A DNA stretch of 36,449 bases, taken from contig CAIKZJ010000355.1 of assembly GCA_903831845.1 (NCBI GenBank), positions 1 to 36,449 of the forward strand, written 5' to 3'. Positions 1-36,449 of the stretch are shown in pieces. Numbering within the stretch: the first letter of the stretch is position 1; every line of letters begins with the position of its first letter. A program made the position numbers and the translations under genes. The notes under the pieces are model-generated. The model did no database searches. It was given only the letters and a program-made list of their open reading frames with translations, and was not told the DNA's origin. The stretch is from an uncultured Ignavibacteriota bacterium. GTDB taxonomy: Bacteria; Bacteroidota; Ignavibacteria; Tepidaquicellales; Tepidaquicellaceae.

Positions 1-76
1 CCTGTGCATCCTGCGAATATGCGCTACAAACACCTAAAAGGATAAATAATATAACCGGCAAATAATATTTTTTCAT
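1..76 (-). CDS. Exported protein, N-terminal fragment only
   Basis: A minus-strand ATG at 76..74 opens a frame that stays open to the left window edge. The 25 visible residues start MKKYYLPVILFILLGVCSAYSQ. This is a typical signal peptide: two lysines, a hydrophobic core, then a likely signal peptidase I site after AYS. The Cys in LGVC does not sit in a good lipobox because Val precedes it, so a lipoprotein is less likely. There is no clear Shine-Dalgarno site. It lies 58 bp downstream of the DUF3108 gene on the same strand and could share its transcript. The mature protein is outside the window, so no function can be given. Confidence 0.6.
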   Translation of the reverse strand, partial: MKKYYLPVILFILLGVCSAYSQDAQ

Positions 77-134
77 AAAATGTTAAGAAGTTTAATGGAT
101 AATTTACTCAAAGAGGTGTAATTTTTCAATTAAC

Positions 135-929
135 TTATTTATAAACAGGGGCTTTCCAGCTTTTTTTCTTGTACGAGGCAAGTTCAAGCGTTATGCTTCC
201 GATCGTAACGTTGAATTTCGCCTTTATTGGGACCCTGAATTCGTCGTCCGAAAACCATCCTGCGAATTCCCCCGTAAGACCGAATACGCCCACGAAATCG
301 GCTACTCCCGCCACTCTGACGCACTTTATGCCGTAATCCTCAAGGTCTATTTCCACTTCCTCTGGTTTCTGCGAGAATGAATAACGGACAGACGATTCCT
401 TTTCGTTTATGTAAACAGGAACGTTGAACCTCTGGTTGTTCCTGTCTGCCTTGGACTGCAGCCTTGCGTTGTACAACAGCGAGAGACCGTCCTGGTACAT
501 TTTCTTGTTCTCGATGTTAATCGTCTGCTCTGCGTCAGTGAGCCCGTCGACTTCCTTCCTCGTCCTGATTTCCTCGTTGTCGTAATCGAAAGTGTAATAT
601 ATGTTTGTGATCGACTTTTCCTTGAATTCCGTCGCGGTAAATTTCGTCGACCTTACTTCGTTCTTTTCGGAAAGCATTACGGATTCGAAAATATAATTGA
701 TATTAATCATCGGAATCGCGTCAAAGCTCTTTATTGACGCCGTCGCCGTGATTAAATCGTTCTTGCCGTCTTTATTCCTTCCCGTAACTTTGAACTTTAC
801 TTCGCCGAGTTTGATAAACCCGTAATAAACCGAGTAATTAAGTTCCTCGCCTACCTCGACTATCTTATCCTGCGGATAAGCCGCCGTGAAGAGTAATAAG
901 ACGATTAATGTCGAAACCGCCTTGCGCAA
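135..929 (-). CDS. DUF3108 domain-containing exported protein
   Basis: This 264-residue protein has a signal peptide (MRKAVSTLIVLLLFTAAYPQ) followed by a beta-rich body beginning VGEELNYSVYYGFIKLGEVKF. That opening (a GE-L-Y-V-YGFI-G pattern) and the overall length match the DUF3108 family, whose members are envelope proteins of unknown function thought to form a lipid-binding-like beta fold. No catalytic residues are evident. The start lies 9 bp after the stop of the S41 peptidase gene, so the two are almost certainly co-transcribed and may work together in the periplasm. The family call is from sequence pattern only. The biological role is unknown. Confidence 0.75.
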   Translation of the reverse strand: MRKAVSTLIVLLLFTAAYPQDKIVEVGEELNYSVYYGFIKLGEVKFKVTGRNKDGKNDLITATASIKSFDAIPMININYIFESVMLSEKNEVRSTKFTATEFKEKSITNIYYTFDYDNEEIRTRKEVDGLTDAEQTINIENKKMYQDGLSLLYNARLQSKADRNNQRFNVPVYINEKESSVRYSFSQKPEEVEIDLEDYGIKCVRVAGVADFVGVFGLTGEFAGWFSDDEFRVPIKAKFNVTIGSITLELASYKKKSWKAPVYK

Positions 930-938
930 ATTTTACCT

Positions 939-2537
939 CTAATTGTTACCCTTTATTAGTTTTACTGCATAATCAAAAAGACTTATTGCTTTCGTTACCT
1001 GCTCGTCGGAATACATGAACAGCGCGTAATAACCCTCGTTGCCCCAGATATCTCTCGCTATCTGCGCTTTAAGCGAAGTAACGAGGAAGTCCCTGTCGTG
1101 GTCGAAACCTGCCCTGTCAAACTCAATGTTCTTCGATTTTCCGAGGCTTACAAGACCGTCAAGCATGTCCTGTGTAACAGTGAACCCGTTCTTGAAATCA
1201 AGATAATTCTTGTACTTTGACTCGATGCTCTTCCTGTTGTTAAGCATGTACTTCTCCGTGTATTCATATATCGCGTTGATTCTTCTCAACTGTACAGTGT
1301 ACCTTGTTAGCGTGTCCAGCTTCTCGAAATAATCCGGAGTTATACCGCCTCCGCCGAACACAGTCCTTCCGCCGAATGTCTTGAACACCGGCCTGGATGT
1401 GTCTTTTGTATCTTTCTCGTGAGAGAAATTATCGCCCTCGAGAGTGTCGAGCTTCATCGGGTCCTTGTACTTTCCGCCTTCATAAGGCTTCTGAATAGTC
1501 CTTCCGGAAGGCGTGTAATAACGCGCGGTAGTCACGCGGAATGCCGAGCCGTCCGAGAGGTCAAACTGCCTCTGTACAAGCCCCTTGCCGAATGAAGTCT
1601 CTCCGACGATAATCCCCCTGTCCCAGTCCTGTATCGCTCCGGCGACAATCTCGCTCGCCGATGCCGAACCTTCGTTAATCAGAAGCACAAGCGGTATGTT
1701 CGAGAACGAGCCGCCCGAGGATTTATACTCTTCTTCAAATTCCCTTATCCTGCTCTTTGTGTAAACGATTTTCTTTCCCGCGGGAAGGAATTCGCTTGCC
1801 ATCCTGAACGCCATCTCAAGATAGCCGCCAGGATTGCTGCGAAGGTCAAGAATTACTTTCTTCATTCCCTGACCCTTCAGTTTGTTCATCGCCTGCATGA
1901 ATTCATCGTATGTCGTCGCTGCGAATCTCGATACCTTTACGTAACCTATCTCGTTATCGAACATGAACGATGCGTCTACGCTGTAAAGAGGAATCTTGTC
2001 CCTCGTTACCGTGAATTCAAGCTGGTCTTTCAGACCGTATCTTACGATATTTAATTTTACCTGCGTCCCCTTCTGCCCGCGGAGTTTCTTCGGAACGTCC
2101 TCACGTGAGATTTTCACGCATGAAGCTCCGTCTATCTTCACTATCTTGTCGCCCGCGAGTATACCGAGCTTTTCGGACGGGCCGCCGCTTATGGGCGATA
2201 CTACAGTAAGCGTGTCGTTGATAACGTCGAACTCTACGCCTATGCCTTCGAAACTTCCCTGAAATTCTTCGTTGACTCTCTTTAACTGGTCTGAACTTAT
2301 ATAGATTGAATGCGGGTCGAGCTCTTCAAGCATCCCCTTGATAGCCGCTTCAGTAAGTTTTTGAGTGTCGATGTTGTCAACATAATATCTTGACGTGATG
2401 TTCAGCACTTCCTTGAACTTGCGAGCCTGCTCATCGACTTTATCGTCAGACATAGCCGTCTGTATCTTCATTCCCGCAATTATGGCGAGTATTATCGTGA
2501 CGATAAATATCGGAATAATTATCTTTTTATTGCTCAT
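939..2537 (-). CDS. S41 family C-terminal processing peptidase (CtpA/Prc type) with PDZ domain
   Basis: This 532-residue periplasmic serine protease cleaves proteins at or near their C-termini. The order is an N-terminal membrane anchor or uncleaved signal (about 5-25), a helical region with the ELDPHS motif (72-77) that precedes the PDZ domain in this family, the PDZ domain (about 90-180, with GIGVEF), and the catalytic core (190-380). The Ser is S293 in GSASASEI and the general-base Lys is K318 in SFGKGLVQ; their 25-residue spacing is that of known CtpA enzymes. A C-terminal extension of about 150 residues follows, as in many Bacteroidetes homologues. It is the first gene of a pair with the DUF3108 gene. 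The start is supported by AAGGA just upstream of ATG. Confidence 0.93.
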   Translation of the reverse strand: MSNKKIIIPIFIVTIILAIIAGMKIQTAMSDDKVDEQARKFKEVLNITSRYYVDNIDTQKLTEAAIKGMLEELDPHSIYISSDQLKRVNEEFQGSFEGIGVEFDVINDTLTVVSPISGGPSEKLGILAGDKIVKIDGASCVKISREDVPKKLRGQKGTQVKLNIVRYGLKDQLEFTVTRDKIPLYSVDASFMFDNEIGYVKVSRFAATTYDEFMQAMNKLKGQGMKKVILDLRSNPGGYLEMAFRMASEFLPAGKKIVYTKSRIREFEEEYKSSGGSFSNIPLVLLINEGSASASEIVAGAIQDWDRGIIVGETSFGKGLVQRQFDLSDGSAFRVTTARYYTPSGRTIQKPYEGGKYKDPMKLDTLEGDNFSHEKDTKDTSRPVFKTFGGRTVFGGGGITPDYFEKLDTLTRYTVQLRRINAIYEYTEKYMLNNRKSIESKYKNYLDFKNGFTVTQDMLDGLVSLGKSKNIEFDRAGFDHDRDFLVTSLKAQIARDIWGNEGYYALFMYSDEQVTKAISLFDYAVKLIKGNN

Positions 2538-2597
2538 ATCCTTGATTTATTATTATATACATAAAAATAGGAAATTAGTTCCTAATTTTCGATAGTT

Positions 2598-3857
2598 TTA
2601 TTTAAAGAAAACAACCCAAACAAGAAAAAACAACGGCAGCAGAATTATTATAGAATATTTGTACATGTACTCGAAAAATCCCGGCATTTTCACGCCTTTG
2701 TGCTCCGCTATCGATTTAATCATGAAATTCGGGGCGTTTCCTATGTATGTCATAGCTCCGAAAAATACTGCAGATACTGATATTGCCTTCAGAAACTCCG
2801 GATGCTCTACGGAAAATCTGACAACGTCTTCCGCCCTGCCTGCTGCCAGCCCGAACGCTCCCATAGAGCCCGTGAGGAAATTCATGTACGTCGGGGCGTT
2901 ATCAAGAAAACTTGTCAGTATTCCCGTGAACCAGTAAACGCTGTGCACATTGTCAAGCCCGAACGATTTCGAGTTCACTGACATATACGCAAGAGCGGGT
3001 ATCATGGTTACGAATATACCGAAAAACAGATACGCGACTTCCTTAATGGGCTCGAAATTGAAATGATTTCGCTCGTGTATGTCTTTCGGCGTCATTTTGT
3101 AAGATACGAAAGCGACTGCAGCCATTATCACCTCACGGAGAAACAATGGCTTCTGAAGAAATACTGATGCCACAAGTATGCCCAGAAAAAGAAGATTTCT
3201 GTATCCCAGAACCGTAACCTTTTCGCCCTCTTCCTCTATATCGTGCTGAAGAGCGTGCCGGACTTTACGAAAGTTCCTGTAATCGAAGATGAAGAAAACG
3301 GATATAAGCAGAACAGTCGCAAACAGCCATACATAAATCAGATGCTCCGACACCCAGAAAAAAGGAACTCCCTTGATGAAACCGAGCAGAAGAGGAGGGT
3401 CGCCGATCGGTGTCAGCGAACCGCCGATGTTGCCGATAAGAAAAATAAAAAATATTACATGATACGGCCTTATCCTGTACTTGTTCGAATCGAGATACGG
3501 CCGTATAAGCAGCATCGATGCGCCCGTCGTTCCGAATATGTTGGATATGACCGAACCCAGCCCGAGAAGCACTGCGTTCCTTAACGGAGTCGACTTCCCT
3601 TTTATCTTTATGAAAATGCCTCCGGAAACCACGAACAGGCTGAAGAGCAGCGCAATGAAACTTATGTAATCCAATATCGCGTGCGTAAGCTTCTCAATCC
3701 CGTCAGCCGCGAACAGATAATAAATAATAACAGTTACGGCAAGGATTATCGAAAGCTTCGGATAGTTCTTATGCCACCACTTCGGAGCCGCTACAGGAAA
3801 AAGCGCCAGCGAAAGCAGAAGCACTATGAACGGTATTATGATAAGTTTATCCGCCAT
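2598..3857 (-). CDS. CitMHS/NhaD-like Na+/H+ antiporter family membrane protein
   Basis: An integral membrane protein with about 11-12 hydrophobic segments. The motifs IFGTTGASMLLIRP and GNIGGSLTPIGDPPLLLGF are the paired re-entrant-loop signatures of the ion-transporter superfamily members annotated as sodium:proton antiporters (NhaD-like, CitMHS_2). A second internal repeat carries SFLDNAPTYMNF and GNAPNFMIK near the C-terminus. I place the start at ATG 3857 (419 residues) rather than the in-frame TTG at 3860. The ATG overlaps the nuoM stop as TGATG, which implies translational coupling, and AGGAAG lies 12-17 bases upstream. The substrate (Na+ or an organic anion) cannot be settled from sequence, but coupling to a proton-pumping-type NuoM subunit favours cation/proton exchange. 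Confidence 0.82.
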   Translation of the reverse strand: MADKLIIIPFIVLLLSLALFPVAAPKWWHKNYPKLSIILAVTVIIYYLFAADGIEKLTHAILDYISFIALLFSLFVVSGGIFIKIKGKSTPLRNAVLLGLGSVISNIFGTTGASMLLIRPYLDSNKYRIRPYHVIFFIFLIGNIGGSLTPIGDPPLLLGFIKGVPFFWVSEHLIYVWLFATVLLISVFFIFDYRNFRKVRHALQHDIEEEGEKVTVLGYRNLLFLGILVASVFLQKPLFLREVIMAAVAFVSYKMTPKDIHERNHFNFEPIKEVAYLFFGIFVTMIPALAYMSVNSKSFGLDNVHSVYWFTGILTSFLDNAPTYMNFLTGSMGAFGLAAGRAEDVVRFSVEHPEFLKAISVSAVFFGAMTYIGNAPNFMIKSIAEHKGVKMPGFFEYMYKYSIIILLPLFFLVWVVFFK

Positions 3858-5410
3858 CAATTAGGCGCTTCCTGAACTTTTTTGAATTCAATTTCCTTCA
3901 AGGTCTTTATCTTTGAACTGTCATAATTAATCAGAGTCTTTTTTACACTCTTTTCAGTTAACCGGAGAAAAGTGTTCGGATATACGCCTATCCATATTAT
4001 GAAAACAATTAAAGGTAGCAGTGAAACGTATTCGAGTCTGTTCAGATCTTTCAGAGACTTGTTTTCCTCTTTATCGAGAGGTCCGAGCATTACCCTCTGG
4101 TAAAGCCAGAGCAGATACACGGCGGAGAAAATAACCGCGGTGGATGATATTATCGTGTACCAGTAGGTGCCGAAATTAAAAGAGCCGAATGAGCCGGCGA
4201 GTATAAGGAACTCACCTATGAATCCGTTCAGACCGGGAAGACCTATCGACGACAGGCTGACAACCAGAAAAAGACCGGCGAACACAGGCATAACTTTCCT
4301 TATGCCTCCGTATGCGGCTATCTCTTTTGTATGCCTTCTCTCATAAAGCATTCCAACTATAAGAAAGAGCGCGCCCGTTGAAAGACCGTGATTTACCATC
4401 TGTATCACGGCTCCCTGCATTGATTCCACAGTCAGAGCGAAAATGCCGAGCACGACGAATCCGAGATGGCTCACCGAAGAGTATGCGACGAGTTTTTTCA
4501 TGTCCTTCTGAACGATAGACAGCAATGCTCCGTAAACTATGCCGATCACCGACAGGACTGCCACGTACGGCGTGAGCTTAACGAAAGCAACAGGGAAAAG
4601 GCTCATTGAAAATCTGATTATACCGTAAGTCCCCATCTTCAGAAGAAGAGCCGCCAGAATTACGCTTCCCGCTGTAGGCGCCTGCACGTGAGCGTCCGGC
4701 AGCCATGTATGGAACGGGAATAACGGGACTTTTATCATGAAACCAAGAGTGAACAGTATGAAAAGATATATCTGCCTGTCAGGCGGAATGTAAATAGAAT
4801 TAGTAAGAATCGTCGTTATGTCAAACGATATAACGCCCGTGAACTGCTGGTTTATCATAGCAAGCCATATAATGCCTATGAGCAGCAGAACGCTTCCGAA
4901 CATTGTATACAAAAAGAACTTTACCGCCGCGTAGATCCTGTTCTCGCCGCCCCAGATGCCGATAAGGAAGTACATCGGAATGAGAATGAATTCCCAGAAT
5001 ACGTAGAAAAGTATCAGATCGAGCGAGCAGAAAACGCCTATAAGCGCTCCTTCAAGCACAAGAAGCAGTATGTAAAATTCCTTTATCCTTGTTTTTATTG
5101 TGTTCCACGAGGCGATTATAGAAACAGGGAAAATGAGCGTGCTAAGCAGAATCAGGATCAGAGAGATACCGTCAATGCCCACAAAGTAATAGGAATTTAT
5201 GAGCTTAACCCACATCGTTTTTTCGACGAACTGGTAGTCGCCCGTATCCGGATTAAAAAGAAAGTACACGTAAATAGAAAAACCGAATGTCAAAAGAGAA
5301 ACCGCGAGTGAATATATCTTCATCAGGCTTTCATTCCGCCTCGGGAAAAAGAGTGCCGGAACCGAAAGCGCAATCGGCAGAAAAATCAGTATGCTAAGTA
5401 CGTTGTTCAA
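3857..5410 (-). CDS. nuoM: NADH-quinone oxidoreductase subunit M (NuoM), stand-alone
   Basis: A 517-residue polytopic membrane protein of the antiporter-like subunit family of complex I, of normal length. E140 in YVFWEFILIPMYFLIG is the conserved TM5 glutamate, K227 in MIKVPLFPFHTWLPDAHVQA is the TM7 lysine, and K258 in LLLKMGTYGIIRF is the TM8 lysine, so the proton-channel residues are intact. The start is TTG at 5410: an in-frame TAA lies directly upstream, the first ATG would remove the whole first helix, and no good Shine-Dalgarno site is seen. No other nuo gene is in the window. The 3' end overlaps the antiporter-like gene by one base. It could serve complex I in trans or work with the neighbouring transporter. 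Confidence 0.92.
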   Translation of the reverse strand: MNNVLSILIFLPIALSVPALFFPRRNESLMKIYSLAVSLLTFGFSIYVYFLFNPDTGDYQFVEKTMWVKLINSYYFVGIDGISLILILLSTLIFPVSIIASWNTIKTRIKEFYILLLVLEGALIGVFCSLDLILFYVFWEFILIPMYFLIGIWGGENRIYAAVKFFLYTMFGSVLLLIGIIWLAMINQQFTGVISFDITTILTNSIYIPPDRQIYLFILFTLGFMIKVPLFPFHTWLPDAHVQAPTAGSVILAALLLKMGTYGIIRFSMSLFPVAFVKLTPYVAVLSVIGIVYGALLSIVQKDMKKLVAYSSVSHLGFVVLGIFALTVESMQGAVIQMVNHGLSTGALFLIVGMLYERRHTKEIAAYGGIRKVMPVFAGLFLVVSLSSIGLPGLNGFIGEFLILAGSFGSFNFGTYWYTIISSTAVIFSAVYLLWLYQRVMLGPLDKEENKSLKDLNRLEYVSLLPLIVFIIWIGVYPNTFLRLTEKSVKKTLINYDSSKIKTLKEIEFKKVQEAPN

Positions 5411-5453
5411 TTATGTTTTGTTTATTTTTTTAAAATCCTCTTTTAACTTTAAA

Positions 5454-5483
5454 CTGCATCCCCCGTTCAGGCGGAGGATGCAG
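5454..5483 (-). terminator. Hairpin between the Rossmann-protein gene and nuoM
   Basis: The 12-nt arms CTGCATCCCCCG (5454-5465) and CGGAGGATGCAG (5472-5483) pair with one mismatch around a 6-nt loop. On the minus strand the stem is followed by TTTAAAGTT, a weak U tract. The plus-strand side has T8 about 12 nt after the stem. It probably ends transcription of the 5514-7208 gene before nuoM and may be partial. Confidence 0.55.
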
Positions 5484-5513
5484 ATTCTTTGCTGTTTTTT
5501 TTAAACCGTTGTA

Positions 5514-7208
5514 TCAGCCTTTCATTCTGAGGCCTTCTTCTTCGTTGATAAAAATCCAGCCTACTATCTTGCCGATGTTTATCTCGTTGAAGTTGTGCCA
5601 GTAATCGTGGCTGAACGTCACTCTGGAACTGAAAAGTTCGTCAAAATTGCTGTCGGTCTGCTTGATAATTGTCTCAAAGCGCTTCTTCCAGTTTTTCCAG
5701 TTGCTTTCCCGCATGTCAACCCAGCAGTCGTACGTCCATTTTTCAACTTTCTTCCTGTCGAGTTTAAGCGTTTCGCCTTTGGCGAGCGCGGGAATCTTCA
5801 TATCGGGTCCTCTTAATACCTTCTTACCGTCCGGCAGAAGAATAGGGATTCCTATCGATACTATCTCATTTCTTAAAGAAGAATTTTTCTTTATTAGTTC
5901 CAGAACTTTCTTCGTAGTGTTTTTCGGATTGTCCTTAAGGAATTTCCAGAAATTTCCGTATATAAGCTTCAGCAGATGAGCCTCGAAAAGAAGTTTCGAA
6001 AGTCTCGGAGGCCCGAGCATTTCGAATGCAACTGAATATGTTTTGTTCTTTTTCTCAAGCTCTTTGATTTTCTCTACGGCTTTGTGCTGCAGGAAACCCG
6101 CCCTGTATGAAGGCTCCATTGCCGATGAATCCAGCGCGCTGATAATGTCGTTTCCGGTGTTACCTCCCGTCAGTTCCCGGTAGATATTTTCAGCAATTTC
6201 CTCGGGAGTGACGAATTCCATCTGGCCGTTCATTGTGATTGCCTCGAATTCACCCCTTGAAAAAATACCGTTCTCGCCTGTATCGATGTATACCGTCTTA
6301 AGCGAGCCTTTTTTCCTGAATTCATTCTCGTCTCTTGCTGCGAAACTGCTCTTGAGAGTTTCAGCTTTATTAAAGTCCGTCTCGAATACCGTAATTGGTT
6401 TGCCTTTTCTTCTTATGTCGCCGTATGTGATCTTCTTCCAGGCTATCGAGGCGGTTGGCTTTATCTCCTTTATCTTTGGTCCGTCAGGAGTTCTCGCCAT
6501 TAGGAAAAGAAGAAGCGTCTGCGCGCCCGCAACCGACGACTTGCTTAAAAGCACCCTTGAAGGCTTCTCTTCGCTGTGCGTGAATGGAATATTCAGTCCC
6601 ATGCCGCCTGTGCCGCTGGTTCCTACCTTGAAGTAAAACTTTGTCTTGAACTTAAGCATCGAATTGTAAAGAAGCTGCACGTGCCTGATAAGAGGAGGAA
6701 CGTATGTCGAGCATATCATTCTTTCCGCGTATTCCTTGAGCTTGTCAAAATTCCTTTCTTTGCTGTTGGCTACCTTAAGCAAGTCGTAGAACGACTTGTA
6801 TATGTTAAGATATGCAATTGCAGTCGCCGTGTTGATGCAGTCGATTATTATATCCGGCTTGAACTTTTCAAGCAGTATGTACATCGCTGACTCTTTCAGC
6901 ATCCTGTCGTCCAGCTCGTTTACTATGTCGTTTATGTATTTCGCTCTTTTTTTATCGTCCTTAAGATATTCCTCCATGTCCATGTCCTTGAACTCCTCGC
7001 GGACAAAGACGTTTCCCCACGCGGGGACAAAAAGATTTTTCTTTCTATACTCCTTATTAAACTCCCTGCAGATCTGCTCAGCGTCGTTTCTGAACAATGA
7101 GGTGATTATTATCTGTTTCGGCTTTCCTTCTGTTATCTTTCTCGCAATGGCTGAGCCGACAAGTCCCCAGCCGCCGAGAATCAGTACTTTCTTATTTAGT
7201 ATATCCAT
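5514..7208 (-). CDS. NAD(P)-binding Rossmann-fold (SDR-like) protein, substrate unknown
   Basis: A 564-residue cytoplasmic protein. The N-terminus KKVLILGGWGLVGSAIARKI (G12-G13-x-G15-x-x-G18) is a dinucleotide-binding Rossmann loop of the extended short-chain dehydrogenase type. Beta strands such as PDIIIDCINTATAIAY and FYFKVGTSGTGGMGLNIPFTH follow. I do not see the canonical YxxxK catalytic pair, and the C-terminal half (about 300-564) has no motif I recognise. It therefore resembles proteins loosely annotated as short-chain dehydrogenase or polysaccharide-biosynthesis-like that are twice the size of a normal SDR. It appears monocistronic, with a hairpin downstream and the HNH gene 33 bp upstream. 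No reaction can be assigned. Confidence 0.6.
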   Translation of the reverse strand: MDILNKKVLILGGWGLVGSAIARKITEGKPKQIIITSLFRNDAEQICREFNKEYRKKNLFVPAWGNVFVREEFKDMDMEEYLKDDKKRAKYINDIVNELDDRMLKESAMYILLEKFKPDIIIDCINTATAIAYLNIYKSFYDLLKVANSKERNFDKLKEYAERMICSTYVPPLIRHVQLLYNSMLKFKTKFYFKVGTSGTGGMGLNIPFTHSEEKPSRVLLSKSSVAGAQTLLLFLMARTPDGPKIKEIKPTASIAWKKITYGDIRRKGKPITVFETDFNKAETLKSSFAARDENEFRKKGSLKTVYIDTGENGIFSRGEFEAITMNGQMEFVTPEEIAENIYRELTGGNTGNDIISALDSSAMEPSYRAGFLQHKAVEKIKELEKKNKTYSVAFEMLGPPRLSKLLFEAHLLKLIYGNFWKFLKDNPKNTTKKVLELIKKNSSLRNEIVSIGIPILLPDGKKVLRGPDMKIPALAKGETLKLDRKKVEKWTYDCWVDMRESNWKNWKKRFETIIKQTDSNFDELFSSRVTFSHDYWHNFNEINIGKIVGWIFINEEEGLRMKG

Positions 7209-7241
7209 GCGTAAAAATGATATAATATTAATTTAGGGAAA

Positions 7242-7727
7242 TCACATGTAAAGATAAGGCTTCCAGCCTTCATCTATCGCTCCCACAAAATTCTTAATGA
7301 ACGTTATATGGGAAGGTTTTTTAGGATTGGTTCTCAGGTTCATTCTTGCTTCCTCCGGCGTTCTGTCGCCCTTGCGGTTATTGCACCTTATACACGCCGT
7401 AACGAGGTTCTCCCATGTATCTTCACCCCCTCTTGATTTTGGTATGATATGGTCTACAGTGAGATTTACTGTGGATCCGCAGTATTGGCACTTGTGATTG
7501 TCCCTCCGGAGTATGTTTTTCCTGGAGAGAATAATTTTCTTGTATGGAACTCTGACAAAAACGGACAGTCTTACGATGCTGGGACACGCGAATTTCTTGA
7601 ATATCGTGTTTACTATCTTTCCGTCGAGATTACTTACCACTTCTGCTTTGCCGAGATAAGTCAGGACAATCGCTCTTTTAACATTGCATATCGTTATAGG
7701 TTCATAGTTTTGATTTAAAACCAGCAC
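7242..7727 (-). CDS. HNH endonuclease
   Basis: A 161-residue protein with a complete HNH/zinc-finger nuclease core. Zinc Cys pairs are C80/C83 (CQYC) and C112/C115 (CIRC). The catalytic part is LTVDHIIPKSRGG (H93) and WENLVTACIRCNNRKGDRT (N107, N116/N117). The N-terminus VLVLNQNYEPITICNVKRAI is that of a widespread chromosomal HNH family of unknown biological role, not of a mobile-element or restriction gene. The start is uncertain: 7727 is GTG with no Shine-Dalgarno site. The frame continues upstream without ATG to a stop at 7812, and CTG at 7739, preceded by GGAAG, would give NGKVLVLNQNYEP, which fits where family members usually begin. Confidence 0.88.
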   Translation of the reverse strand: MLVLNQNYEPITICNVKRAIVLTYLGKAEVVSNLDGKIVNTIFKKFACPSIVRLSVFVRVPYKKIILSRKNILRRDNHKCQYCGSTVNLTVDHIIPKSRGGEDTWENLVTACIRCNNRKGDRTPEEARMNLRTNPKKPSHITFIKNFVGAIDEGWKPYLYM

Positions 7728-7784
7728 TTTCCCGTTCAGGATACTTCCGTTGCTGCTATAACTTTGATGCCCGTGGAAGACGAA

Positions 7785-7794
7785 CCTCCTTTCC
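7785..7794 (-). promoter_or_regulatory. Strong Shine-Dalgarno-like site without a matching start codon
   Basis: The minus strand reads AAGGAAAGGAGG at about 7796-7785, a near-perfect anti-SD match. The following 5-12 bases (TTCGTCTTCCAC) contain no ATG, GTG or TTG in any frame. It lies 58 bases before the GTG used by the HNH gene, in the same open frame. It may be chance, a relic, or the site of a sequence error in the true start. Confidence 0.4.
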
Positions 7795-7814
7795 TTTCTA
7801 ATTGCGTTAAATTA

Positions 7815-7843
7815 ACCATATTGCAAGGAATAATCAATTTCAA
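7815..7843 (-). promoter_or_regulatory. Putative sigma70-type promoter for the HNH gene
   Basis: Read on the minus strand, TTGAAA (7843-7838) and TATGGT (7820-7815) are separated by 17 bases. The predicted start of transcription is near 7808, about 80 bases before the HNH coding region. This is pattern matching in AT-rich DNA, so the confidence is low. Confidence 0.3.
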
Positions 7844-7925
7844 ATTTAGGAAATTTCCGCCCCCTCTGTATTTAATATCGGGCGAAAACCATCTGAAAGT
7901 GCGTAAATACCGGGTGTAATTATTC

Positions 7926-7953
7926 ATTAATAATTACTAATTACCAATTAATA
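7926..7953. repeat. AT-rich dispersed repeat (TAATTACTAATTA type)
   Basis: The stretch ATTAATAATTACTAATTACC shares its words with the spacer at 24836-24860 (ATTACTAATTATTAATTAC). It lies just outside the terminator of the 8007-9899 gene. It looks like the same dispersed intergenic filler repeat and is too short to say more. Confidence 0.4.
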
Positions 7954-7986
7954 AAAAAGCCCGCCTGCTGATGCAGTACGGGCTTT
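7950..7986 (-). terminator. Intrinsic terminator of the 8007-9899 gene
   Basis: The minus strand forms AAAGCCCG...CGGGCTTT (arms 7986-7979 and 7963-7956), with an extra inner pairing CTGC/GCAG, and then reads TTTTTTAT. It starts about 20 bases after the stop codon. Confidence 0.88.
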
Positions 7987-8006
7987 ATCAAAGCATTAAA
8001 AACTAT

Positions 8007-9899
8007 TTACTTTATAAGAGTGAGTTTCTTGACGTCCGAGAATGAACCGGATTCAAGCTTGTAGAAGTATACGCCGCTCGCAAGCGATGAAGCGTTGAAT
8101 TCCACAGTGTACTCGCCCGCATTCTTCGTTTCGTTAACGAGTGTCGCTACTTCCTTGCCGAGTATGTCGTATACTTTCAGTGTGACAAGACTCTGTTTCG
8201 GAAGAGCATAGGAGATCTTCGTTACGGGATTGAACGGATTCGGGTAATTCTGTCCGAGCTTGAACGATACAGGTGTGCCGTTGTTGCCCGCGTTTGTTAC
8301 TGAACCTGAACATCCGGAAGATGCCCAAACGTTCGTAGGACCTGTTCCGCAATAGATGACGAAACAGCTGTCGTTGTTAACGTTTCTGTATCCCGTCCTC
8401 GGAGCGCATGTTCCCGTCAGAAGAACGTTCGGGTTGACAAACTGCCTGTCCACCAGGAACGAACCGCCAGTATTCACCTTCGTCAGCTGGCATGTATCAG
8501 CGCCTGTACCCCAGAAAATATAAGCGAAATAATAAGAATCTCCGCCTCTCACACCGGTTATTGTCGGCATGAAATTGGTCGTTGATGCCGAACCAAGCAG
8601 AACGCTCTGAGCAAACGAGCCGCCGAAACCGAATGTGGTGGAACGGAAGTATTTGACTCTCTGAATGCCGCTAGTGATCTGATTGAAAATCGCTATCATC
8701 GAACCGTTGGCGTTGTTGTTCGTGGCGAGATTCGCGTTGGATTTTCTATCGTTAGATTCCGAACCGCCGATAAATCCTGCAGCCGAACCGCCGACATATG
8801 AGCCCACGCCCATCTTCGAGAAGAAGAGCTTAGTCGAGTCCGGACAGTTCGAGTAAACGAACATGAGAGAATCGTTCGAGTTTCTGTACCAAGCGATGTC
8901 GCTGTTAAGATTTTCCACAATCGCGGTCGAGGAATTCCACCATATAATTCCCGACTGATATGTGATTACCGGTGTCGTTGTGTACGGATTCAGCATATAC
9001 GCGAACTTCTGACCGTTGAAATGGCCCGAAGCCGTTGTTGAGTCGTACGAAGCGACACAGTAAATATACGCGTTCGTCGTGTAGATAAAATTGTCCGACG
9101 TAACTCTCGGATTATAATATCTGTTCACTGAACCGCCGCCCGGGAAGTTAAACGCCCAGAGGTTACCGGATGAAGCGTTTGAAAAGCTCCAGCCGCCGGA
9201 GAACCAGCTGCCCGTGCCGTTCGTCGACCTGAGTCCGTAAATAAGATGGAAATACTTCGTGCCTGTCGATGCTTCGATAAGCTCAAGGTCCATCTGGTCG
9301 TACATGATTCTGTCTGTTCCGCCCATCCACGCGTAATAGTTGAGCGACCAGTGAATACCGTTGTCCACTGAAGAGAAGACCTTTACAGAATCGCCGCCTG
9401 TAGTGGGTCCGGGTATTGCTACCGCTACCCAGATCTTACCGGCAGTCGTTCCGAGACGCTCTGTCGCCGTCGCGATCGCTTTTACGTTTCCGGAGAATAT
9501 TCTCGAGGCGTTGATGAGAATATTATCGTAAAAAACCTCGCCGCCGGCAAATGACGTACCGCCGCCGATGTAAGTGTTGTCTGACCTTGTCACAAAATTA
9601 CCCGTGATTCCGTCAAGCTGTTTCTGAAGTTCAAGAATCCTCTCCCTGTTGTCGGGATTACCCGATTCTTTAAGAACTTTCATCTGCTGGACTATTGCTG
9701 TTTCTTCCGCAGATACGACACGCTGGTACTTTTCGGTTGCAAGTGTCGGTTTGTTTGTCACAGGAGCAAGATTCATAGCATTGATCCTTGCCTCTTCCTG
9801 AGAAAGAGTGTAAGGCATATCCTGTGAGAATAAAAATGTGGTGCTGAAGATTACGGTCAAAACCGCAAGGAATGACGTAATTGTCTTTTGGTGTTTCAT
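8007..9899 (-). CDS. Secreted T9SS cargo protein with sialidase-like (Asp-box) repeat region
   Basis: A 630-residue protein with a signal peptide (about 1-25, ending FLFSQ), a short helical charged segment (60-100), a beta-rich body and a C-terminal T9SS type A sorting domain (last about 80 residues: LGQNYPNPFNPVTKISYALP to SGVYFYKLESGSFSDVKKL). The body contains FSSVDNGIHW, a fit to the Asp-box (S-x-D-x-G-x-x-W) of sialidase/BNR propellers. No sialidase catalytic Arg triad or Tyr/Glu nucleophile can be identified, so an enzymatic role is not claimed. The signal for secretion and surface attachment by T9SS is strong. The start is fixed by AAAGGGGGAC before ATG. It is a paralogue of the 10155-11990 gene. 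It has its own terminator. Confidence 0.85.
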   Translation of the reverse strand: MKHQKTITSFLAVLTVIFSTTFLFSQDMPYTLSQEEARINAMNLAPVTNKPTLATEKYQRVVSAEETAIVQQMKVLKESGNPDNRERILELQKQLDGITGNFVTRSDNTYIGGGTSFAGGEVFYDNILINASRIFSGNVKAIATATERLGTTAGKIWVAVAIPGPTTGGDSVKVFSSVDNGIHWSLNYYAWMGGTDRIMYDQMDLELIEASTGTKYFHLIYGLRSTNGTGSWFSGGWSFSNASSGNLWAFNFPGGGSVNRYYNPRVTSDNFIYTTNAYIYCVASYDSTTASGHFNGQKFAYMLNPYTTTPVITYQSGIIWWNSSTAIVENLNSDIAWYRNSNDSLMFVYSNCPDSTKLFFSKMGVGSYVGGSAAGFIGGSESNDRKSNANLATNNNANGSMIAIFNQITSGIQRVKYFRSTTFGFGGSFAQSVLLGSASTTNFMPTITGVRGGDSYYFAYIFWGTGADTCQLTKVNTGGSFLVDRQFVNPNVLLTGTCAPRTGYRNVNNDSCFVIYCGTGPTNVWASSGCSGSVTNAGNNGTPVSFKLGQNYPNPFNPVTKISYALPKQSLVTLKVYDILGKEVATLVNETKNAGEYTVEFNASSLASGVYFYKLESGSFSDVKKLTLIK

Positions 9900-10101
9900 T
9901 TGTCCCCCTTTATTTTTGTTTGTAAAAATAAATCCGCCCCCCTAAGCGGCTATGAATAAACAGCGGGCTTTATTCATTATGTATCTGAACTAAATATATA
10001 TGTATTTAATTCCCAATTCAAACACTTTTTTGGGTTATTTATTAATAATTTATTGGAAACACAAAAATAGCTTAAAAATAGCGTTTTTTCGTGTTTGTTT
10101 A

Positions 10102-10136
10102 ATAAAAAACCCGGTCAGGAAACCTGTACCGGGTTT
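10102..10136 (-). terminator. Intrinsic terminator of the 10155-11990 gene
   Basis: The minus strand forms AACCCGGTACAGG-TTT-CCTGACCGGGTT (one bulged A) followed by TTTTATT. Arms lie within 10108-10135, about 20 bases past the stop codon. Confidence 0.88.
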
Positions 10137-10154
10137 TGATAAAGATTTTTTCTG

Positions 10155-11990
10155 TTATTTCAACAGAGTTAGTTTCTTAATATCAGAGTATGCCCCGGAT
10201 TCAAGTTTGTAGAAGTAAACACCGCTTGATAAAGATGAAGCGTTAAAATCAACGGTGTATTCTCCGGCATTCTTTATTTCGTTTACGAGCGTTGCTACTT
10301 CCTTTCCGAGCACGTCGTAAACTTTTAATGTCACAAGCCCCTGTTTAGGTAATGCATATGAAATTTTAGTGTAAGGATTGAACGGATTGGGATAATTCTG
10401 CCCCAGCTTGAATGATACCGGAGTTCCGTTGTTTCCGGCATTTGTAACTGTTCCCGAGCATCCGGTGTAAGCGAAAATTGAACCGCCCAGCGTGCCCTCC
10501 GAAATGCTGAAACAGGAATCCGTGCTGTACCGGTATCCCGCCCTGCCGGGAGTAAATCCGTTGCTGACAGGAATAGGATTTAATTTGAAAGAGGTTAAGA
10601 ATACCCCTTTGTTGAATGACCTTGTATAGAAATCCGCTGTAGCTCCCGAAGTCGAAACTGAATATACAATACGGAAGGTGTTCGGTACCCTCGGGATTGC
10701 CGTCACATCTGTGTAAAATGTAGTATCCGTAAGAGAACTTACATAACCTCCCAACCAGGTCGAGCCGTCATTTGTTGTCCTCTGATAATACGGGTCCCAG
10801 TCGGTCGCGCTGAATTGTCTCGTGTAACAAATCATACCGTAAGTCGAGTCCAGTCCGGTAAAGGCTATTCTGGGTTTGTAGTTAACCTTTGTTTCAGTTA
10901 TCTGCGGAGTCCAGTATGGAGCCGTGGCGCCGTAATCCTTCGAATATGCCATGTACAGATTGTTAAATCCGAGACGGTAGAAATTGCTTACGGTAATTAT
11001 GACGTCTGTCGTAAGCGAGTCGCTGTAAGCAATGTCGTTGTAAAGTGCTGTGGAATCCGCGACTCCGGAAGCATTCCACCAGTATGCTCCGCCGCCCCCG
11101 TTCTGACTGCAGTAAGTAAGCGTCGGGGTCGTGACAAACGGGTTCTGAATCCGCACAAATTTGGTCTTCAGATGATGCGTCGTTCCTGTCGTCGAATCCT
11201 GCGTTAATACCATGTACACGTAGGTTGCAGAGGTATAATTCGAGTTATCGCTCGTAATCCTCGGATACATGTGCTTCACGCCGGCGGCCGAATTGTAAAG
11301 GTACGAGTAAAAAAATTCTGTTCCGTCAGATTTAATTCTGTTTACGAATGAATATGCTGTTCCGGAATAATCCAGCCCGCCCGCGATGTAAAGATATGAC
11401 GAGGTGCCGTTGTTGATGGCTTCGATATCTAATTCATCGGTCCTGAAATGCACGCCGGTTCCGCCGTATCCGAACTTGTACAGCAACGTCCAGGTTGCTC
11501 CCGCATTCGAAGATGAAAATATTTTCATAGTGTCGGAACCCGCCCCGTTATACTTTGTAGCGGCGACGTAAATTCTGCCTGTGATTCTGTCTGTTGAAGT
11601 TGCCGCCGACCAGTATCCGTCGTAACCGAGAACGGTGAATCCGTAGTCGGTAAGGCTGCCGTTTACAGGTTCGTTCATTATCTGGCCGACAACCTGAGGT
11701 CCGTTGAGATTTACTCCGCTTTTCCAGGCATGGGTTAATTCGTCGATTCTGCTGCTTATTTCGTTTGCTGCTGTTATGTTATCTGACTTTCTCGCGGCTC
11801 TGAGTTCACTGAGAAGAGTTTTGAGTTGAGCCTTGTCCACGTTCGATTGTAAGGTACCTCCCTGTGGTCCGTTAACCGGCGTATCGTAGGCTAATGTAGT
11901 GTTTGTCTCGTTAATGTCCTTCTGAGAGTATGCCAACAAAGGCATAAGAAGAAACATCAACAAGCTTAGAAGGGTTTGTTGCTTTTTCAT
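10155..11990 (-). CDS. Secreted T9SS cargo protein, paralogue of the neighbouring cargo gene
   Basis: A 611-residue protein if started at ATG 11990 (MKKQQTLLSLLMFLLMPLLAYSQ, a clean signal peptide). AAGGGAG lies just upstream, so I prefer this to the TTG at 12053, which would add 21 residues before the signal sequence. The body is beta-rich and includes IFSSSNAGATW, a degenerate Asp-box matching the position of FSSVDNGIHW in the paralogue. The C-terminal block from GCSGTVTNAGNNGTPVSF to the end differs at only about ten positions from the paralogue and carries the type A sorting domain (LGQNYPNPFNPYTKISYALP). A surface or extracellular location is well supported. A biochemical activity is not. 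Confidence 0.85.
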   Translation of the reverse strand: MKKQQTLLSLLMFLLMPLLAYSQKDINETNTTLAYDTPVNGPQGGTLQSNVDKAQLKTLLSELRAARKSDNITAANEISSRIDELTHAWKSGVNLNGPQVVGQIMNEPVNGSLTDYGFTVLGYDGYWSAATSTDRITGRIYVAATKYNGAGSDTMKIFSSSNAGATWTLLYKFGYGGTGVHFRTDELDIEAINNGTSSYLYIAGGLDYSGTAYSFVNRIKSDGTEFFYSYLYNSAAGVKHMYPRITSDNSNYTSATYVYMVLTQDSTTGTTHHLKTKFVRIQNPFVTTPTLTYCSQNGGGGAYWWNASGVADSTALYNDIAYSDSLTTDVIITVSNFYRLGFNNLYMAYSKDYGATAPYWTPQITETKVNYKPRIAFTGLDSTYGMICYTRQFSATDWDPYYQRTTNDGSTWLGGYVSSLTDTTFYTDVTAIPRVPNTFRIVYSVSTSGATADFYTRSFNKGVFLTSFKLNPIPVSNGFTPGRAGYRYSTDSCFSISEGTLGGSIFAYTGCSGTVTNAGNNGTPVSFKLGQNYPNPFNPYTKISYALPKQGLVTLKVYDVLGKEVATLVNEIKNAGEYTVDFNASSLSSGVYFYKLESGAYSDIKKLTLLK

Positions 11991-12136
11991 AGTTTGTTCT
12001 CCCTTAGTTTGTTTGTGTAACAGAAAAAAAACAATTACAAATAAACTATGCAAATCCTCCTGTTTAGAACCTCAACTATGAATCGGAACATTAAAGTTCC
12101 GTTTTGAATAAACGCATGACGGAACTGCGCCGTTTT

Positions 12137-12748
12137 TTACTTTAGAGCGTTTAAAATCCTGCTGAAAAACTCGACCTCCTCCGTGAGTTCTTCCAGCGAT
12201 TTATTGTTTACTATTACAAAATCTGATTTCTCTATTTTTATTTTTTCGTCTAACTGGAATTTCATTATTCTTTCTATTTCCTTCCTGTTCGCGCCGTCGC
12301 GCATCATGATTCTCTGCAGCCTGTTCTTCTTGTTCGAATATACCATTATATTGTAATCGAGATACTTGTGGAAAGAAGTGTCGAAAACCAGCGCGGACTC
12401 TATAAATATCACGCGCTGTTTCAGTTTCTTGATGTGCTCCATGAGCGACTTAATCACTATGGGATGAACAATTTCGTTTATCTTGTTGAAATTTCTCTTG
12501 TTGGCAAATACAACTTCCCGGAGTTTCGTGAGGCTGATTACGCCCTGATAATTAAGTATGCCCTTTCCGAACGCCTTTACGACCTTGGCGGCAAGTGTCT
12601 TGTTCTTTTTGTACAGTTCCTTCGCCATCAGGTCCGCGAATATTACCCTGTATCCTCTTTTCGCGAGTATTCTGCATACTTCGGATTTACCTGAACCTAT
12701 TCCTCCTGTTACTCCGACAAGGATTTTGTCTTTGAATTTTCTCCCCAT
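12137..12748 (-). CDS. coaE: Dephospho-CoA kinase
   Basis: A 203-residue cytoplasmic enzyme for the last step of coenzyme A synthesis, ATP-dependent phosphorylation of the 3'-OH of dephospho-CoA. The Walker A loop is GGIGSGKS (15-22), followed by YRVIFADLMAKEL (the conserved IDAD-like substrate site), the HP motif in NEIVHPIVIKSL, and the lid region around YSNKKNRLQRIMMRDGANRKE with its conserved arginines. The length is normal. It starts 33 bp after the rny stop and is probably the last gene of the pheT-to-coaE run. The next 146 bases before the T9SS gene show only a weak hairpin (12084-12101). Confidence 0.95.
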   Translation of the reverse strand: MGRKFKDKILVGVTGGIGSGKSEVCRILAKRGYRVIFADLMAKELYKKNKTLAAKVVKAFGKGILNYQGVISLTKLREVVFANKRNFNKINEIVHPIVIKSLMEHIKKLKQRVIFIESALVFDTSFHKYLDYNIMVYSNKKNRLQRIMMRDGANRKEIERIMKFQLDEKIKIEKSDFVIVNNKSLEELTEEVEFFSRILNALK

Positions 12749-12781
12749 ATGTGATTAATAATTTATCGTATATTAGAAAAT

Positions 12782-14440
12782 TTATTTCGCATAAGCAATA
12801 CTTCTGCGCTCTCTTATTACGTTTATTTTTATCTGACCCGGATATTCCATTTCTTCCTGAATCTTATGCGCAATATCCTCGGCAAGCTGGTCCTGAAGAA
12901 CGTCGCTTATCTTGTCCTGCTCGACTATCACCCTGACCTCGCGTCCGGCCTGAATGGCGAATGTCTTCGAAACGCCTTCGAAAGATGTCGCAATAGCCTC
13001 GAGCTTTTCGAGCCTCTTCGAGTACGCCTCTACCGATTCCCTTCTCGCTCCGGGCCTTGCTCCGCTTATGGCGTCAGCCGCCTGCACGAGAACCGCTATA
13101 GGATGCTCCATGGGTATTTCATCGTGATGCGAACCGATGGCGTTGCAGACTATCGGATGCTCCTTGCACCTCTTTGAAATATCGTATCCGAGTAAAGCGT
13201 GAGGACCTTCGATGCTCCTGTCAACGGTCTTTCCGATGTCGTGGAACAAGCCTGCCCTCTTTGCCATCATAGCGTCAAGCCCAAGCTCCGCCGCCATGAT
13301 ACCCGCAATGTGGCCTACTTCTATCGAATGATTGAGTACGTTCTGGCCGTAACTCGAACGGTATTTCATTCTTCCTATCAGAGTTATTATGTCCCTGTTT
13401 ACGCCCTGTATTCCCATATCGATAAGTGTCTGCTCGCCTACGCGTATGATTTCCTCGTTAAGCTCCCTTTCAACTTTCTGAACGACTTCTTCGATTCTTG
13501 CAGGATGTATCCTTCCGTCCGCGATGAGCCTTTCCATGGCTATCCTTGCTATTTCCCTTCTGAACGGATCGAATCCGGAGATTATAATCGCTTCGGGAGT
13601 ATCGTCAACTATGATGTCGACGCCTGTTACCGCCTCGAACGCGCGGATGTTTCTTCCTTCCTTACCGATTATCCTGCCCTTGAGTTCATCTGACTGTATC
13701 TGCAGAACGCTTACCGTTGTTTCCACGGAGTGGTCGACGGCGGACCTCTGAATCGCCTGAATCACGATGTTCTTCGATATCTTGTTCGCCTCGAGCTTGG
13801 TCTGGTCGCGGACTTCCTGAAGCTTCTGGGCCGATTCCAGCTTTACCTGGTTCATAAGGCTTTCGAAGAGAATCTTCTTTGCCTCTTCTTCGCTAAGACC
13901 GGAAATTCTCTGAAGCTTTGTCTTCTGCTCCTCGATTAAATGATTGACTTCGGCTTCAAGCTTGTCGACCTGCTCTTTCTTTTCTGTGAATTCCTTAATT
14001 TTCGCGCTGTAATCGTTGTAAGCCTGCTGCGCGTTTGCTTCTTTCGCTACAAGGTCATTCTTGATTTTTTCCGCCGCTTCCTTTTCACTTTTAATTTTCT
14101 TCTCGATCTCGCCAATCTCCCTGTCGCGAGCTCTGCATTCTTCGTCGAATTTCTGTTTTCTCTTATAGAATTCGTCTTTGACCTCGAGTAATTTTTCTTT
14201 TTTAAGATTCTGAGCCGCTTTCTCCGCGTCTATCTTGAAGTTGCGCGCCCGTTTTTCCGCTTCCGATACGATTTCAGCCGATTTCGTTTCAGCTTCTTTC
14301 ATCATTCTCCTGACGACGTTTTCCGCGCCGTCTATCTTGTTCTTGTTTATCTTAACCTGTATAAACCATCCGATAAAAAATGTTATAAGGCACAATCCTA
14401 CAAGCATGGGAAGCAGTATGTATAATTCCATTTCCGGCAT
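12782..14440 (-). CDS. rny: Ribonuclease Y
   Basis: A 552-residue membrane-anchored endoribonuclease that initiates mRNA decay. An N-terminal transmembrane helix (about 5-28) is followed by a long coiled coil (about 40-210, very rich in Lys, Glu and Ala), a KH RNA-binding domain with GRIIGKEGRNIRAFE (255-269), and an HD phosphohydrolase domain with the metal ligands H371 (VLNHSIEVGH) and H400-D401 (AGLFHDIGKTVD). This is the full family architecture. The start at ATG 14440 gives MPEMELY; an internal ATG at codon 4 is also possible. It lies immediately downstream of the 6S RNA gene, an arrangement seen in other bacteria. Confidence 0.96.
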   Translation of the reverse strand: MPEMELYILLPMLVGLCLITFFIGWFIQVKINKNKIDGAENVVRRMMKEAETKSAEIVSEAEKRARNFKIDAEKAAQNLKKEKLLEVKDEFYKRKQKFDEECRARDREIGEIEKKIKSEKEAAEKIKNDLVAKEANAQQAYNDYSAKIKEFTEKKEQVDKLEAEVNHLIEEQKTKLQRISGLSEEEAKKILFESLMNQVKLESAQKLQEVRDQTKLEANKISKNIVIQAIQRSAVDHSVETTVSVLQIQSDELKGRIIGKEGRNIRAFEAVTGVDIIVDDTPEAIIISGFDPFRREIARIAMERLIADGRIHPARIEEVVQKVERELNEEIIRVGEQTLIDMGIQGVNRDIITLIGRMKYRSSYGQNVLNHSIEVGHIAGIMAAELGLDAMMAKRAGLFHDIGKTVDRSIEGPHALLGYDISKRCKEHPIVCNAIGSHHDEIPMEHPIAVLVQAADAISGARPGARRESVEAYSKRLEKLEAIATSFEGVSKTFAIQAGREVRVIVEQDKISDVLQDQLAEDIAHKIQEEMEYPGQIKINVIRERRSIAYAK

Positions 14441-14487
14441 ATTGTATATATGTAAGTTTACTGATTAATGTTAATTTAAGTTTGTAT

Positions 14488-14718
14488 AAAAAAAAACCGC
14501 AAGTCAGCATCAAAGGTTATATAGGAACCTTTGTAAGCAAACAGTGGGGGGCGCCAAAGTGTCGCGGTCTTCCAACGCTGCTCTTTATCCCGCCTCGACG
14601 GGAGAGCAAATCCGAAGATTGAGGCCTGACCTAGCACTTGAGAGCTAACCTCCCGGCTTATAGAAATTTGATGGTTCTATATAATGTTTGATGTATGGCT
14701 GGCTTGCGGTAAAACCGT
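14488..14718 (-). ncRNA. ssrS: 6S RNA (regulator of RNA polymerase), zapA-rny locus
   Basis: About 230 nt between zapA and rny, a known location of 6S RNA. On the minus strand the ends pair as ACCGCAAGCCAGC with GCTGACTTGCGGT (14710-14698 with 14496-14508, one mismatch). Next comes CATCAAA with TTTGATG (14693-14687 with 14514-14508) and TTATATAG with CTATATAA, giving a long rod. An unpaired middle region follows, and then an apical hairpin region including GCTCTCCCG...CGGGATAAAGAGC. T9 directly follows the closing stem and acts as terminator. 6S RNA mimics an open promoter and sequesters the sigma70 holoenzyme in stationary phase. Identification rests on synteny and the rod-like fold; I could not run a covariance model. 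Confidence 0.78.
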
Positions 14719-14723
14719 AATAT

Positions 14724-14751
14724 ATTTTAAAGAACTACAGATTATTGTCAA
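14724..14751 (-). promoter_or_regulatory. Sigma70-type promoter for the 6S RNA, inside the 3' end of zapA
   Basis: On the minus strand a perfect -35 TTGACA (14751-14746) and a -10 TAAAAT (14729-14724) are 16 bases apart. The expected start of transcription at about 14718-14716 falls a few bases before the closing stem of the 6S RNA, which supports both calls. Confidence 0.6.
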
Positions 14752-15034
14752 TTAATCTCGTTATTTCTTCTATCTTCGAGATGTTCGACTTCATGGCATC
14801 ATAGAATTCCTTCTGTGTCTCGGCTTTCTGGTCCTTCTCCCTGTAGTATGATTCGGCTATGTTTAGCGCCGATACCACGGCTACGGACTCTACCGACGTG
14901 TTAGGCGACTGAAAATTTATCCTCTGCATTATCTGATCGACATACTTCGCATATCTTTCCACTTCCGCGGGATTGTCACCCAGCAGGTTGTAATCACTGT
15001 TGAATATTTTTACTTTAATACCTGAAGTTTTCAT
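14735..15034 (-). CDS. zapA: Cell division protein ZapA
   Basis: A 99-residue cytoplasmic protein that cross-links and stabilises FtsZ filaments at the division ring. The N-terminal globular domain shows IKVKIFNSDYNLLGDNPAEVERYAKYVDQIM, the family pattern of a beta hairpin followed by a helix with a conserved YVD. The rest (about 50-99) is a helix that dimerises as a coiled coil (VVSALNIAESYYREKDQ). The length is normal. No strong Shine-Dalgarno site precedes ATG 15034. It lies 27 bp after the coiled-coil gene, with which it is probably co-transcribed. The 3' end contains the likely 6S promoter. Confidence 0.93.
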   Translation of the reverse strand: MKTSGIKVKIFNSDYNLLGDNPAEVERYAKYVDQIMQRINFQSPNTSVESVAVVSALNIAESYYREKDQKAETQKEFYDAMKSNISKIEEITRLIDNNL

Positions 15035-15061
15035 TTTTCAATTTTGAATTTTGCCAGCCAA

Positions 15062-15451
15062 TTAATCTTCAAAATCTTGTACTTGATCTTCATACTGTTC
15101 TAAATGAACGTCTATCCTTGAGATCAATTCTTTTAATCTGGATCTTACTAACTCTTTGTCTCTTATATTGGTTGTATTCTTTTCCGCGCTCAACAGCATG
15201 TTCTTAAGGTCGGAAATTTCCTTTTCCTTGAACAATGTGTCGGAATTCATCTTGTTGAGCTGCAGTTTCAATTCCGTTATTTTGTTGTTTAAATCCTTTA
15301 TGCTTTCCTTAAGCTGATGATTCTCGTCGTTAAGTCCCCGGTTCCTGTTTACAAGCGCGTTCACTTTCTTGAGCATGTTGTCAAGGCTGAGATTGAATAT
15401 TCCCTGAAGCCTCGCAAGCTCTTCCCTGTTTATTTCGGGTTTGTTATCCAT
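15062..15451 (-). CDS. Small coiled-coil protein, possible ZapA/ZapB-type division partner
   Basis: A 129-residue cytoplasmic protein that is almost entirely predicted coiled coil (about 10-120), with heptad-like spacing in LKESIKDLNNKITELKLQLNKM and no signal peptide, Cys cluster or enzyme motif. Its start overlaps the pheT stop by 8 bp and zapA follows 27 bp later, so it is translated from the same message. Small coiled-coil proteins next to zapA are common in this group and some are annotated as ZapB-like. That name is inference from position and shape only, because coiled coils give little sequence evidence. Confidence 0.75.
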   Translation of the reverse strand: MDNKPEINREELARLQGIFNLSLDNMLKKVNALVNRNRGLNDENHQLKESIKDLNNKITELKLQLNKMNSDTLFKEKEISDLKNMLLSAEKNTTNIRDKELVRSRLKELISRIDVHLEQYEDQVQDFED

Positions 15452-17858
15452 TTGTAATGTTTGCCCTTAATGTAACTCCGAGTTTTTTATTTAAATTCCT
15501 GACTATTTTATCGACCATCGCGCTGACTTCATCGTCTGTCAGCGTTTTCTCTTCCGAACTGAATTCAAGCGAAAATGTCATGCTGCGCTTTCCGCTTCCC
15601 AGCTTTTTGTCAGTGTATATGTCAAATAAACTTACGTCTTTTAGTCCGCTTCCGCCCGATTCCTTTATCACGTTGTACATGTCGTAATAAAGCGTCTTAC
15701 TGTCCGCTACGACCGCAATATCCCTTTTTGCGGAAGGAAATCTGGAAATTTCCCTGTACAAATAGTCGTTCTTTGATACGCTGAATACATTCTCGAGCCT
15801 TAACTCGACAACGTACAAATCTTCAACAGCGTCAAAATCCTCGAACGACTTGTTGTTTATTATCCAGATCTCGCCGAGAACCGAATTTCTGAATTTTATC
15901 TCAAAGTAACTGTTCCCGCCATCAGCATTATAGTAAATTAATTCATAATTTTCAATATTTAATTTAGCCAAGAACATTCCCAGCTCGCCTTTGATGTCAA
16001 AAAAGTCAAAATTGCTCTCTTTTAAGTCAAACGAACGGTAATCTTTCCTGCCGTATAACGCAAAACATGCATGAGTGTCCTCCGTGAACGATTTTCCTGT
16101 ATCAGTGAATACCCTGCCTATCTCAAAAAGCCGCAGTGATGCATCTTTTCCGATTTCGTTTATGTTACCGAGCACCGTAGAAGCCATGCCGTACATGAGA
16201 TTTACCCTCATTGCGTTCATTAAAACGGAATTCGGATTCTTTATCTGTACAGGTTTTGATGAGAATTTGTTTATCCTTGCGAAATCCTGCTGTGAATATG
16301 AAATTATTTCATTGAAACCTCGTCCGATGAAATACTCTCTCGTATTGTTAAGAAAATCTATGTAATCGTCCTGATAGTCTATATGGGCGGAAACGTCGAG
16401 CTTGAATTTATATTCGTTCTCGATATTAGCGTATCCGTAAAGCCTTGCTATTTCTTCAATAAGGTCAATTTCCCTCTGTATGTCTTCCCTGCGGAATTCA
16501 GGGATCCTGAAATACAGCTTACCGCCTTCTTCATTTTCAAAATTTAATTCTATGCTTTCAAGAAGGCTAATCACTTTTTCCTTTGTGAGAGAAATTCCGA
16601 TCACCTGTTCGGCACGCGCCACCCTTACCGGCACAGTCAGCTGTCCGAATTTTTCGGGATAAACATCGACTATTCCCTTAAGCACTTCTCCTCCTGCAAG
16701 CTGCTGCATCAGAGACGCCGCCCTGTCCGAAACATACGGAATGTTCGATATGTCGACTCCGCGCTCGAACCTCTGCGATGCATCAGTCTGAAGACCGAGT
16801 TTCTTGGAGTTCTTCCTGATACATACAGGGTCGAAATACGCGACTTCGATCAATACGTTCTTCGTCGCATCGGATATTTCGGAAATTTCGCCTCCCATTA
16901 TACCCGCTATTCCCGACGGCCCTTCACCGTCACAGACCATAAGCGATTTATCGTTTAGAATCCGCTCTTTAGAATCCAGGGATATGAATTTATCGCCGTC
17001 TTTTGCTGTCTTCACGACTATCTTCTTCCCTCTTACCTTGTCGTAATCGAAAGCATGAAGCGGCTGTCCTGTTTCCATCATAACAAAATTAGTGATGTCA
17101 ACTATGTTGTTTATCGGCCTCAACCCCACTGCGGCAAGCGCCTTCTTCATCCATTCCGGTGATTCTTTAATCTGTACGTTCTTCACAACTCTTCCTGTAA
17201 AACGTTTGCAGTATTCCCTGCTTTCTATTTCGATGTTTATGTAATCCTTTGAATGCTCTTCCGATTCCTTTATCGGAGTTTCATGCTGCTTTACTTTAAG
17301 ACCGTATATTCCCGCTATCTCTCTTGCCATTCCCGTCTGTGAGAACAGGTCGCCCCTGTTAGGCGTTACTCCGATTTCCACGAAATAATCGTCGGCTCCG
17401 ATGTAATCTGCAAATTCAGTACCGGGCACGGCGTCTTCTTTAAGAACCATAATTCCCGAATGATCGTCCGACAGCTCAAGTTCGTCTTCCGCGCATATCA
17501 TTCCTTCCGAAAGTTCGCCTCTTAACTTGCTCTTCTTTATCTCAAAACCGCCCTTGGGAATCTTTGCCCCGGCCTTTGCCACGCATACCTTCTGCCCTGC
17601 CGCAACATTCTGGGCTCCGCAGACAATGCTTAAAACCGCATCGCCTGTGTTTACCCTGCATAATGTAAGTTTGTCGGCATTAGGATGTTTCGAAGTCTCA
17701 AGAACCTCGCCGACCACAAAATTCCTGTACTTTTCCCTTTCATTTTCGATGGATTCAATGTCAAGCCCTATTCCGACCATATCCTTAAAAAGGCCTTCAT
17801 AAGATTCAACTTTAAATCCGGGTATTAACGATTTTATCCAGTTTAAACTTATTCTCAT
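15444..17858 (-). CDS. pheT: Phenylalanine-tRNA ligase beta subunit
   Basis: An 804-residue cytoplasmic subunit of the alpha2-beta2 enzyme that charges tRNA-Phe. The domains are a short N-terminal part, the tRNA-binding OB fold (about 40-155: VVGEVLETSKHPNADKLTLC), the B3/B4 editing domain (about 200-400, with GVTPNRGDLFSQTGMAREIAG just before it), B5 (about 405-480: REIDLIEEIARLYGY), the inactive synthetase-like core, and the C-terminal anticodon-binding FDX-ACB domain (about 710-804: ISRFPSAKRDIAVVAD). The length is normal for bacteria. pheS is not adjacent, as is common in Bacteroidetes. It heads the division/RNA block. Confidence 0.97.
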   Translation of the reverse strand: MRISLNWIKSLIPGFKVESYEGLFKDMVGIGLDIESIENEREKYRNFVVGEVLETSKHPNADKLTLCRVNTGDAVLSIVCGAQNVAAGQKVCVAKAGAKIPKGGFEIKKSKLRGELSEGMICAEDELELSDDHSGIMVLKEDAVPGTEFADYIGADDYFVEIGVTPNRGDLFSQTGMAREIAGIYGLKVKQHETPIKESEEHSKDYINIEIESREYCKRFTGRVVKNVQIKESPEWMKKALAAVGLRPINNIVDITNFVMMETGQPLHAFDYDKVRGKKIVVKTAKDGDKFISLDSKERILNDKSLMVCDGEGPSGIAGIMGGEISEISDATKNVLIEVAYFDPVCIRKNSKKLGLQTDASQRFERGVDISNIPYVSDRAASLMQQLAGGEVLKGIVDVYPEKFGQLTVPVRVARAEQVIGISLTKEKVISLLESIELNFENEEGGKLYFRIPEFRREDIQREIDLIEEIARLYGYANIENEYKFKLDVSAHIDYQDDYIDFLNNTREYFIGRGFNEIISYSQQDFARINKFSSKPVQIKNPNSVLMNAMRVNLMYGMASTVLGNINEIGKDASLRLFEIGRVFTDTGKSFTEDTHACFALYGRKDYRSFDLKESNFDFFDIKGELGMFLAKLNIENYELIYYNADGGNSYFEIKFRNSVLGEIWIINNKSFEDFDAVEDLYVVELRLENVFSVSKNDYLYREISRFPSAKRDIAVVADSKTLYYDMYNVIKESGGSGLKDVSLFDIYTDKKLGSGKRSMTFSLEFSSEEKTLTDDEVSAMVDKIVRNLNKKLGVTLRANITNG

Positions 17859-17930
17859 AAAATGTAAAAAATGAATATAAACAATTGTTTAACCACATTA
17901 AATATAAATTTCTTTCATCCGTCCGGGCAT

Positions 17931-17959
17931 AAAAAAAGGCCGCTCTTTTCAGAACGGCC
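17931..17959 (-). terminator. Intrinsic terminator of the 17982-18704 barrel gene
   Basis: The minus strand forms GGCCGTTCT-GAAA-AGAGCGGCC (9-bp stem with one G-U pair, GNRA tetraloop) followed by T7. Confidence 0.92.
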
Positions 17960-17981
17960 CTGTATTAAACTCTATAAATTA

Positions 17982-18704
17982 TTACGGTTTGAACAGATTG
18001 TCGATGTTGTAGCTGAAACCGCCGTATATCTGTATTGCTCCGAGGTTTCTCGCGTTGTTAAGGCCGTATTCCTTATCGTTAAGACCGTATTCCTTCTGTC
18101 CAAGATTAGAGAATGTTGTGTCCTTGCCGAGCATATTGAACATCTGATACTTCGCGCCTACTACGAAAGTTACGTTAGGCATCGCAAGAAATTCGAAACC
18201 GAGTCCGGCATTCATACCGAATCTGGTCGCAGTTTTCATTGAATATTCGTCAACAGCGTCGTAGATGTTTGTCGTTGAATAGCTGCCCGTTATGAAGTTT
18301 GCAGTGAATTCTGCTCCGACGAACGGTACTATCCATCCTTTAAGAGGCACTCTGTATTCAAGTCCGAGACCTGTTTCAACCGCGCTGACTTTGAACTTTG
18401 CGTTCTTTTCCGTCAGGAAAGCATTGTCCACGCTGTTGCTGAAATTGTTGTACAGTACGGACAATGTGACGCCGACTGAATTCTTCTTGTCGAAATAGAA
18501 TTTACCGATACCGCCTACATTGAATCCGGCTTTTGTATAATACTTTGCAGGATTCGTTCCTATATCAGTCGGATATTCTCCCTTTAATTCACCCATTGGC
18601 ATTGAGTATCCGCCGATGACGTTTAATTTCACTTTTTGAGCATAAACATTGCCGAAGCTGAATGCCATTGCCGCTATGACAAGGAGTATAAATACTTTCT
18701 TCAT
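17982..18704 (-). CDS. Outer-membrane beta-barrel protein
   Basis: A 240-residue protein with a signal peptide (MKKVFILLVIAAMAFSFGNVYAQ) and a body of alternating amphipathic strands rich in Gly and aromatics (KLNVIGGYSMPMGELKG, TAVETGLGLEYRVP-like, VTFVVGAKYQMFNML), ending IYGGFSYNIDNLF. This fits the small porin-like barrel family. It is a paralogue of the 19707-20459 gene: the mature N-termini (QKVKLN-IGGYS-P--LKG) and the segment from GFNVGGIGKF to the strands after it match closely. GGAGG precedes the ATG. A strong terminator makes it monocistronic. The function (structural, pore or binding) is unknown. Confidence 0.8.
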   Translation of the reverse strand: MKKVFILLVIAAMAFSFGNVYAQKVKLNVIGGYSMPMGELKGEYPTDIGTNPAKYYTKAGFNVGGIGKFYFDKKNSVGVTLSVLYNNFSNSVDNAFLTEKNAKFKVSAVETGLGLEYRVPLKGWIVPFVGAEFTANFITGSYSTTNIYDAVDEYSMKTATRFGMNAGLGFEFLAMPNVTFVVGAKYQMFNMLGKDTTFSNLGQKEYGLNDKEYGLNNARNLGAIQIYGGFSYNIDNLFKP

Positions 18705-19026
18705 TTCTGGAACCTCCGTTTAGTTAGATTAAATTTTTATAATTAAATTAATATTAAATTAAGATTCAATATAATATCGCCTGTCGTAAATACGCTAAAA
18801 CATAAACAAATAAAACTCCGGCAACAATTTTTACAGGATTAAACTATAACCGCAAATCAAAGTTATTTCCTCATAAACTCAGCCGATTAAGAACTGATAC
18901 AATTTACAATATAGAACTGAAAATAAATATAAACAAATATTTACCTACAATAAATATATTTTTTATCATACTGATGCGGCTTTCGTATAAACCAAAAAGC
19001 TCTGCACATTTATAATTCGCGCCGTA
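18705..19026. other. 322-bp AT-rich non-coding spacer
   Basis: This stretch holds the ribosome binding site (GGAGGTTCC) and presumably the promoter of the 17982-18704 gene near its left end. I see no ORF, RNA fold, convincing terminator for the 19027 gene or repeat in the rest. Confidence 0.6.
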
Positions 19027-19587
19027 TCAGAAAAATACGCCGGCTCCGAGCACGACACTGAATATATTGAACCCGTCTCTTTCAGTATCGCCGCTCTTGT
19101 TAAGTGTCTGCTGCGTGTAATTTATTCCGAATTTCAAAAGACCGTTCGTAACGAAATTGGCTTTCACTCCGCCGCCAAGCGACCACGCTATTCCGCTGCG
19201 GGATTCTCCGTTCGAATATCCGTTATATCCGAGCTGGGCCTGGAGATAAGGATAGAAATATGAATCAGTATTAATATTGTATGTCGGTACTGCATAAAGC
19301 GTATATATCGTCGTACTGCTGCCGCCGCTCGGTTTTATGCTCTGAAAATCTATCATGCCGCCGATTTCAAAACCGTCTGTAACGAAGTAACTCACCGAAG
19401 GCGAGAAATTGAAAATTGACCAGGAATCGTCTGTGTTGCCGTTGGTAACGGGCGTCGTGCTTACAAAACCTATCGTGCCGCCGATTTCCCACTGCCCCTT
19501 TTTTGCGAATTTATTGACTGGCTGTGAGTAAGCTGTAACAGTGATAAGAAAGAAAAATGCCGCCAGAAGAAAAACTGTTTTTCTCAT
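19027..19587 (-). CDS. Outer-membrane beta-barrel protein, porin-like
   Basis: A 186-residue protein with a signal peptide (MRKTVFLLAAFFFLITVTAYSQ). Strand-turn-strand repeats typical of eight-stranded OmpA-like barrels follow: QWEIGGTIGFVSTTP, PSVSYFVTDGFEIGGMIDFQ, YLQAQLGYNGYSNG, GIAWSLGGGVKANF, LKFGINYTQQ, ending in Phe-Phe as barrels often do. It is not clearly related in sequence to the two barrel genes flanking it. No enzyme motif is seen. The role is unknown; it could be a small porin or an assembly-related protein. Confidence 0.75.
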   Translation of the reverse strand: MRKTVFLLAAFFFLITVTAYSQPVNKFAKKGQWEIGGTIGFVSTTPVTNGNTDDSWSIFNFSPSVSYFVTDGFEIGGMIDFQSIKPSGGSSTTIYTLYAVPTYNINTDSYFYPYLQAQLGYNGYSNGESRSGIAWSLGGGVKANFVTNGLLKFGINYTQQTLNKSGDTERDGFNIFSVVLGAGVFF

Positions 19588-19654
19588 TATGATGAATTTT
19601 GATTTGGGGAATAATTAACAAATTACATCACAGAAAAACAATAATCAATAAATG

Positions 19655-19687
19655 AAAAAAGGCTGTCCTTTTCAGGGCAGCCTTTTT
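19655..19687 (-). terminator. Intrinsic terminator of the 19707-20459 barrel gene
   Basis: The minus strand forms GGCTGCCCT-GAAA-AGGACAGCC (one mismatch, GNRA tetraloop), flanked by A5 and T6. Confidence 0.92.
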
Positions 19688-19706
19688 AAAAAAAGTTCTT
19701 AGGATG

Positions 19707-20459
19707 TTATTTGAACATTTTGTCCAGGTTGAAATTTACTCCGCCGTATATCTGCATGCCCATCATGTTTCTTGCCTGATGAGTTTTGTTCAGGGCATCT
19801 GTCCATTCTTTATCGTTCAGGTTGTATTCGGTACCGGTGACATCCTGTACGTAATCCTTGCCTATCAGGTTAAAATACTGATACTTTACTCCGACCACAA
19901 ATGAAACCTGAGGCGAAGCCACAAACTCCGTGCCCGCGCCGATATTAAAACCGAACCTGGATGTCGATTTTAAAGTGTATTCAGTTTCAACTTTTGTGTT
20001 AGTCGGTGTTACCTTGGTATTTCCGGAAAGAAAGTTTGCTGTCAGGTCAAGACCAAAGAACGGGATTACCGATCCTTTTACGGGAACTTTGTATTCACCG
20101 CCTATGCCGACCTGGAACATGTTCATCTTGAATTTAATGTTATCATAATTCACTCCGCCGTTGATAACTGCGTTATCCACGCTGTTGCTGAATGAATTGT
20201 ATAATAGCGTCAGCGTCAGTCCGAAAGAATTATTCTTGTCAAGGAATAATTTTCCTATACCGCCGACATTGAATCCGTTTTTCATGAAATAGGGCTCCGG
20301 ATTCTTATCTGAATTTGCATCATCCGGGAATGTTCCCTTCAGATCAGGCAATGGCAGAGAATAACCGCCGATAATGTTTAATTTTACTTTTTGCGCATGA
20401 GCGTCGCCGAGAGAAATAATGAGGAATAAAACGGTAAGAAGTATTGTTAGCTTTTTCAT
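19707..20459 (-). CDS. Outer-membrane beta-barrel protein, paralogue of 17982-18704
   Basis: A 250-residue protein with a signal peptide (MKKLTILLTVLFLIISLGDAHAQ). The mature start QKVKLNIIGGYSLPLPDLKG nearly matches that of its paralogue, and NGFNVGGIGKLFLDKNNSFG, VSFVVGVKYQYFNLIGKD and the end QIYGGVNFNLDKMF also correspond. It differs by small loop insertions. The ribosome binding site AAAGGGAGG sits 9 bases before ATG. It has its own terminator. The two paralogues are separated by one unrelated barrel gene, so they are a dispersed rather than strictly tandem duplication. The function is unknown. Confidence 0.8.
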   Translation of the reverse strand: MKKLTILLTVLFLIISLGDAHAQKVKLNIIGGYSLPLPDLKGTFPDDANSDKNPEPYFMKNGFNVGGIGKLFLDKNNSFGLTLTLLYNSFSNSVDNAVINGGVNYDNIKFKMNMFQVGIGGEYKVPVKGSVIPFFGLDLTANFLSGNTKVTPTNTKVETEYTLKSTSRFGFNIGAGTEFVASPQVSFVVGVKYQYFNLIGKDYVQDVTGTEYNLNDKEWTDALNKTHQARNMMGMQIYGGVNFNLDKMFK

Positions 20460-20657
20460 TACTTTAACCTCCCTTTAAATTAACGAAAACTTAAACATAA
20501 TTATAAAATAAATTTTGAAAAATCAATACAAAAATATCAGATTGACCGGGAGCAATGCTATGTTTTTATCGGTGTTTAAGTCAATGATTTAAAGTAATTT
20601 ATGAAGTCTGTATGCAGTTCCCTTTATATTAAAAAAAATATTATCGTCGTCGGGAAT

Positions 20658-20690
20658 AAAAAAAACCTGCGTTTTTCAACGCAGGTTTAA
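20658..20690 (-). terminator. Intrinsic terminator of the lysine-rich protein gene
   Basis: The minus strand forms AACCTGCGTT-GAAA-AACGCAGGTT (perfect 10-bp stem, GNRA tetraloop) followed by T6 or more. Confidence 0.93.
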
Positions 20691-20710
20691 TATAATATTA
20701 CGGTTAAGTT

Positions 20711-21310
20711 CTAGTTGGATTCCTGCTTTGTTTCCTCTTTCTTGGGCTCTTTCTTGAAGTTGCCTTCCTGTTTGTCTTCTCTCTTATATTCTCTTCCCTT
20801 CTTTTCCGGTTCCTTTGTTTCAGGTTCGTATTTCTTGGGAGGAGTATAAGTGTTTCCGTTGTTGTTAGTGTTCGGAGTATAGTTCCTCGGAGTGGTATTT
20901 ACAACTCTGTGCCTTCTTGAAGTCCTTCTGTTTTTCTTGCCTTTTCTGTTACCCTTTTTGTTTCCCTTCTTGCCGGACTTCTTCGTGTTTTTCTTACCGG
21001 TCTTCTTTGTGTTCTTGCCGGTCTTCTTTGTGTTTTTCTTACCGGTCTTCTTTGTGTTTTTCTTGCCGGTCTTCTTCGTTGTTTTAGTCTTGCCGGTTTT
21101 TTTCTTGCCGGTATTTTTCTTTGAAGTTTTCTTCTTACCGGAAGATTTTTTCTTCTTGGTGTTCTTTGTCTTCTTGGTTTTCTTCTTCTGCTGCTTAGAA
21201 GTCTGTTCAGTCGGCGAGTTTGAACTTTCGTTCACAAACGTATAACCAAACACACCACTAAATGTGAAAGCAAACAAAACAGTTAACACCAATGCTCGTA
21301 ATTTGCTCAT
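20711..21310 (-). CDS. Exported lysine-rich repeat protein
   Basis: A 199-residue protein. A signal peptide (MSKLRALVLTVLFAFTFSGVFGY, about 1-23) is followed by a short Ser/Thr/Gln segment, then from about 40 to 135 an extremely basic low-complexity region built on KKTGKKNT-like octads, changing to GNRKGKKNRRTSRRHR. After that comes a Pro/Asn/Thr linker (NTTPRNYTPNTNNNGNTYTP) and a mixed-charge tail rich in Lys and Glu. The basic part resembles histone-H1/HU-tail-like DNA-binding repeats, but the signal peptide points outside the cytoplasm, where it could bind anionic polysaccharide, lipid A, teichoic-like polymers or extracellular DNA. There is no enzyme motif. AAAGG precedes ATG. It is monocistronic with a strong terminator. 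Confidence 0.8.
   Translation of the reverse strand: MSKLRALVLTVLFAFTFSGVFGYTFVNESSNSPTEQTSKQQKKKTKKTKNTKKKKSSGKKKTSKKNTGKKKTGKTKTTKKTGKKNTKKTGKKNTKKTGKNTKKTGKKNTKKSGKKGNKKGNRKGKKNRRTSRRHRVVNTTPRNYTPNTNNNGNTYTPPKKYEPETKEPEKKGREYKREDKQEGNFKKEPKKEETKQESN
20971..21090 (-). repeat. 24-bp tandem repeat inside the lysine-rich gene
   Basis: Successive units at 20971-20994, 20995-21015, 21016-21039, 21040-21063 and 21064-21090 encode KKTGKKNT-like octads. They are nearly identical in DNA (pattern T-A/G-CCGG-CTTCTTTGTGTTTTTCT). The second unit is 21 bp and the fifth 27 bp, i.e. in-frame length variants, as expected from slippage. Confidence 0.85.
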
Positions 21311-21477
21311 TTTGCGACCTTTCTTAAATTTTTTATAACTGCCAATATTATCATATATGCCTTAAAAAAACAATTCAATTTATCATGCACGCGTGTGAAA
21401 GTGACCAAAAGGCGTAAGGAAATCTATTTTCCTTGAATGCCTGCACGGATTTTGCGATTTTTGATTATTGTTTGCAT

Positions 21478-21483
21478 TATAAT
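21478..21483 (+). promoter_or_regulatory. Possible -10 box for the plus-strand dehydrogenase operon
   Basis: A perfect TATAAT lies 10 bases before the ATG at 21494. The best -35 candidate (TTGCGA, 21452-21457) is at a poor 20-base spacing. There is no Shine-Dalgarno site before the ATG, so the message may be leaderless. Upstream there is also a short hairpin (AAGGAAA/TTTCCTT, 21416-21434) and a CACGCGTG palindrome (21388-21395) of unknown role. Confidence 0.35.
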
Positions 21484-21493
21484 TACCTCATAA

Positions 21494-23572
21494 ATGAATA
21501 GAATCGACAGGCATCCGGTATTAAAAACCACCCAGGACAGGACAAAAGTATTTTTCAGTTTCAACGGAGAGAATCTTCAGGGTTTCGAAAACGAACCCGT
21601 TTCGTCCGCTCTCATCGCCAACGGAGTAAAAGAATTTTCGGTTCATCAGGTCGGAGACGCGCCCCAGGGTATTTTCTGCGCCAACGGCCAGTGTTCGCAC
21701 TGCACGCTCATAATCGACGGAAAGCCGCTTAAATCATGCATTACGCCGCTTAAAGAAGGCATGAATATCAGAACTATGATTCACCTTCCGGAACTTCCGC
21801 CGGATGACAGGGACCTTGATAAATTCGGGCCTCTCAACCTTAAATGCGACGTGCTTGTCGTCGGAGGAGGACCGTCAGGACTCACATCAGCCATTGAACT
21901 TGCAAGGCTCGGGTATGAAATAATTCTGGTAGACGATAAGGATAAACTCGGAGGGAAACTGCTGCTCCAGACTCACAAGTTTTTCGGCTCTATAGAAGAC
22001 TGCTATGCGGGAAAAAGAGGAATAGAGATAGCCGCACTTCTCGAAAAAGAAATAAGGTCTTTCGAAAATATAAAAGTTTATACCAACACTTCCGTAGCAG
22101 CCTTATACAAGGACAAAAAAGCCGGCCTTTTCATAGATTATAAAAATTACGCTGTAGTCGATTTCGAAGGTCTCGTAATTTCTGCGGGCGCAAGAGAAAA
22201 GAATCTCGTTTTCCCCGGCAACGATATCCCGGGAGTATACGGAGCAGGCGCGTTCCAGACAATCGTCAACCGCGACCTTGTAAAATCATCGGACAGGATA
22301 TTTATCGTCGGCAGCGGCAACGTCGGGCTTATCGCCGCGTACCATGCACTGCAGGCGGGCATTACGGTCGTCGGCATCGCCGATATCCTTGACAATGTCA
22401 CCGGCTACAAAGTTCACGCCGATAAAATAAAAAGAATGGGAGTGCCTCTTTACTTAAGGCATACGGTTCTTACAGCCGAAGGCGAAGGGAAAGTAGAAAG
22501 GGTAACCATAGCCGAAGTCGACGAGTCATTTAATCCGCTGCTTGAAACCGCGAAGACTTTTGAAGTCGATACTCTGCTAATCGCCGTCGGCCTTAGCTCA
22601 ATAGACGAGTTCTACAACACAGCGGTTCAGTTCGGCTATAAGGCAGTCAAGACGGGCGATGCAGACGAGATCGCCGAAGCGTCGTCCGCGATGTTCGGCG
22701 GAAGAATCGCCGGGATTCAGCTTGCTAAAATTCTCGGACGTGATGTGGACATCGACGAATCCTGGTACGCGAAAGCCGAAATACTGAAATCAAGACCTGG
22801 AAAGACAAAGAACGAACCCGTTATTGAAATCACAGATAAGTACACGCCGATAATGCACTGTTATCAGGAAATCCCCTGCAATCCATGCATATCGGTATGC
22901 CCTTCCGGCTCTATAAAACTTGAAGAAGCGCTCGGCAATATAATGGACCTTCCGTATTACACGGGCGAGGAATGCACAAAGTGCGGAATGTGCATTGCAG
23001 TTTGCCCCGGACTTGCTATATCCGTCGCCAAAAAACTGTACGGCGAATGGGCCGAAGTGGTTCTGCCGCACGAGTTCCTCCCTTCATTCCACGAAAGTGA
23101 GTTCGTACCGCTTACGGATACCGAAGGAAACGTCCTCGAAAAAGGCGAAGTGGTGAAAATACAGTTCAACAAAAAATACAGGACATACCTTATAACTTTC
23201 AAAGTGCTTCTTGAAAACGCCGCAAAGATAGCAGGGATAAGGATTCAGGACGAAGACAAAATCAAGCCGCTTCCAAAACCTGTTTTCAACTACGTCCCCG
23301 ACAACAGCATACTCTGCAGGTGCGAAAGAGTGTCGGTCGGAGAAATAATAAATTTCATCAGGGAAAACGATATTAAAGACGCGAACCAGCTGAAACAGAT
23401 TCGCGTAGGAATGGGAGCCTGCGGTTCAAGAACCTGCTCAATACTCCTGCCCAGAATTTTCTCTGCTGCAGGCGTCAGCTGGTACGAAGTAGCCGCGGCG
23501 ACTAAAAGGCCGCTAAGCATCGAGATACCTATGGGAGCAATCATTAACGAAGAAAGCGGGGAAACATTATGA
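21494..23572 (+). CDS. Fused multi-cofactor amine/amino-acid dehydrogenase subunit (HcnA-HcnB-ferredoxin-BFD)
   Basis: A 692-residue cytoplasmic electron-transfer subunit. Residues 15-95 form an HcnA-like [2Fe-2S] domain (C62, C67, C70, C82). Residues 115-420 form an HcnB-like pyridine-nucleotide-disulfide-type flavoprotein: FAD loop GGGPSG (124-129) and second dinucleotide loop GSGNVG (273-278). Residues 450-510 form a two-cluster ferredoxin (C456, C462, C465, C469 and C494, C497, C500, C504). Residues 600-655 form a BFD-like [2Fe-2S] domain (C607, C609, C642, C647). These parts are separate genes in several hydrogen-cyanide synthases and opine, hydroxyproline and archaeal proline dehydrogenases. 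The ATGA overlap with the next gene indicates one enzyme. The substrate is not determinable. No Shine-Dalgarno site precedes the ATG. Confidence 0.88.
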   Translation: MNRIDRHPVLKTTQDRTKVFFSFNGENLQGFENEPVSSALIANGVKEFSVHQVGDAPQGIFCANGQCSHCTLIIDGKPLKSCITPLKEGMNIRTMIHLPELPPDDRDLDKFGPLNLKCDVLVVGGGPSGLTSAIELARLGYEIILVDDKDKLGGKLLLQTHKFFGSIEDCYAGKRGIEIAALLEKEIRSFENIKVYTNTSVAALYKDKKAGLFIDYKNYAVVDFEGLVISAGAREKNLVFPGNDIPGVYGAGAFQTIVNRDLVKSSDRIFIVGSGNVGLIAAYHALQAGITVVGIADILDNVTGYKVHADKIKRMGVPLYLRHTVLTAEGEGKVERVTIAEVDESFNPLLETAKTFEVDTLLIAVGLSSIDEFYNTAVQFGYKAVKTGDADEIAEASSAMFGGRIAGIQLAKILGRDVDIDESWYAKAEILKSRPGKTKNEPVIEITDKYTPIMHCYQEIPCNPCISVCPSGSIKLEEALGNIMDLPYYTGEECTKCGMCIAVCPGLAISVAKKLYGEWAEVVLPHEFLPSFHESEFVPLTDTEGNVLEKGEVVKIQFNKKYRTYLITFKVLLENAAKIAGIRIQDEDKIKPLPKPVFNYVPDNSILCRCERVSVGEIINFIRENDIKDANQLKQIRVGMGACGSRTCSILLPRIFSAAGVSWYEVAAATKRPLSIEIPMGAIINEESGETL

Positions 23573-24717
23573 AGAATTTTGACGTGATTATAATCGGAGC
23601 AGGAAGCATAGGCGTTCCGGCCGCGTATTATCTTGCCCGGAAAGGATTAAAAACATGCGTGCTCGAGAAACTCCCTTCCGAAGGAAGAGGACAGAACAGG
23701 GCGGCTATAGGAGGCATAAGAGCAACACACTCGGACCCCGCAAAGATTAAGATCTGCCAGCTGACTATAGAGATAATGAACAGATTCAGGAATGAACACG
23801 GAATCGATGTCGACTGGATTGACGGCGGTTACCTTTTTCCCGTTTACGATAACGTTCTTGAAGACAAACTGAAAAAACTTCTTGGGGTTCAGAAAAAATT
23901 CAACCTTAATATCGACTGGATAAACCCCGGAAAGGTAGATGAACTGGTTCCAGGTATAAACAGTCACAACCTTCTGGGTGGAACATTCTCCCCCGAAGAC
24001 GGCTCGGCTTCTCCTCTGAAAGTCGCAGGCGCATACCTGAAACTCGCCAGAGAGAATAATGCCGAATTCTTTTTCAACGAAGAAGTTACAGGATTCGAGA
24101 CAGATAACGGTATTATCAGAACTGTTATAACAAACAAAGACAAATATTCGGCCGGCATCATTATCGACGCCAGCGGCGGATACGCAAGGGATACGGGAAA
24201 TCTTTACGGACTGGAAATACCGGTCGATCCCGACTGCCATGAAGCGGGAATAACGGAACCCGTTCAGCCGTTCTTCAGGCCGATGGTAGTCGACCTTAGA
24301 ACCGACGATCAGTCAGCCAATTATTATTTCTACCAGAACAAGGAAGGACAGGTCGTGTTCTGCATAACGCCGAGACCGCGGATATTCGGGAAAGATACAG
24401 ATAATACATCAGTGTTTCTTCCCTTAGTCGTGAAACGCATGCTGAACCTGTACCCGAGATTAAGAAATCTCCGCATAAGACGCACATGGCGCGGCCTTTA
24501 TCCAATGACTCCCGACGGATTCCCTATCGTAGGATTTACAAAGGAAATCAAGAACCTATTCCTTGCTGTAGGAATGTGCGGACAGGGGTTCATGCTCGGG
24601 CCGGGACTCGGTATGATAATGTCTGAAATAATCGCCGACAATTCGGATAAGTATGATTTCATTCTCGATCAGCTGACCCTCTACAGGGAATTCGCGGGTA
24701 CGGAAGTTTTGAAATAA
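23569..24717 (+). CDS. DAO-family FAD-dependent amino acid/amine dehydrogenase, catalytic subunit
   Basis: A 382-residue flavoprotein of the D-amino-acid oxidase superfamily (HcnC, sarcosine oxidase beta, proline dehydrogenase beta type). The N-terminal FAD fold is DVIIIGAGSIGVPAAYYLARKG (GAGSIG 10-15), the conserved post-Rossmann loop is AAIGGIRATHSDP, and the C-terminal FAD-closing segment is RRTWRGLYPMTPDGFPIVG followed by VGMCGQGFMLGPGLGMIMSE. It starts inside the stop of the preceding gene (ATGA), so the two are made in equal amounts. It would oxidise a secondary amine or amino acid and pass electrons to the fused partner. Sarcosine, proline, hydroxyproline, glycine and opines are all possible substrates. 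Confidence 0.88.
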   Translation: MKNFDVIIIGAGSIGVPAAYYLARKGLKTCVLEKLPSEGRGQNRAAIGGIRATHSDPAKIKICQLTIEIMNRFRNEHGIDVDWIDGGYLFPVYDNVLEDKLKKLLGVQKKFNLNIDWINPGKVDELVPGINSHNLLGGTFSPEDGSASPLKVAGAYLKLARENNAEFFFNEEVTGFETDNGIIRTVITNKDKYSAGIIIDASGGYARDTGNLYGLEIPVDPDCHEAGITEPVQPFFRPMVVDLRTDDQSANYYFYQNKEGQVVFCITPRPRIFGKDTDNTSVFLPLVVKRMLNLYPRLRNLRIRRTWRGLYPMTPDGFPIVGFTKEIKNLFLAVGMCGQGFMLGPGLGMIMSEIIADNSDKYDFILDQLTLYREFAGTEVLK

Positions 24718-24719
24718 CA

Positions 24720-24858
24720 ATTAGTAATTAATAATTAGTAATGAGCAATTAAGAGATTGGAATTTTGAAATTGGAGATTAGAAGTCAGAAATAAGAAATT
24801 AGTAAACTCTATATTTACCTGCTCTTCAATTACTAATTACTAATTATTAATTACTAAT
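24720..24858. repeat. Inverted AT-rich repeat in a convergent spacer
   Basis: The 23-nt arm at 24720-24742 (starting ATTAGTAATTAATAATTAG) is the exact reverse complement of 24836-24858, with 93 nt between. The right arm overlaps the last codons and stop of the aminotransferase gene. The loop is purine-rich and made of degenerate words (GAAATT, GAGATTAG, GAAGTCAG). It could form a long hairpin and act as a bidirectional transcription end for the two convergent genes. Confidence 0.75.
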
Positions 24859-26026
24859 TATAAATTGAAAGTAACCGGTTAATCCCCTCTTCGAGGATAT
24901 CCGTGTCAGTAAGCAGGCTAATAACAGCGTATCCCTCTTTATCGAAATCATAGTAATATCCGGGATGAACGAGCACATTTTTTCTTTCCAGAAGGTTAAA
25001 CACAAAATCATCTTCCGGTATGAGCATGTTACCGAAAGATATCACGGCGCTCCACCCGCCTTCGCATTTTAGCAGGCGAATATTAGGATTCAGCAGGAAT
25101 TTATGGCTCAGCATTTCATAATTTCTGTTAAGACGCTCTATTATCTGTTTCTGGATTCTGCCTCTCGTCCCGTACAAAATTTCCGACGAATTCTGCACCA
25201 TGGAACTAACTGAAAGATACGTGTCGGAAATAATCTCAAGACGCTTTACAGCCTCGTTCTTCAGCTGCTGATTTCCCTCGACGAGTATCCATCCGAATTT
25301 AACCTGAGGAAGCGCAAGCATCTTCGAATATCCGTTCAATATAAAATTCAGATAAGATTTCTCACCCGCAACGGTTCTGAGATAATTTTCCCCGGGACTT
25401 ATACTGTAATCCGAAAAAACTTCATCTGATATCAGCGCTATGTTATTCTTCCCGCAGATTTCCGTAATCGCCTCATACTCGTCGCGTTTTAAGTACGAAC
25501 CCGTCGGATTGTTCGGATTCACTATTACAATTGCTTTTGTCTTCGGAGTGACAAGCCCCGAAAGCCTCTGCAGATCGGCCTTCCAGCCGTTTTTGTGATT
25601 ATATGTAAGAGGATAATATGAAACGCTGCCGGAATCCAGCATTGCAAGGTATTCAAACAAAGGATAACAGGGTTGCGGTATCAGTATTTCATCTCCCGGA
25701 TTCAGAAGCAGTTTAAAAAGATAAGAATAAGCTTCGCTGGTTCCGGGTGTGATGAAAATGTCATTAACGCTGATAATTCTGCCGATCTCATTATAATAGT
25801 TCCGTACGGTCTCACGGGCGGTAATAATCCCTCTTGCATCAGGATTATATGAAAGAGATTCCTTACCTGACGCGGCCAGTATATGCTTTTCATCGTATAC
25901 AAAACCGGATTTTGTCGGATTGGAAGAAGTCAGATCAAGTATTTTCTCGCCTGCCGATTTCTTGGCTTCGTACAGCTGTGAGAGCCTATTAGGCTCGAAT
26001 TCTATATTAAGTCTCCCCGAAAACAT
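24854..26026 (-). CDS. Class I/II PLP-dependent aminotransferase
   Basis: A 390-residue cytoplasmic fold-type I enzyme of the aspartate/tyrosine aminotransferase family. The PLP lysine is K235 in NGYSKMLALPQVKFGW. N173 in IVNPNNPTGSYL and D201 in ALISDEVFSDY hold the cofactor. FITPGTSEAYSYLFKLLLNPGDEIL is the usual region between the first helix and the cofactor cup. The C-terminal arginine that binds the alpha-carboxylate is expected in the last third but I did not pin it down. The amino donor cannot be assigned. It converges with the dehydrogenase operon, which may be relevant if both act on amino acids. The last codons lie in the right arm of the inverted repeat. Confidence 0.92.
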   Translation of the reverse strand: MFSGRLNIEFEPNRLSQLYEAKKSAGEKILDLTSSNPTKSGFVYDEKHILAASGKESLSYNPDARGIITARETVRNYYNEIGRIISVNDIFITPGTSEAYSYLFKLLLNPGDEILIPQPCYPLFEYLAMLDSGSVSYYPLTYNHKNGWKADLQRLSGLVTPKTKAIVIVNPNNPTGSYLKRDEYEAITEICGKNNIALISDEVFSDYSISPGENYLRTVAGEKSYLNFILNGYSKMLALPQVKFGWILVEGNQQLKNEAVKRLEIISDTYLSVSSMVQNSSEILYGTRGRIQKQIIERLNRNYEMLSHKFLLNPNIRLLKCEGGWSAVISFGNMLIPEDDFVFNLLERKNVLVHPGYYYDFDKEGYAVISLLTDTDILEEGINRLLSIYN

Positions 26027-26076
26027 GATTCAATTTATTAATTTCATCATGCAAATTAAAGGCAGGTACAAAATAA

Positions 26077-26100
26077 AATCCCCGTCATATGACGGGGATT
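26077..26100 (-). terminator. Intrinsic terminator of the 26129-26977 gene
   Basis: A perfect 24-nt palindrome (AATCCCCGTCAT and its complement, centred on CATATG) is followed on the minus strand by TTTATTTT. It lies between the T9SS cargo gene and the aminotransferase start. Confidence 0.88.
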
Positions 26101-26128
26101 CGTGTTTCCAAATTAAAGATAAAACTTA

Positions 26129-26977
26129 TTATTTGAGGAGCACCATCTTCATTACCTTGTTATAATCCCTGGTCTCCATCTTGTAGAAGTAGATTCCGCT
26201 TGCAAGCTTCGTGGCGTCAAACTGTGTCTCGTATGAGCCGGCTTCCATTTCCTGGTCTACGAGCGTTCTGACTTCCTTACCCGCAATGTCGTACACTCTT
26301 ATCTTCACAAAAGTGTTCTTCGGAACATCGTACTTGATGTTCGTCACGGGGTTGAACGGATTCGGATAGTTCTGGAACAGGTTGTATTCAGTCGGAACCG
26401 TATTCTCCGTTATTACCTCGAGAACTATCGGGTCAGTCGTGTTATACCTCGAAGAATCACTTGCCGTGCCGCCGTAGGCGCATTTCTTCGTGGAATCGTA
26501 GATTACAGTTGTCGGAGTTAAAGGCGGATTCCTGAACTTAAGCGTGTCGGCATAGTTCGGAGTCGTTACGTTGTACCTTATCTGGCCGAGAGTGTATGTA
26601 CCCGGTCCGAAGCTGTAAAAACCGCTGGTGTTGAAGGTAAGGATGTTCAATCCTATTCCGACGCCCGTCGTGGTGTTTACCGCAGTCGTCGTCATCGCCT
26701 GGTATCCGTTGGCGTTGCTGATGTTAGTGTTTGCTCCTACAGCAGGATTGTCGGGATGAGCCGTCAGCGAGCCTGTCGGGTTCGGGAACGCGGTGACCCT
26801 GATGTTGCAGGAGCCGACTTTCCATGTCTGACCCGCAGGAACCGTCGCAACGACGTCATACTTGAGTATGCCGGCCGTTATAGTCCTGTTGGTCAGGGAA
26901 AATGTTACTTTCACCTGGGCGGATGTAAAGCCCGTGAAAACTATTAAAACCAGTAAAAGCGAAAATAATTTTTTCAT
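26129..26977 (-). CDS. Small secreted T9SS cargo protein, cohesin-like beta-sandwich body
   Basis: A 282-residue protein with a signal peptide (MKKLFSLLLVLIVFTGFTSA), a single beta-sandwich-like body (about 21-195) and a C-terminal T9SS type A sorting domain (about 200-282: EYNLFQNYPNPFNPVTNIKY to SGIYFYKMETRDYNKVMKM). The body contains AGILKYDVVATVPAGQTW and YTLGQIRYNV, which suggests the cohesin/CBM-like sandwich often placed before such domains. That domain assignment is weak. The neighbouring giant gene ends in a dockerin-like module, so a surface pairing is conceivable but not shown. It lies 93 bp after the giant gene and is separated from it by a terminator. Confidence 0.82.
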   Translation of the reverse strand: MKKLFSLLLVLIVFTGFTSAQVKVTFSLTNRTITAGILKYDVVATVPAGQTWKVGSCNIRVTAFPNPTGSLTAHPDNPAVGANTNISNANGYQAMTTTAVNTTTGVGIGLNILTFNTSGFYSFGPGTYTLGQIRYNVTTPNYADTLKFRNPPLTPTTVIYDSTKKCAYGGTASDSSRYNTTDPIVLEVITENTVPTEYNLFQNYPNPFNPVTNIKYDVPKNTFVKIRVYDIAGKEVRTLVDQEMEAGSYETQFDATKLASGIYFYKMETRDYNKVMKMVLLK

Positions 26978-27009
26978 TTTATATTTTTAATTAATTTTTG
27001 TTTTCAATT

Positions 27010-27053
27010 TTTAAAATCCGACAATCGGGAGTTCCCCGGCCGTACCGGGGAAC
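27010..27053 (-). terminator. Double-hairpin terminator of the giant surface-protein gene
   Basis: On the minus strand a perfect 9-bp stem GTTCCCCGG/CCGGGGAAC (27053-27031) is followed by a small stem CCGA-TTG-TCGG (27028-27018) and then ATTTTAAAAATT. It lies about 18 bases after the stop codon. Confidence 0.8.
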
Positions 27054-27070
27054 CTGCCGACTGTACAAAT

Positions 27071-30000
27071 TTACTTATTATTTTTATTATTTTTATTACC
27101 TTTTTCTTTGCCTGTGTTTTTTATCGCATTCTGTATATCGTTCACGTTTACTTTCTTTCTCCATGAATTGTCCGGTCCCGGAGGAGGTACCGACGGAATA
27201 GCTACCGTCAGACCGAAGTTAGCGGCGATTATCTGCACGTCGGAGGCGTTAACGTCGCCGTCGCCGTTGAAGTCGCAGCTTAAGTATCCCTGTGTTCCGA
27301 ACTGTCCGATGAATATCGAAATGTCAACAGCGTCAATAGAACCGTCGATATTGGCATCGCCGCCGTAGAGGACCCATGCCGTACCGACCTGTTTCATGTT
27401 GCTGCCGAATGCCTGCGTTGCAGCCGTTGTGAAGTCGTAGTTTAACGGTGTTCCGCCTGAGAACGTCTGCGCCGTTGCGCTCCACGTCTGCAGGTGATTC
27501 CTGTGCTGTACTACGATGTAGTAACTTCCGGCTGTCGCGCGGTAGAAGTTCATCGAAGCTGTTCCTGTCGCGCTCAACACCACCTTGGCGGTGTCTACGT
27601 AAGCGTGCGGCGTTGTCGCGCCTGCAAGATATACGTACACTGTATCGCTAACGTGTGTCGAACCGTCCCAGAATCCTTCAAGATATACTTTCAGGTTCAG
27701 TGTCAGTGACAGAGACAATGTCGTGAAGTTGAATTTAGACGCCCAAGGACCTGTGCCGCCGGCGTTTGTTGCATTTACTCTCCAGTAATATTTCGTTGTC
27801 TGGCTGAGTTTTCCTGAAGGAACTGTCACAGATGTAGTTCCTACTCCGGCTGTATCCCATTGAGTCGTTGCAAACGTCGAGTCGGCGGATACCTGATAGC
27901 GGTACGTGACCGCGTTCGGTACGCTGCTCCATGTGCATGCCGGTGTCAGTGAAACACCCGTAGATCCGTTTGCAGGTGTCAGTAGTGTCGGAGCAACAGG
28001 AGCCGCAACGACTGTCGTAAAGTTCCAGACTGCGGAATAAGAGCCTGTTCCGGAACCGTTCGTAGCGTTTACTCTCCAGTAGTATTTCGTCAGATTTGCA
28101 AGTTTACCGGCGGGTACAACGTTTGATGTACCTGTGACGCCGGTAGTATCCCACTGCGTTGTGGCAAACGTACTGTCAGTAGAAACCTGCAGACGATAAC
28201 TAACCGCGTATGTAACCGAATTCCAGGATAATGTCGGCGTAAGCGAAAGACCCGTGGTTCCGTTTGCCGGCGATAACAATGTCGGAGCTGCCGGCACCGG
28301 AGGTGCGGTGGTAAAGCTCCAGGCTGAACTGAATGAACCCCATCCAGTCTGGTTCTTTCCTTTCACTCTCCAGAAGTACTTTGTCACGTAAGAAAGTCCC
28401 GAAAGCGCTTTCGTCGTGTCTGTAAGGGTCGTATCCCTGATAACTCCCGTGGCAAATGTCGAGTCGGTTGTGTATTCAAACCAGTAGTTCGCCATTGTAA
28501 GCGGTGAATCACCTTTACCCTTTGAGATGTTCGATCCCTTTCTTAATGCAAGCGTTTCAACGGATTTAAGCCATACGCATGTCAATGATATCGGCTGATT
28601 CGTTGAACCGTTCGCCGGAGAAACAAGCACCGGCGCGTTAGGTACAAGCGGCGCGGTGGTAAAGTTCCAGTTTCCAGAATAAACGCTCGTGCCGACAGCA
28701 TTCGTAGCGTTTACTCTCCAGTAGTACTTTGTATTCGTTGTAAGCTTGCCGGAAGGAACAGTTATTGACGTTCCAGTGTATCCGGCTGTGTCAAAGTTTG
28801 TTGTTGTGTACGTGGAATCGGTCGAAACCTGCAGCCTGTAACTAAGAGCTGTGTTGACTGAATTCCATGTGATTGTCGGTGTCGTCGAGAGATCGAGAGA
28901 TCCGTTCGTCGGCGATACCTGTACAGGCGCGTTAAAGAGAGGCGCGTCGTTTATCGCCAGAACCAGAGGAGTTGTGCCCGTTAGCGGATTAATTGTGTTC
29001 ACTCCGCTCGGCCATATGCCCGTCGAGTTCGTGTTGAATGAAATGAGCGAACCGTTGGTTAATCCTCTCTGTTCGACTCTCTGTACGCCCGTCGCAAGTG
29101 CATTCGGGAGAATCGCGCCCCATCTGCCGTTCTGGTTATCGACGTTCGATGTGTAGAACGGTACAGCGCTCGGAAGAGTTATCGTATCCGATTCGAGCCA
29201 GGTTGAAGCAAGCGGCTTGCCCGTGCCGGCAGTGTTGTCGTAAACTGCTACCATGTTCCGCGGCAATCCGTAAGAAATGCCGTAGACACCGGTGCCGTTC
29301 GGCAGTCCTGATGTAGTGGAGAACGCCAGAACATTTATAGAGTCGCTCATCGCGTAACGCGCTAATACTGTTCCGACGGAGTCGCCGATGACGACTGACG
29401 GATATACGTAATTGCCCGCCGTGAATCTTGCATTTCCGGAGTTGAGCCCGCCGAACCATCCGGTATAGTTACCCGATGCGTCAGCTACGAACTGCCCGTA
29501 AGAACCGGCAGTTGTAAGGCTTCCTGTCGATGCATAATTGAACACGCCGTTCGGGTTGAGTATCATAATTATACCCGCGCCGAGACCTGTTGTGCCGAGG
29601 TCCGTGCTGACGGCAAACAGGTTGTAATACCTGTATGTCTTGCCCGGTACCAGACCTGAAATCGTACCTCTTACTGCAACCGGCAGTCTTGTAGCCGTGC
29701 CCGATGCCATGTATTTCGGACAGATCACAGGAGCGAAGTTCGACATTGAAAGTGCTGTCGGATCGGACGATGTTCTGAAATTCCATACCGCCGACCACGC
29801 GCTTGTGCTTACAATGTTCGTAGCGTTTACTCTCCAGTAATACTTCGTGTTGTACGCCAGCACCAATGATAACTGCGCTACCGTTACTCCCGAAGTGTCC
29901 TTAAATGTCGTGGCAAATGTAGAGTCTGTAGATACCTGTATCCTGTAACTTGCAGCGTAAGGAACCGCCTGCCATGTTATCGTCGGCGACGGGTTTACGT

Positions 30001-33000
30001 TAATCGCGCCGTTTGCAGGCGTGAGAAGTACCGGTACAGTCGGAGCAGGTACTATCGTTGTGAAGTTCCACGTGCTGCTGAAATTACCCCAGCCGAACTG
30101 GTTCTTCGCTTTTACTCTCCAGTAATATGTTGCAGCGTTTGTAAGACCCGATACGGCTCTCGTGGAGTCTGTCAAAGTCGAGTCTCTTAAGAATACAGTC
30201 GCAAAGGTCGAATCCGTACTTAATTCGAACCAGTAGTTACCTACCGAATTGGGTCCGTTCGGAGTCGATCCGTTATTTCCTTTTGTATTTGTTGTTGTGT
30301 TAGCTCCGTTATTTCTGTTCTTGCCGGAAAGATTGAATGTCTGGTCGCCGGCCTTGAACCAGTTGAAATTAAGACTGATGGCCTGGTTCGTTGCCCCGTT
30401 CGAAGGCGAATTGAGAACTACAGTATTGGGAGTTCCGATTGCCTTGAACTTGAACGTGCTTGATACCATGTACTTTCCAACAGCGCCAGTCGAATAGACA
30501 GGATATACTCTCCAGTAATAGTAAGTGAGAGGCGATGCGCCTGCGAACGAATATGTCGAATCCGTAGGTGTGCCGGTCGCTACTATTGAATTGAATAATG
30601 AGTCTGTCGCTATCTGTACGAGATAAGAAGCGGCAAACAAAGGTTTGTTCCATACGAGCTGTACCGGAGTCTGATTACCCGTGCTTCCGTTAGCGGGTGA
30701 AATCAGTGTCGGTACAACAGGTTTAGTAAGCGTGAATTCGTGCGAACCGATACAGACCAGTCCTGACACGCTTCTCGGATTACCGTTATAGTCATTCGTA
30801 AGGCCTAATCCGTTCACTTTTTGATAGACATAAGCCGCTCCGAATTTTGTAGTGTCAACGTTCAGATCTCCGCCCGCCGCGTTTCTGTACAGAATCGTGC
30901 CGGGAAGATTTGACGACGTTTCCCAGTAACTGTTCGCGTCGCAGTTCGCCGAATATACCCACTGATCGTAGGTCTGGAAGTTGCCGACGCCCCATTCACC
31001 GATCCTGTTGTAAGCTGCTACAAGCAGGTTGGAATTGGATGAATTTGCCGGCCATCCTTCTATAAGGCTTCCTTCGTTGGCGAGAGCAAGATGATAACCG
31101 CCGCCGCCCGTTCTTGCGTTCACGAATATGTTATTCTTCATGTTCAGAAGACCATTGCCCGTCCTCACGAACGCGTAGGAGTTGAACGATGAGGTGCCCG
31201 GTACCGAACCTCCTACGTAGAAACTGTTGTTGATGTAGTTCACGTTGCCTTTCCATGTGTTGTTTGTATGGTAGTTCGCGGCAATCGTGATTTCAGACGT
31301 TGAATTCGGATGGTCTCCGTTCTTGCCGAAATTCGGTTTCTGGACATCTCCCTTGGATTCATCATATATTCCGGGGTGACGCAGTCCTTCAAGAACCGGA
31401 GCTTTCAGGATTTCTTCGTTCTGTGTAATCGCTTTCAGGTTTATCGGCGGATTAACTACCGGTACCTGTTTGAATGTAAGCTTCGAAGGATCAACAAGTT
31501 TATCAGAAGGTTCTCCGTTCGTGAAGCTTACCTGATTGTTTACTATGTTCCAAACACCGTAGCTCTGGCAGTTTAGACCCAGAATAAGAGGATACGGATT
31601 TGAAACGCCTATACCTGAATATTTGAAGTCAAATATCTTGTTGTTCGCGCAGTAGCCGCCGGTGTATCCGCCAAGAAGCATCGCTCCCATTAGAGGCGTG
31701 CCGCCGCCGGTACCGTTTGAATACAAGCCGTAAATATTGTTGTTCGTTACTGTGTTGAAATCATATGCCGAACATCCGATGCCGAGAAGAGCATACGACG
31801 CGCTCGGTATGTTCTGGTTCACAGTAAGGTATCTCACGGTATTGCCGGTTATGGTTATCGGGGCAAAACCGGTAGTATTATGCTGAATACCGTATACCGA
31901 CACGAGACCGAGTGTTCCGGATATTGTATTGAACGATGTTATGTTCGACACGATATTATTTGTAATGTAATTCGTCGTACCGGTGCTGTTGAGGTAATAC
32001 ATACCTCTCAATGCATGGTAATTCGTGTTGTTCGTACACTGAATCGAGTTTGCGGTCGATAAACTTCCTATCAGGTTGTTGCTGACAGTGTAGATCTGGC
32101 CCGCGGTTGAGTTCGACCAGTATAAGCCGGCATAAAGATCGCCTGTTCCTGTCGAGTTACCCGCAAATGTTATACTGCCAATAGTGTTGTTCATCACCGA
32201 ACCGATACCAAGATGATAAATCATGGCAATAGTGTATGATGCTGTCGAAGTATTGGTTGTCAGCGATATGTTGCCTGTACCGGTACCCGAACCGATAGTG
32301 TTTCCGCTCAGGTTACCGATGTTGACATAACCGCTTGATACATAGATCGGCCTGTAGAATGCCGAACTGCTCGCTGCAGGACTTGTAGTTAAGTTAACAT
32401 TTCCGAACGTATTGCCCTGAATGCTTGACGGTGACAGCAGACCGACAGTAAGATAAACCGGGTACAAGGAATATGCGCCCGCTCCCGTGTATGTCAGAGC
32501 CGTGCCGCCGCATGTCGGGGCCGTGCCGCCGAAGTAATTGTTAAGTACCTTTATGTCGTTGTTCAAAGAACTTGAACTGTATATATCGCAGACGCTCGTC
32601 GCGTTTACGGGAATACTTCTCGAAACAGTCTGATAGAAACTGTTGCCGCTTATTACCCAGTTCGTGTTGTATGACGAGAGGTAAACGCCGGCTATAGTCG
32701 AACCTGCATCGTAGAAGTAATTATAGATATTGTTGTTTATTACCGAATTGAAATTATTGTAAGTCAGCAGGGTGCTCGATGCGCCGAGAGAGTAAATCGC
32801 GTTCGCGTATACTGCCGTCGTATCGCTTCTGTCCCTGATGTCGTTGCTGTTGACGCAGATACTGTCGTTACCGATGCCCGTCGGCACTGTTGTCGCGGCG
32901 AAATAAATAAGACCGCTGCCTGTGCCGTAGTTTGCACCTTCGATAGTACAGTTCTTAAGAGTGTCAACACCCGTTTCAAACATGAACTGAATGACCGGGT

Positions 33001-36000
33001 TAACCGTGCCGACAGATTTGTTCCTGAATCTGAGGTATTTTGAGCCTAAACCGTTATCGCCGTCAATAGTGACTCTTCTGACGCCGTTAAGCCTTATCAT
33101 TGCCTGTGACGCGACCCAGCCAGATATTGTTTTAAGCGTCGCGTCGGCTGATACTATCCTTACTTTATATCTTCCGGCGCCGGTTTCGTTCAATGCGTTA
33201 AGAGCATTCGTTCCGTCTTCCGTGAGGTCCGAAGTAATGCTGATTGTTATATCCCCTGATACAGTACCTGCATTAAGAGCCGCGAAAATACCGCCCGCGC
33301 TCGTCAGCGAGGTATATGTCTGACCTGTACCTACAGGAATTACACCCGAGAATGTCGCTGTACCTATAGTGTATGTCAGATAATTGGAAATCGGACAGTT
33401 TGTTGTAGTAAGCGCAACCGAAGTCGGCGCTGTCGTGAATGTCGCCTGGTTTGAAGCTACATTCGGCGTTCCGTTGAGGTCCTGGGCAATTACAAAATAC
33501 TGAATTATATTGCCCGCCGCAACGCCGGTGCCGCCGTAAAGCAGCGAATAGTCGATTGTGAAATCGAACGGAGATGTTGTTCCGTTCGCTTCAACGTATT
33601 TCCATCCGTTTGTAGCGTTTGTATTGTCGTTTATTATAGTCGTATCGGTCGATCTCTTGTAATACACTCTCGGCTTTGTGCCTGAAGTAGTATTTACTCC
33701 GGCAGGCGCCGTGATTGTAACATTATTGAATGACCTGTTGGTCGTTCCGCCTATTCCGAGCGGTGTGTATGTTATCACCGGACCGGTGACGTTGTTACGC
33801 AGTCCGCCGAATTCATGCGCGCCGATATCAGGATTGGTCGGAGTGAATCCGCCTACCGGATATCCCGCATTCGGATACCTTGCCGTGCCGAAAGCGTCAT
33901 CCGTGATGTTCACGGAATTCGTCGGCGTCGAAATAACCTGGCCGCCGCTTTCCAGACCCGTCGCCGTACCTGTAGAAATGTGCAGGTCGTAAGGCGCAGT
34001 CGTGCTGTTTACGAACGGAGGCATTTCCGAAATAGAGTTGTTGTCTCTCGATACCATCCTCGTCTTGTATGCCGCGAGAGTCTGGTCCGAGTTCGTGCCG
34101 TCATAATATATAAGGTGGTTTGCTGAAGGCGTGCCTGCGTAGAAGCAGTTGTTATTGCCGTTAAGGTAAGTCGTCAAAGTTGTTGACGAACGCCTGTACG
34201 CTACTGCAAATCCGCCCGTCGCGCCCGGAGTCGAATTATCGACGAAAATATTATTACGTAAATCGACGTTATATGTCGTGCTTACGTACAATGCCGCTGT
34301 ACCGAACGTTGTCGCCGAAGTACTTGTGGCTTTGAGGTAAACAGTGTTGTCGTACAGATAATTGTATGTACAGCCGGCGATATAAATACCGGCAACCGCC
34401 GGAGCAATACTGGTACTGGCTGTTGCATTAACATCCGTCACAATATTGTTGTAAACGTTTGTCACCGTGCCGCCGGATATGTACATTCCGTACGCTAAAG
34501 CGGTTGTGCTGGTTGTGGTTGATATGCCGTTTATCCTGTTCTTGTATATGCTGACAGGATTCCCGTTAACGGAATACAAGCCGTATACGGTTCCGCCCGC
34601 GCTTACAAGGTTGAAAATCGAATCCTGAGAGAAATTAGCAATCGTCGTAGTGGTTGGGTTGTTGTTCAGACCGTAAATCGTACCCGCGCCACCTACCGTG
34701 AAGTTTCCGATTTTGTTATTGATGAAGTTAACATAGTTCGGCGGTGAACCGATCTGGTAAAGACCGTAAACCGTCGTTGCCGCCGCGCTCGTGATATTCG
34801 TTATCGTGTTGTTGTTCATATTAATCGTACCTGCCGCGGAGCCGCCGTGATACAGACCGTAAATCGTTCCTGTACCGGTGGCCGTCAACTTTGACTGATT
34901 GTTGACCAGGTTATTAGTGATGTTTTCGACCGAACCGATGGGCGGAGTCGTGTAAGGACTGTGATACAGGCTGTATAAAGTGCCCGAACCGCTCATGCTG
35001 TTGCCGCTGACGGTGTTATTGCTGAAATCCATATTTGCAGCCGCAGCACCGTTGTACAGACAGTAATAACTTGTCGAACTTGTAGACGGCGAAGTGTTGT
35101 TGCCTACAAAGTTACTGTCGGTCTGGCTGTAAAGATATGACTGATAATAATAGTTGTAGAAACCGTACATCGTCGCGGTTGCGGTAGTTCCGCAAAGCGT
35201 GTTGTTTACTATTCTGTTTTTATTTGAAATTGCCGTATCAGCGAGTATATAATTGTACATCTGATACGCTGTGTATGAAGTCGTTCCTAATACGGTGTTT
35301 CCCGAGTCAAGGTTGTTGTAGAAATAACTCCTGTTCGAGGCCATACCGTAATTATAGATATCGTATGTATACGATGTCGAGGAACCGGCAACGCCGAAAG
35401 TATTGCCGTAGACCTTGTTGTTCATCACATAATTATTCTGCATGTAGGCCTGACTTCCCGCTGCCGTATAATTATATATGTAATAATTGTAGTAAGTCGA
35501 TGTCGTCGGATTAACGCATCCTGTTACAACGTTGTTTGATACAGTATTGTTAATACCGTAATAAGTGTAGTTGTAAATGCCGTACTGCGTGCCGAGAGAA
35601 CCCGTCGTATCTACGAGTGTAACCGTGTCATTCATTACTGTACAGTTGCCGCTGTTATAGTACGCGTAATTGTAAATACCGTACAGACCGCCGGTTGAGT
35701 TTATTCCTCCCCTGCTGTTAATGTAAGTATTCGTAATTGTAGGATTACACTGATAATTCGCATAAATACCGTAGGCAGTGGTTGAAGACCCGCCGAAATT
35801 GGTGATTGTATTTCTTCCTGAACCTGTCGTGCTGATGACGTTGCTCTGATCCTCGAGAGAGAACGGGAATGTGCCGTCAGAGGGACTGTTCAGGTAAATA
35901 CCGCCGTAGCAGCTGGAAATGTTGTTGCTGAGGAACTGGTTGTATGAGTTCGTTCCCGAGGTGGCCGATATAGTCTGAGCCACACCCGTGAGGTTTAAAT

Positions 36001-36449
36001 TCGATGAATAAATTCCGTATGTTGCAGTATTTGTCTTAATAAGAGAAATGTTGCAATTTTTAATCGTTATGTTCTGGTTACCGTGTGTTCCGTCCGGTCT
36101 GAGCAGAGCATAACCCCATTCCATCTGTGTCGCAGTCGTTGTGTTCGCCGACGTATCACGCAAGTCAATGCCGTCGAATATCAAATAAGTTGCGCCGTAG
36201 AACTTTATGATACCGTCAAAAGAACCGGATCCAGTGCCCGCAACTATAGCGGGGTTCGAACCTGTTCCGGATTTCTGGAAAGTAACGGTATTGCCTGCCG
36301 AACCTGTTGAAGTAATCGTTAGGTTCGATGCAACTTCCCTGTAATCTGCAGCTACATTGAATATAACCGGACAGGTTATAACACCCTGAGCGTTGATTGC
36401 CGTTATAGCAGCGGCTATAGTGGGATAACTTCCCGGAATAGTATAAGTA
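27071..36449 (-). CDS. Giant repeat surface protein (two beta-helices, seven FN3, dockerin-like end), 5' end outside window
   Basis: At least 3125 residues. Reading the minus frame above 36184 shows no stop up to 36449, so the start is off the window; the first visible residues include YPTIAAAITAINAQG, typical of the beginning of a beta-helix module. In order: beta-helix A (36449-33800, Tyr/Asn-rich rungs such as YGIYNY and NNTVSGN, closing NPDIGAHEFGG); a beta-sandwich linker (33800-33345); beta-helix B (33345-30740, closing GSHEF); FN3 1-3 (30740-29770); an unassigned domain (29750-28950); FN3 4-7 (28950-27720); and a C-terminal module with two calcium-loop-like dockerin repeats (DANIDGSIDAVD, DFNGDGDVNASD). 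It ends in a Lys/Asn tail. It is probably an exported adhesin or matrix protein. The beta-helix resembles pectate-lyase folds but no catalytic site is evident. Confidence 0.85.
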   Translation of the reverse strand, partial: TYTIPGSYPTIAAAITAINAQGVITCPVIFNVAADYREVASNLTITSTGSAGNTVTFQKSGTGSNPAIVAGTGSGSFDGIIKFYGATYLIFDGIDLRDTSANTTTATQMEWGYALLRPDGTHGNQNITIKNCNISLIKTNTATYGIYSSNLNLTGVAQTISATSGTNSYNQFLSNNISSCYGGIYLNSPSDGTFPFSLEDQSNVISTTGSGRNTITNFGGSSTTAYGIYANYQCNPTITNTYINSRGGINSTGGLYGIYNYAYYNSGNCTVMNDTVTLVDTTGSLGTQYGIYNYTYYGINNTVSNNVVTGCVNPTTSTYYNYYIYNYTAAGSQAYMQNNYVMNNKVYGNTFGVAGSSTSYTYDIYNYGMASNRSYFYNNLDSGNTVLGTTSYTAYQMYNYILADTAISNKNRIVNNTLCGTTATATMYGFYNYYYQSYLYSQTDSNFVGNNTSPSTSSTSYYCLYNGAAAANMDFSNNTVSGNSMSGSGTLYSLYHSPYTTPPIGSVENITNNLVNNQSKLTATGTGTIYGLYHGGSAAGTINMNNNTITNITSAAATTVYGLYQIGSPPNYVNFINNKIGNFTVGGAGTIYGLNNNPTTTTIANFSQDSIFNLVSAGGTVYGLYSVNGNPVSIYKNRINGISTTTSTTALAYGMYISGGTVTNVYNNIVTDVNATASTSIAPAVAGIYIAGCTYNYLYDNTVYLKATSTSATTFGTAALYVSTTYNVDLRNNIFVDNSTPGATGGFAVAYRRSSTTLTTYLNGNNNCFYAGTPSANHLIYYDGTNSDQTLAAYKTRMVSRDNNSISEMPPFVNSTTAPYDLHISTGTATGLESGGQVISTPTNSVNITDDAFGTARYPNAGYPVGGFTPTNPDIGAHEFGGLRNNVTGPVITYTPLGIGGTTNRSFNNVTITAPAGVNTTSGTKPRVYYKRSTDTTIINDNTNATNGWKYVEANGTTSPFDFTIDYSLLYGGTGVAAGNIIQYFVIAQDLNGTPNVASNQATFTTAPTSVALTTTNCPISNYLTYTIGTATFSGVIPVGTGQTYTSLTSAGGIFAALNAGTVSGDITISITSDLTEDGTNALNALNETGAGRYKVRIVSADATLKTISGWVASQAMIRLNGVRRVTIDGDNGLGSKYLRFRNKSVGTVNPVIQFMFETGVDTLKNCTIEGANYGTGSGLIYFAATTVPTGIGNDSICVNSNDIRDRSDTTAVYANAIYSLGASSTLLTYNNFNSVINNNIYNYFYDAGSTIAGVYLSSYNTNWVISGNSFYQTVSRSIPVNATSVCDIYSSSSLNNDIKVLNNYFGGTAPTCGGTALTYTGAGAYSLYPVYLTVGLLSPSSIQGNTFGNVNLTTSPAASSSAFYRPIYVSSGYVNIGNLSGNTIGSGTGTGNISLTTNTSTASYTIAMIYHLGIGSVMNNTIGSITFAGNSTGTGDLYAGLYWSNSTAGQIYTVSNNLIGSLSTANSIQCTNNTNYHALRGMYYLNSTGTTNYITNNIVSNITSFNTISGTLGLVSVYGIQHNTTGFAPITITGNTVRYLTVNQNIPSASYALLGIGCSAYDFNTVTNNNIYGLYSNGTGGGTPLMGAMLLGGYTGGYCANNKIFDFKYSGIGVSNPYPLILGLNCQSYGVWNIVNNQVSFTNGEPSDKLVDPSKLTFKQVPVVNPPINLKAITQNEEILKAPVLEGLRHPGIYDESKGDVQKPNFGKNGDHPNSTSEITIAANYHTNNTWKGNVNYINNSFYVGGSVPGTSSFNSYAFVRTGNGLLNMKNNIFVNARTGGGGYHLALANEGSLIEGWPANSSNSNLLVAAYNRIGEWGVGNFQTYDQWVYSANCDANSYWETSSNLPGTILYRNAAGGDLNVDTTKFGAAYVYQKVNGLGLTNDYNGNPRSVSGLVCIGSHEFTLTKPVVPTLISPANGSTGNQTPVQLVWNKPLFAASYLVQIATDSLFNSIVATGTPTDSTYSFAGASPLTYYYWRVYPVYSTGAVGKYMVSSTFKFKAIGTPNTVVLNSPSNGATNQAISLNFNWFKAGDQTFNLSGKNRNNGANTTTNTKGNNGSTPNGPNSVGNYWFELSTDSTFATVFLRDSTLTDSTRAVSGLTNAATYYWRVKAKNQFGWGNFSSTWNFTTIVPAPTVPVLLTPANGAINVNPSPTITWQAVPYAASYRIQVSTDSTFATTFKDTSGVTVAQLSLVLAYNTKYYWRVNATNIVSTSAWSAVWNFRTSSDPTALSMSNFAPVICPKYMASGTATRLPVAVRGTISGLVPGKTYRYYNLFAVSTDLGTTGLGAGIIMILNPNGVFNYASTGSLTTAGSYGQFVADASGNYTGWFGGLNSGNARFTAGNYVYPSVVIGDSVGTVLARYAMSDSINVLAFSTTSGLPNGTGVYGISYGLPRNMVAVYDNTAGTGKPLASTWLESDTITLPSAVPFYTSNVDNQNGRWGAILPNALATGVQRVEQRGLTNGSLISFNTNSTGIWPSGVNTINPLTGTTPLVLAINDAPLFNAPVQVSPTNGSLDLSTTPTITWNSVNTALSYRLQVSTDSTYTTTNFDTAGYTGTSITVPSGKLTTNTKYYWRVNATNAVGTSVYSGNWNFTTAPLVPNAPVLVSPANGSTNQPISLTCVWLKSVETLALRKGSNISKGKGDSPLTMANYWFEYTTDSTFATGVIRDTTLTDTTKALSGLSYVTKYFWRVKGKNQTGWGSFSSAWSFTTAPPVPAAPTLLSPANGTTGLSLTPTLSWNSVTYAVSYRLQVSTDSTFATTQWDTTGVTGTSNVVPAGKLANLTKYYWRVNATNGSGTGSYSAVWNFTTVVAAPVAPTLLTPANGSTGVSLTPACTWSSVPNAVTYRYQVSADSTFATTQWDTAGVGTTSVTVPSGKLSQTTKYYWRVNATNAGGTGPWASKFNFTTLSLSLTLNLKVYLEGFWDGSTHVSDTVYVYLAGATTPHAYVDTAKVVLSATGTASMNFYRATAGSYYIVVQHRNHLQTWSATAQTFSGGTPLNYDFTTAATQAFGSNMKQVGTAWVLYGGDANIDGSIDAVDISIFIGQFGTQGYLSCDFNGDGDVNASDVQIIAANFGLTVAIPSVPPPGPDNSWRKKVNVNDIQNAIKNTGKEKGNKNNKNNK
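27771..30525 (-). repeat. Dispersed DNA block repeated in the FN3 array
   Basis: The plus-strand word ACTCTCCAGTARTA recurs at about 27777, 28071, 28713, 29829, 30113 and 30507, with a variant (CACTCTCCAGAAGTA) near 28366. It encodes YYWRV of each FN3 unit and in several copies extends to GTAGCGTTTACTCTCCAGTA (YYWRVNAT). Confidence 0.85.

Follow-up and report, generated by a model that had tools for sequence, protein, structure and literature searches.

How 6S RNA lets go of polymerase is established for E. coli and for B. subtilis, and the two differ; PMC8876501 describes a release hairpin in the 6S RNA of E. coli and its absence from those of B. subtilis and A. aeolicus. In the E. coli genome, zapA is followed by the 6S RNA gene ssrS on the same strand.

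The locus described here lies within the window, the whole stretch of DNA analysed (36,449 nucleotides), in a zapA-rny spacer of 294 nt. On the basis of homology, synteny, co-variation of three pairings, a predicted switch and a conserved boxA-like motif, all obtained by computation, the minus strand of this spacer (14710-14488) very probably codes for the 6S RNA (ssrS) of an Ignavibacteria-type bacterium, in which a rod alternates with a release hairpin (H3) accompanied by a second hairpin (H5), and which is probably made from a boxA-bearing precursor. The flanks assigned in the preliminary description were confirmed as ZapA and RNase Y, and its placement of the organism agrees with the nearest rny relatives, which sit in records named Ignavibacteria, Ignavibacteriae or Bacteroidetes MAGs.

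12782-14440, minus strand: rny (RNase Y), with Pfam RNase_Y_N (E 7e-36), KH_1 and HD; it adjoins all 30 RF00013 loci fetched from the phylum sample
14488-14710, minus strand: 6S RNA as read here, 5′ end at about 14710 and 3′ end in the T run 14496-14488, from the R1 match, RF00013-matching homologs and the fold (z −3.55)
14735-15034, minus strand: zapA, Pfam ZapA E 7.3e-13; the order zapA-ssrS is also that of E. coli

The 3′ end of the RNA is separated from the rny ORF by 47 nt. Elsewhere in the window, a 129-aa ORF between zapA and a pheT-like gene (15062-15451) had a weak ZapB match below the cut-off (E 0.0011), and a 3037-aa ORF at 27071-36184 contained stretches of Ig-like/fn3 type and, close to the C terminus, a dockerin-type domain.

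An Rfam scan of the window returned no 6S match at the curated cut-off, and none in the spacer even at E≤10; RF00013 had no match in the organism's own genome. The 6S identity proposed in the preliminary description was instead borne out by homologs. The rny gene was located in 56 of the 59 genomes searched, own genome included, and the spacers were extracted; a search pattern located this RNA in 39 of 50 rny loci (L001-L050). Alignment A1 comprised 36 copies, with L035, L047 and L050 left out, and the shared blocks were AGAACC, GGGAG, CAGGCC, CAGTGGAAG, GGCACC-CCCAC and GGTTCT. When 20 class- and order-level loci were compared with all Rfam models, RF00013 was the top match in the spacers of the relatives, with hits at four loci: L045 (47.1 bits, cut-off 46.4), L038 (38.3 bits), L040 (33.7 bits) and, non-significantly, L048 (19.5 bits, E 3.7). 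Besides L045, two of the same-place copies matched at E 0.00013 and 0.0015, and the alignment of RF00013 to the homologs spans the whole model. No further Rfam family was found at E≤0.01 in the 14 loci scanned, and the remaining rows of the 20-locus scan (E 0.29 to 8.4) fall outside the RNA. The comparison supports the window RNA as a 6S RNA, the copy being too diverged for the Rfam model.

A covariance model, R1, was built from the 36 copies. It matched the window at 14490-14710 with 164 bits and found the RNA in 354 of 391 genomes drawn from the class, the matches of the window copy and the 35 others being by construction. In the phylum sample, RF00013 matched 42 of 296 genomes at E≤0.001, none of them over the cut-off. 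Thirty of these loci were fetched, 27 from outside the class and three from family f22 inside it; each is directly adjoined by rny, and R1 found the RNA at the same place in every one, 27 at above 70 bits and three at 32-36 bits. The phylum alignment A3 was made without L162, L170 and L187 (32-36 bits). At E≤1, R1 gave no match to E. coli ssrS, an SRP locus or two 16S loci. Among 29 loci of named records it located the RNA ahead of rny in 22; the seven misses were three contig edges, two Bacteroidaceae/Prevotellaceae and two distant candidate phyla. In the Bacteroidaceae/Prevotellaceae MAGs (L214 and L215), where R1 finds nothing before rny, the 6S RNA may have been lost, moved or strongly diverged. 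The RNA matches were 185-264 nt long, for an expected 6S RNA length of about 180-260 nt, and the RNA has a closing stem and a U run at the 3′ end.

The minus strand of the spacer folds at −74.6 kcal/mol against a shuffle mean of −58.1 (z −3.55), beating all 200 dinucleotide shuffles. The fold is a 6S-type rod with a closing stem, a large central bubble and an internal stem, and the closing stem, inner stems (P1c, P2) and terminator T run reported in the preliminary description are all present.

14703-14710, minus strand: closing stem, 5′ strand, pairing with 14503-14496 (ACCGCAAG/CUUGCGGU)
14687-14692, minus strand: P1c, 5′ side AUCAAA, pairing with UUUGAU at 14514-14509
14673-14684, minus strand: P2, 5′ strand, UUAUAUAG-AACC, the switching rod helix and presumed product-RNA template
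14517-14529, minus strand: P2, 3′ strand, GGUU-C-CUAUAUAA
14496-14503, minus strand: closing stem, 3′ strand, followed by the U run

P2 consists of UUAUAUAG/CUAUAUAA plus AACC/GGUU, and the template role of its 5′ strand is presumed by analogy with E. coli 6S RNA. The T run counts nine T at 14496-14488. The first six pairs of the closing stem are standard in 35-36 of the 36 aligned rows, and a six-pair internal helix shows 19 further pair types.

For the wider comparison, 100 loci were used as input to the R1 alignment, leaving out L018, L019, L026, L027, L031-L033, L035, L044, L046, L047, L050 and L155, together with L087-L089 from another three order-level genomes and any locus from a genome already included; 30 antisense rows of 130 were dropped, giving 100 sense copies aligned to R1 (A2). 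As 60 loci were added from the best-scoring matches listed among the 391 class genomes, all counts out of 100 below are biased towards better matches.

The TTGACA/TAAAAT promoter of the preliminary description exists as sequence (16-nt spacing, 11 of 12 bases), with TTGACA inside the zapA reading frame, but shuffles of the region contain a mean of 1.0 promoter-like site, and it is not conserved. A sigma-70 hexamer pair within 60 nt upstream was found in just two of 100 copies, and such a promoter was rejected as a conserved feature. The upstream region does carry a conserved heptamer.

14729-14735, minus strand: boxA-like GTTCTTT, sharing one base with the zapA stop codon (its last) and one with TAAAAT (its first)

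In 66 of 100 copies GTTCTTT lies no more than 60 nt upstream, against none in antisense, two in the next 60 nt and a mean of 0.7 (maximum 4) in mononucleotide shuffles, and it ends 8-48 nt from the RNA. With one-base variants allowed, the motif occurs in 68 copies and is lacking in 32; it is missing, variants included, in all 12 copies of family f17 and all seven of f3, and GTTCTTT was absent from the 80 nt upstream of all 23 f37 copies. The heptamer is named boxA-like after the boxA of rRNA leaders, whose E. coli form is TGCTCTTT. No 16S was found in the own genome, so the leaders of relatives were used: of 12 relatives' genomes searched, eight had 16S, and seven leaders were read, one split copy being left out. 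All seven contained GTTCTTT, 84-145 nt ahead of 16S, and one f3 genome (G054) has it before 16S although its family lacks it before the 6S RNA. The 12-mer TTCTTTRAMATA was rejected as a genome-wide boxA finder, with 17 matches compared with 11 for the reversed control; no tRNAs lay near eight of its other matches in the genome. Upstream of E. coli ssrS, no GTTCTTT or similar motif was seen by eye in 120 nt.

Its sense-strand conservation and its presence in the rRNA leaders argue for GTTCTTT as a boxA. It is unlikely that the heptamer instead belongs to a promoter, or that it duplicates the P2 3′ strand and pairs with the nascent 5′ strand; the resemblance of GTTCTTT to the 3′-strand GGUUCUUU in many relatives would fit such a duplicate, but the heptamer is unchanged where the P2 core is AAAACC (11), AGAATC (2) or AGATCC (1), and its variable distance from the RNA and its place before 16S in each leader read both speak against such roles. 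boxA acts as RNA, and the 6S RNA would therefore be cut from a longer transcript.

Within the 3′ strand, the perfect 8-bp inverted repeat CAAAGGTT/AACCTTTG noticed earlier was found at 14533-14526/14518-14511.

14511-14533, minus strand: H3, 3′-strand release hairpin, CAAAGGUU/AACCUUUG, 8 bp with a 7-nt loop, −6.4 kcal/mol alone
14655-14672, minus strand: Y, the 5′ side of the central bubble, co-varying with X, the stretch before the AGAACC core (X:Y z −10.3)

H3 shares bases with P1c and P2, so that H3 and the rod are mutually exclusive. In its make-up of 3′ bubble plus P2 3′ strand, and in its exclusion by the rod, H3 corresponds to an E. coli-type release hairpin, as judged from sequence, folds, co-variation and the E. 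coli control. A second alternative hairpin, overlooked in the preliminary description, was found in the 5′ strand: in H5, UUCUAUA (14665-14659, in Y) pairs with UAUAGAA (14681-14675), and this hairpin appears in the window RNA once H3 is enforced. The energies of the two states, which the preliminary description had proposed to compare, are −74.2 kcal/mol for the rod and −71.3 for enforced H3 with H5, placing the latter fold 2.9 kcal/mol above the rod.

Co-variation was assessed on four stretches cut from the copies: X, before the AGAACC core; Y, the 5′ bubble; Z, the 3′ bubble; and X′, which follows the GGUUCU core. In an own-versus-foreign partner test, the duplex energy of own pairs was compared with that of partners drawn from other species, using those 80 of the 100 copies whose mutual identity is below 80%. 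Own partners paired better for P2 (X:X′; −2.86 against −1.66, z −8.5), H3 (Z:X′; −6.15 against −4.25, z −9.6) and H5 (X:Y; −3.61 against −2.03, z −10.3), when the control pairings Y:X′ (z −0.8) and Y:Z (z +0.6) were flat. A further intended control, X:Z, scored z −3.8, so some shared-ancestry or further pairing signal sits in the test. Among the 23 copies less than 55% identical, the scores were −4.0 for P2, −3.2 for H3 and −5.8 for H5, with −2.9 for X:Z, −1.4 for Y:X′ and +1.8 for Y:Z. The X:Z signal, which corresponds to 14692-14679 and 14543-14530 of the window, is unaccounted for by rod, H3 or H5.

On a structure-blind MAFFT alignment, the covariation score was 0.216 for the rod (shuffle mean 0.146) and 0.211 for H3 (shuffle mean 0.161), neither being reached by any of 500 shuffles. 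For the rod, the numbers of pairs changed on both sides and of further pair types were reached by 57 and 224 of 500 shuffles, neither standing out clearly. For H3 on A1, these same two measures of five did not exceed shuffles, and three counts were higher when the partners were shifted by +2 (6, 21 and 15) than for the structure itself (3, 19 and 10). RNAalifold found just 17 pairs on the MAFFT alignment, because P2 is misaligned across families. A simpler test, in which the fold energy of the 3′ strand was set beside that of its dinucleotide shuffles (80 copies, mean z −1.35), was discarded, since the 5′ strand, chosen as a silent control, was equally negative (−1.45) and the test alone proves nothing about H3; following up this control revealed H5, and the partner test took the place of the fold-energy test. 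Between families the arms can be wholly different with the hairpin still kept, e.g. GAAAGAG/CTCTTTC and GUGU..UGAAA/UUUCA..ACAC. The arms of 14511-14533 co-vary across relatives, as do the competing rod and H5.

The predicted switch was followed by folding with the template masked, the mask covering 14 nt of the presumed template and H3 being counted at four or more expected pairs. H3 formed in 93 of 100 copies when masked, against 45 unmasked and 42 with the apical stretch masked, and the rod dropped from 70 to eight copies on template masking. In the window RNA, the expected H3 pairs rose from 0.1 in the free fold to 7.8; at least seven H3 pairs were reached once 8 to 11 nucleotides were masked, the number varying with the start assumed, and masks shorter than 8 nt had erratic effects (0.1 to 6.7 pairs). 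By the same procedure E. coli 6S RNA, the positive control, went from 1.4 to 8.95 hairpin pairs. Together with the co-variation, these folds bear out the competition between hairpin and rod that had been suggested from the window.

The families differed in this respect. A single copy of family f50 rose from 4.4 to 8.2 H3 pairs on masking, and all three f22 copies formed H3 equally masked and unmasked. In family f37 (Bacteroidota), all 23 copies formed at most 1.2 extended-H3 pairs on masking and held a local 5-bp hairpin in the free fold (3.2-4.9 pairs). At these 23 loci (within L160-L189), a short 3′-bubble hairpin of CCGUG/CACGG type replaces the extended release hairpin. Over the 100 copies, the unmasked fold already held H5 in 43 and H3 in 45, and in such copies, as in f22, the hairpin is not dependent on product RNA in silico. 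The H5 count of the free folds and the gap of 2.9 kcal/mol in the window make rod and cross, i.e. H5 plus H3, look like two kept states; for some relatives, L100 and L028 among them, the cross is the predicted form.

It is improbable that the RNA is a 6S RNA with a static 3′-bubble hairpin as in B. subtilis, or that H3 is a by-product of folding, without any release switch. A hairpin of this kind would be in keeping with the H3 seen unmasked in nearly half of the copies, with the indifference of f22 to masking and with the local hairpin of f37, and a short 3′-bubble hairpin in free B. subtilis 6S-1 RNA is described in PMC8876501; but H3 takes the P2 3′ strand and so cannot coexist with the rod, which in the window excludes it until the template is masked, and the rod and H3 pairings both co-vary. 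Far less credible still is a different structured RNA, either a 5′ leader of rny such as an RNase Y autoregulatory element, which adjacency to rny in the loci examined and the short distance to its ORF would allow, or a diverged SRP RNA, since RF00013 covers the homologs from end to end, closing stem and U run suggest a separate RNA, the zapA-linked RNA of E. coli is 6S RNA with fau and not rny as the next gene, and the SRP RNA was located elsewhere in the genome, that identity being rejected.

Under the preferred reading of a 6S RNA with a rod/H3 release switch, the central bubble of the resting rod would mimic an open promoter and hold the housekeeping RNA polymerase, as in other 6S RNAs. 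With the 5′ strand of bubble and P2 as its template, polymerase would make a product RNA, with a predicted start near GAUGGUUC, opposite 14672-14668. The freed 3′ strand of P2 would then snap into H3 (14533-14511) and help to eject the RNA, in the manner of the E. coli-type release hairpin, and H5 could form in the 5′ strand, where it draws on the 5′ arm of P2. Rod and H5+H3 cross may be alternative folds kept by selection, the rod being favoured by about 3 kcal/mol in the species of the window. Transcription of the gene probably yields a longer RNA, in which a boxA signal would stand before the 6S part and from which the latter would be trimmed.

More tentatively, and somewhat short of an even chance in our estimation, Ignavibacteria and related lineages might in general make their 6S RNA from a boxA-antiterminated precursor, and the RNA might be truly bistable, switching between rod and four-way cross with both folds selected. 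In the four-way cross (H5+H3), the AACC and GGUU cores would be facing loops that could kiss. If this holds, a boxA-antiterminated 6S RNA would couple an inhibitor of polymerase to the machinery of rRNA antitermination, and two global controls of growth would be connected through a boxA-like signal ahead of 6S RNA. Searches for boxA with 6S RNA and antitermination, and for 6S RNA with Ignavibacter, found no literature; the searched literature covers few subscription papers, and the absence is weak evidence of novelty. One match for boxA and 6S RNA together concerns Shigella invE according to its title and the start of its abstract.

Compared with the E. coli/gamma-proteobacterial 6S RNA (ssrS, RF00013), the window RNA shares the zapA-ssrS order, the rod with a central bubble and a hairpin of the 3′ bubble plus P2 3′ strand that emerges on template occupation (mechanism as given in PMC8876501). 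It differs in that the next gene is rny, not fau, the sequence of H3 is unrelated, and GTTCTTT stands upstream, where none was seen by eye before the E. coli gene; RF00013 fails to match the window and most of the genomes sampled across the phylum. Through the co-variation, an E. coli-type hairpin gains evolutionary support at a great distance from the proteobacteria, with a partner fold in the 5′ strand added. With B. subtilis 6S-1 and A. aeolicus 6S RNA the window RNA has in common the rod, the central bubble and, as predicted here, the logic of the product RNA; on release those RNAs form a central bubble collapse helix and no extended 3′-bubble hairpin, according to PMC8876501. The 6S RNAs of family f37 share with the window RNA the place before rny, the core motifs and the R1 match, and they also match RF00013; they differ in forming no extended H3 on masking and in carrying no upstream GTTCTTT, and their local 5-bp hairpin means that one family of the same phylum carries a B. 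subtilis-like form. Like the boxA of rRNA operons, the GTTCTTT described here stands on the sense strand just ahead of a structured untranslated RNA; unlike it, the motif precedes a 6S RNA, with a putative role for NusB/S10.
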